Assembly (NCBI GenBank): GCA_903899845.1
Contig: CAIUKV010000079.1
Span: forward strand, 1-52,829
DNA: 52,829 nt
Source: an uncultured Actinomycetes bacterium
Lineage (GTDB): Bacteria > Actinomycetota > Acidimicrobiia > IMCC26256 > PALSA-555
Direction of reading: 5' to 3'
Both the position numbers and the translations under genes were made by a program. Of this stretch, positions 1-52,829 are shown piece by piece. Below the pieces are notes generated by a model. It was not told where the DNA came from. It did not search any database and saw only the letters and a program-made list of their open reading frames with translations. Each line of letters begins with the position of its first letter. Positions within the stretch are counted from its first letter, which is position 1.

Positions 1-2
1 CC

Positions 3-305
3 GTGTCCCTCGCTTCCGCACCGCCCGACTCCACCGACTCCACCGACTCCACCGACTCCACCGACTCCACCGACTCCACCGACTCCACCGACTCCACCGA
101 CTCCACCGACTCCACCGACTCCACCGACTCCACCGACCTCACCGACCCCACCGACCCCACCGGCCCCGACGAGCGCGGGCTCGCCACCGCCGAGCTGCTC
201 GGCAACGCCGCCCTGGGCATCGCCGCTCTCGTCGCGATCTGGGCCGTGCTGCAGTCGATCGGGCTCGACGTCATGGACTGGATCCGCGCGCAGCTCCAGG
301 TGTGA
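3..305 (+). CDS. Flp-type prepilin with a DST-repeat leader
   Basis: Small pilin-like protein of 100 residues. After 12 perfect Asp-Ser-Thr repeats (residues 9-44) comes an ERGLATAE segment, then a hydrophobic helix (about 65-85) and a short polar end. Gly59 followed by Glu at +5 (G|LATAE) fits the class III prepilin peptidase site of Flp/Tad pilins. Downstream TadE/TadG-like genes support a role as the pilin of a tight-adherence pilus. The repeat lies in the leader, before the predicted cleavage site, which is unusual because Flp leaders are normally short. No ATG, GTG or TTG lies between the repeat and the cleavage site, so translation must start upstream of the repeat. The GTG start is two bases from the window edge, so the true start may lie outside. 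It could also be a DUF4244-like protein. Confidence 0.65.
   Translation: MSLASAPPDSTDSTDSTDSTDSTDSTDSTDSTDSTDSTDSTDSTDLTDPTDPTGPDERGLATAELLGNAALGIAALVAIWAVLQSIGLDVMDWIRAQLQV
27..134 (+). repeat. 12 copies of a 9-bp tandem repeat (GACTCCACC)
   Basis: The 9-bp unit GACTCCACC is repeated 12 times without a mismatch and encodes (Asp-Ser-Thr)12. Degenerate copies (GACCTCACC, GACCCCACC twice) follow at 135-161. Because the unit is a multiple of three, copy-number change would keep the reading frame. Perfect identity at synonymous sites suggests recent slippage expansion. Confidence 0.97.
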
Positions 306-709
306 GGATGCGCGACCGGTCCGTCGGCACGACCCCGGCCGAGTCCGGGACGGCCTCGCTCGCGTTCGTCGTCGCAGCGGCGATGGCGTGCGTCGTGTTC
401 GTCGTCCTCGCCGACGTGGTCACCCTGCAGTACACCCGCCAGTCGGTGGACGCCGCCCTCGACGAGGCGGTGCGGGCGGGCAGTCGGGCCGATGCGCCGG
501 TCGCGGTGTGCGCCGACCGGGCCCGGGCGGTCCTCGCCGGACTGCTCGGGCCGGCGGCCCGCCGCGGGATCGTGGTGACCTGTGCGACCACGGGCACGCC
601 GCCGGTGGTCCGGGCCCGGGCGACGGTGACCCGGGCGGCGTGGCTCCCCGGGATGCCGGGATGGTCGGACGCCCGGGCCCGCCGCGCGGTGCTGGAGGTG
701 CTGCCGTGA
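302..709 (+). CDS. TadE-like pseudopilin
   Basis: Protein of 135 residues with one N-terminal hydrophobic helix (about 18-42) preceded by an ESGTASLAF segment, as in TadE-family pseudopilins that join the base of Flp pili. The rest is an extracytoplasmic domain with two cysteines (about 70 and 95) that could form a disulfide. The GTG start overlaps the stop of the prepilin gene by 4 nt (GTGA), which implies translational coupling; an ATG two codons later is also possible. The family call rests on the helix position, size and neighbours, because TadE sequences diverge strongly. Confidence 0.7.
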   Translation: MRMRDRSVGTTPAESGTASLAFVVAAAMACVVFVVLADVVTLQYTRQSVDAALDEAVRAGSRADAPVAVCADRARAVLAGLLGPAARRGIVVTCATTGTPPVVRARATVTRAAWLPGMPGWSDARARRAVLEVLP

Positions 710-1161
710 CGCGGCGTCCCCCGCGTCGCTCGCGGTCGACCGGTCCCGTGCGGGCCCGGGGTGCGGCGGGCTCCGCTGCGGTCGAGTGCAGCGCGGGCAT
801 CGCGCTGCTGCTCCTGCCGGTGGTGCTCCTCGTCGCCCTCGTCCCGACGTGGGCGGAGCGCCAGGGTCTGGCCCGGGTCGCGGCCCGGGACGCGGCGCGG
901 CGGGTGGCCCTGGTCGGGTGGTGCGACCGCGCCGGGGCCGACGCCGTGGTCGCCGACCACACCGGCGACCTCCCCGCCGGCGCCGCCCGACTCGACCTGG
1001 ACTGCACCCCGGGGGCGCCGTTGGCCCGGGGTGGCGCAGTGACCGCCCGGGTCACCGTGGCGATGCCCGCCCTGGTGGTCCCCGCCCTCGGCGTCGGACC
1101 CGGGTGGCAGTGGACCGCGGTGCACCGCCATCCCGTCGATCCCTACGGGAGCCGGCCGTGA
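706..1161 (+). CDS. TadE-like pseudopilin
   Basis: Protein of 151 residues with a basic N-terminus and the sequence AAGSAAVE just before a long hydrophobic stretch (about 27-50). Gly followed by Glu at +5 matches the prepilin peptidase site, and a helix containing ERQGLARVAARDAARR follows, as in TadE proteins. Start chosen as GTG with a 4-nt GTGA overlap on the preceding stop. The reading frame stays open upstream, but that extension runs antiparallel to nothing known and overlaps the previous gene entirely. It is the third member of a four-gene pilin cluster whose TadA/B/C motor genes must lie to the left of the window. Confidence 0.7.
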   Translation: MTRRPPRRSRSTGPVRARGAAGSAAVECSAGIALLLLPVVLLVALVPTWAERQGLARVAARDAARRVALVGWCDRAGADAVVADHTGDLPAGAARLDLDCTPGAPLARGGAVTARVTVAMPALVVPALGVGPGWQWTAVHRHPVDPYGSRP

Positions 1162-1604
1162 AGCGGGCGCGCGGTGGTGCCGAGCGGGGGACGGTCACCC
1201 TGTGGATCCTCGGGCTCGCGTGCTGCACGCTGCCCCTCGGCGGGTTGGGGGTCGATCTCGGCCGGGCCGTCTCGGCCCGCCGGGCGCTCGCGGCCGCCGC
1301 CGACGCTGCGGCCCTGGCCGGGGCCGGGGCGCTCGACGAGGCCCGCTACCGGGCGTCGGGCGCGGTGGCGCTCGACCCGGGCGCGGCCGCGGCCCGGGCC
1401 CGGGAGTCGGTCGCGGCTCAGGACGACCGGGCCGGGCTGCGGACCGTGACCGTCGACGCCGACCCCGCCCGGGTGACCGTCACCGTCACCGGCACCGTCG
1501 ACCTCACCCTGCTGCGACTGGTCCGGGGCGGGCGGCCCTTCGTGGTCCGGGTCGAGGCGACGGCCCGGCCCCATCTGCTGCCTTGCTGCCCTGACCGGCC
1601 CTGA
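1158..1604 (+). CDS. TadG-like pilus assembly protein
   Basis: Protein of 148 residues. The N-terminus (RGTVTLWILGLA, then hydrophobic residues to GLGVDLGRAVSARRALAAAADAAALAGA) is the classic TadE/TadG-like (PF13400) signature with the VDLGR and AADAAALAGA motifs. The remainder is a short beta-rich region (TVTVDADPARVTVTVTGTVDL). It lacks the von Willebrand domain of full-length TadG, so it is a short actinobacterial type. The GTG start overlaps the previous stop by 4 nt. Its stop codon lies inside a 10-bp tandem repeat, so repeat slippage would change the C-terminus. Confidence 0.78.
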   Translation: MKRARGGAERGTVTLWILGLACCTLPLGGLGVDLGRAVSARRALAAAADAAALAGAGALDEARYRASGAVALDPGAAAARARESVAAQDDRAGLRTVTVDADPARVTVTVTGTVDLTLLRLVRGGRPFVVRVEATARPHLLPCCPDRP

Positions 1605-1620
1605 CCGGCCCTGACCGGCC
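1589..1620. repeat. 10-bp tandem repeat over a stop codon
   Basis: Three copies of CCCTGACCGG and a fourth partial copy. The TadG-like gene terminates at the TGA in the second copy. Since 10 is not a multiple of 3, the copies present TGA in successive frames. Confidence 0.9.
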
Positions 1621-1727
1621 CTGATCTGCCCCGGAGGCCCCCGGAGGCGCCGGGAGTCACCGGGATCTCCGACCCGGGGTCGCCCCGACCCCCGGTCCCG
1701 ACGGCGGTGGGTCCCGACCGGCGGTGG

Positions 1728-1733
1728 TAGACC
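1728..1733 (+). promoter_or_regulatory. -10 hexamer TAGACC, likely leaderless
   Basis: A TANNNN hexamer 7 nt before the ATG of the SDR gene, with no Shine-Dalgarno sequence between. The spacing matches other genes in the window that look leaderless. The last base is C rather than T, so this is a weaker example. Confidence 0.4.
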
Positions 1734-1740
1734 CCGGGGC

Positions 1741-2514
1741 ATGGGAGCAGCGGGGTACGCCGACGCACTGTTCGACCTGAGCGGCCGGGTGGCCCTCGTC
1801 ACCGGGGGGAGCCGGGGTCTCGGCCGGGCCATGACCCTGGCTCTGGCCCGCGGCGGGGCCGACGTGGTGATCGCCAGCCGCCGGCTCGAGGCGTGCGAGG
1901 CGGTGGCGCAGGAGGTGCGCGACGCCACCGGTCGGGAGGCGCTCGCGTACGGCTGCAACGTCGGCCACTGGGACGAGCTCGACGGCCTGGTCGACGCCGC
2001 CTACGAGCGGTTCGGCCGGGTCGACGTGCTCGTGAACAACGCGGGCAAGTCGCCGCTGTACCCGAGCCTGCTCGAGCTCGAGGAGGGCCTCTGGGACGCG
2101 GTGTTCAACCTGAACCTCAAGGGGCCGTTCCGGCTCTCGGTGCTGGTCGGCACGCGGATGAAGGCGGCCGGTGCGGGCTCGATCGTCAACATCTCGACCA
2201 GCGGCGCGCTGCGCCCCGACCCCGCGTTCGTCCCCTACGCCGCGGCGAAGGCCGGGCTGAACAACATCACCGAGGCGCTGGCCAAGGCGCTGGGGCCCGA
2301 GGTGCGGGTGAACTGCATCTCGGCCGGTCCCTTCGACACCGACGTCACCAAGGCGTGGGACCCGGCGATGCGCGCCCCGGGTGGGCTCCCCGGGTTCGCG
2401 CTCCGGCGGATCGGCGACCCCGACGAGATCGTGGGCGCGGCGCTGTACTTCGCGAGCGATGCGTCGAGCTTCACCACCGGCGCGCTCCTGCGGGTCGACG
2501 GTGGCATGCCCTGA
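1741..2514 (+). CDS. SDR family oxidoreductase
   Basis: Classical short-chain dehydrogenase/reductase of 257 residues, the usual length. It has the Rossmann motif TGGSRGLG (21-28), the NNAG motif (99-102), catalytic Ser in the ISTS segment (about 152) and the YAAAK catalytic pair (Tyr166, Lys170). Arg/Ser residues after the second strand (ASRR) suggest NADP preference. The substrate cannot be read from sequence. It resembles gluconate 5-dehydrogenase or 3-oxoacyl reductase relatives. It is convergent with rsgA, with only 22 bases between the stops, and has its own putative promoter just before the ATG. Confidence 0.88.
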   Translation: MGAAGYADALFDLSGRVALVTGGSRGLGRAMTLALARGGADVVIASRRLEACEAVAQEVRDATGREALAYGCNVGHWDELDGLVDAAYERFGRVDVLVNNAGKSPLYPSLLELEEGLWDAVFNLNLKGPFRLSVLVGTRMKAAGAGSIVNISTSGALRPDPAFVPYAAAKAGLNNITEALAKALGPEVRVNCISAGPFDTDVTKAWDPAMRAPGGLPGFALRRIGDPDEIVGAALYFASDASSFTTGALLRVDGGMP

Positions 2515-2536
2515 CCCGCCGCCGCGCCGGGCCGGC

Positions 2537-3523
2537 TCAGGGGCTGCGCCCGCCGGCCGCCTCGTCCCGCAGGTGCCGCCACGCGGCGAGGCGCTCCGGG
2601 TCGAGCGTGCCTGCGGCGACGGCGGCGAGCACTGCGCACTCGGGCTCGTTGGTGTGGGTGCAGTCGTCGAAGCGGCAGTCGTCGACGTGGGCCGTGACGT
2701 CGTCGAACACGTCGTCGACCACGCCGACGTCGGTGTAGATCCCGATCTCGCGCAGTCCCGGGGTGTCGACGATGCGACAGCCCGGCCCGTCGGGATCGGT
2801 GATCACGTGCAGGGCGCGCGCGGTGGTGGTGTGCCGGCCCTTGGCGTCGCCCCGTCGCACCGCGCGCGTCGCGGCGATCTCGCGTCCGGCCAGGGCGTTG
2901 ACGAGGGTGGACTTGCCCGCACCGGACTCGCCCACGAACGCCACCGTCCGGTCGGCCACCGCGGCCCGCACCGCGTCGAGTCCGTGGTCGGTGGCCACCG
3001 AGGTGACGATCGTCACGATCCCGGGCGCCGCCCGGGCGACCAGGGCGACCGCGGCGCGCGCGGCTGCGGGGTCGACCAGGTCGGCCTTGGTGAGCACCAC
3101 GATCGGGACGGAGCCGGCCGCGCGCACCTGCACCACGAAGCGCTGGATCCGCCCCGGCTTGACCGGGCGGTCGAGCCCCCCGACGATCCCGACGCAGTCG
3201 ACGTTGGCGGCCATGATCTGCCCGCCACCGCGTGTCGGGTCGCGGCGTTGGAGCAGCGAGGTGCGGGGGAGCACCGTGACCACGGACTCGGCGTCGACCA
3301 GGACCCAGTCGCCGACGGCGAGCGGGGGCAGGGCCGGGCGCAGCGGCCGGGTCGAGGTCCCGTGGGCGCCGGCGACGACCACGGCGACGCCGTCGTGACG
3401 GACGACCCGGGCCGGCTCGGTCCCCGCCGCGGCCGCAGCCGTGGCGGCGGCGGCCCAGGTCTCGCTCCAGCCGAGGGCCCGGAGGCGCTCGGCCTCCGGC
3501 GGCGTCGACCCGGGCGGGCTCAC
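2537..3523 (-). CDS. rsgA: Ribosome small subunit-dependent GTPase A
   Basis: Circularly permuted GTPase that helps late maturation of the 30S subunit. The motif order is the permuted one: G4 TKAD (145-148), then G1 P-loop GESGAGKST (198-206), then G3 DTPG (253-256). A C-terminal zinc-binding knuckle with Cys283, Cys288, His290 and Cys296 follows. An N-terminal OB-like region (about 40-100) precedes the GTPase. The GTG start 17 nt after the ligase stop gives 328 residues, normal for RsgA; the frame is open further upstream but would overlap the ligase gene. Placement behind a catabolic ligase is probably incidental. Confidence 0.9.
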   Translation of the reverse strand: MSPPGSTPPEAERLRALGWSETWAAAATAAAAAGTEPARVVRHDGVAVVVAGAHGTSTRPLRPALPPLAVGDWVLVDAESVVTVLPRTSLLQRRDPTRGGGQIMAANVDCVGIVGGLDRPVKPGRIQRFVVQVRAAGSVPIVVLTKADLVDPAAARAAVALVARAAPGIVTIVTSVATDHGLDAVRAAVADRTVAFVGESGAGKSTLVNALAGREIAATRAVRRGDAKGRHTTTARALHVITDPDGPGCRIVDTPGLREIGIYTDVGVVDDVFDDVTAHVDDCRFDDCTHTNEPECAVLAAVAAGTLDPERLAAWRHLRDEAAGGRSP

Positions 3524-3539
3524 CCGACGCGCGGGCGAC

Positions 3540-5168
3540 TCACCCGGCGGCCTCGGCCCGGAGCCGGTCGCGCAGCACGAACTTCTGGATCTTGCCCGAC
3601 GGCGTGCGGGGCAGCTCGTCCTCGACCCGGAGCTCCTCGGGGAACTTCTGGCGGGCCAGTCCGGCGGCGGTGAGGTGGTCCCGGACCTCGTCGATCGTCG
3701 GCGCGGTCGCGCCGGGGATGACCCGCACGAAGGCGCAGGCGTGCTCGCCGAGCCGGGCGTCGGGGGCGGCGACCACGGCGACCTCGCTGACGCCGGGCAT
3801 CTTCTGGAGCAGCTCCTCGACCTCGGCGGCCGAGATGTTCTCGCCACCCCGGATGATGATGTCCTTCTTGCGGTCGGTGATGGTGATCGCGCCGCGCTCG
3901 TCGCGCACCGCGATGTCGCCCGACGCGTACCAGCCGTCGGGGCTGACCGCGATCGCCGTGAGTCCGGGGTTCGTGTACCCGACGAACAGGTCGGGACCCC
4001 GGCTCCAGATCTCGCCCGGCGTGCCGTCGGGGACGTCGTGGCCGTCCTCGTCGACCAGGCGGATCTCCACCCCGGCGAGCGGCACGCCGTCGGTGTGGTT
4101 GCGCTGGTCGCGGGGGTCGTCGAAGCTCGATCCGGTGGTCGAGGGGTGCTCGGTCGAGCCGTAGGAGCGCAGGAGCTTGATGCCGAGCGCCTCGGCCCGG
4201 TCGGCGACCGCGGCGGGGACGGCCGATCCGCCCATGCCGACCTGGCGGATCGCCCGGTGGTGGGCCTCGGTGCAGTTCGGGTGGTCGAGCAGCGAGGTGA
4301 GGAAGAAGGTCGAGCCGCTGCCCGCGGTGCAGTCGACCTCGAGGAGCGCGTCGAGGACCATGCCCGGGTCCCACTGGTCGATCAGGAAGATCGGCAGGTT
4401 CCGCAGCACGGGACCGAGCAGACCGCTCTGCATCCCGATGGCGTGCCCGACCGGGGCGCCCACGAGCATCGGGCGGTCGCCGCCCCCGCCCATGCGGGTC
4501 ATGTGGAGCATCTCGCCGTTGAGGGTGCGGTGCGTGTGGATCACGCCCTTCGGGTCGGCGGTGGTGCCCGACGTGTACCCGATCACCGCCGGGGCGTCAG
4601 GGTCGGGGGCGACCGGGGTGAACTCGGCGCCCTCGAGCACCAGGTCGTCGAAGGCGACGGTGCCGCCGGGTCCCTGGCCGACGAAGACGGTGAGCTCGAG
4701 CTCGGGAGCATCCGCGACCGCCCGCTCGTGGTCGGCGACGAAGTCGCGCGAGCCGAACCGGTCGAACGACAGGAACGCCTTGGCCCCCGACTCGCGCAGG
4801 ATGTAGCCGACCTCCTTGGGCCCGTAGAAGTGGACGATCGGCACGAGCACCACGCCGAGCATGGCGGCGCCGTAGAAGGTGATCGCGGCCTCGAAGCAGT
4901 TGGGCATCTGGAACGCGACGACGTCGCCCTCGCGCACGCCTCGTGCGGCGAGGCCGGCTGCGAGGCCCCGGGCCAGGCGGTTGCAGTCGGCGAGGGTGTA
5001 CCGGGCGGGCCGGGTGTGCGACCACACCCGGAACTCGAGCCCGGGGTTCTGGTCGAGGCCCCGCACGACGTGGGTGGTCAGGGTGTCGTCGGTCCAGAGG
5101 CCCTCCGCGAAGTAGCGGGCCCGCAGGTCCGGCGCGGTCTCCCGCAGGGTCCACTCCGTACGCGCCAT
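3540..5168 (-). CDS. AMP-dependent acyl-CoA ligase
   Basis: Acyl-adenylate-forming enzyme of 542 residues that activates a carboxylic acid to its CoA thioester. It carries the P-loop-like motif YTSGTTADPKG (198-208), the adenine-binding YGSTEHP motif, the GWYASGDIAV motif, and the C-terminal GGENISAAEVEELL and RTPSGKIQKF motifs with the catalytic lysine. Overall it looks like the cyclohexanecarboxylate/medium-chain acyl-CoA ligase group, but the substrate is not readable. The ATG is preceded by a strong GGGGGAG ribosome site. It is divergent from the MaoC-DUF35-thiolase operon with a shared palindrome between, so it probably supplies the CoA ester that operon degrades. Confidence 0.88.
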   Translation of the reverse strand: MARTEWTLRETAPDLRARYFAEGLWTDDTLTTHVVRGLDQNPGLEFRVWSHTRPARYTLADCNRLARGLAAGLAARGVREGDVVAFQMPNCFEAAITFYGAAMLGVVLVPIVHFYGPKEVGYILRESGAKAFLSFDRFGSRDFVADHERAVADAPELELTVFVGQGPGGTVAFDDLVLEGAEFTPVAPDPDAPAVIGYTSGTTADPKGVIHTHRTLNGEMLHMTRMGGGGDRPMLVGAPVGHAIGMQSGLLGPVLRNLPIFLIDQWDPGMVLDALLEVDCTAGSGSTFFLTSLLDHPNCTEAHHRAIRQVGMGGSAVPAAVADRAEALGIKLLRSYGSTEHPSTTGSSFDDPRDQRNHTDGVPLAGVEIRLVDEDGHDVPDGTPGEIWSRGPDLFVGYTNPGLTAIAVSPDGWYASGDIAVRDERGAITITDRKKDIIIRGGENISAAEVEELLQKMPGVSEVAVVAAPDARLGEHACAFVRVIPGATAPTIDEVRDHLTAAGLARQKFPEELRVEDELPRTPSGKIQKFVLRDRLRAEAAG

Positions 5169-5211
5169 CGTCTCCCCCCGGCTCGGTCCGGCGCCCCCGG
5201 CGCCGGTGGCG

Positions 5212-5217
5212 ACACTA
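5212..5217 (-). promoter_or_regulatory. Putative -10 (TAGTGT) of the acyl-CoA ligase gene
   Basis: TAGTGT on the minus strand, about 44 nt before the ligase ATG. The inverted repeat at 5229-5242 lies where the -35 and spacer of this promoter would be. Confidence 0.4.
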
Positions 5218-5228
5218 TGGCCCGGAAT

Positions 5229-5242
5229 TGACACACGTGTCA
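5229..5242. promoter_or_regulatory. Palindromic operator TGACAC-AC-GTGTCA
   Basis: Perfect 6+6 inverted repeat with a 2-bp spacer in the divergent region between ligase and MaoC genes. The first bases are also part of TTGACA (5228-5233), a consensus -35 for the rightward operon. The position on both promoters and the dyad shape fit a TetR- or GntR/FadR-type repressor, but no regulator gene lies next to it. A related TGAC-N6-GTCA site occurs near 33.88 kb. Confidence 0.65.
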
Positions 5243-5296
5243 GGCGGGGGCAACGCTGACGGACCCGTCCCCGACCCGACTGGAGCACGAACGGCC

Positions 5297-5725
5297 ATGG
5301 CGCAGCGCATTCGGTACGCCGACGAGGTGGCGGTGGGCGACACGGCCCCCGAGTTCCGCCACGAGCTGACCCGGACCGACCTCGTGATGTACGCCGGGGC
5401 GTCGGGCGACTTCAACCCCATGCACCACGACGAGGTGCAGGCGACCGCCGCCGGCCTGCCCTCGGTGTTCGGGCACGGGATGTTCACCATGGGCCTCCTC
5501 GGCAAGGCGGTGACCGACTACGTCGGCGTGGGCAATCTCGAGCGCTTCGGGGTCCGGTTCACCCAGCAGACCTGGCCGGGGGAGACCCTCGCCACCCAGG
5601 TGACGGTCACCCGCGCCTTCGAGGAGGACGGCGTCCACAAGGTCGAGCTCGAGTGCGCCGTCGTCAACCAGGACGGCGCCCCGAAGGTGCAGGGCAGCGC
5701 CGTCGCCGTGCTGCCGACGCGCTGA
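5297..5725 (+). CDS. MaoC-like hot-dog enoyl-CoA hydratase
   Basis: MaoC-type hydratase/dehydratase of 142 residues with the hydratase signature: Asp38, Asn40, Pro41 and His43 in GDFNPMHHDE, and the FGHGMFTMG segment (58-66). Such proteins add water to enoyl-CoA esters. It is the first gene of a tightly packed operon with two DUF35 proteins and an Ltp2-like thiolase. In the mycobacterial cholesterol side-chain system a MaoC and a DUF35 domain are fused (ChsH2); here they are adjacent separate genes, so a hydratase role just before the aldolase/thiolase step is inferred. The ATG has a GGAG about 10 nt upstream. Confidence 0.85.
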   Translation: MAQRIRYADEVAVGDTAPEFRHELTRTDLVMYAGASGDFNPMHHDEVQATAAGLPSVFGHGMFTMGLLGKAVTDYVGVGNLERFGVRFTQQTWPGETLATQVTVTRAFEEDGVHKVELECAVVNQDGAPKVQGSAVAVLPTR

Positions 5726-5733
5726 TCCGGGCC

Positions 5734-6159
5734 GTGCCGCCCCGCTTCGACCTCCCCACCCCGGACGAGGAGACCGAGCCGTTCTGGTCCGGGGTCAACG
5801 AGGACGTCCTCCGGATCAAGCGGTGTCGCGACTGCGGCCGGTCGCACTTCTACCCGCGTCCGTTCTGCCCCCACTGCTGGAGCGGCGCCGTGGAGTGGTA
5901 CGAGGCGTCGGGCCGGGCGACCCTCTACACGTGGTCGGTCGTGCACAACAACGACCTCCCGCCCTTCAACGAGCGGCTCCCGTACGTGGCCGCGCTCGTG
6001 GACCTGGAGGAGGGGCCGCGCATGATGACCAACGTCGTGGAGTGCTCCTTCGACGAGCTGACCGCCGACATGCCCCTCGAGGTCGTCTACGAGCAGGTCT
6101 CCGACGACCCCCTCGTGAAGCTGCCCCGGTTCCGCCCGGTCCGGGACGCCGCCCGGTGA
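5734..6159 (+). CDS. DUF35 zinc-ribbon/OB-fold protein (first copy)
   Basis: Protein of 141 residues with an N-terminal helix (ETEPFW), a rubredoxin-like zinc ribbon with Cys31, Cys34, Cys45 and Cys48, and an OB fold that binds acyl-CoA in related proteins. DUF35 proteins partner thiolase-like or hydratase enzymes. The GTG start is 8 nt after the MaoC stop. Because it directly follows MaoC, it may complete a split ChsH2-like unit, while the second DUF35 gene serves the thiolase. That division of labour is an inference. Confidence 0.85.
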   Translation: MPPRFDLPTPDEETEPFWSGVNEDVLRIKRCRDCGRSHFYPRPFCPHCWSGAVEWYEASGRATLYTWSVVHNNDLPPFNERLPYVAALVDLEEGPRMMTNVVECSFDELTADMPLEVVYEQVSDDPLVKLPRFRPVRDAAR

Positions 6160-6524
6160 GCGGGGTCCCGCCGGCGGGGGCCGAGCCCGAGTGGAGCTTC
6201 GCCTACGAGCGCCCGATCCACGACGTCTTCCCGGCGCTCCACGACGCCCAGGCGGCGTGGCTCAGCCAGATCGACTCGCTGCACGCGCCCGACCGCAAGA
6301 CCCACGAGCTCATCCGCATGGTGTGCACGGTGGTGGCCCGCAACCCGGTCGGGATCCGGCGTCACGCGCGGCTGGCCCGCGAGGTGGGGGCGTCGTGGGA
6401 CGAGATCCTCGGGTCGGTCATGCTGACCTGCGTCGCCTTCGGCGTGGGCCCCGCGGTCGAGGCCATCCCGCACGCCCGGGCCGGGTTCGACGAAGCCGCC
6501 GAGGTGGAGGCCGACGATGAGTGA
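6156..6524 (+). CDS. Carboxymuconolactone decarboxylase-like protein
   Basis: Protein of 122 residues of the CMD/AhpD fold. The helical core includes RKTHELIRMVCTVVARNPVGIRRHARLAREVGASWDEILGSVMLTCVAFG, typical of the family. It has no CxxC peroxidatic pair, so an AhpD redox role is unlikely; the single cysteines are spaced far apart. Its function inside a hydratase-DUF35-thiolase operon is unknown. It overlaps the previous gene by 4 nt (GTGA) and the next by 8 nt, so it is fully coupled. It may act on, or hold, a CoA-bound intermediate. Confidence 0.72.
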   Translation: MSGVPPAGAEPEWSFAYERPIHDVFPALHDAQAAWLSQIDSLHAPDRKTHELIRMVCTVVARNPVGIRRHARLAREVGASWDEILGSVMLTCVAFGVGPAVEAIPHARAGFDEAAEVEADDE

Positions 6525-6942
6525 CGCACCCTTCCGGATCCTGCCCCGGATCACCGAGCGCAACGAGGCGTTCTGGTCGTCGGGTCAGGACGGCCGGCTG
6601 CGCTTCCAGCGCTGCGGCTCGTGCCGGTACTGGATCCATCCGCACTCCGTGCTGTGCCCGCAGTGCCTCGGCAAGGATCTCGCCTACGAGGCGGTGTCGG
6701 GCCGGGCGGTCGTGCACACGTTCACCGTCAACCACCAGCCCTGGATGCCGGTGCCGGAGCTCCCGTTCGCGTTGGCGATCGTGGAGCTCCCCGAGCAGGA
6801 GGGGCTCCGGCTCACCACGGTGATCGTGCACTGCCCGGTGGACGAGGTCGCGATCGGCATGCCCGTGCAGGTGACGTTCGAGGCCCACGAGGACGAGAAC
6901 ATCTGGATCCCGATGTTCGAGCCGATCCGGGAGTCGCAGTGA
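6517..6942 (+). CDS. DUF35 zinc-ribbon/OB-fold protein (second copy)
   Basis: Protein of 141 residues, same architecture as the first DUF35 copy: zinc ribbon Cys33, Cys36, Cys47, Cys50, then an OB fold (about 55-135). The ATG lies 8 nt inside the end of the CMD-like gene, and its stop overlaps the thiolase start by 4 nt. Known DUF35 proteins (for example the one paired with Ltp2) are encoded beside their thiolase and are needed for its activity, so this copy is the likely thiolase partner. Confidence 0.86.
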   Translation: MSDAPFRILPRITERNEAFWSSGQDGRLRFQRCGSCRYWIHPHSVLCPQCLGKDLAYEAVSGRAVVHTFTVNHQPWMPVPELPFALAIVELPEQEGLRLTTVIVHCPVDEVAIGMPVQVTFEAHEDENIWIPMFEPIRESQ

Positions 6943-8141
6943 CCCGACCCGAGCACCTGACCGTCATCAGCGGGGTCGGCCAGTCCGACATCGGCCGGCG
7001 GCTGTTCCGCGACCCGCTCGAGCTCACCCTCGACGCCTGCGTGGCCGCGATCGAGGACGCCGGGCTCACCACCCGCGACATCGACGGCATCTCGACCTAC
7101 CCGGGCGCGGCCGGGGAGCCGCCCGGCTTCACCGGTGCCGGGGCGGTCGAGGTGCACGACGCCCTCCGGCTCGAGCTGGGCTGGTGGAGCGGCGGCCTCG
7201 AGCGCCCCGGGCAGCTCGGCGCGGTGATCGACGCCTGCCTGGCCGTGGCCTTCGGCCTCGCCCGGCACGTCCTGTGCTTCCGGTCGGTCTGGGAGGGCAG
7301 TGCCCAGGGGTCGGGCGGACGGGCCGCGGTCATGCCCGGTGGCTCGAGCGGCCGCAGCGCCCCGCGCGCCTCGGGCTTCATGGAGTGGGTGCTGCCCTAC
7401 GGCGCCCCGTCGGCCGCACCCTGGATCGCGATGATGGCGCAGCGCCACTTCCACGAGTTCGGCACCACGCCCGAGCAGCTGGGCCAGATCGCGGTGAACG
7501 CGCGCCGCAACGCCGCGTTGAACCCGAAGGCGATCTACACCGATCCGATGAGCCTCGACGACTACCTCGCGTCGCGGGTCATCGCCACCCCGCTGCGGCT
7601 GTTCGACTGCGACGTCCCGTGCGACGGCGGCACCGCGATGATCGTGTCGCACGTCGACACCGTGCCCGACCTGCGCAAGCCCCCGATCCGGGTCGAGGCG
7701 GTCGGGACCGCGCTGCGGGGCCGGCCGTCGTGGGACCAGTTCGACGACCTCACCACGATGGCCCTGCGCGACGCCGCCGCCCAGATGTGGTCCCGCACCG
7801 ATCTCGGGCCCGCCGACGTGCAGGTGGCCGAGCTCTACGACGGGTTCAGCTTCATCACGATGGCCTGGCTCGAGGCGCTCGGGTTCTGCGGCAAGGGGGA
7901 GGCGGGACCGTTCGTCGAGGGCGGGCACAACATCGCCCGCGACGGCGTGCTCCCGCTGAACACCCACGGCGGGCAGCTGTCGGCCGGGCGGCTCCACGGG
8001 TTCGGCTTTCTCCACGAGGCCTGCGTGCAGCTGTGGGGCGAGGCCGGGGACCGGCAGGTGCCGGGGACGCCCGAGGTCGGCGTGGCCGGCGCCGGCGGCG
8101 GCCCGCTGGCGGGCTCGCTGCTGCTCACCCGCTCGCGCTGA
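6939..8141 (+). CDS. SCP-x/Ltp2-like thiolase or aldolase
   Basis: Thiolase-superfamily protein of 400 residues of the lipid-transfer (SCP-x, Ltp2) branch. It starts VISGVGQSDIGRR, has EDAGL..DIDGISTYPG near 45-70, an AELYDGFSFITMAWLEALGFC segment and the C-terminal NTHGGQLSAGRLHGFGFLHEA. The canonical thiolase nucleophile motif (CSSG-like) is not evident, which fits the retro-aldolase members that act with a DUF35 subunit. It is last in the operon, with a GTGA overlap on DUF35. Role: carbon-carbon bond cleavage of a CoA ester, substrate unknown. A plain acetyl-CoA acetyltransferase is less likely. Confidence 0.82.
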   Translation: MTRPEHLTVISGVGQSDIGRRLFRDPLELTLDACVAAIEDAGLTTRDIDGISTYPGAAGEPPGFTGAGAVEVHDALRLELGWWSGGLERPGQLGAVIDACLAVAFGLARHVLCFRSVWEGSAQGSGGRAAVMPGGSSGRSAPRASGFMEWVLPYGAPSAAPWIAMMAQRHFHEFGTTPEQLGQIAVNARRNAALNPKAIYTDPMSLDDYLASRVIATPLRLFDCDVPCDGGTAMIVSHVDTVPDLRKPPIRVEAVGTALRGRPSWDQFDDLTTMALRDAAAQMWSRTDLGPADVQVAELYDGFSFITMAWLEALGFCGKGEAGPFVEGGHNIARDGVLPLNTHGGQLSAGRLHGFGFLHEACVQLWGEAGDRQVPGTPEVGVAGAGGGPLAGSLLLTRSR

Positions 8142-8142
8142 C

Positions 8143-8156
8143 GTCGCCCGGGCGAC
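8143..8156. other. 14-bp perfect palindrome between convergent genes
   Basis: GTCGCCCGGGCGAC is a perfect dyad directly after the thiolase stop and before the end of the opposing acyl-CoA dehydrogenase. It could be a hairpin that ends both transcripts, but there is no T run and the loop would have to open the centre. Confidence 0.35.
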
Positions 8157-8183
8157 CGGCGGCGGCCGCGACGTGCGCCGGGG

Positions 8184-9281
8184 TCAGTCGAGCGCGATCG
8201 CGGCGAGCTCCTCCAGGTGCTCGGCCGCGCCGCCGCCGAGGCCCTGGAGCGTCATGAGCCGCTTGTAGAACAGGTGGGCGTCGTGCTCCCAGGTGTAGCC
8301 GACGCCCCCGTGCACCTGCACCACGTCGGCACCGACCCGGTAGAGCCCGTCGGCGGCGAACGCGATGGCCATCGTCGCGGCGCGGTGCCCCTCGGCACGG
8401 TCGGCGGCGTCGAGCGCCCAGCACGCGTAGTACGACGCGGCGCGGGCGAGCTCGACGTTGCGCAGCATGTCGGCGCAGAGGTGCTGGACGGCCTGGAACG
8501 ATCCGATCGGCGCCCCGAACTGCCGCCGGTCGCGGGCGTAGTCCACCGCCATGGTCATGGCGGCCTCGGCGGCGCCCACGCCGTCGACCACCCATGCGGT
8601 GTGGAGCCGGTCGACGGTCACCGCGACTGCGGCGGTGGCGTCACCCGACCCGATGCGACGGGCGGGGGCGTCGGCGAGGGTGAGGGTGCCGGCCCGACGG
8701 GTGCCGTCGACGAGCGCAGTGGGCACCACGGTCGCGGCGGCCGGGTCCACGGCGAAGACCCCGAGGCCGTCGGCGGTCGCGGCCACCACGAGCACGACGG
8801 TGGCCGCGGGGAGGTCGGGGACGTGGACCTTCGTCCCGGTGAGGGCCCAGCCCGTCCCCGCGGGGGACGCGACGGTGGTGGCCCCCCGCCAGTCGCTGCG
8901 GCGGCCGGGCTCGGCGAGGGCGACGGTGCCGATCGCGGTGCCGGCGGCGAGGTCGGGGAGGAGGGGGTCGGCGGGATCGAGGTCGGCGACGAGCCCGGCC
9001 GCCCCCACCGCGGAGGCCACCACCGGTCCGGGGTGGGCGACCCGCCCCAGCTCCTCGCAGACGACCGCGGCGTCGACCATCCCGCCGCCCGTCCCTCCGG
9101 CGGCGGCGGGGACGAGGAGGCCGGGGACGCCGAGGTCGGCCAGGCCCTGCCACACGGGGTCGGTGGTGCCCCGGGGGTCGTCCCACACGGTGCGCGCGAA
9201 CCCGAGGGGGGCGCGTGCCTCGAGGAACCTCCGGACCGAGGTCCGCAGCGCCTCCTGCTCGTCGTCGAACTCGAAGTTCAC
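8184..9281 (-). CDS. Acyl-CoA dehydrogenase (short, ChsE-like pair member)
   Basis: Flavin acyl-CoA dehydrogenase of 365 residues. N-terminal helices (FEFDDEQEALRTSVRRFLEAR), a mid beta domain, and a C-terminal helical domain with DYARDRRQFGAPIGSFQAVQHLCADM and QVHGGVGYTWEHDAHLFYKRL are visible. The N-terminal half is alanine/glycine-rich and diverged, as in the non-identical subunits of alpha2beta2 dehydrogenases (FadE/ChsE types). The divergent neighbour is a likely partner. The GTG start has a TACGTT hexamer 8 nt upstream and no Shine-Dalgarno, so the transcript may be leaderless. Confidence 0.85.
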   Translation of the reverse strand: MNFEFDDEQEALRTSVRRFLEARAPLGFARTVWDDPRGTTDPVWQGLADLGVPGLLVPAAAGGTGGGMVDAAVVCEELGRVAHPGPVVASAVGAAGLVADLDPADPLLPDLAAGTAIGTVALAEPGRRSDWRGATTVASPAGTGWALTGTKVHVPDLPAATVVLVVAATADGLGVFAVDPAAATVVPTALVDGTRRAGTLTLADAPARRIGSGDATAAVAVTVDRLHTAWVVDGVGAAEAAMTMAVDYARDRRQFGAPIGSFQAVQHLCADMLRNVELARAASYYACWALDAADRAEGHRAATMAIAFAADGLYRVGADVVQVHGGVGYTWEHDAHLFYKRLMTLQGLGGGAAEHLEELAAIALD

Positions 9282-9289
9282 GGGTGCGC

Positions 9290-9295
9290 AACGTA
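9290..9295 (-). promoter_or_regulatory. -10 hexamer TACGTT, likely leaderless
   Basis: Minus-strand TACGTT ending 8 nt before the GTG of the left acyl-CoA dehydrogenase gene. It lies 14 bp from the opposing -10, so the two promoters must overlap. Confidence 0.5.
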
Positions 9296-9309
9296 GTCCG
9301 TGACGCGGG

Positions 9310-9315
9310 TAGGTT
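9310..9315 (+). promoter_or_regulatory. -10 hexamer TAGGTT, likely leaderless
   Basis: TAGGTT ends 7 nt before the GTG of the right acyl-CoA dehydrogenase gene; no ribosome site fits in the gap. Confidence 0.55.
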
Positions 9316-9322
9316 GCAGGTC

Positions 9323-10516
9323 GTGAAGCTCAAGTACAGCGAGTCCGAAGAGGCGTTCCGGGCTGACCTCGTGGCCTGGCTCGACGCCAACGCCCCGGCC
9401 AAGGAGCTGCTGGCGATCCCGCGGCTCTCGAGCGCGCACCTGCCCGACTGGGCTCGGGAGTGGCAGCGCACCCTGTTCGACAACGGGTGGCTCGTTCCCG
9501 GCTGGCCGCCGGAGCTCGGTGGTCGCAACGCCAGCGCGACCGAGCAGATGATCTACTTCGAGGAGATGAAGAAGCGCGAGATCCCGCGCAGCTACAACCC
9601 GCAGGGACTCGGCATCATCGCCCCCTCGCTGCTCGACTACGGCACCGAGGAGCAGAAGGAGCGGTGGCTGCTCCCGACCCTCAAGGCCGAGATCTCCTGG
9701 TCGCTCGGGATGAGCGAGCCTGGCGCCGGGAGCGACCTCGCGTCGCTCAAGACCAAGGCCGTCCTCGACGGGGACCACTTCGTCGTGAACGGTCAGAAGG
9801 TCTGGACGTCGGGCGCGCACCACTCCGACTGGAACATGTGCTTCGTCCGCACCGATCCCGACGCGCCGAAGCACAAGGGGATCAGCGTCCTCATCATCGA
9901 CATGCAGTCCCCCGGGGTGGAGCCGCGGCCCTTCCCCGAGCTCACCGACCCGGACTACACCGACTTCAACGAGGTCTTCCTCACCGACGTGATGGTCCCG
10001 AAGGCGAACCTGCTCGGTGAGATGAACCAGGGCTGGGCCCTCGCCGGCGGCTCGCTCGCCCACGAGCGGGCGATGCTGTGGATCGACTACGCCTACGACA
10101 GCGCGCAGGGGATCGAGCACCTCATCTCCCTCGGCAACCAGATCGGGCCCAACGGCACGCCGCTGCGCGACGACCCGAAGTTCCGCGCCGACGTCGCGTC
10201 GTTGTACGTGGACTCGCAGGGTCTCATGCTGATGGGCTACCGGGGCTTCTCGAAGTTCCTCAAGGGGCGCTCGGCGCCCGAGCACTCGCTCCTCAAGCTC
10301 TTCGGCGGCGAGACCGTGCAGCGGATCATGCTCACGGGCACCGAGGCCCAGGGCGTCGCGTCGCTCGACGACGCCGCCGCGGGCCCGAAGGTCCACCGGA
10401 CCGGCTCGTGGGCCACGTCGTACCTGCGGTCCTTCGGCGGGACGATCCCGGGCGGCACCAGCGAGATCCAGCGCAACATCATCGCCGAGCGGGTGCTCGG
10501 CCTCCCGCGCGGCTGA
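9323..10516 (+). CDS. Acyl-CoA dehydrogenase
   Basis: Protein of 397 residues, full family length. It shows the FAD/substrate motifs WSLGMSEPGAGSDLASLKTKA and VVNGQKVWTSGAHHSDWNMCFVRTDPDAPKHKGISVLIIDM, and the C-terminal GGTIPGGTSEIQRNIIAERVLGLPRG. This is the FadE type common in actinobacterial steroid and branched-acid degradation. The GTG start begins VKLKYSESEEAFR; the frame is open further upstream but that would cross the divergent promoter. It probably oxidises the same acyl-CoA class as, or forms a complex with, its divergent neighbour. Confidence 0.9.
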   Translation: MKLKYSESEEAFRADLVAWLDANAPAKELLAIPRLSSAHLPDWAREWQRTLFDNGWLVPGWPPELGGRNASATEQMIYFEEMKKREIPRSYNPQGLGIIAPSLLDYGTEEQKERWLLPTLKAEISWSLGMSEPGAGSDLASLKTKAVLDGDHFVVNGQKVWTSGAHHSDWNMCFVRTDPDAPKHKGISVLIIDMQSPGVEPRPFPELTDPDYTDFNEVFLTDVMVPKANLLGEMNQGWALAGGSLAHERAMLWIDYAYDSAQGIEHLISLGNQIGPNGTPLRDDPKFRADVASLYVDSQGLMLMGYRGFSKFLKGRSAPEHSLLKLFGGETVQRIMLTGTEAQGVASLDDAAAGPKVHRTGSWATSYLRSFGGTIPGGTSEIQRNIIAERVLGLPRG

Positions 10517-10547
10517 CCCCCGGTTCGCGTGCGCGGCTGACCCCCGG
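10507..10547. repeat. 17-bp direct repeat at the end of the dehydrogenase gene
   Basis: GCGCGGCTGACCCCCGG occurs at 10507-10523 (containing the last codons and TGA of the acyl-CoA dehydrogenase gene) and again at 10531-10547. The spacer is 7 bp. It looks like a local duplication of the gene end. Confidence 0.9.
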
Positions 10548-10579
10548 GGCGCGGGCGCAGCCGGCGAGGGGATCGGGCC

Positions 10580-11500
10580 TCAGGCGGGGGTGACGAAGGG
10601 GGCCACGGCCCCGCCGCCCGCAGCCTTGGCCGCGTACATCGCGCGGTCGGCGTGGGCGAGGAGCCGATCGGCGCCGATGTCGGCGTCGCCGACCGCGACC
10701 CCCACGCTCGCCGCCACCTCGACCCGTCGCTCGTCGAACTCGAACGGCGGGGCGAGGGCGCCGAGGACCCGCTCGGCGATGGCGAGGGCCGCCTCCATCG
10801 ACGGCACCGCGTCCGACATCACCACGAACTCGTCGCCGCCGAGGCGGGCGAGGGTGTCCTCGGGGCGGAGCAGGCCCCGCAGCCGGGTCGCGACCAGCTG
10901 CAGCACCCGGTCGCCGGCCGGGTGGCCGAACCGGTCGTTGACCAGCTTGAAGGCGTCGAGGTCGAGGTAGATCACGGCGACGAGGTCGCCCGAGCGCCGG
11001 GTGCGGGCGAGCGCGTGCTGCATGCGGTCGCGCAGCAGGGTGCGGTTGGCCAGCCCGGTGAGCGGGTCGTGGAAGGCCAGGTGGCTGATCATGCGCTCGA
11101 CGTGGCGGCGGCCGGTGACGTCGCGCTCGATCCATCCGATCGCCACGACCGTGCCGTCGGGGTCGGTGATGGCCGACGCGCTGACGGAGACGTCCACCAC
11201 CCGCCCGTCGCGGTCGATCCGGCGGAGGTCGAAGGGATCGCACCGCGCGCCGCGCCCGAGGAGGGACAGCACCTCGGTGAGCTCGGCGGCGTCCTCGGCG
11301 GCGGTGACCTCGGTCAGGGGACGGCCGAGCATCTCGCCGGCGGTGTGCCCGTAGAGCCGGGTGGCCCCGGGGTTCCACGCCGTCACGACCGCGTCGGGGG
11401 TGGTGAGGATGATGGCGTCCTCGGCCGCGTCGACGAGCGACCGCAGGAGGCGGTCCGGCCCGGGTCGGTCGGGGTGGGGGGGATCGGTCGGCGTGGTCAC
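10580..11500 (-). CDS. PAS-GGDEF diguanylate cyclase
   Basis: Cytoplasmic signalling protein of 306 residues. A PAS sensor domain (about 18-130, with AILTTPDAVVTAWNPGATRLYGH-like core and the PAC end VAIGWIERDVTGRR) is followed by a GGDEF domain (about 140-300) with FHDPLTGLANR and the intact active site LARLGGDEF. A product-inhibition site RPED lies five residues before GGDEF, as in feedback-controlled cyclases. It makes c-di-GMP from two GTP. No membrane segment. GTG start preceded by GGAG. No EAL domain. The upstream open frame is proline-rich and falls in a repeat region, so I exclude it. Confidence 0.88.
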   Translation of the reverse strand: MTTPTDPPHPDRPGPDRLLRSLVDAAEDAIILTTPDAVVTAWNPGATRLYGHTAGEMLGRPLTEVTAAEDAAELTEVLSLLGRGARCDPFDLRRIDRDGRVVDVSVSASAITDPDGTVVAIGWIERDVTGRRHVERMISHLAFHDPLTGLANRTLLRDRMQHALARTRRSGDLVAVIYLDLDAFKLVNDRFGHPAGDRVLQLVATRLRGLLRPEDTLARLGGDEFVVMSDAVPSMEAALAIAERVLGALAPPFEFDERRVEVAASVGVAVGDADIGADRLLAHADRAMYAAKAAGGGAVAPFVTPA

Positions 11501-11540
11501 CGGGCTCCAGTCTCCCCGGTGACCGGGGACCGGTGGGGGA

Positions 11541-11580
11541 CGGGTCGGTGGCGGGTCGGTGGCGGGTCGGTGGCGGGTCC
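11541..11580. repeat. 11-bp tandem repeat (CGGGTCGGTGG)
   Basis: Three perfect copies and a partial fourth in the gap between the diguanylate cyclase and cupin genes. Not coding. It ends four bases before the cupin stop codon. Confidence 0.9.
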
Positions 11581-11583
11581 GGG

Positions 11584-12135
11584 TCAGTCCTGGTTGGCCG
11601 CGAAGGTGGGGCTGATGCGGTCGGCCGCCCACTCGTCCCGCCGGGCCTCGCTGGTGGCGGCCATCGCCTCCCAGCGGGACTCGGGCACGTCGGCGATCTG
11701 CATGTCGAAGCGGTCGCAGTCCTTGCGGATCTCGAGGATCTCGACCCCGTCGGGCCCCGGGGTGTAGCCGTAGGGCGCGTCGGCGGGGATGAAGAAGCTG
11801 TCACCCGGGCGCAGCACCTGGTTGCCCATGTGGGCCTCCCCCGAGATCACGTAGTACATGCAGTCGACGTCGTGCGAGTGCCGGGGCAGCGGGAACTCGG
11901 ACTTGAACCAGCAGTGGACCAGGCTGAAGCCGCCCGACTCCGGGGTGCTGCGGTTCAGCACCTTCACCACGGCGCCGTCGCCGGACCCGGTGCCCACGAG
12001 CTTGCCGAGGCCGGCCCGGGCCGCGTCCGACATGGTGGGGGCGTCCATGAAGTCGGTCGCGTGCAGGTCGACCGACTCGGTGGCCCGGAAGATCTTGACG
12101 CCCTTGCGGGCCTTGGCGGGGTTCGACTCGTCCAT
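11584..12135 (-). CDS. Cupin-domain protein with altered metal site
   Basis: Protein of 183 residues with one cupin barrel (about 65-140). Motif 1 reads HSHDVDCMYYVISGEAHMG: His86 and His88 are present, but the usual metal-binding Glu position is Cys/Met, with Asp91 nearby. Motif 2 PGDSFFIPADAPYGY lacks the usual His. It may bind metal differently or act as a binding protein. It follows the cyclase-like hydrolase in the same direction and probably shares its operon. The ATG has a clear GGAGG about 7 nt upstream. No specific reaction can be assigned. Confidence 0.75.
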   Translation of the reverse strand: MDESNPAKARKGVKIFRATESVDLHATDFMDAPTMSDAARAGLGKLVGTGSGDGAVVKVLNRSTPESGGFSLVHCWFKSEFPLPRHSHDVDCMYYVISGEAHMGNQVLRPGDSFFIPADAPYGYTPGPDGVEILEIRKDCDRFDMQIADVPESRWEAMAATSEARRDEWAADRISPTFAANQD

Positions 12136-12163
12136 GGGTTCCTCCCGGGGTTCGGTCGGGCTC

Positions 12164-12191
12164 GGGCGGGGCGGGGCGGGGCGGGGCGGGG
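12164..12191. repeat. GGGGC tandem repeat, G-run cluster
   Basis: Six runs of three to five G separated by single C, in the gap between two same-direction genes. The G-rich strand is the template for these genes. It could form a G-quadruplex; its role is unknown. Confidence 0.85.
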
Positions 12192-12192
12192 G

Positions 12193-13101
12193 TCAGGCGA
12201 TGGCGATCGGGTTGACCGGGCTCCCGGTCCCGCCGGTCACGAGCAGGGGGGCGACGACGAGCAGGCACTCGGTGACGCCGTCACGGGTGAGCGGGGTCAG
12301 CACGAGGTGCTCGAGCAGGGTGACGCCGCGGTGCACGAGCAGGGCGATGTGCAGCGACAGGAACTCGCCGTCGAAGGGGATCACCTCGACCGCCGAGTTG
12401 TCGCACCCCACCGCGGCGAGGTCGTGGTCGGCGATGTAGTCGACCGTGCTCGCGCCGAGGCCGGGCTGGAGGATCGGGGGCGGCTCGAACCGGGCCGTGT
12501 GGTCGGCGAACTGGTCGAGCCAGCCGGTGCGCACGAGCAGGATGTCGCCGGGGCCGAGGTCGGTCCCGGCCGCGGCCCGGGTCGCCTCGAGGTCGTCGGC
12601 GGTCACGTTGTACCCGGGCTCGAGCCAGTCGACCCCGTGGTGGCCGGCGACGTCGAGCACCACGGCCCGCCCCGCGAACCCGCCGGTCTTCTCGATCCCG
12701 CACGCCGGGGCGCCGTTGTGGGACGCGAACTCGTGGGCGGACCGGCCGTTGTAGAGCTGCTCGTCGGCGTACACGTGGCACAGCGCGTCCATGTGGGTGC
12801 CGTTGTGCGCAGCGATGACGAGCACGTCCTCGTTGGACCCGACGCCGGGCCGGCAGCCGTAGACCGCGTTCATGCCGTCGTCGGTCTGGCTGGTGAGGGT
12901 GAGGCGCTGGGGCGCCCCCCGGTAGGGGAGGACCGGCGTGCCGTGCCGGGCGACCGGGAGGCCGAGGTTGTAGACCTTCCCGGTCCGGCACGTCTGCGTG
13001 GCGGTGCGGACACGGTCGGGGGTGATGAGGTTGAGCGCGCCGCGCTCGTCGTCGTCACCCCAACGGCCCCAGTTGCCCGGGCGGGCGTCGGTGCTGGTCA
13101 T
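12193..13101 (-). CDS. Cyclase family metal hydrolase (kynurenine formamidase-like)
   Basis: Protein of 302 residues of the Cyclase family (PF04199), which hydrolyses amides or lactones with zinc or manganese. The signature HNGTHMDAL (HxGTHxD) is present, as are GDILLVRTGW and a conserved AVGCDNSAVEV segment. The N-terminus NWGRWGDDDERGALNLITPDRV is typical of the larger actinobacterial subgroup rather than KynB itself. The ATG is preceded by AGGGAGGA. It lies between an amidohydrolase and a cupin gene, all in one direction, so the three probably act on one substrate. Confidence 0.85.
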   Translation of the reverse strand: MTSTDARPGNWGRWGDDDERGALNLITPDRVRTATQTCRTGKVYNLGLPVARHGTPVLPYRGAPQRLTLTSQTDDGMNAVYGCRPGVGSNEDVLVIAAHNGTHMDALCHVYADEQLYNGRSAHEFASHNGAPACGIEKTGGFAGRAVVLDVAGHHGVDWLEPGYNVTADDLEATRAAAGTDLGPGDILLVRTGWLDQFADHTARFEPPPILQPGLGASTVDYIADHDLAAVGCDNSAVEVIPFDGEFLSLHIALLVHRGVTLLEHLVLTPLTRDGVTECLLVVAPLLVTGGTGSPVNPIAIA

Positions 13102-13138
13102 CGGGCGGTCCTCCCTGGCCGGCGGTGCGGAAGTAGGT

Positions 13139-14806
13139 CTACGCCGGCGCACCCGAGCGGAGCACGGTGCCGGGCTTGGTCGCGAGGGCCTCGGGGTCGG
13201 GGGTGCCGTCGACCCGGATCGGCGTGCCGTTGACCACGACGTGGCGCATGCCCGAGGGCGCGTCGGCGACCAGGCGGGCGCCGTCGGCCGGGAAGTCCTG
13301 GACCCGCCGCACCGGCCCGGGGCCGACCGTGGCCGGGTCGAACACGGCGAGGTCGGCGTGGGCGCCCTCGGCGACCACGCCCCGGCCCGCGAACCCGTAG
13401 ATCCCGGCCGGCTCCCCGGTGAGCTTGTGCACCGCCCGCTCGAGCGTGAGCACCTCGCGCTCGCGCACCCAGTTGCCCAGCAGGTCCGTGGGCAGGCAGG
13501 CGTCGCACAGCTGCCCGACGTGGGCCCCGGCGTCGGAGAGACCGAGCACGAGGCCGTCCTGGCGGAGCAGGTCGGCGATCACGGTCTCGTCGTCGTTGGC
13601 GATGGTGTCGCGGAAGCGGGGCTCGAGGTCGTCGGCGAGGGCGACGTCGAGCATCGCGTCGAGGGGAGCGAGCCCCCGCTCGGCGGCGATCTCGGCGACG
13701 GTGCGCCCGTTGACCTGCGGGTCGCGGGAGTCGTCGACCGTCATCGTCGCCCAGTTGGGCATGAACGTGCCGGCGGCCAGCTCCTCGGTGGCCCGGCGCC
13801 GCCATTCGGGGTCGCGGTAGGCGGCGATCCGCTCCTCCATCGGGCGGTCCATGAGGGCGGCCCACATGGCGCGGGTGTTGAACGTGAACGGGTCGCGCAG
13901 GTTCATCTGGAAGGTCAGCGGCCGGCAGGTCACCTGCGGGTAGACCTCGGCGCCGTCGGCCTGCTGCTCGGCGGTGAACGCGGCCATGTCCTGGGCGAAC
14001 GTGGTGCCCCGGCGCGTGAGCAGCGCGGTCCAGGTGAACGGGCGGCCGATCCGCTTCTGGAGCGCGTAGACCTCGGGGTGCTTCACCCGCTCGCCCGGGG
14101 TGAAGGCCCCCACGCCCCGGCCCAGCTCGCGCAGCGGGGTGACCAGCGCCTCCATCTCGTGGATGTCGGCGAGGCGCGAGGGCACCGGGCGTCCGCCCTC
14201 GCCGTTGTGGGTCGGGGCCGAGGTGGTGGCGAAGCCGACGGCACCGGCGAGCAGCGCCTCCCAGACGACCGCGGCCATGGCGTCGAGCTCCGCCTCGGTG
14301 GCCTCGCGCTCGTAGCCCTCGTCGCCCATCACGAACAGCCGCAGCGCGGTGTGGCCGACGTAGGCGCCGAAGTTGAGCGCGCTGCCGTGGCGGGCGACCG
14401 AGTCGAGGTACTCGGGGAAGGTCTCGAAGTCCCACGGGATCCCGGCCTGGAGGGTGGCGAGGTTCATGTCCTCGACGTGCTGGAGCGTCCGGCCGATCAG
14501 CTCGCGGTGCTCGGGTCGGCACGGCGCGATGGTGAACCCGCAGTTGCCCGCGACCACGCTGGTGACCCCGTGCCACGACGACGGGGTGAGCGCAGGGTCC
14601 CAGAACACCTGGGCGTCGTAGTGGGTGTGGATGTCGATGAAGCCGGGGGCGACCACGTGCCCGTCGGCCTCGAGCACCCGAGCGCCCTCGAGCCCCTCGC
14701 CGATCTCGACGATGCGGCCGTCGCGCACCGCGACGTCGGCCCGGTAGCCCGGGGCGCCGGTGCCGTCGACGACGGTGCCTCCACGGATGACGAGATCGGC
14801 GGCCAT
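13139..14806 (-). CDS. N-acyl-D-amino-acid deacylase-like amidohydrolase
   Basis: Amidohydrolase-superfamily protein of 555 residues. It has the metal motif GFIDIHTHYDAQ (first two metal histidines), the segment VVAGNCGFTIAPCRPEHRE characteristic of D-aminoacylases, and a late catalytic Asp in GLSDAGAHVGQ. The C-terminal DLAVFDPATVGPGPVRRVQDFPADGARLVADAPSGMRHVVVNG is also typical. It probably removes an acyl group from an N-acyl D-amino acid or related amide; exact substrate unknown. The ATG has GGAGGA upstream. First gene of the operon with the cyclase-like hydrolase and cupin. Confidence 0.88.
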   Translation of the reverse strand: MAADLVIRGGTVVDGTGAPGYRADVAVRDGRIVEIGEGLEGARVLEADGHVVAPGFIDIHTHYDAQVFWDPALTPSSWHGVTSVVAGNCGFTIAPCRPEHRELIGRTLQHVEDMNLATLQAGIPWDFETFPEYLDSVARHGSALNFGAYVGHTALRLFVMGDEGYEREATEAELDAMAAVVWEALLAGAVGFATTSAPTHNGEGGRPVPSRLADIHEMEALVTPLRELGRGVGAFTPGERVKHPEVYALQKRIGRPFTWTALLTRRGTTFAQDMAAFTAEQQADGAEVYPQVTCRPLTFQMNLRDPFTFNTRAMWAALMDRPMEERIAAYRDPEWRRRATEELAAGTFMPNWATMTVDDSRDPQVNGRTVAEIAAERGLAPLDAMLDVALADDLEPRFRDTIANDDETVIADLLRQDGLVLGLSDAGAHVGQLCDACLPTDLLGNWVREREVLTLERAVHKLTGEPAGIYGFAGRGVVAEGAHADLAVFDPATVGPGPVRRVQDFPADGARLVADAPSGMRHVVVNGTPIRVDGTPDPEALATKPGTVLRSGAPA

Positions 14807-14846
14807 GCTCGTGGGTCCTCCTGGGACTCGGGGTCGGTCCCCCATG

Positions 14847-14873
14847 CTGGCACCCCGGCGCCCCGGGGGCCAG
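14847..14873. other. Imperfect inverted repeat in a divergent intergenic region
   Basis: CTGGC at 14847-14851 and GCCAG at 14869-14873 flank a further CCCCGG/CCCGGG pairing. It sits between the amidohydrolase and the alcohol dehydrogenase genes and may be an operator or chance in GC-rich DNA. Confidence 0.25.
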
Positions 14874-14924
14874 AACCGCGCCCGATCCCGGACGCGCGAC
14901 CGGGCGACCGGCCCGGCTCCCGTT

Positions 14925-14955
14925 TGACCGGTCCCGCCGTGCCTGGCCACACTCG
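14925..14955 (+). promoter_or_regulatory. Putative promoter of the alcohol dehydrogenase operon
   Basis: TTTGACC gives a near-consensus -35, followed about 18 nt later by CACACT, which ends 6 nt before the ATG. The -10 match is weak but its distance to the start codon fits the leaderless pattern. Confidence 0.35.
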
Positions 14956-14959
14956 GGGC

Positions 14960-16021
14960 ATGGCTCCCAGCGCAGACCCGGCCGAGTACCCCACCGTCCA
15001 CCGGGCGGTCGTCTACACGGAGCGGGGCCACGTCGAGGTGGCCGAGCGGCCGGTCGCCCCCCTGGGGCCCCGTGACGTGCTCCTCTCGGTGAGCCACTGC
15101 GGGGTCTGCGGGAGCGACATCCACTTCGTGACCGAGGGCTGGGGACGCCCCGGATCGGTCGAGGGCCACGAGTACAGCGGCACCGTGCTCGCCGTGGGCG
15201 AGGCCGTGACCCGCTGGGCCCCCGGCGACCGGGTGGTCGGCGGTCCGTCGCCGCGCTGCGGCACCTGCGAGTACTGCGCCGCCGGCCGGCCGTCGCTGTG
15301 CGTGGGCCGCTCGGCTGCGGGAGTGGACGAGTACCCCGACGGTGCGTTCGCCGACCACACGGTCGCGGCCGAGGACGCGCTCCTCGCCGTGCCCGACGGG
15401 GTCAGCCTGCGGGCCGCGGCCCTGGCCGAGCCCCTGGCCGTGGCCCTCCACGGGCTCACCCGGGGTGGCGTCACCGCGGGCCAGCGCCTGCTGGTCACCG
15501 GGGGCGGTCCCATCGGTGCCCTGTCGGTGGCCGCGGCCCGGGTCCGCGGCGTCACCGACATCGTGGTCAGCGAGCCCCACCCGCGGCGCCGCGACCTGTG
15601 CGCCCGCCTCGGCGCCGAGGTCGTGACGCCCGACGCCCTGGTCGCGCCGGCCATGCCGCACGCCGTCGTCGACGAGCCCTTCGACGTCGCGCTCGAGTGC
15701 TCGGGCCACCCGGCGGCGATGGAGGCGGCCCTGGGGCAGCTCAAGCGGGCGGGCACGCTGGTGCTCGTCGGCGCCGGGGTGAAGCGGCCCCGCTTCGACA
15801 CCAGCCGCATCCTGCTGAACGAGCTCGTCATCACCGGTTCGTTCGTCTACGACGCCGACGGCTTCGAGCGTGCGCTCGAGCTGCTGGCCCGGCCCGACTT
15901 CCCGAGCGAGGCGATGATCGAGCCCGGCGACTTCCCACTCGCCGGCGTGCTCGACGCGATCCACGGACTGGAGGCGGGCGAGTACGCCGGCAAGGTGATG
16001 ATCGTCCCGTCGGCGTCCTGA
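14960..16021 (+). CDS. Zinc-dependent alcohol dehydrogenase (MDR family)
   Basis: Medium-chain dehydrogenase of 353 residues. Catalytic zinc ligands are Cys47 and the GHE pair (His70, Glu71); the structural zinc loop has Cys100, Cys103, Cys106 and Cys114. The nucleotide-binding motif is TGGGPIG (180-186). The overall form resembles sorbitol, threonine or 2,3-butanediol dehydrogenases. It oxidises a secondary alcohol with NAD(P), substrate not assignable. It heads a three-gene rightward run with a VOC protein and an LLM oxidoreductase and is divergent from the amidohydrolase operon. Confidence 0.9.
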   Translation: MAPSADPAEYPTVHRAVVYTERGHVEVAERPVAPLGPRDVLLSVSHCGVCGSDIHFVTEGWGRPGSVEGHEYSGTVLAVGEAVTRWAPGDRVVGGPSPRCGTCEYCAAGRPSLCVGRSAAGVDEYPDGAFADHTVAAEDALLAVPDGVSLRAAALAEPLAVALHGLTRGGVTAGQRLLVTGGGPIGALSVAAARVRGVTDIVVSEPHPRRRDLCARLGAEVVTPDALVAPAMPHAVVDEPFDVALECSGHPAAMEAALGQLKRAGTLVLVGAGVKRPRFDTSRILLNELVITGSFVYDADGFERALELLARPDFPSEAMIEPGDFPLAGVLDAIHGLEAGEYAGKVMIVPSAS

Positions 16022-16095
16022 CGCCGCTCGCCGTTCCCGTTCGCCGTTCCCGTTCCCTCTTCCGTCCCCGTCCCCGAGCCCCCACCGGAGCCCCC

Positions 16096-16575
16096 GTGCC
16101 GTCCACCGACACCCGTCCGCCCCGCTTCAACCACGTGGCCATGAGCGTGCCCCGCGACCTGCTCGACGAGCAGGGTCGGGCCGACCTCGTCGCGTTCTAC
16201 TCCGAGGTCTTCGGCTTCGAGGAGCTGCCGACGATGACCGAGGACCGCCGCCGCCTCGTGTTCGGCTGCCACACGATCGAGCAGTTCGTGTTCCTCATCG
16301 CCGGCGACGACCCGCCGATGACCTGCCCCCGGCTCGACCACTACGGCTTCTCCGTCGGGACCGAGGCCGAGCTCGACGCCGTGCTCGCCCGGGCGAAGGC
16401 GTTCCAGGCGAAGGACCCGCGCGTCGACATCATCGACAAGCACGTCGACGACCACGGGCGGATCGCGATCACCGCGATCTACATCGGGTACCTCCTCCCG
16501 ATGATGGTGGAGATCCAGTGGTGGGACTTCAAGCAGCCGGCGGCCGGCACGACCGCCGCGGCCGACGCGTCGTGA
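16096..16575 (+). CDS. VOC superfamily (glyoxalase/dioxygenase fold) protein
   Basis: Protein of 159 residues with paired beta-alpha-beta-beta-beta modules: FNHVAMSV opens the first, and LVAFYSEVFGFEELP is the typical VOC helix. FSVGTEAELDAVLARAKAF begins the second, and YLLPMMVEIQWWD ends with a Glu in the metal-ligand position. The reaction cannot be assigned, because VOC proteins include lyases, isomerases and dioxygenases. The GTG start has a GGAG 6 nt upstream after a pyrimidine-rich leader. Its stop overlaps the next start by 4 nt. Confidence 0.8.
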   Translation: MPSTDTRPPRFNHVAMSVPRDLLDEQGRADLVAFYSEVFGFEELPTMTEDRRRLVFGCHTIEQFVFLIAGDDPPMTCPRLDHYGFSVGTEAELDAVLARAKAFQAKDPRVDIIDKHVDDHGRIAITAIYIGYLLPMMVEIQWWDFKQPAAGTTAAADAS

Positions 16576-17549
16576 CCGCGCCCCTGCGCTACGGCGCCTT
16601 CGTCCCCCAGGGCTGGAAGCTCGAGTACTCGGGCTGGGGTGCCGCCGAGGCGTGGGCCCGCAGCGTCGAGCTCGCGCAGGAGATCGAGGCGCTCGGGTAC
16701 GACCACCTGTGGGTCTACGACCACGTCGAGACCGTGCCGCGACGCGAGCCGACGCACGTGTTCGAGGCGTTCACGATGCTCGCCGCGCTCTCGCAGCGCA
16801 CCGAGCGGGTCCGGCTCGGTCAGCTCGTCACGTGCGCGGCGTACCGCAACGCGGGGCTGCTGGCCAAGGAGGCGGCCGGCATCGACGTGATGTCGGGCGG
16901 CCGGCTCATCCTCGGGATCGGCGGCGGGTGGTACGACCGCGAGTACCAGGCCTACGGCTACCCGTTCCCGTCGGCGGCCGAGCGCCTGCGGATCATGGAG
17001 GAGACCACCGAGGTCGTCCGGCGGCTCTGGACCGAGGAGACCGTCACCTACGAGGGGCGCCACCTCCGCCTCGACGGCGCCTACTGCGACCCGAAGCCCC
17101 TCCAGCAGCTGCCCGAGGTCTGGATCGGCGGCGGGGGCGAGCAGGTCACGCTGCGCATCGCCGCTCGCCTCGCCGACAAGACCAACTGGCAGGTCGGCCT
17201 GGCCGAGTTCGTGCACAAGTCCGAGGTGCTGCGGGGCCACTGCGAGCGGGTGGGCCGTGACTTCGACGAGATCGTGCGCACCCACGGGCCCGACTGCCGG
17301 ATCTTCGACACCGAGCGGGAGCTGCGCGAATGGTGCGAGTCGCCGACCGGCGGTCAGCTCCGCAAGGCGGTGCCGACCGACGAGTACATCCGCGACAACC
17401 TCGTCGGCACGCCCGAGATGGTGGCCGAGAAGACCCAGGCCTTCGTCGACGCCGGCTGCCGCGAGTTCGTGCTGTGGTTCCGCGACTTCCCGTCGTCGGA
17501 GAGCCTGCAGCGCTTCGCGCGTGAGGTGATCCCCGCCGTCACCGGCTGA
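16572..17549 (+). CDS. LLM-class (F420-type) flavin oxidoreductase
   Basis: TIM-barrel protein of 325 residues of the luciferase-like monooxygenase class. The motifs AQEIEALGYDHLWVYDHV, LAALSQRTERVRLGQLVTCAAYRNAGLLAKEAAGIDVMSGGRLILGIGGGWYDREYQAYG and LPEVWIGGGGEQVTLRIAARLADKTN are those of actinobacterial F420-dependent members. F420 use is inferred from family and host, not from a unique residue. The GTG start overlaps the VOC stop (GTGA). Together with the alcohol dehydrogenase and VOC gene it forms a small oxidative pathway of unknown substrate. Confidence 0.88.
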   Translation: MTAPLRYGAFVPQGWKLEYSGWGAAEAWARSVELAQEIEALGYDHLWVYDHVETVPRREPTHVFEAFTMLAALSQRTERVRLGQLVTCAAYRNAGLLAKEAAGIDVMSGGRLILGIGGGWYDREYQAYGYPFPSAAERLRIMEETTEVVRRLWTEETVTYEGRHLRLDGAYCDPKPLQQLPEVWIGGGGEQVTLRIAARLADKTNWQVGLAEFVHKSEVLRGHCERVGRDFDEIVRTHGPDCRIFDTERELREWCESPTGGQLRKAVPTDEYIRDNLVGTPEMVAEKTQAFVDAGCREFVLWFRDFPSSESLQRFAREVIPAVTG

Positions 17550-17593
17550 TCGGCGCCCGGGTGGCGACCCGGCTCCCGGGAGCGGCGCGGTGT

Positions 17594-17599
17594 TAGCGT
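17594..17599 (+). promoter_or_regulatory. -10 hexamer TAGCGT, likely leaderless
   Basis: TAGCGT ends 7 nt before a GTG at 17607. It overlaps another in-frame GTG at 17598, which therefore should not be the start. Confidence 0.5.
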
Positions 17600-17606
17600 G
17601 CCCGCC

Positions 17607-19262
17607 GTGAGCGCCCCGACCGACGCCGCGGACGACACCGCGCCCGAGGCTGCGACCGGGACTGCGACCGAGGCGGCGGCCGAGGCGGCGGCCGAGACCG
17701 AGACCGGCCCGACGTCGGCGATCCCGGCGACGTCCGACCGGGTCCGCCGCCTCGGTGCGGTCGCGGTGGGTGTCGTGCTCGTGGCCGCGGTGCTGCTCCG
17801 CTTCGTGGTGCGCAGCGACCTGTGGCTCGACGAGGCGCTCACGGTGAACATCGCCGGGCTGCCCCTCGCGGAGATGCCGGCGGCCCTGCGGCGCGACGGT
17901 GCGCCCCCGCTCTACTACGTGCTGCTGCACCTCTGGATCGCCGGGTTCGGGGAGGGCGACACCGCGGTGCGGGCCCTGTCGGGGGTCCTGTGGCTCGCGA
18001 CCCTGCCCGCGATGTGGCTCGCCGGGCGACGGCTCGGGGGCAGATCGGCGGCGTGGGCGACGCTGCTCGTGTTCGCGACGGTCCCGTACACCTTCCGGTA
18101 CGCGAGCGAGACCCGCATGTACGCCCTGGTCATGTTCCTCGTCGCGTGGGGATACCTGGCGCTGCGGCGCGCGCTCGGGTCGCCCACGCTCGGCCGGCTC
18201 GCGCCGGTCGCAGTGGTGACGGCGGCGTTGCTCTACACCCACAACTGGTCGTACTACCTGCTCGCGACCGTGGGGGTCGTGGTCCTGGTGCAGGCGTGGC
18301 GCGGCGCCACTGCCGACGCGCGCCGCGGCGCCCGGCGGGTCGCCGCCGCCATCGTGGTGGGGGGGCTGGCGTACCTGCCGTGGCTCCCGACCGTGCTGTT
18401 CCAGCTCGGGCACACGGGGACCCCGTGGGGTGATCCCCAGCTCCCGTGGTCGGCCGGGGCGGCGTTCCTGCTCGGGTTCGCCGGGGTGTTCACCCCGCCG
18501 CACGCCGAGCCCTTCATGCTCGCGGTGTTCGTGCTCGTCCTCCCACTGCTCGCGCTCTTCGGCGCGGCCCGCGGTGCCACCCACGTCGACCTCGACCTCC
18601 GGACCCGTCCGCTCGTGCGCGGTGAGGCGGTGGTGGCGCTGGGCGCGCTCGGCCTCGGCTTGACCCTCTCGTTCGCCACCGGCACCGCCTTCGACGGTCG
18701 GTACGCCGCGGTGATCGTCCCGCTGTTCGTGCTGTGCATCGCCATGGGGACGCAGGTGTTCGGTGACCCCCGGGTCCGGGTGGCCGTGCTCGCGGCGGTC
18801 GTGGTGCTGGGGCTGGCCGGTGGGGTGCGCAACGCGGTCGACCAGCGGACCCAGGCGGGCGAGGTGGCCGCGGTCCTGCGGGCCGAGGCCGAGCCCGGTG
18901 ACGTGGTCGTGTACTGCCCCGACCAGCTCGCGCCGGCCGTGCACCGCGTGCTCGGCGACGGCCGGGGGCTGACCGAGGTCACGTTCCCGGCGCTCGGCGG
19001 CCCGGAGCGGATCAACTGGGTGGACTACCGCGACCGGATCGACCGGACCGACTCCGACGCCTTCGCCGCCGAGGTGCTCGCGCGTGCCGCCGGGGCCCGC
19101 ATCTGGCTCGTCACGACCCCGGGGTACCTCAGCGTCGAGGGGCGCTGCGAGGAGGTGGTCCTCGCCCTGGGCGCAGCGCGCCCGGGCGGAGCGCAGCGGA
19201 TCGAGCCCGGCACCGGCGACTACTTCGAGCTGGTCGGCCTGTTCGAGTACCCGGCGGCGTGA
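17607..19262 (+). CDS. GT-C family membrane glycosyltransferase
   Basis: Polytopic membrane protein of 551 residues. An Ala/Thr/Glu-rich cytoplasmic tail (about 1-45) leads to a first membrane helix and then the loop motif DLWLDEALT, the acidic catalytic loop of GT-C (PMT/ArnT-like, glycosyltransferase family 39) enzymes. YASETRMYALVMFLVAWGYLALRRAL and about eleven more hydrophobic helices follow, with a soluble C-terminal domain (about 400-551). Such enzymes move sugars from polyprenyl phosphate to acceptors outside the membrane. I chose GTG at 17607 because the upstream GTG lies in the putative -10. It overlaps the next gene by 4 nt. Confidence 0.8.
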   Translation: MSAPTDAADDTAPEAATGTATEAAAEAAAETETGPTSAIPATSDRVRRLGAVAVGVVLVAAVLLRFVVRSDLWLDEALTVNIAGLPLAEMPAALRRDGAPPLYYVLLHLWIAGFGEGDTAVRALSGVLWLATLPAMWLAGRRLGGRSAAWATLLVFATVPYTFRYASETRMYALVMFLVAWGYLALRRALGSPTLGRLAPVAVVTAALLYTHNWSYYLLATVGVVVLVQAWRGATADARRGARRVAAAIVVGGLAYLPWLPTVLFQLGHTGTPWGDPQLPWSAGAAFLLGFAGVFTPPHAEPFMLAVFVLVLPLLALFGAARGATHVDLDLRTRPLVRGEAVVALGALGLGLTLSFATGTAFDGRYAAVIVPLFVLCIAMGTQVFGDPRVRVAVLAAVVVLGLAGGVRNAVDQRTQAGEVAAVLRAEAEPGDVVVYCPDQLAPAVHRVLGDGRGLTEVTFPALGGPERINWVDYRDRIDRTDSDAFAAEVLARAAGARIWLVTTPGYLSVEGRCEEVVLALGAARPGGAQRIEPGTGDYFELVGLFEYPAA

Positions 19263-20380
19263 CCGTGCTCCGCACGCGCTTCGTGCGCGAGGACCTGCGG
19301 GCGGCTGTGGTCCCGTGGGTGGTGGCCCGTGTGCTGGTGGTGGGTGCGCTCGGGCTGGTGCGCGAGGTCCTCGACGCCCTCGGGGTCGCCGACCGACCGG
19401 TGCAGGCGGCCCAGGGCCTGTTCGCCTGGGACGCCGCCTACTACCGCGACATCGCCGAGTACGGATACGGCGCGCTCCCTGCCGACGCGCTGCGGTTCTT
19501 CCCGGTCGTGCCGCTCGCGGCGCGGGGCCTGGGCGTCGTCCTGTTCGGCCGGTACGGGCTCGCGCTCCTGGTCCTGGTCAACGTCGGCGCGCTGGTGTTC
19601 GGCGCGCTGCTCCACCGGATCACGGTGCTCGAGACCGGCGACCGGCGGGCCGCGGCCCGGGCGGCCTGGTTCGCGGCGGTCCTCCCGGTCGCGGCGGTCT
19701 TCGTGATGGGCTACGCCGACGCGCCCGCCGCGGCGCTCGCGGTCGGCGCGTTCCTTGCGCTGCGCACCGATCGCTTCGCGCTCGCGGGTGCCCTCGGCCT
19801 CGTGGCCGGCGCGACCCGGCCCGTGGGCGCCTTCCTGGCCCTCCCCGCGTTGATCGAGGCGCTGCGGATCCGCCACGGGCACACGGCGCGCGCCTGGGCC
19901 GGACGGCTGGCGGCGGTCGCCGGACCCCCGCTCGGCCTCGTCGCCTACCTCGCCTGGGTCGGGGCCGACCGCGGTGACCCGTGGCTGCCGTTCTCGGTCC
20001 AGCAGCGGGCCTCGCTGCGGGGTGGCTTCGTCGACCCCGTGTCGCGCCTCGTGCGGGCGGCGGGCGATCTCGGGGGCGGTGACCGGTTCGGCTCGGGCCT
20101 GCACCTGGTCGGGGCCCTGGTGTTCCTCGGCCTGCTCGTCGTGGTGGCCCGGCGCCTGCCCGCGTCCTACACGGCGTTCAGCGCCCTGACCCTCCTGGTC
20201 ACCCTGTCCGCGGAGAACCTCGACTCGTCGGAGCGCTACGCCGTGGGCGCCTTCCCGCTGCTCGTCGGCCTCGCGCTCGTGACCGGGCGGCGCGCCGTGG
20301 AGCGGGCCGCCCTGGCCCTCGCCGCCGGGGGCCTCGTGGCCTACGCCGTCCTGGGCTTCACCGGGGTGGCGGTGCCCTGA
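19259..20380 (+). CDS. PIG-V-like mannosyltransferase (GT-C)
   Basis: Integral membrane protein of 373 residues with about ten helices. The first periplasmic loop WDAAYYRDIAEYGYGALPADALRFFPVVPL is the hallmark of PIG-V/mannosyltransferase-like GT-C proteins, where the Asp of WD is catalytic; AGATRPVGAFLALPALIEAL is the second conserved block. Predicted role: transfer of mannose from a polyprenyl donor to an envelope glycan or glycolipid. The GTG start is coupled by GTGA overlap to the preceding GT-C gene, so the two probably act in one pathway. Confidence 0.82.
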   Translation: MTVLRTRFVREDLRAAVVPWVVARVLVVGALGLVREVLDALGVADRPVQAAQGLFAWDAAYYRDIAEYGYGALPADALRFFPVVPLAARGLGVVLFGRYGLALLVLVNVGALVFGALLHRITVLETGDRRAAARAAWFAAVLPVAAVFVMGYADAPAAALAVGAFLALRTDRFALAGALGLVAGATRPVGAFLALPALIEALRIRHGHTARAWAGRLAAVAGPPLGLVAYLAWVGADRGDPWLPFSVQQRASLRGGFVDPVSRLVRAAGDLGGGDRFGSGLHLVGALVFLGLLVVVARRLPASYTAFSALTLLVTLSAENLDSSERYAVGAFPLLVGLALVTGRRAVERAALALAAGGLVAYAVLGFTGVAVP

Positions 20381-20398
20381 GCCGAGCCCGGGTCGCCG

Positions 20399-20404
20399 TA
20401 GAAT
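20399..20404 (+). promoter_or_regulatory. Putative -10 TAGAAT
   Basis: TAGAAT about 90 nt before the flavoprotein start, giving a leader of roughly 80 nt that contains a GAGGAG ribosome site at 20474-20479. This contrasts with the leaderless genes nearby. Confidence 0.4.
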
Positions 20405-20492
20405 CCCGAAGCCGTCGTTCGTCCCCGTCCTTCCGCCCCGCCGCTCTACCCCGCACCGCCCCCCGTCGTTCCGCGAGGAGACGCCACCCGCC

Positions 20493-22016
20493 GTGAGCAC
20501 CACCGTCGACACCAGCGTCGCCCCCGAGGTCGTCGTCATCGGCGCCGGGCCCGCGGGCCTCACCGCCGCCTACGAGCTGACCCGCCGCGGCGCCACCCCC
20601 ACCGTGCTCGAGCTCGACGACGTGGTGGGCGGGATCAGCCGCACCGTCGTGCGCGACGGGTGGCGCTTCGACATCGGGGGGCACCGCTTCTTCACCAAGG
20701 TCACCCCGGTCGACGACCTCTGGTTCGAGATCCTGGGGGCGGAGAACTTCCTGCGCCGGCCGCGGATGAGCCGCATCTACTACCAGGGCAAGTTCTACGA
20801 CTACCCGCTCGTCCCCATGAACGCCCTCAAGAACCTGGGCATCGTGGAGGCGGTCAAGTGCGTCGGGTCGTACGTCTGGGTCCGGATCAAGAAGCCCAAG
20901 GACCAGACCAACCTCGAGGGCTTCTACGCCGCGCGCTTCGGCTGGCGCCTCTACCGGACGTTCTTCGAGACCTACACCGAGAAGGTGTGGGGGGTCCCGG
21001 TGCGCGAACTCCAGGCCGACTGGGGCGCGCAGCGGGTCAAGAACCTGTCGCTGTTCCGGGCCGGCTGGGAGGCGATCAAGCCCAAGTGGCTGCGCGCCCG
21101 CCAGGACAAGGCGAAGCAGGTCACCAGCCTGATCGAGGAGTTCAACTACCCGAAGTACGGCCCGGGCCAGATGTGGGAGCGCTGCACCGAGATCGTGGAG
21201 GAGCGTGGTGGCGCGGTGCGGATGGAGACCCTGGTCACCAGGGTCCGCCACGAGAACGGGCGGGCGGTGTCGGTCACGGCCCGGGCCAAGGACGGCACCG
21301 AGACCACCTACGACTGCACGCACGTGGTGTCGTCCATGCCGATGAGCGAGCTGCTGCGGGCGATGGACCCACCGGCGCCGGCCGAGGTGGTCGCGGCGGC
21401 CGACGACCTGCGCTACCGCGACTTCATGACCGTGGCCCTGGTCGTCCCCGAGGACGCCGGGTTCCCCGACAACTGGATCTACATCCACGACCCGGCGGTG
21501 CGGGTCGGGCGGGTGCAGAACTTCGGGCAGTGGTCGCCGTACCTGGTGAAGGAGGGCCGCACCTGCCTCGGGCTCGAGTTCTTCGTGAGCGAGGGCGACG
21601 ACATGTGGACCAAGGCCGACGACGCGCTGGTCGAGCAGGGCAAGCGCGAGCTGGCCCACCTCGGCCTGTGCGACGCCGACCGGGTCGAGGCGGGCTACGT
21701 CGTGCGGGTCAAGAAGGCGTACCCGGTGTACGACGCGATGTACAAGCACAACGTCGACGTCATGCGCGACTGGATCGCGGCCAACTGCCCCAACGTGCTC
21801 CCGGTCGGGCGCAACGGGATGCACAAGTACAACAACCAGGACCACTCGATGTACACGGCGATGCTCTCGGTCGAGAACATCTACGGCGCGACGCACGACG
21901 TCTGGACCGTGAACGTCGAGGACGAGTACCACGAGGAGGAGGACCCCACGACCTCGCGGGGGACCGGGCGCGACGCGCCGCTCCTTCCCCGTCCCGACGT
22001 GCCTGCGGCGCGCTGA
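20493..22016 (+). CDS. UDP-galactopyranose-mutase-like FAD protein
   Basis: Flavoprotein of 507 residues. The FAD-binding VVVIGAGPAGLTAAYEL (residues about 13-29) is followed by VVGGISRT and FDIGGHRFFTK, as in the Glf/protoporphyrinogen-oxidase-like group found in polysaccharide clusters. TEKVWGVPVRELQADWGAQRVKNLSLF and GRNGMHKYNNQDHSMYTAM near the C-terminus are also typical. True Glf enzymes are nearer 370-400 residues, so this longer group may isomerise or oxidise another sugar nucleotide. The GTG start has a GAGGAG upstream. With an AftD-like enzyme nearby, a role in making a furanose donor is attractive but unproved. Confidence 0.78.
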   Translation: MSTTVDTSVAPEVVVIGAGPAGLTAAYELTRRGATPTVLELDDVVGGISRTVVRDGWRFDIGGHRFFTKVTPVDDLWFEILGAENFLRRPRMSRIYYQGKFYDYPLVPMNALKNLGIVEAVKCVGSYVWVRIKKPKDQTNLEGFYAARFGWRLYRTFFETYTEKVWGVPVRELQADWGAQRVKNLSLFRAGWEAIKPKWLRARQDKAKQVTSLIEEFNYPKYGPGQMWERCTEIVEERGGAVRMETLVTRVRHENGRAVSVTARAKDGTETTYDCTHVVSSMPMSELLRAMDPPAPAEVVAAADDLRYRDFMTVALVVPEDAGFPDNWIYIHDPAVRVGRVQNFGQWSPYLVKEGRTCLGLEFFVSEGDDMWTKADDALVEQGKRELAHLGLCDADRVEAGYVVRVKKAYPVYDAMYKHNVDVMRDWIAANCPNVLPVGRNGMHKYNNQDHSMYTAMLSVENIYGATHDVWTVNVEDEYHEEEDPTTSRGTGRDAPLLPRPDVPAAR

Positions 22017-22032
22017 GCCCGAACCGGTCCGA

Positions 22033-24135
22033 TCAGGGGCCGGCGGGGGTGCTCGGTACCGGCGGAGTGGCGGCCTGGGTCCGCAGGGCGGCGTAGAGGG
22101 CGTCGAGCAGCCGGGGAGCGGTCCAGGCGGCGCCGTCGGCCTCGTAATGGACACCGTCTTTGGGGCGGAGCACCACGCCGTCCCGGGCGGGGGCACAGGC
22201 ACCGTTGTCGGGAGCCCCTTCCGGGCACACGATGCTCGAGAGATCGATCACTGCGACGTCGGGGTGTCGGGTCGCGAACCGATCCATCACGTCGTTGACC
22301 GCTGCCAGGCGCCGCTGGTGGTCCCTGGTAACGATGCGGAGCGAGTTGGTCGCCAGCGGGGGGTTGTTCACGAGGACGAACCGGGCGCCGTTTGCTGCGG
22401 TCAGCAACCGCACTCGCTCCATCTCGCCGAGGAGCCATTCCTCCCAAGCCGGGGTGCCCACAAGCAGGCGCCTCCCGTCGACCCGTTGATCCGACGACTC
22501 CCAGGTGCTCAACCACAGCACCGTGTCGGGCTTCACCTCTGCGATCGCGTCGGCCTGGTACTGCGCAGTCGCGCGGGCGCAATCGGTACCCCAGTCGACG
22601 GGCGTCCCGTCGGGCAGGAGGGGCACCCCGGTCGTCATCCCGCACCCCAGGCGCCCGATCGTCCGAAGCTGCACCCCGTCCTCGGCACCGGCCCGGGCGA
22701 GCGCGTCGGTGAGCGTCACGGCCACCGAGTCGCCGAGCACCAGGGTTCGTCGGGTGGGCGAGTCGGTGCCTCCGGGGGCAATGCCCGCAACCGGGCTCCC
22801 CCCCCCACCCAGGACGGTGCCGGGCCGCCCGGCGAGGAGGTCGGTCGTGGCGCCGACGGTCGCACCCAACAGGACCCCGAGGGTCGCCGCGAAACCACCG
22901 AACACGAGCACGGTCGGCACCAACTTGCTGCGGTAGCGCCGGTGCCGGATCGGAAGCTCGACCAGGTAGTAGGAGAGCGCACTGATTCCGACGGTCACTG
23001 AGAGCTGCACGCCTGCGAGCCGCCAGCCGGTGACGGGGACACCCCAGCTCGCCATGCGGGCCGGGTTGAGCGCCACCCATACCGGCCAGTGCCACAGATA
23101 GATTCCGTAGGAGATCTGCCCGATCCAGCGCACCGGCCTCAGGCTGAGGGCCGTCTGCGCCGGGTTTGCGCCTGTCGGTTGCACCATGGCGCAGATAACC
23201 GCAGCGGAGGCGACGGCGAACAGTACGAAGCCACCGCGGTAGAGGAAGGTGCCCTGGTCCCGTCCCGCCCAGAACAGGACGAGCACGACTGCGATCCCGA
23301 TCCACCCGGCGACCTGGACGCCCACGCGTGTCACCCGCATCCGGGGTGCCCAGTGCCCGAGTACGAGCGCGAGGAGGGCCCCGATCAGGAGCTGGCTCGC
23401 TCGCGTGTCGGTGCCGTAGTACACGCGTGACGGGTCGCGTCCGGGCTCGAAGCGCCACTGCATGACCGCCACCGACAGCGCAGTTCCCAAGACGCACACG
23501 ACGGTGAGCACGACGTGCCGACCCCGGTTGACCCACAGCGCCGCAAAGACCACGAGGGGCCACAGCAGGTAGAACTGCTCCTCGATCGCGAGCGACCACA
23601 TGTGGCGCAACATCGAGGGCTCGGTGGTGAAGTACGACTGCCCCGAGAGAACGAAGTGCCAGTTGGCACCGTAGAACAGCGACCAAACGCCGTCGGAGCG
23701 AAGCCGACCCCACTGGTCGGAGGGGAGGACGAGGCGTCCCCACAGTGCGACTGCGACGAGCAGCACGAAGAGGGCGGGCAGCAGACGACGGAAGCGCCGC
23801 GCCCAGAAGGCCCCGAAACGGATCGTCCCGGTGCTGCGCCGTTCGATCAGCAACAGAGAGGTGATCAGGTAGCCCGAAAGCACGAAGAAGAGGTCGACGC
23901 CGAGGAACCCCCCCTGCAGCCACCCGGCACCGAAGTGGTACGCGACCACGGCCAGCACCGCAACCGCCCGGAGGCCGTCGAGCGCAGGCTTGTACGTGAA
24001 TCGGGTCGGGTCCAGGATCCACCCGGAGGCGTCGGGGGCGTCAGCTGCGGTCGGTGTCGGGTCGGTCGCCGGGGTCTCGACCGGTGGTCCGGTCGGTGCC
24101 GACGACGTCCCGTCGGCGGCGACGGATCGGGCCAT
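22033..24135 (-). CDS. Acyltransferase-3 with C-terminal SGNH domain
   Basis: Membrane O-acyltransferase of about 700 residues, OafB-like. The N-terminal acyltransferase-3 domain (about 45-390) starts with YKPALDGLRAVAVLAVVAYHF and has FLGVDLFFVLSGYLITSLL, LPALF and HMWSLAIEEQFYLLWPLVV, with about ten helices. A further helix leads to an extracytoplasmic SGNH domain (about 450-690) with the GDSV nucleophile block and a DGVHY block near the end for the catalytic Asp and His. It moves an acyl group onto a cell-surface glycan. The ATG is chosen over the preceding GTG because TAGCGT ends 6 nt before it. Base composition looks less GC-rich than its left neighbour. Confidence 0.9.
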   Translation of the reverse strand: MARSVAADGTSSAPTGPPVETPATDPTPTAADAPDASGWILDPTRFTYKPALDGLRAVAVLAVVAYHFGAGWLQGGFLGVDLFFVLSGYLITSLLLIERRSTGTIRFGAFWARRFRRLLPALFVLLVAVALWGRLVLPSDQWGRLRSDGVWSLFYGANWHFVLSGQSYFTTEPSMLRHMWSLAIEEQFYLLWPLVVFAALWVNRGRHVVLTVVCVLGTALSVAVMQWRFEPGRDPSRVYYGTDTRASQLLIGALLALVLGHWAPRMRVTRVGVQVAGWIGIAVVLVLFWAGRDQGTFLYRGGFVLFAVASAAVICAMVQPTGANPAQTALSLRPVRWIGQISYGIYLWHWPVWVALNPARMASWGVPVTGWRLAGVQLSVTVGISALSYYLVELPIRHRRYRSKLVPTVLVFGGFAATLGVLLGATVGATTDLLAGRPGTVLGGGGSPVAGIAPGGTDSPTRRTLVLGDSVAVTLTDALARAGAEDGVQLRTIGRLGCGMTTGVPLLPDGTPVDWGTDCARATAQYQADAIAEVKPDTVLWLSTWESSDQRVDGRRLLVGTPAWEEWLLGEMERVRLLTAANGARFVLVNNPPLATNSLRIVTRDHQRRLAAVNDVMDRFATRHPDVAVIDLSSIVCPEGAPDNGACAPARDGVVLRPKDGVHYEADGAAWTAPRLLDALYAALRTQAATPPVPSTPAGP

Positions 24136-24141
24136 CACGCG

Positions 24142-24147
24142 ACGCTA
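24142..24147 (-). promoter_or_regulatory. -10 hexamer TAGCGT, likely leaderless
   Basis: Minus-strand TAGCGT ends 6 nt before the acyltransferase ATG, with no ribosome site between. Confidence 0.55.
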
Positions 24148-24237
24148 TCAGCGCGCCCGGCGCCTGCCTGGGGCACCCGACCGGGTCGCCCAGCGCCTGC
24201 GACGCGGGTTCGGGTATGGGCAGAATCGACGTGATCG

Positions 24238-27200
24238 TTAGATTGCCCGGGTGGCGGAGTCGACGATCTCGCCACCGATGTCCTCGGATCGATCGGCCCA
24301 GATCTGGAGGACCAGCGTCACCAGCGCGAAGAGCACGAGGTGATGCGCCACGCCGAAGCGCGTCGGCCACAGCGCGTCGTGCAGGTAGTCGTGGCGCACC
24401 TGCCGCCCGACCACCACCAGGACGGCGGCCTCCAGCGCCGCCAGGGGTGCAACGCGCACCGCAGCGGCCAGGGGACGTGAGCGTGCGGCACCGTGGCTCG
24501 CTGCGGCCACGACGGCGACGGCGACGGCGACCGACGGTCCGGCCGTGAGCGCTGCGCCCACTACCGCCACACCTGATGCCACCCATGGGGTGGCGGGCAC
24601 CGACCCGAGCGCGGAGCGTCCGGGCCACACGGGGTTCGCTGTGGGGGATGCGCTCCGGTTGCGGCGACGGAACCCGACCAGTGCGACGCAGGTCAACACC
24701 CCGAGGGCAGACACCGCCAGGGCGAGGTCGACCTGACGCTGCGGCATCCACGACACCACCAACTCTGTCGGTCCGGAGGTCGGCTTCTCGACCAGCCACC
24801 CGGCGGCGTACAGGTCGAGTGAGTGCGATGGTCCGAGGTCGGTGGTGCGACCCGCCCGGGTCGCGGTGACCTTCCATCCCGCGTTGTCGCTCTGGTGGAG
24901 GCGGAACCAGTACGGCTCCCCGTTGGGGACCACAGTGGCGCCGTCGGGCCCGGCGTCACGCACGGCCGGTGCGGTGCCCGGGTCGGCGGCGGTGGCGAAC
25001 CCCGACGACACCAGCGCCAGCACGTCGAGGTCGAACCCCAGGTCGAGACCGTTCGCGGAGCGTACGACGTGGACCCCCGCACCGAGGGTCAGTGGCGCAC
25101 CGCAGGGCTCGACGGCCAGAGCACCCGTGGTGCCGGGACCCACGCGACCCGTGAGACGCACGGGTACCGGTGCGTCATCGACGGAGAGCAGGTCGGAGCG
25201 GCACGGGGTGCTCGTCACGCCACCGTCGGTCCCCGGGGTTCTTCCGCCGATCTCGAGGTCCACCTCGGCGACGGCGACGGGTAGCTCGACCGGGTTGCCC
25301 GAGAGGTCGGTGCCGAACCGGGGATCGACGTCACGCACGGTGATCGTCACCGACCGCCCGCGTACCGGGACGCCGAGCGCCACGCGGGCCACGGCCCCGG
25401 GCACGTCCGACTCGGCGGTCGGCGGGACGGTCACCGCCCGCGGCACCCCGTCGACCGCGACGTCGAGCGAGATCGGCAGGCTGTGGCGACCGTCGGCGAC
25501 GAGGTGGAGCGTCAGATCGTCGGTGGCGACGCCGGCGTCGACGGTGACGGTCCACGAACTGCCTGCGGCGGCTGCGAACGGTGAGACCCAGGCGGTGCTG
25601 AGGTTGCCGTCGAGCGCCGCTGAGGCTCTGGCGCTGGGGTCGCCGAGGTTGCGACCCGACGCAGTAGCGCTCACCCCGGCCGGCAAGGAGCCGAGGGCGG
25701 CGTCGAGCACGGCATCAGGAGCGCGGGGATTCACGTGTGCGACGCCCTGGACGGTGAAGATGTCGGCGGCGGGGACCTCGACGAGTCGGCGGATCCGGGG
25801 CTCCGGATCGGAGCGGAACAGCAGCGACGCGTCGGCGCGCTGCCGGGCGAGCACGATGGCGAGGGGAACCTGTCCGGACTGTGGGTCCCGCCGGGTCAGC
25901 GAGCGGGGGGTGCGCACGAACTCCTCGACCTCGACGCCGGGGATGCGTACCTCAGCGATTCCGATGGCGCCGACGGACTCCGGGTTGTCGGGGATGCGGA
26001 GTTCGAGGGTGCGGAACGCACGGCTGTCGAGGGTGACCGTGACGCCGGAAGCGTCGTGTGCGGTAGTAGCGTCGATGGTGACCGGCACCGTGCGGTTGCC
26101 GTCGAGCACCACGTCGAATGCGGTGATCGGGGCCGTACCGGGACGCCATGGCGCCTGCACGACGGTCACGGTGTCGGTGCGCACCGTCCGACCGAGGTCG
26201 ACGGTGAGGGTCTGGGCGGTGCCGCCGGTGAGCGGCCGGAAGGAGGTCGGGTCGACCCGCCAGGCGGTGCGGAGATCGCCGTCGAAGGCATTGGCGGGTC
26301 GTTCCTCGGGCAGAAGGCTGATGACGTTGCCGTAGGCGGAGGCGCGCACGGACCGCACGCCGCGGAGGACCGTCACGCTCTGCTCGGCGGTGCTGGACCC
26401 GTTGGCCTCGGTGGTGGTGACGTCCTCGGTCACTCCGGACCTCGGGTCGCCGGCACTGGTCTGGGTCGCCCCGTCGTTCTCCAACAGGGTGGTGTACCGG
26501 TGCTCAGCCCTCCGGTTGGTATCGGTCACGATGTGACGTGTGGTGGCCCGGGTGGCCACGCGCCGCCCAGCGGGCCAGTCGTCGAGCTCGTGGGCGGTGA
26601 GCCAGGGACCCGAGGTGACGTCGATTCCGGGGAGTCCGGCGGCCGCGGTGGCCACGAACCCTGCGCCATCACCGTGCAGGACGATCTCGGCTCCGCTCGC
26701 CTGGGCGCCGACCGGCGCCGGGTGGGAGTCGGGGACCCTGAACACCGCCACCTGGGGCAGCGTTGCGGGCAGAGTCCGGGCGGTGCGCACCGCCTTCTCG
26801 TCGGTGACCGGGGCGGGGTTCGCCGGCGTGAGGTAACCGGGGTTGAACGACCGCACCAACTCGAGCCCGGCAGCCTGATCTGAGAGCGCGGCCATCACCG
26901 CCTCTGGCCGTTGGATGCGGTAGCGGTCGATCTCGAGGTCGTTGGCCACCACGATCCACCGAACCCCGAGGGCCTGGGCGACGGGCTTGATCGTCGTGGG
27001 GTCGATCGTGCCGGCCTGGAGGGACCGGTCGAAGGCGGCGAGGAGGTCGGATCCGGCGATGCCACCCATGGGTAGCACCTCACGCCAGGTCGCCTCGCTG
27101 CGCGTGAGTCCGACCAGCACCGGATCGAGGGTGTGCCCCCAGCGGTAGGACGCGAAGTCGCTGCCGGGGAGGAGCAGGGCGCGGCCAGGGTGACGATCGA

Positions 27201-28572
27201 GGAACCGACCGGCGTCGCGCCAGGCGGCCGGGACCTGCTCCGGGCGGGAGTAGCGATCGGCGATGAGCGCAGTGGACCACGGTGCCACGAACGTGGCGGC
27301 CGCCAGGGCGACCACGACCGCGCCTGTGGCCGTGCCGAGGCGCGGGGACCGCCGCACGAGGGCGGCGACGCCGGCCGCGGCAAGGCCGGCGAGTCCGAGC
27401 ACGGTCAGAGCGATGGCCCGCTGCGAGTTGCGCAACGACAGCACCAGCCCCGACGAGCGACTCGCCGACTCGAAGGCCCGGCCCACGACCGACCGGTCGG
27501 TTCCCCCAAAGGCGACCGACGACATCAGCACGCCGACGAGGACGAGCCCGGCGAAGAACACGCGCTCACGGAAGCGAGACCACCAACCGAGCGCGAGTGC
27601 GACAAGCGGGCCCGCGAACGACACGACCACCACGGTGACGTTCCGGGTGAACGCCGGGGCCAGCCCCGCTAGCCACGGGCCCTGGTTGTCGCCGCCGTAG
27701 AAGAACCAGTAGCCGAGCCCTCGGAGCCCTTCGACCGCCGACGCCGACGACGACGTTTCGCGTACGGTCTCGGTCACCTCGAGCACCGGGAGGCCGAAGG
27801 TGCCGCCGACCCGGTAGGCGACGATCCACCACAGCTGGGTGACCAACGTGAGCAGGCCGATGCGCAGGACCACCCACCAGGCGTCCCGAGCGCCGACCGA
27901 CCGCTCCCAGCACACGGCGTAGGGAACGAAGAGCATCGAGCCGACGACGACGAAGAAGATCGACGACCCGTTGAGGGAGCCGGCGGACGTGACGACGAGC
28001 GCGTAGACGGCCGCCCAGCGCCACGGATCACCTCGGAGGGCGGTGCGGGTGGCCAGGATCAGCCAGGGCAGGGCGCAGAAGGGGAGGAGCAGTGCCGACT
28101 GGCCGGAGATCATGCCGAGCACGAACGGCGACAACCCGTACAGCAGCGCGCCGGTGAAGGCGGCGCGTCGGTCCCCCCAGAGCGCCCGGAAGAGCGTGAA
28201 GGCGCCGAGGGCGGCGACGAAGAGGATCGAGCCGGTCCACAGGCGTTGGGCGAGCCAGTCGGGAAGCCCGAGCAGCTCGGCGACCCGGAAGAAGGGGCCC
28301 ATCGGCCACAGGTAACCGATGTACTGGTGTGTCACCGTCCCGCCGCTCAGTCGCGAGTTCCAGAGGTCGGGCGCGCTGCGCAGGAGTTGCGCCGGGTCTA
28401 GGTAGAGGTATTGCTTGGTGTCGGCCGTGAGGGTGCCGCGGTGGGTGAGCAGCAGGGGCACGTAGCACAGCGCGGCAAGTGCGGTGATCCAGGGCCAGGG
28501 TCGGCCACCGGGCGCCGGTCCGTCGCGGTGGGAGGCTGCAGGTCGTCGACGGTCGTCGATGGCGGCGCCCAC
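24238..28572 (-). CDS. AftD-like arabinofuranosyltransferase (DUF3367 family)
   Basis: Very large membrane protein of 1444 residues, the size of mycobacterial AftD. The N-terminal GT-C part has about eleven helices (30-420), with ADTKQYLYLDPAQLL in the first loop carrying the acidic residues, then a soluble domain. Two discoidin-like carbohydrate-binding modules follow (about 730-850 with NAFDGDLRTAWRVDP, and about 980-1090 with AALDGNLSTAWVSPF). C-terminal helices lie at about 1300-1430. AftD adds arabinofuranose to arabinan from decaprenyl-phospho-arabinose; whether the acceptor exists here is unknown. It ends in TAA, rare in this window. The GTG start has TAGATT 6 nt upstream. Confidence 0.85.
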   Translation of the reverse strand: MGAAIDDRRRPAASHRDGPAPGGRPWPWITALAALCYVPLLLTHRGTLTADTKQYLYLDPAQLLRSAPDLWNSRLSGGTVTHQYIGYLWPMGPFFRVAELLGLPDWLAQRLWTGSILFVAALGAFTLFRALWGDRRAAFTGALLYGLSPFVLGMISGQSALLLPFCALPWLILATRTALRGDPWRWAAVYALVVTSAGSLNGSSIFFVVVGSMLFVPYAVCWERSVGARDAWWVVLRIGLLTLVTQLWWIVAYRVGGTFGLPVLEVTETVRETSSSASAVEGLRGLGYWFFYGGDNQGPWLAGLAPAFTRNVTVVVVSFAGPLVALALGWWSRFRERVFFAGLVLVGVLMSSVAFGGTDRSVVGRAFESASRSSGLVLSLRNSQRAIALTVLGLAGLAAAGVAALVRRSPRLGTATGAVVVALAAATFVAPWSTALIADRYSRPEQVPAAWRDAGRFLDRHPGRALLLPGSDFASYRWGHTLDPVLVGLTRSEATWREVLPMGGIAGSDLLAAFDRSLQAGTIDPTTIKPVAQALGVRWIVVANDLEIDRYRIQRPEAVMAALSDQAAGLELVRSFNPGYLTPANPAPVTDEKAVRTARTLPATLPQVAVFRVPDSHPAPVGAQASGAEIVLHGDGAGFVATAAAGLPGIDVTSGPWLTAHELDDWPAGRRVATRATTRHIVTDTNRRAEHRYTTLLENDGATQTSAGDPRSGVTEDVTTTEANGSSTAEQSVTVLRGVRSVRASAYGNVISLLPEERPANAFDGDLRTAWRVDPTSFRPLTGGTAQTLTVDLGRTVRTDTVTVVQAPWRPGTAPITAFDVVLDGNRTVPVTIDATTAHDASGVTVTLDSRAFRTLELRIPDNPESVGAIGIAEVRIPGVEVEEFVRTPRSLTRRDPQSGQVPLAIVLARQRADASLLFRSDPEPRIRRLVEVPAADIFTVQGVAHVNPRAPDAVLDAALGSLPAGVSATASGRNLGDPSARASAALDGNLSTAWVSPFAAAAGSSWTVTVDAGVATDDLTLHLVADGRHSLPISLDVAVDGVPRAVTVPPTAESDVPGAVARVALGVPVRGRSVTITVRDVDPRFGTDLSGNPVELPVAVAEVDLEIGGRTPGTDGGVTSTPCRSDLLSVDDAPVPVRLTGRVGPGTTGALAVEPCGAPLTLGAGVHVVRSANGLDLGFDLDVLALVSSGFATAADPGTAPAVRDAGPDGATVVPNGEPYWFRLHQSDNAGWKVTATRAGRTTDLGPSHSLDLYAAGWLVEKPTSGPTELVVSWMPQRQVDLALAVSALGVLTCVALVGFRRRNRSASPTANPVWPGRSALGSVPATPWVASGVAVVGAALTAGPSVAVAVAVVAAASHGAARSRPLAAAVRVAPLAALEAAVLVVVGRQVRHDYLHDALWPTRFGVAHHLVLFALVTLVLQIWADRSEDIGGEIVDSATRAI

Positions 28573-28578
28573 GACGGC

Positions 28579-28584
28579 AATCTA
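28579..28584 (-). promoter_or_regulatory. -10 hexamer TAGATT, likely leaderless
   Basis: Minus-strand TAGATT ends 6 nt before the GTG of the AftD-like gene; no ribosome site fits. Confidence 0.6.
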
Positions 28585-28651
28585 GGTCCCAGGAGGCTCG
28601 CGGCCCGGGCAGTCCGGATGGCAGGATGAAGTCCCACCGCCGAGGAGCCCC

Positions 28652-29422
28652 GTGACTGCTCGCCCTGCGCTCTCAATCGTGATTCCCGCCTTCAACGAGG
28701 CGACCCGGATTTCCCGGACGCTGGCTGCCGTGCGGGAACGGTGCACCGATCCGGTTCCCCAGGTCGTGGTGGTCGACGACGGCAGTGTCGACGACACAGC
28801 CCTGGTCGCCCGGGCCGCAGCGTCGGCGTCATTCCCGGTGGAGGTGCTGGTCCTGCCTGTGAATCGGGGCAAAGGTGCCGCCGTTCGCGCCGGTGTGGCG
28901 GCCACCACGGGCGACGCGATCCTGGTGATGGATGCCGATCTGGCCACCGACCTGGCGGCGATCGAGCCCGCCCTCGCCCTGGTCGCGGCCGACGTCGACG
29001 TCGTCGTGGGCTCCCGGGCCGTCCCGGGGTCCAGCGTCCGAGGTGCGACCGGGCTGCGCCGGGCCATGGGTCGCAGCTTCAACTACATGGTCCGGGCCGT
29101 CACCCGCCTCGAGGTGCACGACTCGCAGTGCGGGTTCAAGGCGTTCCGGGGCGATGTCGGGCGATTGCTGCTCGCCCTCAGCGAGGTCGACGGGTTCGCC
29201 TACGACCCGGAGGTCCTGTTCCTGGCCCGGATCCTGGGCTACCGGATGGTGGAGATCCCCGTCGACTGGACGGCGGTCGAAGGATCGACCGTCCGGCCGG
29301 TGCGCGATTCCGTGGTTACGGGGGCTGCGCTGTGCCGCATCGTGACACGGCGCCATCCGCGGCGGGTGCGCGCCGAGGCAGGGCGCCTCGGTTGGGCCCC
29401 CCGGACCGGAGACCGACCATGA
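28652..29422 (+). CDS. GT2 polyprenol-phosphate glycosyltransferase
   Basis: GT-A fold glycosyltransferase of 256 residues without membrane helices. LSIVIPAFNEATRI, VVVDDGSVDDT and the metal-binding VMDADLATDL are the family 2 motifs. MGRSFNYMVRAVTRLEVHDSQCGFKAFRGD is the DPG/DPM synthase-like acceptor region. It probably loads a hexose (glucose or mannose) on a polyprenyl phosphate, the donor for the nearby GT-C enzymes. The GTG has a CGAGGAG ribosome site 5 nt upstream. It is divergent from the AftD-like gene and overlaps the GT4 gene by 4 nt. Confidence 0.88.
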   Translation: MTARPALSIVIPAFNEATRISRTLAAVRERCTDPVPQVVVVDDGSVDDTALVARAAASASFPVEVLVLPVNRGKGAAVRAGVAATTGDAILVMDADLATDLAAIEPALALVAADVDVVVGSRAVPGSSVRGATGLRRAMGRSFNYMVRAVTRLEVHDSQCGFKAFRGDVGRLLLALSEVDGFAYDPEVLFLARILGYRMVEIPVDWTAVEGSTVRPVRDSVVTGAALCRIVTRRHPRRVRAEAGRLGWAPRTGDRP

Positions 29423-30492
29423 AGATCGCAGTCCTGGCCTGGCGCGACCTGACCCACCCGCGCGCGGGCGGTTCGGAGTATGTCGTGGACCACCTCTGCG
29501 TCGGACTGCAGGATCGCGGTCACGACGTCGTGCTCCTCGCAGGCTCCCCGGTCGCAGCCCACCCCTACCCGGTCCAGCCGCTCGGCGGAACGTTCGACCA
29601 GTACCTGCGGGCACCCTGGGTGTTGCGACGACGTGTGGGCCGGGTCGACGTCGTGCTCGACGTGCAGAACGGGATTCCGTACTTCGCGCCGCTCTGGCAA
29701 GGGGCACCGGTGGTGTGCCTCGTGCACCACGTCCACACCGAGCAGTGGGCGATGGAGTTCCCGGCTCCGGTCGCCACCCTCGGACGCTGGCTCGAGCGTT
29801 CGGTGATGCCCCGCGTCTACCGGCGCTCGACGTACGTCGCCGTGTCGGACTCCACGAAGCGGGCCCTGACGGCGATCGGGGTGGCGGCTGACGCCGTGCA
29901 CACGATCGAGATGGGCGCGGCACCGGTGGGCGTCACCGGGGAGCGGTCGATCGAGCCGCGCTTCCTCGTGCTCGGACGTTTGGTCTCGCACAAGCGCGTC
30001 GACCTCGCACTACGTTGCTGGCCCCGCGTTCGCGCTGCGATCGGAGGTACGTTGGTGATCGCAGGCGACGGCCCTGACGCCGCCGCGCTCCGGGCTCGGG
30101 TCGGCCCCGATGACGGGGTGGAGTTCACCGGCTACGTGAGCGAGGAGCGCAAATCGGCGGAACTTGGCGCAGCGTGGCTGCTGGTGCACCCGGCCCACCA
30201 CGAGGGCTGGGGAACCGTGATCATCGAGGCGGCGGCGGCCGGGGTCCCGGCCGTAGGCTTCGACGTCGAGGGGGTCCGGGACTCCGTGGTGGCGGGGGAG
30301 ACCGGGATCCTTGCCCGCTCGGAGGACGAGTTCGTGGCGGCCTGGATCCGTTTGGGCAGCGATGCTGCGCTGCGAACCAGGATGGGCGATTCCGCCCGGT
30401 CCCGGGCGGCCGCGCTGACCTGGCCCGCCGCCCTCGACCGGATGGAGACAGTGCTGCACGACGCGACGACGCCGACCGGGTGGCGGCGGTGA
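29419..30492 (+). CDS. GT4 family glycosyltransferase
   Basis: GT-B fold glycosyltransferase of 357 residues. The N-terminal domain starts MKIAVLAWRDLTHPRAGGSEYVVDHL with the glycine-rich acceptor-side loop. The C-terminal domain has FLVLGRLVSHKRVDLALRCWPRV, LVIAGDGPD, and the donor-binding HPAHHEGWGTVIIEAAAAGVPAVGFDVEGVRDSV (EX7E-like). It acts in the cytoplasm with a nucleotide sugar. It sits between GT2 and methyltransferase genes with 4-nt overlaps on both sides, so the three form one operon for an envelope glycan or lipid-linked sugar. Confidence 0.9.
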   Translation: MKIAVLAWRDLTHPRAGGSEYVVDHLCVGLQDRGHDVVLLAGSPVAAHPYPVQPLGGTFDQYLRAPWVLRRRVGRVDVVLDVQNGIPYFAPLWQGAPVVCLVHHVHTEQWAMEFPAPVATLGRWLERSVMPRVYRRSTYVAVSDSTKRALTAIGVAADAVHTIEMGAAPVGVTGERSIEPRFLVLGRLVSHKRVDLALRCWPRVRAAIGGTLVIAGDGPDAAALRARVGPDDGVEFTGYVSEERKSAELGAAWLLVHPAHHEGWGTVIIEAAAAGVPAVGFDVEGVRDSVVAGETGILARSEDEFVAAWIRLGSDAALRTRMGDSARSRAAALTWPAALDRMETVLHDATTPTGWRR

Positions 30493-31229
30493 CGACCATC
30501 GGTGCGGCGTCCGGTGGACGGATCGCGCGCTCCCGCGAGCTCTGGCGGCTGTTCCGGGCCGAGCGCACCGATCCCGGGGCCTTCTACCGTCGGCTCGCCG
30601 CCGACGGGGTGGCCGGGCTCGAGCGCCGGCACGGCTCGCTGGCGGGCCGGCGCATCGCCGACGTCGGCTGCGGGCCCGGGTACTACACGGAGGCGTTCCG
30701 CGCCGCCGGGGCGACGGTCGTGCCGGTCGAGTACGACGCCGGTGAGCTGCGCCTGGCCGGGGCGCCCCCGCCCGACGCCGTGCTCGGCGACGCGCAGCGG
30801 CTCCCGATCGCGACCGCGGCGCTCGACGGGATCTTCAGCTCCAACATGCTCGAGCACGCGCCGCGGCCGGGGCTCGTGATCGACGAGATGGTCCGCGTCC
30901 TCCGGCCCGGGGGCTGGGGCTACCTGTCGTTCACCAACTGGTACTCGCCGTGGGGTGGCCACGAGATGAGCCCGTACCACCTCCTCGGGCCCGACCGCGG
31001 GGTGCGCGCGTACGAGCGCCGCCACGGCACCGACCACAAGCACCACGTGGGCGAGAACCTGTTCGTCACCCACATCGGGCCGACCCTGCGCGACTTCGCC
31101 GGGCGGCGTGACGTCGAGGTGCTGCGGGTCGAGCCGCGCTACTACCCGTGGGCGGCGCCGATCATGCGGGTGCCGGGGGTCCGGGAGCTGCTGGCCTGGA
31201 ACTGCGTGGTCCGCTTCGTCAAGCGGTGA
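30489..31229 (+). CDS. Class I SAM-dependent methyltransferase
   Basis: Methyltransferase of 246 residues. The SAM-binding motif I is IADVGCGPGYYTEAFRAAG (about 57-75), the acidic residue for ribose is in VPVEYD, and motif IV/post-IV is ALDGIFSSNMLEHAPRPGLVIDEMVRVLRPGGWGYLSF (Methyltransf_11 type). A long polar tail with GTDHKHHVGENLFVTH follows. In the operon after two glycosyltransferases it may methylate a sugar or lipid carrier. The GTG overlaps the GT4 stop by 4 nt. Codon third positions return to very high GC compared with the preceding two genes. Confidence 0.85.
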   Translation: MTTIGAASGGRIARSRELWRLFRAERTDPGAFYRRLAADGVAGLERRHGSLAGRRIADVGCGPGYYTEAFRAAGATVVPVEYDAGELRLAGAPPPDAVLGDAQRLPIATAALDGIFSSNMLEHAPRPGLVIDEMVRVLRPGGWGYLSFTNWYSPWGGHEMSPYHLLGPDRGVRAYERRHGTDHKHHVGENLFVTHIGPTLRDFAGRRDVEVLRVEPRYYPWAAPIMRVPGVRELLAWNCVVRFVKR

Positions 31230-31246
31230 CCCGGGACCCGACCCGG

Positions 31247-31252
31247 TAGCGT
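31247..31252 (+). promoter_or_regulatory. -10 hexamer TAGCGT, likely leaderless
   Basis: TAGCGT ends 8 nt before the GTG of the O-methyltransferase gene, in a gap of only 31 bases after the previous stop. Confidence 0.5.
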
Positions 31253-31260
31253 GACCGGCC

Positions 31261-31923
31261 GTGGCCGACGCTCCCAAGTCCCTCGGGCTCACCGCCGAGC
31301 TCCACGCGTACGTGGTGGCCCACGGCACCCCGCCCGACCCGGTGCAGGCGGCGCTCATCGCCCGGACCGCGGCCCTCGGGGGCGTGTCGGTCATGCAGAT
31401 CGCGCCCGAGCAGGGGGCGCTCATGACGACGCTGACCCGGTTGCTCGGGGTGCGCCACGCGCTCGAGATCGGCACGTTCACCGGGTACTCGGCCCTCTGC
31501 ATCGCCCGCGGGCTCGCGCCGGGTGGACGCCTGGTCTGCTGCGACGTCAGCGAGGAGTGGGCGGCGATCGCCCGTGACGCCTGGGCCGAGGCCGGCGTGG
31601 CCGACCGGATCGACCTGCGCATCGGTCCGGCGCTCGACACGATCGCGACGCTCCCGACCGAGGCTCACCTCGACCTGGTGTTCCTCGACGCCGACAAGGA
31701 GAGCTACGCCGCCTACTACGAGGCGCTCCTGCCCCGGGTGCGTCCCAACGGGGTGATCCTGGTCGACAACACGCTCTGGTCGGGTGCGGTGGTCGATCCC
31801 GATCGCACCGACCCGGCCACCGAGGCGATCCGCGCGTTCAACGCCCGGGTCGCCGCCGACGACCGGGTCGACTGCGTGCTGCTGGCCGTCAGCGACGGCC
31901 TCACCCTCCTGCGCAAGCGCTGA
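31261..31923 (+). CDS. O-methyltransferase (CCoAOMT/Methyltransf_3 family)
   Basis: SAM-dependent, metal-using O-methyltransferase of 220 residues, the usual family length. QIAPEQGALMTTLTRLLGVRHALEIGTFTGYSALCIARGL holds the SAM motif. LVFLDADKESYAAYYEALLPRVRPNGVILVDNTLWSG supplies the metal-binding Asp and the DN pair. It methylates a catechol-like or other small hydroxylated substrate, unknown here. It has its own putative promoter and is convergent with the small membrane protein gene. Confidence 0.9.
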   Translation: MADAPKSLGLTAELHAYVVAHGTPPDPVQAALIARTAALGGVSVMQIAPEQGALMTTLTRLLGVRHALEIGTFTGYSALCIARGLAPGGRLVCCDVSEEWAAIARDAWAEAGVADRIDLRIGPALDTIATLPTEAHLDLVFLDADKESYAAYYEALLPRVRPNGVILVDNTLWSGAVVDPDRTDPATEAIRAFNARVAADDRVDCVLLAVSDGLTLLRKR

Positions 31924-31943
31924 GCCGCGCCCGCGCCGCGGGA

Positions 31944-32123
31944 TCAGTACTCGCTCTGGGAAGCGGCGGCACCGATGAGGGCCGACACCACGATGCCGAG
32001 GGGCAGCGTGCCCCAGTACGAGAGGTCGAGGCCGACGTTGCCGAGGAACAGCATCAGCAGCCACGTCGCCGGGAAGGTGGCGATGAAGAAGATGACGAGC
32101 AGGGCGAGCAGGGCCTTGAGCAC
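31944..32123 (-). CDS. Small two-helix membrane protein, 59 residues
   Basis: Short reading frame that starts GTG and ends TGA, encoding 59 residues. Helix 1 is about 2-28 (LKALLALLVIFFIATFPATW and following hydrophobic residues), the loop reads GNVGLDLSYWGTLP, and helix 2 is about 40-54. The end is QSEY. Support for a real gene: a perfect GGAGG ribosome site 6 nt before the GTG, a TACCGT hexamer at 32150-32155 upstream, strong hydrophobic pattern, and it fills an otherwise empty gap between two genes. No family recognised; topology suggests both ends on the same side. Confidence 0.75.
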   Translation of the reverse strand: MLKALLALLVIFFIATFPATWLLMLFLGNVGLDLSYWGTLPLGIVVSALIGAAASQSEY

Positions 32124-32149
32124 GGTGGACCTCCGGGTCGGGTCCCCGG

Positions 32150-32155
32150 ACGGTA
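32150..32155 (-). promoter_or_regulatory. Putative -10 TACCGT of the small membrane protein gene
   Basis: Minus-strand TACCGT 26 nt before the GTG, giving a short leader that contains the GGAGG site. Confidence 0.4.
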
Positions 32156-32204
32156 ACCCACGGAGGTCGCGCCGCCGGGGATGCCCGTCGCGGCCCCGGC
32201 GGGG

Positions 32205-32873
32205 TCAGTCGAACGAGCCGGTGCGCCCGTAGCGGTAGTAGCCCGAGAACTGCTGGTTGACCGCGTCGGGGAGCGGGACCACGGTGCCGAGGGCCCGGGC
32301 CCCGTGGATGATCTCGGCGGTGCGCTCGATGAGCTGGGCGATGTGCAGCACGTCCTTGGGGGTGCGCCCCACCACGAAAAGCCCGTGGTTGGCCATGAGG
32401 ACCGCCGCCTTGCGGCCGACCCGGGCCGCGACCTCCTCGGCCAGCTCGTCGGTGCCGGTGGTGCGGTACTCCGCCACCTCCACGTCGCCGCCCACGTAGA
32501 CGTCGAACTCCTCGATCACCGCCGGGATCGGCTGGCGGGTGACCGCGAACATCGTGGCGTACTTGGCGTGGCAGTGCATGGTCGCCCCGATCTCGGGGTA
32601 GCTCCGGAGGGCCGAGAGGTGGAGCGACTTCTCGCTGGTCGGGGTGCGGTGCCCCTCGACCACGGTGCCGTCGAGGTCGCAGACCACGAGGTCGTCGAGG
32701 CCCATCTCGAGGTAGTCGAGCGACGAGGGGGTCAGCACGACGTTGCCGTCGGGGAGCCGGGCGGCGAGGTTGCCCGCCGTGCCCTCGACCAGGCCGCTGC
32801 GCAGCATCTCCTGCGCGGTCCACAGGAGCTGGTCCCGGGCCTCGGCGTCGGTGAGGGGCTGCTTGGTGCTCAT
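32205..32873 (-). CDS. Class II aldolase/adducin family protein
   Basis: Protein of 222 residues of the fuculose-phosphate aldolase/ribulose-phosphate epimerase fold. The zinc motif is MHCHAKYATMFA (two His), a third His lies in LMANHGLFVVG, and GTAGNLAARL near residue 32 binds phosphate. Family members cleave or epimerise phosphorylated sugars or sugar acids. Its ATG overlaps the stop of the 2-hydroxyacid dehydrogenase by 4 nt (ATGA), so dehydrogenase and aldolase form a two-step module. Such pairs occur in breakdown of sugar acids, but the substrate is not known here. Confidence 0.88.
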   Translation of the reverse strand: MSTKQPLTDAEARDQLLWTAQEMLRSGLVEGTAGNLAARLPDGNVVLTPSSLDYLEMGLDDLVVCDLDGTVVEGHRTPTSEKSLHLSALRSYPEIGATMHCHAKYATMFAVTRQPIPAVIEEFDVYVGGDVEVAEYRTTGTDELAEEVAARVGRKAAVLMANHGLFVVGRTPKDVLHIAQLIERTAEIIHGARALGTVVPLPDAVNQQFSGYYRYGRTGSFD

Positions 32874-33856
32874 CGGTCGAGGACCTCCGGGTTGACGAGG
32901 TTGACGGGACGGCCGCCGGCGAGGAGCTCGGCGATCCCGTCGGCGATGACCTTGGAGTGGTTGGCCTCGGTGTCGTAGGTGGCGCCCCCGATGTGGGGGG
33001 TGAGGACGACCCGGCCCATCGCGCAGAGGGGGTGGTCCACGGGGAGCTTCTCGCCCACGAAGTGGTCGAGGCCGGCGCCCCCGAGGTGGCCCGACTCCAG
33101 CGCGGCGACGAGCGCGTCGGTGTCGTGGAGCTGGGCCCGCGCCGTGTTGAGGAAGACCGCGCCCTCGGGCATGCGGGCGAACTGCTCGGCGCCGATCATC
33201 CCGGTGGTCTCGGGGGTGACCGGTGCGTGCATCGACACCACGTCGGCCGCGGCGAGGAGCTCGTCGAGGGTCGAGGTGGCGTCGGGCGCGTACGGGTCGA
33301 AGGACAGGACGGTCATGCCCAGGCCCTCGAGACGCCACTTGAGCGCCCGGCCCACCGCGCCCAGCCCGACCAGGCCGGCGGTGCGCCCGGCGACCTGCCA
33401 GGCGCGGTAGCGCTGGTAGGGGATGGTGCCGTCGCGGAAGGTCTGGCCCTCGCGGACGTCGGCGTCGGCCGGCACGATCCCGCGGTTGACCGCGAACAGC
33501 AGCGCCACGGCCAGCTCGGCGACCGCGTCGGCGTTGCGGCCGGGGGCCCGCAGCACCGGGATGCCCTTGGCCGTGGCCTGGGCGACGTCGATGTTGTTGG
33601 GGTCGCCCCGGCACGCGCCGAGCGCGACGAGGGGCAGGTCGTAGAGCGCGGTGCCGGTCACGAAGTCGGACTCGACGATCAGGATGTCGGCGCCGTGCTC
33701 GGTCACCTTGGCCGCGAGCGCGTCGCCGTCGAGGAGGCGCACCGGCTGGTGGTCGATCCAGGGGTCGAGCACGACGTCGGCGAGGCCGCGCAGGGTGTCG
33801 AGGCCCTCGCCCCGGAAGGGTGCGGTGACGTAGGCGGTGTGGTGGGGGGTGCTCAT
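32870..33856 (-). CDS. D-2-hydroxyacid dehydrogenase (SerA-like)
   Basis: NAD-dependent dehydrogenase of 328 residues. The Rossmann motif is GLVGLGAVGRALKWRL (about 162-177). Catalytic elements visible are the Arg in LNTARAQL, and the His of VVLTPHIGGATYDTEAN; the Glu position lies in the AGLDHFVGE block. The SerA-like regulatory domain is absent. It acts with the coupled class II aldolase, probably on a sugar acid such as a tetronate or a lactate derivative. Upstream lies a TGAC-N6-GTCA dyad that may control the pair. Confidence 0.87.
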   Translation of the reverse strand: MSTPHHTAYVTAPFRGEGLDTLRGLADVVLDPWIDHQPVRLLDGDALAAKVTEHGADILIVESDFVTGTALYDLPLVALGACRGDPNNIDVAQATAKGIPVLRAPGRNADAVAELAVALLFAVNRGIVPADADVREGQTFRDGTIPYQRYRAWQVAGRTAGLVGLGAVGRALKWRLEGLGMTVLSFDPYAPDATSTLDELLAAADVVSMHAPVTPETTGMIGAEQFARMPEGAVFLNTARAQLHDTDALVAALESGHLGGAGLDHFVGEKLPVDHPLCAMGRVVLTPHIGGATYDTEANHSKVIADGIAELLAGGRPVNLVNPEVLDR

Positions 33857-33877
33857 CGGCCGCAGTCTCGCACGGAC

Positions 33878-33893
33878 CTGACGGAAATGTCAG
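33878..33893. promoter_or_regulatory. Inverted repeat CTGAC-N6-GTCAG
   Basis: Perfect 5+5 dyad 22 nt upstream of the dehydrogenase ATG, overlapping the stop codon of the upstream GltB-like gene. It shares TGAC-N6-GTCA with the site at 5229-5242, so the same regulator type may bind both. Confidence 0.5.
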
Positions 33894-35434
33894 TTCGAGC
33901 CGGGCCCGTCGCCGAGGAGGCGCCCGAGGGCGGCCACGTCGGTCGGTCCCGGGCGGCCCCAGTCGGCGTCGTAGCCGAACACAGACCGGGCCGACTCGGA
34001 CCCGAAGCGGTCGTCGAGGATCTCGAGCTGCCCGGTCGTGACCAGGGCCGGGTGTGCCACCCCACAGGCCCGGCTGAGGCGCAGCAGCTCGTGGCGGAGG
34101 GCCGACAGGTAGGTCGCGCAGCGGACCGACTTGTCGGTCGGGTCGAGGCCCCGCTGGAGGCGCCGGGACTGGGTGGCGACCCCGGTCGGGCACCGGTCGG
34201 TGTGGCAGCGCTGGGCCTGGATGCAGCCGATCGAGAGCATCGCCTCCCGGCCCACGTTGACCCCGTCGCACCCGAGGGCGAAGGCGAGGAGGGCGTTGGC
34301 CGGCAGCCCGAGTCGGCCCGAGCCGAGGAACACGACGCGGTCGGTGAGGCCGGCCTCGGCGAAGATCCGGTAGACGCGGGCGAAGCCGACCTTGAACGGG
34401 AGCGCGACGTGGTCGGTGAAGACGAGCGGGCCGGCCCCCGTGCCGCCCTCGCCCCCGTCGATCACGAGGAAGTCGATGCCGCGGTCGCCCCGAGCCATGA
34501 GGCGGGCGAGGTCGTGGAAGAGGGCGTCGTCGCCGACCGCGGTCTTGATCCCGACCGGCTTGCCCGACATCTCGGCGAGCGCCTCGACGAAGTCGAGCAG
34601 CGCGTCGGCGTCACGGAACGCCGAGTGGGCCGCCGGGCTCACGCAGTCGACCCCGGCGGGCACGCCGCGCAGGGCGGCGATCTCCGGGGTGACCTTGGCC
34701 GCGGGGAGCAGCCCGCCGATCCCGGGCTTGGCCCCCTGGCTGAGCTTGACCTCGATCGCCCGGATCGTCGGCTCGGCCTCGACCACCGCTCGGAAGCGGG
34801 CGGGGTCGAAGCGCCCGGCGGCGTCGCGGCACCCGAAGTAGCCGGTGCCGATCTGCCAGATCAGATCGCCCCCGTGGCGGTGGTGCGGGGTGATGCCGCC
34901 CTCGCCGGTGCCCTGCCAGCAGCCGGCGAGCGCGGCGCCGCGGTTGAGCGACTCCACGGCGCGGCCGCTGAGCGAGCCGTAGCTCATGCTCGAGATGTTG
35001 ACCGCCGAGGTCGGGCGCCACGCGTCGCGGCGCTCGCGGGCTGCGCCGAGGACCTTGGCCATGGGGAGCCGGTCGTCGGGGTCGGCGAGGGTCGCGGGCC
35101 GGGGGGCGTCGAGCGGGAACGCGGCCTGCTTGACGATCAGGTAGTGGTTCGATCCCTCGAGGTCGTTGTCGGTGCCGAACCCGTAGTAGGCGTCGGTGCG
35201 CTTGGCCGAGGCGTAGACCCAGCGGCGGTGGTCACGGCTGAACGGCTTGTCGGAGTCGTTGTCGGTGACGATGTACTGGCGCAGCTCGGGGCCGATCGCC
35301 TCGAGCAGGTAGCGCAGGTGCCCGACGACCGGGAAGTTGCGCAGGATCGCGTGGCGGCGCTGGGTGAGGTCGTACGCCACGACCGCGACCAGCAGCCCGG
35401 CGACCCCCACGAGCACCCACAGCCACCAGTCCAC
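33890..35434 (-). CDS. FMN-binding glutamate-synthase-like protein, membrane anchored
   Basis: Protein of 514 residues related to the synthase domain of GltB. One N-terminal membrane helix (about 4-22) precedes the TIM barrel. SMSYGSLSGRAVESLNRGAALAGC, GEGGITP, EVKLSQGAKPGIGGLLPAAKVT and DGGEGGTGAGPLVFTDH are FMN/substrate motifs. The cluster Cys404, Cys410, Cys415 (CX5CX4C) matches the 3Fe-4S ligands of glutamate synthase. The glutaminase domain is absent, so it is one of the stand-alone FMN proteins of uncertain reaction. GTG start 15 nt after the acyl-CoA dehydrogenase stop; possibly co-transcribed. Confidence 0.87.
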   Translation of the reverse strand: MDWWLWVLVGVAGLLVAVVAYDLTQRRHAILRNFPVVGHLRYLLEAIGPELRQYIVTDNDSDKPFSRDHRRWVYASAKRTDAYYGFGTDNDLEGSNHYLIVKQAAFPLDAPRPATLADPDDRLPMAKVLGAARERRDAWRPTSAVNISSMSYGSLSGRAVESLNRGAALAGCWQGTGEGGITPHHRHGGDLIWQIGTGYFGCRDAAGRFDPARFRAVVEAEPTIRAIEVKLSQGAKPGIGGLLPAAKVTPEIAALRGVPAGVDCVSPAAHSAFRDADALLDFVEALAEMSGKPVGIKTAVGDDALFHDLARLMARGDRGIDFLVIDGGEGGTGAGPLVFTDHVALPFKVGFARVYRIFAEAGLTDRVVFLGSGRLGLPANALLAFALGCDGVNVGREAMLSIGCIQAQRCHTDRCPTGVATQSRRLQRGLDPTDKSVRCATYLSALRHELLRLSRACGVAHPALVTTGQLEILDDRFGSESARSVFGYDADWGRPGPTDVAALGRLLGDGPGSN

Positions 35435-35449
35435 GGTGGTCGGTCCGGG

Positions 35450-36625
35450 TCAGCCGCGCGGGAGGCCGAGCACCCGCTGGGCGATGATGTTCTTGTTGAT
35501 CTGGGTGGTGCCGCCGGCGATCGTCGCCTGGCGGCTCCCGACCCGGTCGCGCCCCCAGCGACCCGTGCCCGCGTCCGGGCCGAGCACCGCGGCGGCGACC
35601 TCGCCGATGTGCTGGTCGGTCTCGCTCCAGACCAGCTTGGCGATCGACGCCTCGGGCCCGAGGGCCCGGCCGTGGAGCTCGCCCGAGATGGCCCGCTCGG
35701 CCACGAGCTTGAGCAGCTCGGCCTCGAGGTAGACCCGGGCGAGCAGCTGGCGCAGCGCCGGCTCGTCCGCGGCGCGGCCGCCGGCGCGCCCGGGCGCCTC
35801 GCGGGCGGCGGCGAACAGATCGGCGACCTTCTGTCGGGTCCCGAGGTGGAGGCGGGCCACCCCGCCCCGCTCGTGGTTGAGCGTGGTCATCGCGACCCGC
35901 CAGCCCTCGTGCTCGGGGCCGAGGATCGCGTCGGCCGGGACCCGCACGTCGTCGAAGAACACCTCGTTGAAGTCGTGCGCGCCGGTGATGGTGATCAGGG
36001 GCCGGATCGCGATCCCGGGGGTGTGCATGTCGACGATCAGGCAGGTGATGCCCCGGTGCTTGGGCGCGTCGGGGTCGGTGCGCACGAGCAGCTCGCACCA
36101 CCGGGCGTGGTGGCCGAGGCTGGTCCAGACCTTCTGGCCGTTGATCACCCAGTGGTCACCGTCGCGCGCGGCGGTGGTGGACAGCCCGGCCAGGTCGGAG
36201 CCGGCGTCGGGCTCCGAGAACCCCTGGCACCACACCTCGTCGCCGCGCAGCATCGGGGGCAGGAGGCGGGTCTTCTGGGCCTCGGTGCCGTAGGTCATGA
36301 TCGCCGGGGCGACGTTGGGGATCCCGAGGACGTTGACCGGTCCGGGGGCGCCCGAGCGGTGCAGCTCCTCGGCCCACACGACCTGCTCCATCACCCCGGC
36401 GCCGCGACCGCCGTACTCGACCGGCCAGGCGATGGCGGCGTAGCCGGCGTCGGCGAGGCGACGGTTCCACGCCTGCGCCGCGGCCAGCTGCCCGGGCTCG
36501 TCGTAGCCGAGTCCGCCCCCGCCCAGGGCGCGGATCTCGTCGGTGACGTTGGCCTCGAGCCAGTCCCGGAACTCCTTCCGGAAGGCCTCGGCGTCGGCGG
36601 GGTAGGTGAAGTCCATAGTGGACAT
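35450..36625 (-). CDS. Acyl-CoA dehydrogenase
   Basis: Protein of about 391 residues. It has WCQGFSEPDAGSDLAGLSTTA, WVINGQKVWTSLGHHARWCELLVRTDPDAPKHRGITCLIVDM, a large C-terminal helical domain, and TIAGGTTQINKNIIAQRVLGLPRG at the end, closely parallel to the dehydrogenase near 10 kb. Three clustered starts exist (GTG 36628, ATG 36625, ATG 36616); none has a clear ribosome site, so the choice is uncertain. It lies directly downstream of a TetR gene in the same direction, which probably controls it. Substrate unknown. Confidence 0.88.
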   Translation of the reverse strand: MSTMDFTYPADAEAFRKEFRDWLEANVTDEIRALGGGGLGYDEPGQLAAAQAWNRRLADAGYAAIAWPVEYGGRGAGVMEQVVWAEELHRSGAPGPVNVLGIPNVAPAIMTYGTEAQKTRLLPPMLRGDEVWCQGFSEPDAGSDLAGLSTTAARDGDHWVINGQKVWTSLGHHARWCELLVRTDPDAPKHRGITCLIVDMHTPGIAIRPLITITGAHDFNEVFFDDVRVPADAILGPEHEGWRVAMTTLNHERGGVARLHLGTRQKVADLFAAAREAPGRAGGRAADEPALRQLLARVYLEAELLKLVAERAISGELHGRALGPEASIAKLVWSETDQHIGEVAAAVLGPDAGTGRWGRDRVGSRQATIAGGTTQINKNIIAQRVLGLPRG

Positions 36626-36629
36626 CACT
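36617..36629. promoter_or_regulatory. Short dyad AGTG-N5-CACT at the dehydrogenase start
   Basis: Inverted repeat over the start codons of the acyl-CoA dehydrogenase. It shares an AGTGAT half with the palindrome at 37212-37227, so it may be a weaker site for the TetR protein encoded between. Confidence 0.25.
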
Positions 36630-36640
36630 GTAGGGCAGGG

Positions 36641-37177
36641 TCAGGCGACGCCGAGGCGGCGGGCGGCGCGCTCGGCCGCCTCGGCCCCGGCGATCCGACG
36701 CAGCAGCAGCAGGCCGTCCGCCGCGGCGACGGTCGCCTCGGCCTCGGCCCGGCGGCGGGGTCGCGGCCCGGTGAGGCGGTCGGCGGCCCAGTCGATCCAC
36801 GCCTTGACCAGGACCGGGACGACGTCGCGGTAGGGCGCCCGGTCGGCGGCGGCGAGTCCGACCGCCTCGAAGTACAGCGCGAACACCCAGTCGACCTCGG
36901 GGTCGGCGAGGCGGGGCCAGAGGGTCCGCAGCAGCGCCCGGTGGTCGGCGCGGGGGGCGGCGACCGCCGGGGCGAGGAGGGCCTGGAGGCGGAGGCCGAG
37001 GTCGAGCAGCACCGCCTCGACCAGGGCGCCGACGGTGGGGAAGTAGTAGGCGACCATCCGGTCGCTGGCCCCGGCGGCGCGCCCCACCCGACCGTAGGTG
37101 CAGCGGTGGAGGCCCTCGGTCCGGGCCACCGTCACCGCGGCGGCGAGGATCTCGGCGCGGTCGTGGCGGTGCCCCAT
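36641..37177 (-). CDS. TetR family transcriptional regulator
   Basis: Repressor-type protein of 178 residues. The helix-turn-helix occupies about residues 6-50, with RAEILAAAVTVARTEGLHRCTYGRVGRAAGASDRMVAYYFPTVGALVEAVL being the TetR pattern (recognition helix around ASDRMVAYYF). The C-terminal ligand domain has no recognisable type. The ATG follows TAGTGT by 6 nt, a leaderless arrangement. It stands between the acyl-CoA dehydrogenase (same direction) and the divergent alpha/beta hydrolase, and probably controls both; an acyl-CoA ligand is a guess. Confidence 0.85.
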   Translation of the reverse strand: MGHRHDRAEILAAAVTVARTEGLHRCTYGRVGRAAGASDRMVAYYFPTVGALVEAVLLDLGLRLQALLAPAVAAPRADHRALLRTLWPRLADPEVDWVFALYFEAVGLAAADRAPYRDVVPVLVKAWIDWAADRLTGPRPRRRAEAEATVAAADGLLLLRRIAGAEAAERAARRLGVA

Positions 37178-37183
37178 CCGCCG

Positions 37184-37189
37184 ACACTA
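37184..37189 (-). promoter_or_regulatory. -10 hexamer TAGTGT, likely leaderless
   Basis: Minus-strand TAGTGT ends 6 nt before the TetR ATG. Confidence 0.55.
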
Positions 37190-37203
37190 TCGACGGGCTG
37201 CGC

Positions 37204-37209
37204 TACGAT
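37204..37209 (+). promoter_or_regulatory. -10 hexamer TACGAT, likely leaderless
   Basis: TACGAT ends 6 nt before the ATG of the alpha/beta hydrolase gene; no ribosome site fits between them. Confidence 0.6.
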
Positions 37210-37211
37210 TC

Positions 37212-37227
37212 TGTAATGATCACTACA
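37212..37227. promoter_or_regulatory. Palindrome TGTA-ATGATCAC-TACA over a start codon
   Basis: A 16-bp dyad with one mismatched pair (TGTAnTGATCAnTACA) that covers the transcription start region and ATG of the hydrolase gene, next to a divergent TetR gene. Likely the operator of that TetR protein. Confidence 0.6.
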
Positions 37228-38151
37228 AACAGCGGGGGGAGCGGGGAGAGCGGGGAGAGCGGGGAGAGCGGGGAGAGCGGCGGGAGCGGCGGGAGCGGCG
37301 GGAGCGGGGACGCCGACGGGTTCCGCCGCCCACCCGACCGCTGGGTCCCGGTGGCCCAGGGGGCCGTGGGCGTGCGGACCTTCGGCGCCGGACCCGACGT
37401 CGTGTTCGTCCACGGCTGGCCGGTGAGCGGCGCCACCTTCCGCCACCTGGTGCCCCTCCTCGCCCCGCACTGCACCTGTCACGTCCTCGACCTGCCCGGG
37501 GCGGGCGCGAGCCGGTTCGATCCCGCGGTCCCGGTGAGCGTTGCCGGGCACGTGGAGGCGGTCCGGGCCGTGGTCGATGCGCTCGGCCTCGCGTCGTTCG
37601 CGGTTGTGGGGCACGACAGCGGCGGGCTCATCGCCCGGCACGCGCTGGCCGACGACCCCCGGGTCCGGGCGTGGGGCCTGCTCGACACCGAGCACCCGGG
37701 CCGGCCCGGGTGGCGGTTCCGGTCCATCCTGGCCCTGCGTCGACTCCCGGCGTTGCCGCGCGTGGTCGGGGCCATGCTCGGGTGGCGCGGGCTCCGTCAC
37801 CTCGCCGTGGGCGCGGCGTTCGTCGACCGCCGCGGGCTCGACGGGGAGTTCGCCGAGTTCTTCTGCGACCCGGTGCGCCGCGACCCGGCCCGACGCACCG
37901 CGTCGGCGCAGGTCGTGCGGTCGTTCGACCTCGCCCTGGTCGACGCCCTGCCGGCGGTGCACCGGCGCATGACCGCACCGGTCCGGTTGGTGTGGGGTGC
38001 CCGGGACCCGTACTTCCCGGTGGCGGCGGCGCGCGCGATGGTGCCCACGTTCCCCGACGCGACGTTGGTGGTCGTCGACGACGCGGCCCTGTTCGTGCAC
38101 GAGGAGCAGCCGACGGCGGTGGCCGCCGCCCTTCGCCCCGTGCTGACCTGA
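37216..38151 (+). CDS. Alpha/beta hydrolase with Asp nucleophile (epoxide hydrolase/dehalogenase-like)
   Basis: Protein of 311 residues. After a Ser-Gly-Glu repeat tail (6-32) comes an alpha/beta hydrolase fold: oxyanion motif HGW (66-68), nucleophile elbow GHDSG (132-136) with Asp134 in the nucleophile position, acid WGARDPYFP, and His in FVHEEQP near the end. An Asp nucleophile is the mark of epoxide hydrolases and haloalkane dehalogenases rather than esterases. Cytoplasmic by sequence. The promoter and start codon are covered by a palindrome next to the divergent TetR gene, so expression is probably inducible. Confidence 0.83.
   Translation: MITTNSGGSGESGESGESGESGGSGGSGGSGDADGFRRPPDRWVPVAQGAVGVRTFGAGPDVVFVHGWPVSGATFRHLVPLLAPHCTCHVLDLPGAGASRFDPAVPVSVAGHVEAVRAVVDALGLASFAVVGHDSGGLIARHALADDPRVRAWGLLDTEHPGRPGWRFRSILALRRLPALPRVVGAMLGWRGLRHLAVGAAFVDRRGLDGEFAEFFCDPVRRDPARRTASAQVVRSFDLALVDALPAVHRRMTAPVRLVWGARDPYFPVAAARAMVPTFPDATLVVVDDAALFVHEEQPTAVAAALRPVLT
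37231..37311 (+). repeat. Nine 9-bp tandem repeats encoding Ser-Gly-(Gly/Glu/Asp)
   Basis: Nine consecutive 9-bp units of the form AGCGGNGNN: one AGCGGGGGG, four AGCGGGGAG, three AGCGGCGGG and one AGCGGGGAC. They encode a flexible N-terminal tail of the hydrolase. Confidence 0.95.
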
Positions 38152-38155
38152 GCGC

Positions 38156-39043
38156 TCAGTCCTCGAGGCCGCCGCGGGCGAGCTGGGCGTCCAGCTCTGC
38201 CGCCTTGCGCACGTTCTCGGCGTGGAGCTCCTCGGTCGTGCGGATCTGCCCGTCGGCCTTGAGCTCGCCCATGATGTGCACCTCGCCCAGCGTGGATGCC
38301 AGGTAGTCGGGTCCCTCGCCGGTCGGGATGAACCAGCCCGTCGGGCACATGGTGAGGATCTCGACGAACGAGAAGCCCTCGCGGCGGCGCTGGGCCTCGA
38401 ACGCCCGCCGGACCATCTTGGTGGTGCGGGCGACCGCGCCGGCGTTGTGGACCGAGCCGCGTGCGACGTAGGCCGCGCCCTCGAGCTGGGCGATGAGGTC
38501 GCCGATGAGGATCGGGTAGCCGTGGTACTCGGCGTCGCGGCCCTCGATCGTGTTCTTGGTCCGCTGCCCGAGCACGCTGGTGGCGGTCATGTGACCGCCG
38601 GTCTCGCCGAAGACGCCGTTGTTCACGAGGACCGCAGTCAGCGACTCGCCGCGGGCGGCGGTGTGCAGCACCTCCTGGAGGCCCTCGTTGACCATGTCGC
38701 CGTCGCCCTGGAGGGTGAAGACGGTCGCGTCGGGGAGCATCCGCTTGACACCGGTCGCGACCGACGGCGCCCGGCCGTGCAGGCACTGCACGAGGTCGAC
38801 GTCGACGGTGGCACCGAAGCTCGTGTAGCAGCCGATCCCGAGCGCGCACACCGCGGTGTCGACGAGCCCGAGGTCCTCGAGCGCCTCGGCGATCGCCCGG
38901 ACCGCGAGCGGCTCGCCGCACCCGGGGCACAGGTGGTGGTGGTTGGTGAGCAGCAGCGCGGGCGTCTTCGGCTCCACCACGCGCGCGCCGTCGCCGGGGG
39001 CGTGGGCGGTGTCGAGGACCGGACCGAGGGGGATCGTGCTCAC
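38156..39043 (-). CDS. 2-oxoacid:ferredoxin oxidoreductase, beta (TPP) subunit
   Basis: Protein of 295 residues that binds thiamine diphosphate and an iron-sulfur cluster. HLCPGCGEPLAVRAIAEAL holds Cys39 and Cys42. A further Cys lies in IGCYTSFG, the TPP-Mg motif is GDGD (113-116) ending in NN (141-142), and a late MCPTGW Cys can complete the cluster. With alpha, gamma and delta subunits upstream it forms a KorABCD/Vor-type enzyme that oxidises 2-oxoacids (2-oxoglutarate or branched-chain) to acyl-CoA with ferredoxin. The GTG overlaps the alpha stop by 4 nt. It is the last gene of the operon, convergent with the hydrolase at a 4-bp gap. Confidence 0.88.
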   Translation of the reverse strand: MSTIPLGPVLDTAHAPGDGARVVEPKTPALLLTNHHHLCPGCGEPLAVRAIAEALEDLGLVDTAVCALGIGCYTSFGATVDVDLVQCLHGRAPSVATGVKRMLPDATVFTLQGDGDMVNEGLQEVLHTAARGESLTAVLVNNGVFGETGGHMTATSVLGQRTKNTIEGRDAEYHGYPILIGDLIAQLEGAAYVARGSVHNAGAVARTTKMVRRAFEAQRRREGFSFVEILTMCPTGWFIPTGEGPDYLASTLGEVHIMGELKADGQIRTTEELHAENVRKAAELDAQLARGGLED

Positions 39044-40257
39044 GGCGTGACCTCCGGGGTGGGGGCGAGCTGGTGGGGGGCGGGCTCGTAGGTGAATTCC
39101 TCGTAGCCGGGGACCGGCGGCTGGGTCCGGCCCTCGTGGAGGGCCCGGATCCGCTCGCGCACCTCGTCGACGTCGAGCAGCCGGCCGAGGCCGAAGCCGG
39201 AGTGGTCGCTCGACACGCCGCCGATGAACTCGACCGGCGCGGCGCCGGCCACCGCGATGCGCACGTCGTCGACCAGCTGGCCCGACGAGATCTCGAACGA
39301 GCCCACGACCCGGGCGGTGCGGGTGGCGGCCCGGACCGCGTCGACGGGGAACGGCCACAGCGTGATCGGGCGGACCCATCCGACCCGCAGGCCCTCGTCA
39401 CGGAGCTGGGCCACGGCGTACTTCACGAACTTGGCCGGCGAGCCGAAGGCCACGACCACGGTCTCGGCGTCCTCGCAGAAGCCCGCCTCGGCCCGGGCCT
39501 CGCGCTCGACGTAGGCCATCTTCGTGGCGATGTACTGGGCCTTGCCCTCCTGACCGAAGTGGCGCTGACCGACCTTGGTCACCCCGAGCGGGGTGACGCT
39601 GCGCGACCGGCCGGTGCCGCTGCGGCTGCCGTCGACGGCCCAGTCCTTCGCCGGCAGGGGCGGGAACTCGACCCGCTCGACCGAGACGGCCTCCTGGGTG
39701 TGGGCGAGGAGGTAGTCGCCGTAGATCATCACCGGGTTGCGCCACTTGTCGGCGAGGTGGAACGCGAGCTGCACCAGCGCGACGCCCTCGCGCACGTCCT
39801 GGGGGGCGAGGACGATGTGGCGGTAGTCGCCGTGGCCACCACCCCGGGTGGCCTGGAAGTAGTCGCCCTGGCTCCGGCTCATGTTGAAGATCACGAGCGG
39901 CAGCTCGGCCAGCGTGGCCTCCGAGAACGACTCCTGCATCAGCGCGAGGCCCTGGCCGGTGGAGCCGGTCGCGGCCCGCGCCCCGGTGGCCACCGCGCCC
40001 CAGGCCATGCCCACCGCCTCGATCTCCGACTCGGCGTTGATGCACACGCCGCCGGCGTCGGGCAGCAGGGCCGCGAAGTGCTCGAGCACCTCGGTGAAGG
40101 GCGTCATCGGGTAGCCGGCGAAGAAGCGGCAGTCGGCCAGGATCGCGGCGCGCACGAGGGCCTCGGAGCCCTCCATGAGCGCGCGAGCCGAGGCTCCGGT
40201 GCTCGCGGACCCGGAGGTCGTGGTCCCGGTACTCGTGGTCCCGGTGGTCGTGGTCAT
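39040..40257 (-). CDS. 2-oxoacid:ferredoxin oxidoreductase, alpha subunit
   Basis: Protein of 405 residues. After a Thr/Ser/Gly-rich tail (2-25) comes the pyrimidine-binding domain with EGSEALVRAAILADCRFFAGYPMTPFTEVLEHFA, ESEIEAVGMAWGAVATGARAATGSTGQGLALMQESFSEA and the SRSQGDYFQATRGGGHGDYRHIVLAPQDV block. A domain with WVRPITLWPFPVDAVRAA follows. This is the standard KorA/VorB order. The low-complexity tail is absent from typical family members and is encoded by near repeats of a 15-bp unit. ATG chosen; ATGA overlap with the ferredoxin stop. Confidence 0.88.
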   Translation of the reverse strand: MTTTTGTTSTGTTTSGSASTGASARALMEGSEALVRAAILADCRFFAGYPMTPFTEVLEHFAALLPDAGGVCINAESEIEAVGMAWGAVATGARAATGSTGQGLALMQESFSEATLAELPLVIFNMSRSQGDYFQATRGGGHGDYRHIVLAPQDVREGVALVQLAFHLADKWRNPVMIYGDYLLAHTQEAVSVERVEFPPLPAKDWAVDGSRSGTGRSRSVTPLGVTKVGQRHFGQEGKAQYIATKMAYVEREARAEAGFCEDAETVVVAFGSPAKFVKYAVAQLRDEGLRVGWVRPITLWPFPVDAVRAATRTARVVGSFEISSGQLVDDVRIAVAGAAPVEFIGGVSSDHSGFGLGRLLDVDEVRERIRALHEGRTQPPVPGYEEFTYEPAPHQLAPTPEVTP

Positions 40258-40505
40258 GACGGCACCTCGTGCTCGACGGGGGTCTGGAAGCGGAAGACCT
40301 CGAAGCAGTAGTCCGGGCACACCATGAGGCAGGCGGCGCATCCGGTGCAGCCGGGGTGGAGCTCGGGGTAGTGGTAGCCCCGCTTGTTGACCGGACCCGA
40401 CATGGTGAGCACCGCGGGCGGGCACGCGGGGATGCACAGCTCGCACCCCTTGCACGACTCCACGTCGATGGTCACCGTGCCGCGGGACTTGACGACCGTG
40501 GTCAT
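40254..40505 (-). CDS. 2-oxoacid oxidoreductase delta subunit (2[4Fe-4S] ferredoxin)
   Basis: Ferredoxin-like protein of 83 residues with two 4Fe-4S binding sets: CKGCELCIPACPP (about 18-30) and CTGCAACLMVCPDYC (about 53-67). It passes electrons from the catalytic subunits to soluble ferredoxin. ATGA overlaps on both sides place it between gamma and alpha subunits in translation-coupled order. The separate small subunit is typical of the four-subunit Kor/Vor form. Confidence 0.92.
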   Translation of the reverse strand: MTTVVKSRGTVTIDVESCKGCELCIPACPPAVLTMSGPVNKRGYHYPELHPGCTGCAACLMVCPDYCFEVFRFQTPVEHEVPS

Positions 40506-41095
40506 GCGAGCGCTCCTTCCCAGGCGCGCGGGGCGCCGACGTCGGTGGGGGCGGCGGCGAACCCGGCGTGCAGCGCCCGCTCGTTCGCCTCGACGTGCTG
40601 ACGCCGGTACGACGGGATCGCCTCGCGCATCCCCTCGACCAGCGCGTCGAGCGTGACCAGCCCGGTGAGCGCGCTGTAGGCGCCGATCATGACCATGGTG
40701 CCGCCCATGGGGTTCCCGGCCTCGGCGGCCAGCTCGGTGGCGGGGAGCCGGACGACGGTGAGCGACGCAGCGACCGCGGTGGCGATCGACGCGGTGAAGG
40801 TCGAGTCGTTGACCAGGACCAGGCCGCCGGGCCGGAGCTTCGGCTCGATCGGGGACCAGAACTCGTCGTGCATCGCGATCGCCGACCACGTGCGGGCCAC
40901 GACCGGCGGCGCCGTGATCGGCGAGTCGGCGACAACCACGGTGCTGTCGGTGTTGCCGCCCCGCATCATCCCGCCGTAGATGCCGAAGAACATCACCTCG
41001 CGCCCCTCCCGGGTCGCGGCCCGGGCCACGACCTGGGCGGCGAGCTGGACGCCCTGGCCCCCGATGCCGGTGCACAGCAGCTCGTACTCAGCCAT
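40502..41095 (-). CDS. 2-oxoacid:ferredoxin oxidoreductase, gamma subunit
   Basis: Protein of 197 residues with the gamma-subunit pattern: LLCTGIGGQGVQLAAQVVARAATREGREVMFFGIYGGMMRGGNTDSTVVVADSPI, then NDSTF and an AGNPMGGTMVMIGAYSALTGLV block. This subunit binds the CoA substrate in the family. It is the first enzyme gene of the operon, and its ATG lies 8 nt inside the end of the TetR gene, so regulator and enzyme are made from one message. Confidence 0.9.
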   Translation of the reverse strand: MAEYELLCTGIGGQGVQLAAQVVARAATREGREVMFFGIYGGMMRGGNTDSTVVVADSPITAPPVVARTWSAIAMHDEFWSPIEPKLRPGGLVLVNDSTFTASIATAVAASLTVVRLPATELAAEAGNPMGGTMVMIGAYSALTGLVTLDALVEGMREAIPSYRRQHVEANERALHAGFAAAPTDVGAPRAWEGALA

Positions 41096-41723
41096 GGCCG
41101 ATTCCTCTCAGGGTGAACGCCACCAGGCGGTCGACGTCGGCGCGGCCGGGGACGGTGCGCCGCACCAGCGCGGTCTCCATGGTGCCGAAGGCGAGGTGGT
41201 GGCACCACTCGGGGTCGCGGTCGGGATCGCCACCGGCCGCGGCGACCGCCGGGCGCAGGGGGGCGAGCAGCGCATCGCGCGAGGCGAGCCACTCCTCGGG
41301 GAAGCGGTCGGCGATGCGGGCGCCGTGCACGGCGAAGGGCCGGGTGTTGGCCGCGGCGTCGGCGTTGCGGGCCTGGGCGAGCACGCCCTCGATCCAGGCT
41401 GCGACCTGGGGCGCGCCGGGGGCGACCCGCGCCATCCGGGCGGTGAGGGTGGCGAGGAGCCGCTGGCGGCCGTCGGTCAGCACGGCGAGGAGCAGCGCGT
41501 CCTTCGAGCGGAAGTGCCGGTAGAACGCCTGGTTCGACAGGCCCGCCGCCTTCACCACGTCGGCCACCCGGGGCTCGATGTCTCCGGTGGACCGCATCAC
41601 GGCGTAGGCGGCGTCGATCAGGCGGCGCACCTCGTCGGCGTAGCCGGCCCGGCGGGCGTCGACGGCCCGCGCGGCGAGGGTCTCGGCCACTGAGGGCTCG
41701 GAGATGGGAACGACGTTCCGCAC
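41088..41723 (-). CDS. TetR family regulator of the 2-oxoacid oxidoreductase operon
   Basis: Regulator of 211 residues from the GTG chosen here. The HTH spans about residues 27-75 (DEVRRLIDAAYAVMRSTGDIEPRVADVVKAAGLSNQAFYRHFRSKDALLLAVL), and the C-terminal domain ends RTVPGRADVDRLVAFTLRGI. I chose GTG at 41723 because TATCGT ends 7 nt before it; GTG at 41690 (200 residues) is the alternative. Two GGAACGNNRTTCC palindromes cover the -10 and early coding region, so it probably represses its own operon and the four enzyme genes coupled to it. Confidence 0.85.
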   Translation of the reverse strand: MRNVVPISEPSVAETLAARAVDARRAGYADEVRRLIDAAYAVMRSTGDIEPRVADVVKAAGLSNQAFYRHFRSKDALLLAVLTDGRQRLLATLTARMARVAPGAPQVAAWIEGVLAQARNADAAANTRPFAVHGARIADRFPEEWLASRDALLAPLRPAVAAAGGDPDRDPEWCHHLAFGTMETALVRRTVPGRADVDRLVAFTLRGIGHG

Positions 41724-41740
41724 TTTCGGAACGATATTCC
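41707..41740. promoter_or_regulatory. Two palindromic operators GGAACGNNRTTCC, 21 bp apart
   Basis: GGAACGACGTTCC (41707-41719) and GGAACGATATTCC (41728-41740) are each 5+3+5 inverted repeats. Their 21-bp centre spacing is two DNA turns, so two dimers could bind the same face. The right one covers the -10 of the TetR gene and the left one its first codons. Confidence 0.75.
41731..41736 (-). promoter_or_regulatory. -10 hexamer TATCGT, likely leaderless
   Basis: Minus-strand TATCGT ends 7 nt before the TetR GTG at 41723 and lies inside the right operator. Confidence 0.5.
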
Positions 41741-41755
41741 AGATCGGCGGGCCGG

Positions 41756-43129
41756 TCAATCGGCGGTGGCGGCGGTCACGGGCTCGGGGGATCGGCTGAC
41801 CCGGGGCCGGCGTCGGCCGACCCGTTCCAGGGCGGCGTCGATGCCGACCGCCGCAAGGAGGCACAGGCAGGTCTCGGCACTGGCCCGGTAGCGATTCATG
41901 TAGAAGGTGAGCGTGATCGCGAGCATCACCACGACGAGGGGTGCGACCAAGGGGATGACGGTGACCCGCCGGTGCCGGAGCGCGATCACGCCCACGACCG
42001 AGAAGCTGGCCAGGCCGTAGAACATGAAGGCGCCGCCCCAGGCGACCAAGGCGTCCCGACCCTCGACGTAGCGGTCTTTGTCGACCTGGTCGAAGCCGGT
42101 GAACAGGTCCCATACCCCCGTGGCCCGTGCCCACCGGGCGACGACCACCACCGGGACTCGTGACGGATGGGCGCGGATGTACTCGATGGCCTCCTTGCGG
42201 AACGCGACCTCGTTGACCGAACGGTCGTTGCGCGGTGCGTCGATGCGCTCGTAGGTTGGCTCCGCGCAGGCGAAGTCCCAGTAGCCGGTTCCCTCGCCGT
42301 AATAGGTGGTGTCGCAGGTCGCGGTGAGCAGCGTGTAGCCGAAGTTGTCCGAGAGGGTGACCGGGCGTTCGAATCGGGTGAGGTTGAACGCCACCCAGGG
42401 GCTGACCAGCACCGCCGCGGCCACGCCGGCGAGCACGAGGCGGCCCAGTCGCTCACAACCGGACGTGTCGGGTGTCCGCCAGAGGAGTGGGGCGAGGAGT
42501 ATGGGGACGAGCAGGGCCAACTCCGAGCGGGACAACATGGCCAGGGCGCACCCGACCCCCACCCAGGCCGCGCGCCAACGCGACGGCGCCTGCCAGTAAC
42601 GGTACGCGAGGAACACGGTGAGGGTCACTGCGAAGATCGCCATCGTCTCACTCTGCAGGAACCCGTCGTGCGAGAATACGTTCGGGTAGACGGCAGCGAG
42701 GGCCGCAGCCCCGAGGCCGACCCGGGTGCCGGCGATGAGGCGCCCCGTGCAACCGACGAGGACGACGGTCCCGGCCCCGAGCACGGCCGACCACAGCGCA
42801 GCGGCCTCGGCGCCGGTGATCCCGACCGCCGCTGGGAGCCAGAGCCACAGCATGAACAGCGGAACGTGCGAGGCGTCCTCCTGGCGGATGCCGAAGAGGT
42901 CGAACTGGTACGGGTTGATGAAGCCCTCACCCTCGGCGAGGAGCACTGCGCCCCGCTGGTAGAGGTAGGCGTCGCCGAGGCGGAACGGATCCCCACCGAT
43001 CTCGAAATCGGCGAAGAAGTCCTGCCGTGCGGTCAGGATGTAGACAATTCGCACCACCAGCGCGACCACCGTGACCGCGACGAGTCCCCACACGAAGCGG
43101 CGGGTGGCAGCCGATCGTGCAGAGGTCAT
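41756..43129 (-). CDS. GT-C-like polytopic membrane glycosyltransferase
   Basis: Membrane protein of 457 residues with about ten helices. The first helix (11-33) is followed by a loop with ADFEIGGDPFRLGDAYLYQRGAVLLAEGEGF, where the acidic residues are in the place of the GT-C catalytic loop. LSRSELALLVPILLAPLLWR and later helices follow, then a C-terminal cytoplasmic Arg-rich tail. It resembles the ArnT/GT39-like hypothetical glycosyltransferases of actinobacteria. The ATG overlaps the stop of the DPM-synthase-like GT2 gene by 4 nt, so it probably uses the polyprenyl-sugar made by that enzyme. Base composition is less GC-rich than the TetR operon beside it. Confidence 0.75.
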   Translation of the reverse strand: MTSARSAATRRFVWGLVAVTVVALVVRIVYILTARQDFFADFEIGGDPFRLGDAYLYQRGAVLLAEGEGFINPYQFDLFGIRQEDASHVPLFMLWLWLPAAVGITGAEAAALWSAVLGAGTVVLVGCTGRLIAGTRVGLGAAALAAVYPNVFSHDGFLQSETMAIFAVTLTVFLAYRYWQAPSRWRAAWVGVGCALAMLSRSELALLVPILLAPLLWRTPDTSGCERLGRLVLAGVAAAVLVSPWVAFNLTRFERPVTLSDNFGYTLLTATCDTTYYGEGTGYWDFACAEPTYERIDAPRNDRSVNEVAFRKEAIEYIRAHPSRVPVVVVARWARATGVWDLFTGFDQVDKDRYVEGRDALVAWGGAFMFYGLASFSVVGVIALRHRRVTVIPLVAPLVVVMLAITLTFYMNRYRASAETCLCLLAAVGIDAALERVGRRRPRVSRSPEPVTAATAD

Positions 43130-43866
43130 GACCGTCGCATCCGCCGCACCTGCCGTGCGCACCGGTCCCGAACGCCCCACCAGGTCACGAGCAGCAGCTC
43201 CTCGGCGGCGACCCGCAGTGTCATCTTCGAATACCCGCGCACCCGGTCGGTGAATGCGATCGGTGACTCGGAGACCGTGCCGCCACGTTGCCACACCCGA
43301 TAGGCGGTCTCGATCATGAAGCCGTAGCCTTTCGACCGGGTCGACGCGTAGTCGATCGACCGGAGGGCCGAGGCGCGGTAGACGCGGAACCCCGAGGTGC
43401 TGTCGTGCACCGATGTTCCGAGGACCAGCCCGGCGTAGAAGTTTCCCACCTTCGACAGCATGCGCCGGAACCACGGCCAGTGGGGGATCGATCCTCCGGG
43501 GACGTAGCGCGACCCGATGACGAGGTCGGCGGGGTCGTCGTGGAGACGGCTGATCAGGACCGGCAGGGCGGCCGGGTCGTGGGAGAGGTCGGCATCCATG
43601 TGGCAGATCAACTCGTAGTCGCGGTTGATGCCCCACCCCAGCCCGGCTCGGTACGCGACCCCGAGTCCCTCCTTGGCGGACCGGTGGAGCACATGCACCC
43701 GGCCGAGCTCAACCCCCACCTCCTCGGCTCGCGCGCCCGTGCCGTCAGGGCTCGCATCGTCGACGACGAGGATGTCGGCATCGGGGACGGCGGCCCTCGT
43801 GCGCCTGAGGAATTCCTCGATGTTGCCGACCTCGTCGTAGGTCGGCGTGATCACGAGCGTTCGCAC
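43126..43866 (-). CDS. Polyprenol monophosphomannose synthase-like GT2
   Basis: GT2 enzyme of 246 residues without membrane helices, closely following the Ppm1/DPM1 catalytic pattern: LVITPTYDEVGNIEEFL, LVVDDASPDGTG, HMDADLSHDP for the metal, IGSRYVPGGSIPHWPWFRRMLSKVGNFYA and SGFRVYRASAL. It makes polyprenyl-phosphate-mannose (or glucose) on the cytoplasmic face, the donor for GT-C enzymes. The GTG start follows TAGGAT by 6 nt and there is no ribosome site, so its own message is probably leaderless. It is also 9 nt after the upstream membrane protein gene. Confidence 0.9.
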   Translation of the reverse strand: MRTLVITPTYDEVGNIEEFLRRTRAAVPDADILVVDDASPDGTGARAEEVGVELGRVHVLHRSAKEGLGVAYRAGLGWGINRDYELICHMDADLSHDPAALPVLISRLHDDPADLVIGSRYVPGGSIPHWPWFRRMLSKVGNFYAGLVLGTSVHDSTSGFRVYRASALRSIDYASTRSKGYGFMIETAYRVWQRGGTVSESPIAFTDRVRGYSKMTLRVAAEELLLVTWWGVRDRCARQVRRMRRS

Positions 43867-43872
43867 CGCGGC

Positions 43873-43878
43873 ATCCTA
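43873..43878 (-). promoter_or_regulatory. -10 hexamer TAGGAT that includes a stop codon
   Basis: Minus-strand TAGGAT ends 6 nt before the GT2 GTG. Its TAG is also the stop codon of the upstream 575-residue membrane protein gene. Confidence 0.55.
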
Positions 43879-45603
43879 GGGTTCGGTGCGATCACACCGG
43901 CGGTAGACGTCGAACCACGGCGCAAAGGTCCCGACGGGGCAGAACCGCTCCCGGAGCACACGATCGGGGGCGGGATCCCCCGGTCGGGACGAGTCGTTGG
44001 CCTCGTTCCACTCCTGCCAGATCCGGGAGAGAACGACGACGTCCGACCGACGGAGGTCGGCCGCCATGCGGGAGCCCCGGGCGTTAGCGATGCCCGGGTC
44101 CATCTCGATGAAGTAGGTACCGGGCACCGCCTCGGGGTAGAGCGCGTACAACCATGCCTCGCTGGTCACGGTCCGACGGAGGTCGGTCGGACCGACGAAG
44201 AGGCGGTCGCCGGGTCGAACGAGGCGGTCGAGCGTCGGGATCATCGCGTTGGCGGCGTCGGCCACCGAGGGATCTCCGTAGTAGAAGCGGCGGCCATCGC
44301 GCTCGATCGCGAACGATGCCCGGCGCCGGTCGAACGTCTGGGCGACAAAGTCGGCGTACGCCCGGTAGGTGAAGTTCGGGACGACCAGCAGCAAGAAGAG
44401 CGCAGGCACCCCACACGCAACGAGACGGCGTCCGCGAGCGGGGTGGGTGGGGTCCCGGCGCCCAGCCCGGCAGCGTGCCTCCATCAGCGCGATCGGGAGC
44501 AAGCCGATCGACACGCAGCTGACCCACGCAATGTGGGTCGAGTCCGGGCGCTGGAGGGTCTGCGAAACCATGCCGAGGCTGAGGAGTCCGGCCGCAAGCA
44601 CCGCCCGGGCCCGAACCGAGTGTGGCTCCCGACGCAGTGCACGCGCACCGACGACGACGAGCACGGTGATGGCGGCGAGGTTGGCGAAGAACCACAGGAA
44701 GAGCTGTTGAGACGTGGCCAGAGTCGGCACTGGCCAGCGCAGACGCGGCGGGATGTCGCCCACCATCTGGAGGAACCCGTCGAGCGTGCCCCACGACGGG
44801 GGGACCGGGAGCCGTCGGCCGTCACGGAGATCGAACACCGGCTCGAGCACCATGCCGCGGACCGCGTTGCCGAACCCGGCCATCGCAACGTGCGCAAGGA
44901 GCAGCGCCGCAGTGCCGAGCGCCCCGCCGACGAGACCGAGGGCGCGGGCCCGGGGCGCCCTCCAGCCGATCACTGCGATCGTCAACGCGCAGGCCACGAC
45001 GAGGTCGATCCGGTAGAGGAAGGCAATCCCGAACAGGATCCCGGCGATCACGGCGAGCCGGAAGCCCCGCCGGTCGTCTGGGGTGGTCCGGGCGTGCAGC
45101 CCCACGGCCAGTCCGAGCAGTACGGCGCCCACGCCTCCCGTCCAGGCGAAGGCGGTGAGCCCGGCGGGCGGGAGCATGAGCAGGATGGCAAGCAGCGCAC
45201 ACGTCACCGCGACCCGTCGGCCCCACCATCGAGCGACGAAGAACACGCCGTACGCGACCGCGGCCTGCTGGACCAGGCCGAACAGCCGCTGGACCTCGAG
45301 GGACGCGCCGAAGACCTTGTACACACCCGCGAGGACCCACACGCTCCCCGGGCCGTAGAGGTGCAGGAAATCGCGGTTGGGGATCTCCCCGCGCAGCAGC
45401 CGCTCGGGGAAGGTGAGCATGAATCCCTCCTCCATCGGCGGACCGGGAAGGCGAAGGAGACCTCGGAGGGGGAGGAGCAGTGCCGCGGCGACGACGGCGA
45501 GCGCGATGACGTCTCGCTGACGGAACGACGCCCCGGCGGGCGGCGGCGGGGACCCGCTGCGGTCGAGCCCGTGGAGATCGGGACCGGTGGCCGGCGGTTC
45601 CAC
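43876..45603 (-). CDS. Polytopic membrane protein, probable glycosyltransferase
   Basis: Protein of 575 residues with about ten to twelve helices between residues 30 and 410 and a soluble C-terminal domain (about 410-575). The first loop contains PPMEEGFMLTFPERLLRGEIPNRDFLHLYGPGSVWVL, in which the Glu-Glu pair is where GT-C enzymes have acidic catalytic residues, and YGPGSVW resembles other GT-C-like envelope proteins. No exact family recognised. It is first of a three-gene run with GT2 and GT-C genes. The GTG start has TAGGCT 7 nt upstream and no ribosome site. Confidence 0.72.
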   Translation of the reverse strand: MEPPATGPDLHGLDRSGSPPPPAGASFRQRDVIALAVVAAALLLPLRGLLRLPGPPMEEGFMLTFPERLLRGEIPNRDFLHLYGPGSVWVLAGVYKVFGASLEVQRLFGLVQQAAVAYGVFFVARWWGRRVAVTCALLAILLMLPPAGLTAFAWTGGVGAVLLGLAVGLHARTTPDDRRGFRLAVIAGILFGIAFLYRIDLVVACALTIAVIGWRAPRARALGLVGGALGTAALLLAHVAMAGFGNAVRGMVLEPVFDLRDGRRLPVPPSWGTLDGFLQMVGDIPPRLRWPVPTLATSQQLFLWFFANLAAITVLVVVGARALRREPHSVRARAVLAAGLLSLGMVSQTLQRPDSTHIAWVSCVSIGLLPIALMEARCRAGRRDPTHPARGRRLVACGVPALFLLLVVPNFTYRAYADFVAQTFDRRRASFAIERDGRRFYYGDPSVADAANAMIPTLDRLVRPGDRLFVGPTDLRRTVTSEAWLYALYPEAVPGTYFIEMDPGIANARGSRMAADLRRSDVVVLSRIWQEWNEANDSSRPGDPAPDRVLRERFCPVGTFAPWFDVYRRCDRTEP

Positions 45604-45610
45604 GGCGCGA

Positions 45611-45616
45611 AGCCTA
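45611..45616 (-). promoter_or_regulatory. -10 hexamer TAGGCT, likely leaderless
   Basis: Minus-strand TAGGCT ends 7 nt before the GTG of the 575-residue membrane protein gene. Confidence 0.5.
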
Positions 45617-45671
45617 ACGCCGGGTCGATGCGTTCCTGGGGCGGTGGGTCCGGGTCGGCCAAGATAGCGAG

Positions 45672-46520
45672 GTGGACGACGCAGTGGCGACCGACGCCGG
45701 GCACGCTGCCGCCGGGGTCGCCCCGGTCGGTGGCTCCCAGCATCGGCGGACGTTCGCCGGGCGCCGGTCCGTGTGCCTCGGTGACGCGACCGGGACCGGC
45801 CGCGCCCGCCTCGACGCGCTGGCGCGCTACCTCCAGGACGTCGCCACCGACGACGCGGCCGACGCCGGGTTCCCCGACGGCTGGATCGTCCGGCGGCTCG
45901 CCCTGCGCGTCGACGCGTTCCCCCGGTTCCGGGAGGCGGTGGACCTGGTGACGTGGTGCTCGGGCATCGGTGCGAGTGCCGCCGAGCGGCACACGGTGCT
46001 CACCGCGGGGGACCGGCCGCTCGCGACCGCGGTGGCCCTGTGGGTCTTCGTCGGGCCCGACGGGCGTCCCGCCCGCATCGACCGTGACCGGTTCGCGGCG
46101 TTCGGCATCCCGGTCGACCGGAGCATCGTGACCCGGCTCGGGCACCCCGACCCACCGGCGCCCGGCGCACCGGGGACGCGATCGGTGCCCTGGCCCCTCC
46201 GGGCGGCCGACGTCGACGTGCTGCGCCACGTGAACAACGCGGTGTCGGCCGCCGCGATCGAGGAGGCGCTCGCGGCCGAGGGCCTGGGCACGCGCCCCGC
46301 ACCGTGGTCGGTGGAGCTCGAGTTCCGGGCGCCGATGGCACCCGACGACACCCCGGAGCTCAGCTGGGCCTGGAGCCCCGACGGGCCGGGCGGGCCGGGC
46401 GGGCTGGGCGGTCCGGGCACCCTGGTCGGGGGACTCCGTTGTGGGGGGTCGGTCCGCACGACCTTCGCCTGCTCGGTTCCGGGGGCGCCCGGACCGGCGA
46501 ACCTAGAATCGTCTTTCTGA
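45672..46520 (+). CDS. Acyl-ACP thioesterase-like double hot-dog protein
   Basis: Protein of 282 residues with two hot-dog halves. The first half has SVCLGDATGTGRARLDALARYLQDVATDDAADAG, the FatA-like acyl-ACP thioesterase (PF01643) opening. The second has LRAADVDVLRHVNNAVSAAAIEEAL, in which the D-x-x-x-HVNN pattern supplies the Asn and His used by the family. It probably releases a fatty acid from ACP or CoA. Near the end a Gly-Pro-rich stretch (DGPGGPGGLGGPG) is encoded by a 9-bp repeat. The GTG start is 8 nt after AGATAGCGA; no clear ribosome site. Function in the glycan context is unclear. Confidence 0.75.
   Translation: MDDAVATDAGHAAAGVAPVGGSQHRRTFAGRRSVCLGDATGTGRARLDALARYLQDVATDDAADAGFPDGWIVRRLALRVDAFPRFREAVDLVTWCSGIGASAAERHTVLTAGDRPLATAVALWVFVGPDGRPARIDRDRFAAFGIPVDRSIVTRLGHPDPPAPGAPGTRSVPWPLRAADVDVLRHVNNAVSAAAIEEALAAEGLGTRPAPWSVELEFRAPMAPDDTPELSWAWSPDGPGGPGGLGGPGTLVGGLRCGGSVRTTFACSVPGAPGPANLESSF
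46380..46412 (+). repeat. 9-bp imperfect tandem repeat (GGGCCGGGC)
   Basis: Three to four imperfect copies inside the thioesterase-like gene, encoding Gly-Pro-Gly units. Confidence 0.75.
46504..46509 (+). promoter_or_regulatory. Putative -10 TAGAAT inside the end of the thioesterase gene
   Basis: TAGAAT lies within the last codons of the thioesterase-like gene and 28 nt before the epimerase GTG, so the epimerase may have its own short-leader transcript. Confidence 0.4.
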
Positions 46521-46537
46521 GCAGTTCGCTTGCGTCC

Positions 46538-47512
46538 GTGGCGGGTCGCCGCTGTGTCGTGACGGGGGGATTGGGCTTCATCGGCTCCAACCTCGCCCTC
46601 GCGCTGGCCCGCGCCGGGGCCTCGGTCACGGTGGTCGACGCCTGCTACCCGCGTCACGGCGCCAACCCGGCCAACCTCGACGGCCCCGACGGCGCCGGCA
46701 TCCGCCGGGTCACCGCCGACTGCGCCGATCCCGCGGCCCGGACGGCGCTCGAGGGCGCCGAGGTGGTGTTCAACCTCGCCGGCCAGGTCAGCCACATCGA
46801 CTCGATGACCGACCCGGCGTTCGACCTCGACGTCAACACCCGCAGCCAGGTGGTGCTGCTCGAGGCGCTGCGCTGGGTCGCGCCCGAGGCGATGGTCGTG
46901 TTCACGTCGACCCGCCAGCTCTTCGGTCGCCCCCAGTACCTCCCGGTCGACGAGGAGCACCCGGTGCGCCCGGTCGACGTGAACGGGATCACCAAGCACG
47001 CCGCCGAGCAGTTCCACCGGCTCTACCACGAGGTGCACGGGCTGCGTACGACCGTGGTGCGCCTCACCAACGTGTTCGGGCCCCGCCAGCGCCTCCGCGA
47101 CGACTTCCAGGGCTTCCTGCCGATCTTCATCCGGCGCGCGCTCCTCGGGCAGCCGATCAGCCTGTTCGGCGACGGCGCCCAGGAGCGCGACTGCCTTTAC
47201 GTCGACGACGTGGTCGACTGTCTCGTGCGCGCCGCGTCGACCGAGGAGGCGGTCGGCGAGATCTTCAACGTCGGCAACGACGAGCACCTCTCGCTGCGCG
47301 TCATCGCCGACCTCATCGTCGGCGCCGCCGGCTCGGGCTCGGTCGAGATGGTGCCGTGGCCGCCCGACCGCGACGCCATCGACATCGGCTCGTACTTCGG
47401 CGACTCGTCCAAGGCCAAGCGGATGCTCGGGTGGACCCCCCGGACGTCGTTCGCCGAGGGCATCGAGCGCACCGTGGCCTTCTACCGGGCCCACCTCGAC
47501 CGGTACCTGTAG
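46538..47512 (+). CDS. NAD-dependent epimerase/dehydratase with Asn for catalytic Tyr
   Basis: Extended SDR of 324 residues, probably acting on a nucleotide sugar. The cofactor motif is GGLGFIG (10-16), the catalytic Ser/Thr region TSTRQLFG (123-130), and DCLYVDDVVDCLVRA and a C-terminal WTPRTSFAEGIERT are typical. At the YxxxK site the sequence reads VDVNGITKHAAEQF, so Lys153 is kept but Tyr is Asn149. GTG chosen because no other start fits; the frame is open upstream but overlaps the thioesterase. The DegT aminotransferase follows 22 nt later, so the two may make an amino sugar. Confidence 0.85.
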   Translation: MAGRRCVVTGGLGFIGSNLALALARAGASVTVVDACYPRHGANPANLDGPDGAGIRRVTADCADPAARTALEGAEVVFNLAGQVSHIDSMTDPAFDLDVNTRSQVVLLEALRWVAPEAMVVFTSTRQLFGRPQYLPVDEEHPVRPVDVNGITKHAAEQFHRLYHEVHGLRTTVVRLTNVFGPRQRLRDDFQGFLPIFIRRALLGQPISLFGDGAQERDCLYVDDVVDCLVRAASTEEAVGEIFNVGNDEHLSLRVIADLIVGAAGSGSVEMVPWPPDRDAIDIGSYFGDSSKAKRMLGWTPRTSFAEGIERTVAFYRAHLDRYL

Positions 47513-47534
47513 GGATCCCGGAGCCCGCCCCGCC

Positions 47535-48566
47535 ATGGCCACCGTCCCCGTCGTCGACCTCGCCCGGCGCGCGGCCGCCCTCGAGCCCGAGCTCTCGGCG
47601 GCGATCGCCGAGGTCCTCGCCGCCGGGGTGTTCCTCCTCGGCCCCCAGACGCTCGCGTTCGAGGACGAGTTCGCCGCCTTCTGCGGGCGGCGCCACGCCG
47701 TCGCGGTCGCGTCGGGCACCGAGGCGCTGCGGCTCGCGCTCGTCGCCATGGGGCTCGGACCCGGTGACGAGGTGATCGTGCCGGCCATGACCGCGGTGCC
47801 CACCGCGGCGGCGGTGGTGGCGGCCGGCGCGGTGCCGGTCTTCGCCGACGTGCGCCGCGACACCGCCGGGCTCGATCCCGTCGCCGCGGCCGCCGCGGTC
47901 ACCGACCGCACCCGGGTCGTGATCCCGGTCCACCTCCACGGCTTCCCGGCCGACATCCCCGACCTCGGCGTCCCGGTGCTCGAGGACGCCGCCCAGGCCC
48001 ACGGTGCGCTCGATCCCGCCGCCCCGTCGGTGGCGGCCGCGTACTCCTTCTACCCGACCAAGAACCTCGGCGGGATCGGCGACGGGGGCGCGGTGGTGAC
48101 CGACGACGACGACCTCGCTGCGCTCGTGCGCGAGCTGCGCAACCACAGCCGGGGTCCCGACTACGACCACCCCCACGTCACCGGCAACTCGCGGCTCTCG
48201 GAGATCGAGGCCGCCGCGCTGCGCATCGGGCTGCGCCGCTTGGCGGCCGACAACGCCCGCCGCCGGGAGGTGGCGGCCGCGTACCGGGCCGCCGCCCCGG
48301 ACCTGGCCTGGCCGCCCGACCACCCCCGTCACGTGTACCACCTCTGCGTGGCCCGGGTCCCCGACCGCGACGCCTGGCGGGCCGCCCGCCCGTTCGAGAC
48401 CGGCATCCACTACGCCCGGGCGCTGACCCAGCAGTCCGGCTACCGGCGCTACGTCCGCGCCGCCTGCCCGGAAGCCGAGGCCTGGGCGGCCGAGTGCGTA
48501 TCGTTGCCGTGCTTCCCCGAGATCACCGACGACGAGATCGAGGCGGTGTGTCGCGCACTCCAGTGA
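47535..48566 (+). CDS. DegT/DnrJ/EryC1/StrS aminotransferase
   Basis: PLP-dependent sugar aminotransferase of 343 residues. VAVASGTEALRLALVAMGLGPGDEVIVPAMTAVPTAAAV is the N-terminal cofactor pocket, EDAAQAHGA (150-158) contacts the pyridine ring, and Lys176 in FYPTKNLGGIGDGG is the Schiff-base lysine. It transfers an amino group to a keto sugar nucleotide or related compound. The ATG has GGAG 12 nt upstream. Its stop overlaps the start of the following GT2 gene. A complete product cannot be predicted, but epimerase, aminotransferase and GT2 look like one amino-sugar branch. Confidence 0.92.
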   Translation: MATVPVVDLARRAAALEPELSAAIAEVLAAGVFLLGPQTLAFEDEFAAFCGRRHAVAVASGTEALRLALVAMGLGPGDEVIVPAMTAVPTAAAVVAAGAVPVFADVRRDTAGLDPVAAAAAVTDRTRVVIPVHLHGFPADIPDLGVPVLEDAAQAHGALDPAAPSVAAAYSFYPTKNLGGIGDGGAVVTDDDDLAALVRELRNHSRGPDYDHPHVTGNSRLSEIEAAALRIGLRRLAADNARRREVAAAYRAAAPDLAWPPDHPRHVYHLCVARVPDRDAWRAARPFETGIHYARALTQQSGYRRYVRAACPEAEAWAAECVSLPCFPEITDDEIEAVCRALQ

Positions 48567-49285
48567 ACCCGGCGGTCACCTCGATCTCGGCGTTCTTCCC
48601 CTGTTACAACGACGAAGCCACCATCGCGTCGATGGTCAACCTCGCGCTGGTCACCATCGACCGGGTCGGGGTGGAGGGCGAGGTCATCGTCATCGACGAC
48701 GGCTCCAGCGACGGCTCGGCCCAGGTCCTGGCCGAGCTCGCCGCGGTGCAGCCCCGGCTCCGGGTCGTGACCCACGAGCGCAACCGGGGCTACGGCGGGG
48801 CGCTGCGGTCGGGCTTCGAAGCCGCGACCAACGAGTGGGTCTTCTACACCGACGGCGACGCGCAGTTCGATCCCGCCGAGCTCGAGCTCCTCGTGGCCCG
48901 GGCCGGTCCCGACGTGGACGTGGTGCAGGGCTACAAGATCCGTCGGGCCGACAACGTCGTGCGGCGGGTGATCGGTCGCGTCTACCACCGCACGGTCTCG
49001 GTGATGTTCGGTCTGAAGATCCGCGACACCGACTGCGACTTCCGGCTCATCCGGCGGTCGCTGCTCGAGCGGATCGAGCTCGAGCACACGTCGGGGGTGA
49101 TCTGCGTGGAGCTGGTCCGCAAGCTCCAGGACGCCGGCGCCCGCTTCGTCGAGGTGCCGGTGCACCACTACCCGCGCCTGCACGGGCAGTCCCAGTTCTT
49201 CCGGGTCGCCGCGGTCGCCTCCACCGGACGCGACCTCATCGGCCTCTGGAGCGACCTGGTCGTCGCCCCCCGTCGGCGCCGCTGA
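48563..49285 (+). CDS. GT2 family glycosyltransferase
   Basis: Protein of 240 residues. ISAFFPCYNDEATIASMV, EVIVIDDGSSDGSAQVL, and VFYTDGDAQFDPAELELL are the GT2 nucleotide-sugar and metal motifs; VVQGYKIRRADNVVRRVIGRVYHR and IRDTDCDFRLIRRSLL are the acceptor region of polyprenyl-phosphate glycosyltransferases. No C-terminal membrane pair. GTG at 48563 gives the same 4-nt GTGA overlap seen throughout; a GTG five codons earlier is possible. It probably uses the sugar made by the preceding two enzymes. Confidence 0.87.
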   Translation: MNPAVTSISAFFPCYNDEATIASMVNLALVTIDRVGVEGEVIVIDDGSSDGSAQVLAELAAVQPRLRVVTHERNRGYGGALRSGFEAATNEWVFYTDGDAQFDPAELELLVARAGPDVDVVQGYKIRRADNVVRRVIGRVYHRTVSVMFGLKIRDTDCDFRLIRRSLLERIELEHTSGVICVELVRKLQDAGARFVEVPVHHYPRLHGQSQFFRVAAVASTGRDLIGLWSDLVVAPRRRR

Positions 49286-49321
49286 TCGCGCTCCGGCGCT
49301 CGGGCTCGGCGGCCGCCGGGC

Positions 49322-50071
49322 TCAGGGGCGGGTGGCCAGCACCACGACGCTGCTCCCGACCGGCAGGTCGCGCCGCCGGAGCCACTGCCGTTCGGCGCGG
49401 GCGAGGCGGGCGAACGCAGGGTCGAGCGTTCGGCGCTCGACGTCGGAGCCCGCGTCGGCGGTGGCGTGGGGCCGTAGCCGTTCGGCGAGGGCGAGCGCTC
49501 CCGCCGGGGGCACGAGGAACGAGTACGCGTACGTGGCGCGCCGCACGGTGAGCCCGGCGGCCCGCGCGGTGTCGGCGAGGCCCGGGCGGGTGTAGCGGCG
49601 CCGGGAGTGCACGGTCTTGTCGTGGGCCCGGGTCAGCCACGCGAAGGCCGGTTCGATCATCAGGGCGGCCCCACCGGGGCGCAGGACCCGGGCGAGCTCG
49701 CGCACGGCGCCGGCGTCGTCGTCGACGCAGTACAGCACGGTGATCGCCGCGACCACGTCGAACGACGCGTCGGCAAAGGGCAGGCGCTCGAGGGTGCCGG
49801 CCACCGGCGTGGTCCCGGGCCGGCGGGCCTGGACGAAGGCCAGGGCGTCGGGGGAGACGTCGATGCCGACGACCGCGCCGGCGGTGGCGAGACCGGCGCC
49901 GTTCCCGCCCGGCCCGCACCCGGCGTCGAGGATCCTCCGCTCGGACCGGCCCGGGGTCGGCCGCGGGGCCAGCCACGGGTCGAGGAGGTCGGCCATCACC
50001 GCCCGGGTGGCGCGGTACCACCAGTGGTCGTCCTCGGCCGCGGCGATCCGGGCGTACTCCTCGATCTCCAC
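49322..50071 (-). CDS. Class I SAM-dependent methyltransferase
   Basis: Methyltransferase of 249 residues (Methyltransf_11 type). Motif I is RILDAGCGPGGNGAGLATAG (about 46-65). VVGIDVSPDAL follows, and DVVAAITVLYCVDDDAGAVRELARVLRPGGAALMIEPAF is the post-motif. The N-terminus EEYARIAAAEDDHWWYRATRAVMADLL, with the DDHWWY segment, is typical of envelope-cluster methyltransferases. Convergent with the GT2 gene, 36 bp between the stops. TAGCGT at 50081-50086 on the same strand is 9 nt before the GTG. Confidence 0.85.
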   Translation of the reverse strand: MEIEEYARIAAAEDDHWWYRATRAVMADLLDPWLAPRPTPGRSERRILDAGCGPGGNGAGLATAGAVVGIDVSPDALAFVQARRPGTTPVAGTLERLPFADASFDVVAAITVLYCVDDDAGAVRELARVLRPGGAALMIEPAFAWLTRAHDKTVHSRRRYTRPGLADTARAAGLTVRRATYAYSFLVPPAGALALAERLRPHATADAGSDVERRTLDPAFARLARAERQWLRRRDLPVGSSVVVLATRP

Positions 50072-50080
50072 CGGTCGCCG

Positions 50081-50086
50081 ACGCTA
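50081..50086 (-). promoter_or_regulatory. -10 hexamer TAGCGT, possibly leaderless
   Basis: Minus-strand TAGCGT ends 9 nt before the methyltransferase GTG. Confidence 0.4.
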
Positions 50087-50108
50087 GCCCGCCGCGCCGC
50101 GCGGCCGG

Positions 50109-50777
50109 TCAGGCCGCGACGACGGCGAGCCGCTCCACCCGGACCTCGGTGGACGCCCAGGCGTGCACGCCGATGCGGTCCCCGGGGAGCGGGTCGCACC
50201 CCCCGGCGAGGGGCCGGGGTGCCCGCAGCACCTCGGCCCCGTCGAGGACGGCGACGAGCGCCGCCGGTCCGACCGTGATGTCGAGCGCGTGGGCGCCGAA
50301 GAGCGCGGCGGGATCGGGGACCGGCGCGACCACGAGGGGCCGCCAGTGCCGGTGCCCGCCGACCCACCGGCGCACCACGAGGCCGCCCCCGGCCTCGAAC
50401 GGGTCGACGTCGACGGAGATCCCGTCGATCCGGCCGTGGGCGTCGCGGGCGACCCCGAGGAGGACGCCGAAGCCGGCGCCCGAGGCGAACGTGGTCGCGA
50501 CCGACGCGGTGTAGGCCGGTCCCGGGGCGAGGCCGGCGAGGGCCCACCGGGCCTCGGCCCGCCGGAGGACCAGGGCCCCGTCGGCGGCGGCGGCTACCGC
50601 CGGGAACTGGCCGCCCACCTCCCAGTCCGACCCGGCCGCGACCGCCACCGGACCGGGAGGAGACGCGCCCGACGGCGCGTCGGCCGGCGGGCCGGGCGTG
50701 GCGGCGCCGGCGGGAGCGGTCGTGGAGAGGGTGGCGGCGAGGGCGGCGGACAGGGTGGCGGACAGGGTCGCGGTCAT
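50109..50777 (-). CDS. Possible exported protein with beta-sandwich domain
   Basis: Protein of 222 residues. The N-terminus (about 1-26) is Ala/Leu/Ser/Thr-rich and ends APAGAATPG, resembling a signal peptide, but it has no positive charge before the hydrophobic part, so export is uncertain. The rest is a single domain (about 45-222) rich in beta strands, with WALAGLAPGPAYTASVATTFASGAGFGVLLGVARD and GLVVRRWVGGHRHWRPLVVAPV. This suggests a concanavalin-like binding fold. Two cysteines are not evident; one Cys lies near 200. No family recognised with confidence. Isolated, divergent from the carbonic-anhydrase-like gene. Confidence 0.55.
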   Translation of the reverse strand: MTATLSATLSAALAATLSTTAPAGAATPGPPADAPSGASPPGPVAVAAGSDWEVGGQFPAVAAAADGALVLRRAEARWALAGLAPGPAYTASVATTFASGAGFGVLLGVARDAHGRIDGISVDVDPFEAGGGLVVRRWVGGHRHWRPLVVAPVPDPAALFGAHALDITVGPAALVAVLDGAEVLRAPRPLAGGCDPLPGDRIGVHAWASTEVRVERLAVVAA

Positions 50778-50845
50778 GGTGGGGTGATCGGCACGTCGGG
50801 CCCGGTCCTGAAGCCCGGGATCGGAGCGGCGCGCGCGGCGCGGGC

Positions 50846-50851
50846 TACGGT
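50846..50851 (+). promoter_or_regulatory. -10 hexamer TACGGT, likely leaderless
   Basis: TACGGT ends 6 nt before the GTG of the gamma-carbonic-anhydrase-like gene. Confidence 0.55.
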
Positions 50852-50857
50852 CGGCCC

Positions 50858-51376
50858 GTGGCCGTGTACGCGCTCGGGGACGCCGTCCCCGTCATCCACC
50901 CCGACGCCTACGTGCACCCCGAGGCGACGGTGATCGGGGCGGTCACCATCGGCGCCGAGGCGACGGTGTGGCCCCAGGCGGTGCTGCGGGGCGACTCCGG
51001 CCGCATCGTGATCGGCCCGCGGACCTCGGTCCAGGACGGCACCGTGATCCACTGCACCCCGCAGCACCCGACGCTGATCGGCGCCGACTGCGTGATCGGG
51101 CACCTCGCCCACATCGAGGGTGCGGTCGTGGAGGACGTCGCCCTCGTGGGCAACGGCTCCATCGTGCTGCACCGCGTCGTCGTGCGCACCGTGGCGCTGG
51201 TCGGGGCCGGGGCGGTGGTGCCGGCGGGGACCGAGGTGCCGAGCGGGGCGATGGCCCTGGGCGTGCCCGCCCGGATCCGGCCCGACGTGGTCACCGCCGA
51301 CCAGATCCTCCCGATGGTCGAGAACTACGTCGAGCGGGCCCGCCAGTACCGCGACGGCCTGCGCCGCCTCGACTGA
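50858..51376 (+). CDS. Gamma-carbonic-anhydrase-like left-handed beta-helix protein
   Basis: Protein of 172 residues built of hexapeptide repeats (HPEATVIGAVTIGAEATVWPQAVLRGD and on), with a C-terminal helix (about 145-170), the gamma carbonic anhydrase/PaaY/YrdA architecture. Histidines at 65 (VIHC) and 82 (IGHL) match the first two zinc ligands. The usual third His in the LHGC segment is replaced: the sequence reads IEGA, with a His at 85 three residues after the second. Zinc binding and carbonic anhydrase activity are therefore uncertain; the change may be normal in a subfamily. Confidence 0.85.
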   Translation: MAVYALGDAVPVIHPDAYVHPEATVIGAVTIGAEATVWPQAVLRGDSGRIVIGPRTSVQDGTVIHCTPQHPTLIGADCVIGHLAHIEGAVVEDVALVGNGSIVLHRVVVRTVALVGAGAVVPAGTEVPSGAMALGVPARIRPDVVTADQILPMVENYVERARQYRDGLRRLD

Positions 51377-51400
51377 GGCGCCCGCCCGCCCGGCGGTGGG

Positions 51401-52078
51401 TCACCGGGCCACGGCGGTACGCGCCGGGGCGGCCCGGGCTCGGCTGCGGGCCAGGCGACGGTGCTCGTCGGCGCCGTAGACCGGGCGGTCGTCGGGCCCG
51501 GCCCCGGCCGGCGCCCCGACCCGCACGCCCGCGGCGGCGAACGCGGCGGCGAGCTCGGTGGCGCGCTCGGGTCCGATGAACTCGGCGGTGGCATCGACGA
51601 GGACGCGGGTGAACGTGGTGCCGTGGTGGGGCAGGCCGGGGTCGGACCACAGCGCCCAGTGCACGAGCTCGTGGAGCACCACGCCCTTGGTGCGGTAGCG
51701 CCGGGGGAGGGTGATGGTCGGGCCGGTGGGCTCGTCGCGGAAGAACGCCTGCCGGGCGCCGTTGCCGGGCCGGAACCGGGGGAGGCCGCCGAGGTCGCAG
51801 GCCGGGAAGCGGACCGCCCACCACAGCGACCCCACCACCCGCTCCGCGAAGGTGCGGCAGGCGTCGAGCCCGGGGAGCGGGCTCACGCCCACCGCCGACT
51901 CCGCTGCGTACACCCGGGCCCGCTGCGCGTCGCGGGGCCGCCGGGGCTCGGCGGCTGCGGCGTCCGGGGCGTCGAGGGAGTCGAGGGAGTCGAGGGCGTC
52001 GAGGGCGTCGGGGGCGTCGGGGGCGCTCGCCCCGCCCCGAGGGACCGGGGCCGCGGTGGGGGGGCGGCCGAGCCTCAC
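51401..52078 (-). CDS. Zinc metallohydrolase of the TIGR04338 type
   Basis: Protein of 225 residues. The family opening RDAQRARVYAAE (49-60) and the zinc site HELVH (136-140) with a third-ligand region GLPHHGTTF (149-156) are clear; this SprT-like actinobacterial family has no known substrate. The first 45 residues are a low-complexity tail with (Ala/Ser-Leu/Pro-Asp) units from a 9-bp repeat. The GTG start overlaps the upstream SDR stop by 4 nt. A shorter protein from an internal start cannot be excluded because the core begins near residue 45. Confidence 0.83.
   Translation of the reverse strand: MRLGRPPTAAPVPRGGASAPDAPDALDALDSLDSLDAPDAAAAEPRRPRDAQRARVYAAESAVGVSPLPGLDACRTFAERVVGSLWWAVRFPACDLGGLPRFRPGNGARQAFFRDEPTGPTITLPRRYRTKGVVLHELVHWALWSDPGLPHHGTTFTRVLVDATAEFIGPERATELAAAFAAAGVRVGAPAGAGPDDRPVYGADEHRRLARSRARAAPARTAVAR
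51960..52023 (-). repeat. Seven 9-bp repeats encoding (Ala/Ser)-(Leu/Pro)-Asp
   Basis: On the plus strand the units read GTCGAGGGA/GTCGAGGGC/GTCGGGGGC. They encode the acidic N-terminal tail of the metallohydrolase. Confidence 0.9.
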
Positions 52079-52829
52079 GCGGGCGGGAGCGGCATGGGGT
52101 TGACCCGCTGCACCGCGATCGTGCTCGCGTGGTCGCGGGCGGCGCGTGACGCCATGATCCCGTGCTCGGCGCGCAGCGCGGCCATGCCCTCGTTGCGGCC
52201 CGTGTACTCGGGGGGCTGGCGCAGCATCCAGCAGATGCCCTCGGCGGCCACCTCGCAGGGCTCCCAGTCGGTGGTGTCGACGCCCGGGGAGTTGTGGACG
52301 AAGCCCTCGGAGGCGACGGGCACGTCGATGCGGAACGTGTTCACCGCGATGCCGTCGCCCCGGAGCTGGGCCGCGAGGCTCACGGTCATGTGCTCGAGCG
52401 CGATCTTCGACATCCCGTAGGCCATCTGGGTCGGGAAGTAGTTCAGCGCCGCCAGCGACGAGACGTTGCAGATCGTCCCCGACCCGCGGGCGCGCATGCC
52501 GGGGACGACGGCCTGGATCGCGATCAGCGGGGCCCGCAGGTTCACGGCGAAGACGAGGTCGTGGCGCTTCATGGGGAGGTCGAGGTCACCCGGGAACGTG
52601 ATCGCCGCGTTGTTGACGAGGATGTCGACCGCACCCCACTCCGCCTCGGCCCGGGCCACCATCGCCACGACGTCGGCGTCGTCGGCGAGGTTGGTCGGCA
52701 CCGCGATGGCCTCGCCGCCAGCGTCGGTGATGGCCCGCACGGTGCCGTCGACGGTCCCGGGGACGGGGAGCGGCGCCGCGTCGGTGGCGCGGGCGGCGCA
52801 GGCGACCCGGGCGCCCGCCGCTCCGAGCG
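52075..52829 (-). CDS. SDR family oxidoreductase (5' end outside the window)
   Basis: Short-chain dehydrogenase whose reading frame stays open to the window edge, so the N-terminal TGxxxGxG motif lies outside. Visible are VDILVNNAAITFPGDLDLP, the catalytic Ser in ICNVSSLAALNYF and the YGMSK pair (Tyr and Lys). The C-terminal segment differs from standard SDRs: after NTFRIDVPVASEGFVHN it has WEPCEVAAEGICWMLRQPPEYTGRNEGM. Upstream codons read GAAGARVACAARATDAAPLPVPGTVDGTV, the expected second strand region. Coupled by GTGA to the metallohydrolase gene. Confidence 0.88.
   Translation of the reverse strand, partial: LGAAGARVACAARATDAAPLPVPGTVDGTVRAITDAGGEAIAVPTNLADDADVVAMVARAEAEWGAVDILVNNAAITFPGDLDLPMKRHDLVFAVNLRAPLIAIQAVVPGMRARGSGTICNVSSLAALNYFPTQMAYGMSKIALEHMTVSLAAQLRGDGIAVNTFRIDVPVASEGFVHNSPGVDTTDWEPCEVAAEGICWMLRQPPEYTGRNEGMAALRAEHGIMASRAARDHASTIAVQRVNPMPLPPA

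Follow-up and report, generated by a model that had tools for sequence, protein, structure and literature searches.

How a prepilin can carry twelve identical copies of a 9-bp unit ahead of its cleavage site, and whether this array serves the pilus, is the question raised by the first bases of the window, a 52,829-nucleotide stretch of DNA that corresponds to contig C79 of genome G000, starting at the first base of the contig, and that begins mid-locus. A second contig of the same genome, C138, provides the upstream part, its final 134 bases being identical to window positions 1-134 save for one mismatch at 127. The gene most probably encodes a functional precursor of a Tad pilin; its cytoplasmic leader, predicted to be disordered, would have been enlarged by slippage of the 9-bp unit, would be cut off, and would be hardly constrained in length.

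The repeat array and the Tad locus around it

The open reading frame at the window edge translates as VSLASAPP-(DST)x12-DLT-DPT-DPT-GPDERG|LATAELLGNAALG..., in which each of the twelve Asp-Ser-Thr units is encoded by GACTCCACC and the three diverged units by GACCTCACC and then GACCCCACC twice (Table 1). TRF, run on the window, reports 15.3 copies at 25-162 with a score of 248, and the perfect period-9 run extends over 113 bp (25-137), whereas 50 dinucleotide shuffles of the window yielded no array of at least five copies and a top TRF score of 91. The reading frame and the repeat score thus confirm the description in the earlier note of a 12-copy Asp-Ser-Thr repeat within a prepilin leader, and the whole repeat lies ahead of the predicted G|LATAE site, as that note had stated.

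Table 1. Positions of the prepilin gene, its parts and the downstream Tad genes in the window
Feature	Position	Strand	Basis
Prepilin gene of the Tad locus (100 codons, starting with GTG)	3..305	+	ORF; Shine-Dalgarno and upstream gene on overlapping contig C138; family; synteny
Array of 12 identical units encoding Asp-Ser-Thr	27..134	+	Repeat inspection, TRF
Three diverged units, DLT, DPT, DPT	135..161	+	Read from sequence
Predicted leader peptide, 59 residues	3..179	+	Charge -16 overall; Arg58 the sole basic residue
Predicted prepilin peptidase site G|LATAE	177..194	+	Cleavage would fall between 179 and 180
Predicted mature pilin, 41 residues, one helix	180..302	+	Helix 58-98 in AlphaFold2 model
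TadE-like gene, weak sequence support, mainly position	302..709	+	PF13400 E 0.71, TIGR03816 E 0.15
TadF-like gene, named by position only	706..1161	+	Relative in 55/67 family loci
TadE/G-like gene	1158..1604	+	PF13400 E 2.9e-10, above cut-off

The contig C138 supplies CCTGGAGGATCC|GTG, which places the Shine-Dalgarno sequence GGAGG ahead of the GTG at position 3, with the tadC stop shortly upstream. The nearest upstream in-frame stop lies at -102, and no further in-frame ATG, GTG or TTG occurs between it and Gly59, CTG at -63 being the sole in-frame start-like codon upstream of the GTG. Because of this Shine-Dalgarno sequence and the lack of any other ATG, GTG or TTG start, the predicted leader of 59 residues, from the GTG to Gly59, stands, and a true start that would exclude the repeat, against which the earlier note had cautioned, is not present. 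Two other gene models were rejected. No alternative start 3' of the array is available in frame (ATG, GTG, TTG or CTG, from the start to Gly59), and antisense coding, through an open Val-Glu-Ser frame across the array, is dismissed since the sense gene is kept in the sister locus. A search for structured RNA on the upstream contig piece gave no Rfam match, and a profile search of solved structures gave no match up to E 10. A 27-base exact match to the array is present in three viral contig records, of which the parts examined look unrelated and contain no visible pilin.

The genes upstream on C138 are ordered RcpC/CpaB, TadZ-like, TadA, TadB-like and TadC. CpaB/RcpC (TIGR03177, E 3e-21) and TadC (PF00482) match above cut-off, and TadA matches PF00437 above cut-off and TIGR03819 at E 5e-56, under the equivalog cut-off, while the TadB-like protein remains under the Pfam cut-off (21.3 of 25.2 bits). 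The prepilin gene thus lies in a Tad locus with TadA and the two platform proteins TadB and TadC, as is characteristic of Tad (type IVc) prepilins. Across the 67 family loci described below, a TadC-like match ends at most 300 nt upstream of the pilin in 64, and downstream a relative of the TadE-like gene is found in 62 and TadG-like matches in 63; the TadF-like gene itself has no match to any Tad family searched. A 10-bp direct repeat of 3.7 copies (window 1588-1624) runs across the end of the last Tad gene.

A pilin family with Glu-Leu in place of Glu-Tyr

The prepilin belongs to a family of Tad-locus prepilins, G|xxTAELLGNAA, that matches no Pfam model above cut-off and comes mostly from records with Acidimicrobiia or Actinomycetota in the title. 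A first search gave matches in 18 of 41 genomes, part of them only low-complexity, and a search with the core alignment gave matches in 27 of 58 genomes of the order, a weak match in G011 being left out. The contig search yielded 67 confirmed loci from 177 candidate stretches, and all searches collapsed to 70 distinct rows. Stretches matching through the repeat or long frames only were excluded (L025-L027 and L029-L034, L025 having no family row), and L028 represents this very array where C138 ends and is not independent. Start codons of the relatives are predictions chosen by Shine-Dalgarno score; L094, which has no good start, was left out of the leader statistics, which therefore use 69 of the 70 rows.

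In an alignment of 30 members the G, the T-A-E and the L-x-G-N-A-A positions are invariant, and all 70 distinct rows carry Glu at +5 and Glu-Leu at mature positions 5-6. The sequence has the features of a class III signal, namely a hydrophilic leader ending in Gly, a hydrophobic helix and Glu at +5, and the predicted mature part of 41 residues is very short and appears to form a single helix without a globular domain. In the AlphaFold2 model residues 61-100 reach block pLDDT values of 91-98, whereas residues 1-60 are modelled without secondary structure at 53-67.

These features agree with those of Tad/Flp (type IVc) major pilins, which share the Tad locus, the G|xxxxE motif, Glu5 and a short all-helical mature part, as described in PMC10191384, PMC6916266 and PMC12075869 (class III signal, Glu5, short helix). 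However, the label "Flp prepilin" in the earlier note is only partly retained: the protein is a Tad-type prepilin with G|LATAE, but it falls outside Pfam Flp_Fap, with no match to PF04964 at E 10, and differs from Flp_Fap pilins in its 59-residue leader and in carrying Glu-Leu, whereas the Glu-Tyr pair of Flp pilins is described as invariable in PMC9531140. DUF4244 pilins of actinobacterial Tad loci resemble it in their position between TadC and TadE-like genes, a position that Rv3656c of M. tuberculosis also occupies according to the gene names listed in PMC9531140, but they too carry Glu-Tyr. The prepilin has no match to DUF4244 (PF14029) above cut-off, while 5 of 15 family members match weakly (best E 0.037), and a profile comparison of the family with DUF4244 gives a probability of 80% and E 1.4e-5 over 26 columns, aligning the cut site and half of the helix. 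In the same genome the DUF4244 pilin is a separate gene in a second Tad locus (L146 4356-8439, contig C254), and the Flp_Fap pilin, the genome's only such match, is another separate gene (L197 6119-6313, contig C144); both have predicted leaders of 20 residues. This 2.9-Mb genome accordingly contains three different Tad/Flp-type pilins and a single Peptidase_A24 match, located on C147. The locus thus points to a Tad pilin family, marked by Glu-Leu, for which Pfam has no model.

An extreme leader and the origin of its repeat

The leader, with 59 residues, a net charge of -16 and one basic residue, is the unusual feature of this gene. The 68 other family rows have leaders of 8-40 residues (median 20.5) and a family median charge of 0, and the review PMC6916266 puts type IV pilin leaders at 6-51 residues; the remark in the earlier note that the leader is unusually long is borne out by both comparisons. 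A Tad prepilin leader can thus apparently reach 59 residues of acidic character, with hardly any basic ones, past the published type IV pilin range, a point relevant to the requirements of prepilin peptidases and of membrane insertion. Long leaders cut off by the prepilin peptidase are also described, in PMC10191384, for type IVb and Streptococcus sanguinis pilins, although their assembly systems differ from that of the Tad locus. The papers retrieved by literature searches showed no tandem-repeat pilin leader.

The nearest relative, in the sister genome G001, has a leader of 27 residues, no array and the same Shine-Dalgarno sequence, and its mature part differs at 1 of 41 residues, with four synonymous and one nonsynonymous codon differences among 42 codons. 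Other congeners have leaders of 28-30 residues, and no array of this kind was found in them. TCC makes up only 18% of the Ser codons sampled, yet all 12 units are identical; because independent codon choice would produce this with a probability of about 1e-11, the array represents copied DNA. This pattern points, from sequence comparison, to recent tandem duplication in a length-tolerant leader.

Short arrays also occur elsewhere in the genome, and the pilin array is one instance of this habit. G000 has 10 distinct arrays of at least five copies in 351 kb (11 rows, one array appearing twice) and the sister genome has 7 in 129 kb, compared with one each in 95 and 100 kb of two relatives in the order, these densities coming from partial, unmatched samples that differ in G+C content (74% vs 67-69%). 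N-terminal extensions with 9-bp arrays are found in two further window genes, and no N-terminal preference is claimed because the remaining sampled arrays lie at protein C-termini or are not placeable. One of the two, an alpha/beta hydrolase (PF00561; window 37216-38151), has a Ser-Gly-Glu/Gly array at its N-terminus, with 8.9 units of nine bases, that is absent from its relative in G002. The other, a HELVHWAL-motif protein without a Pfam match (window 51401-52078, minus strand), has a Leu-Asp-Ala/Ser array near its N-terminus; in its G001 relative there is a triplet-like run that is shorter and degenerate, and the G003 relative has none. Like other in-frame bacterial short tandem repeats, the pilin array combines exact 9-bp units, a kept frame and a disordered peptide, and the repeat itself is probably ordinary slippage.

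In the proposed mechanism, the Asp-Ser-Thr array would have grown by slippage or unequal recombination of the 9-bp unit, recently and in this species only, and the leader retains the DERG residues (-4 to -1) bordering the cut site. The precursor would insert with its leader on the cytoplasmic side, as PMC10191384 describes for type IV prepilins, whose leader is in the cytoplasm at insertion and is cut by the peptidase after Gly; applied to this prepilin, that scheme would keep the array from ever appearing on the pilus surface. Here the prepilin peptidase would cleave after Gly59, and the 41-residue helix would be polymerized by TadA/TadB/TadC, whereas the excised array would probably be degraded and the mature pilus little affected. 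An uncut leader would, as for type IV pilins in general, stay in the cytoplasm and impede assembly, and the display of an uncut repeat proposed in the earlier note is accordingly unlikely. Cleavage, pilus assembly and the near-neutrality of the array are, in this account, what we infer from the gene and its relatives.

Competing readings of the array

The near-neutrality of the array could be questioned on the grounds that the acidic leaders of the genus, together with an acidic run of another type in G003, may reflect selection for an acidic leader. This reading, to which we give a small chance, holds that a long, negative, disordered tail functions before cleavage, for instance by separating prepilins from one another, delaying their processing or binding the peptidase or TadZ/TadA, with the repeat as the newest route to lengthening. 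All four genus members indeed have acidic leaders (net -4, -4, -10 and, in the window, -16) of 27-59 residues, and three of the four, namely the present prepilin and those of G001 and G003, contain no Lys or Arg outside the last four leader residues, a pattern shared by only one other of the 69 family rows, with an 8-residue leader; the leader of G003 has its own Glu-Thr-Glu-Pro-type run. However, the pattern involves four related genomes whose leader sequences are mutually unrelated, and in other families leaders of 8-24 residues, whatever their charge, precede the same cut site.

It is improbable that the array acts in the mRNA, where about 110 nt of C-rich, nearly unstructured sequence behind the start would lift translation of the pilin over that of its neighbours; equally improbable is the corollary that copy number sets the amount of pilin in an operon of 74% G+C while the peptide is incidental. 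The predicted folding energies initially appear favourable: -4.4 kcal/mol for the first 160 nt of the pilin gene, against -51.0 (first 130 nt) and -71.8 (first 160 nt) for the two other window genes with N-terminal arrays, and -18.6 for positions -30 to +90, against -47.2 in the sister. In addition, the leader coding region, at -15.9, is less structured than all 300 independent synonymous recodings (mean -46.4), and GACTCCACC is the least structured of 12 sampled codings of Asp-Ser-Thr. However, the units descend from one copy, so that repeating a single random unit is the fair control, and there a fraction of 0.117 of 300 draws, all of them with GACTCCACC itself, reaches the observed value, which is not significant. 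Windows around the start codon (-12.9 and -7.5) do not differ from those of the sister (-10.4 and -8.8), and one of nine genes compared, L043 from a low-G+C genome, is about equally open (-10.9). Because of the fair control and a start region no more open than that of the sister, an effect on expression is not favoured. That the array is a translation rheostat, a low-structure 9-bp unit placed in an excised peptide of a gene with 74% G+C, is quite improbable; if true, its copy number would change pilin output and leave the mature pilin unaltered.

The earlier note had also suggested a phase or dosage switch. Frame-shifting phase variation is rejected because the unit length is a multiple of 3: gain or loss of 9 bp keeps the frame, and the array lies inside the coding sequence, where it alters neither frame nor promoter. 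Tuning of length or dosage by copy number is possible but unsupported. A contingency locus, in which pilus assembly would be switched or graded by a copy number that varies from cell to cell, is very unlikely: the pure period-9 run of 113 bp could plausibly be mutable, and mixed alleles in the sampled population could account for the contig break and for the A/T difference at 127, but the unit allows no frame switch, the difference observed is a base change rather than a change in copy number, and a search for a second assembly of the species found none.

The mismatch at 127, with T in C138 for A in the window, converts Asp to Val in repeat unit 12 and follows exactly 126 shared bases, as we infer an A/T branch in a k=127 graph would produce. 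A 127-mer graph could span the 113-bp pure run, which makes the count of 12 plausible, this being an assembled value from one assembly of the species with a contig break within the array. An assembly artefact, in which the real copy number is very different or the flanks were wrongly joined by the array, is hardly credible: both C138 and C79 terminate at the array and differ by one mismatch, but at least 11 units are present independently in each, and the junction is right because most of the length of both flanks is identical to the intact sister locus.
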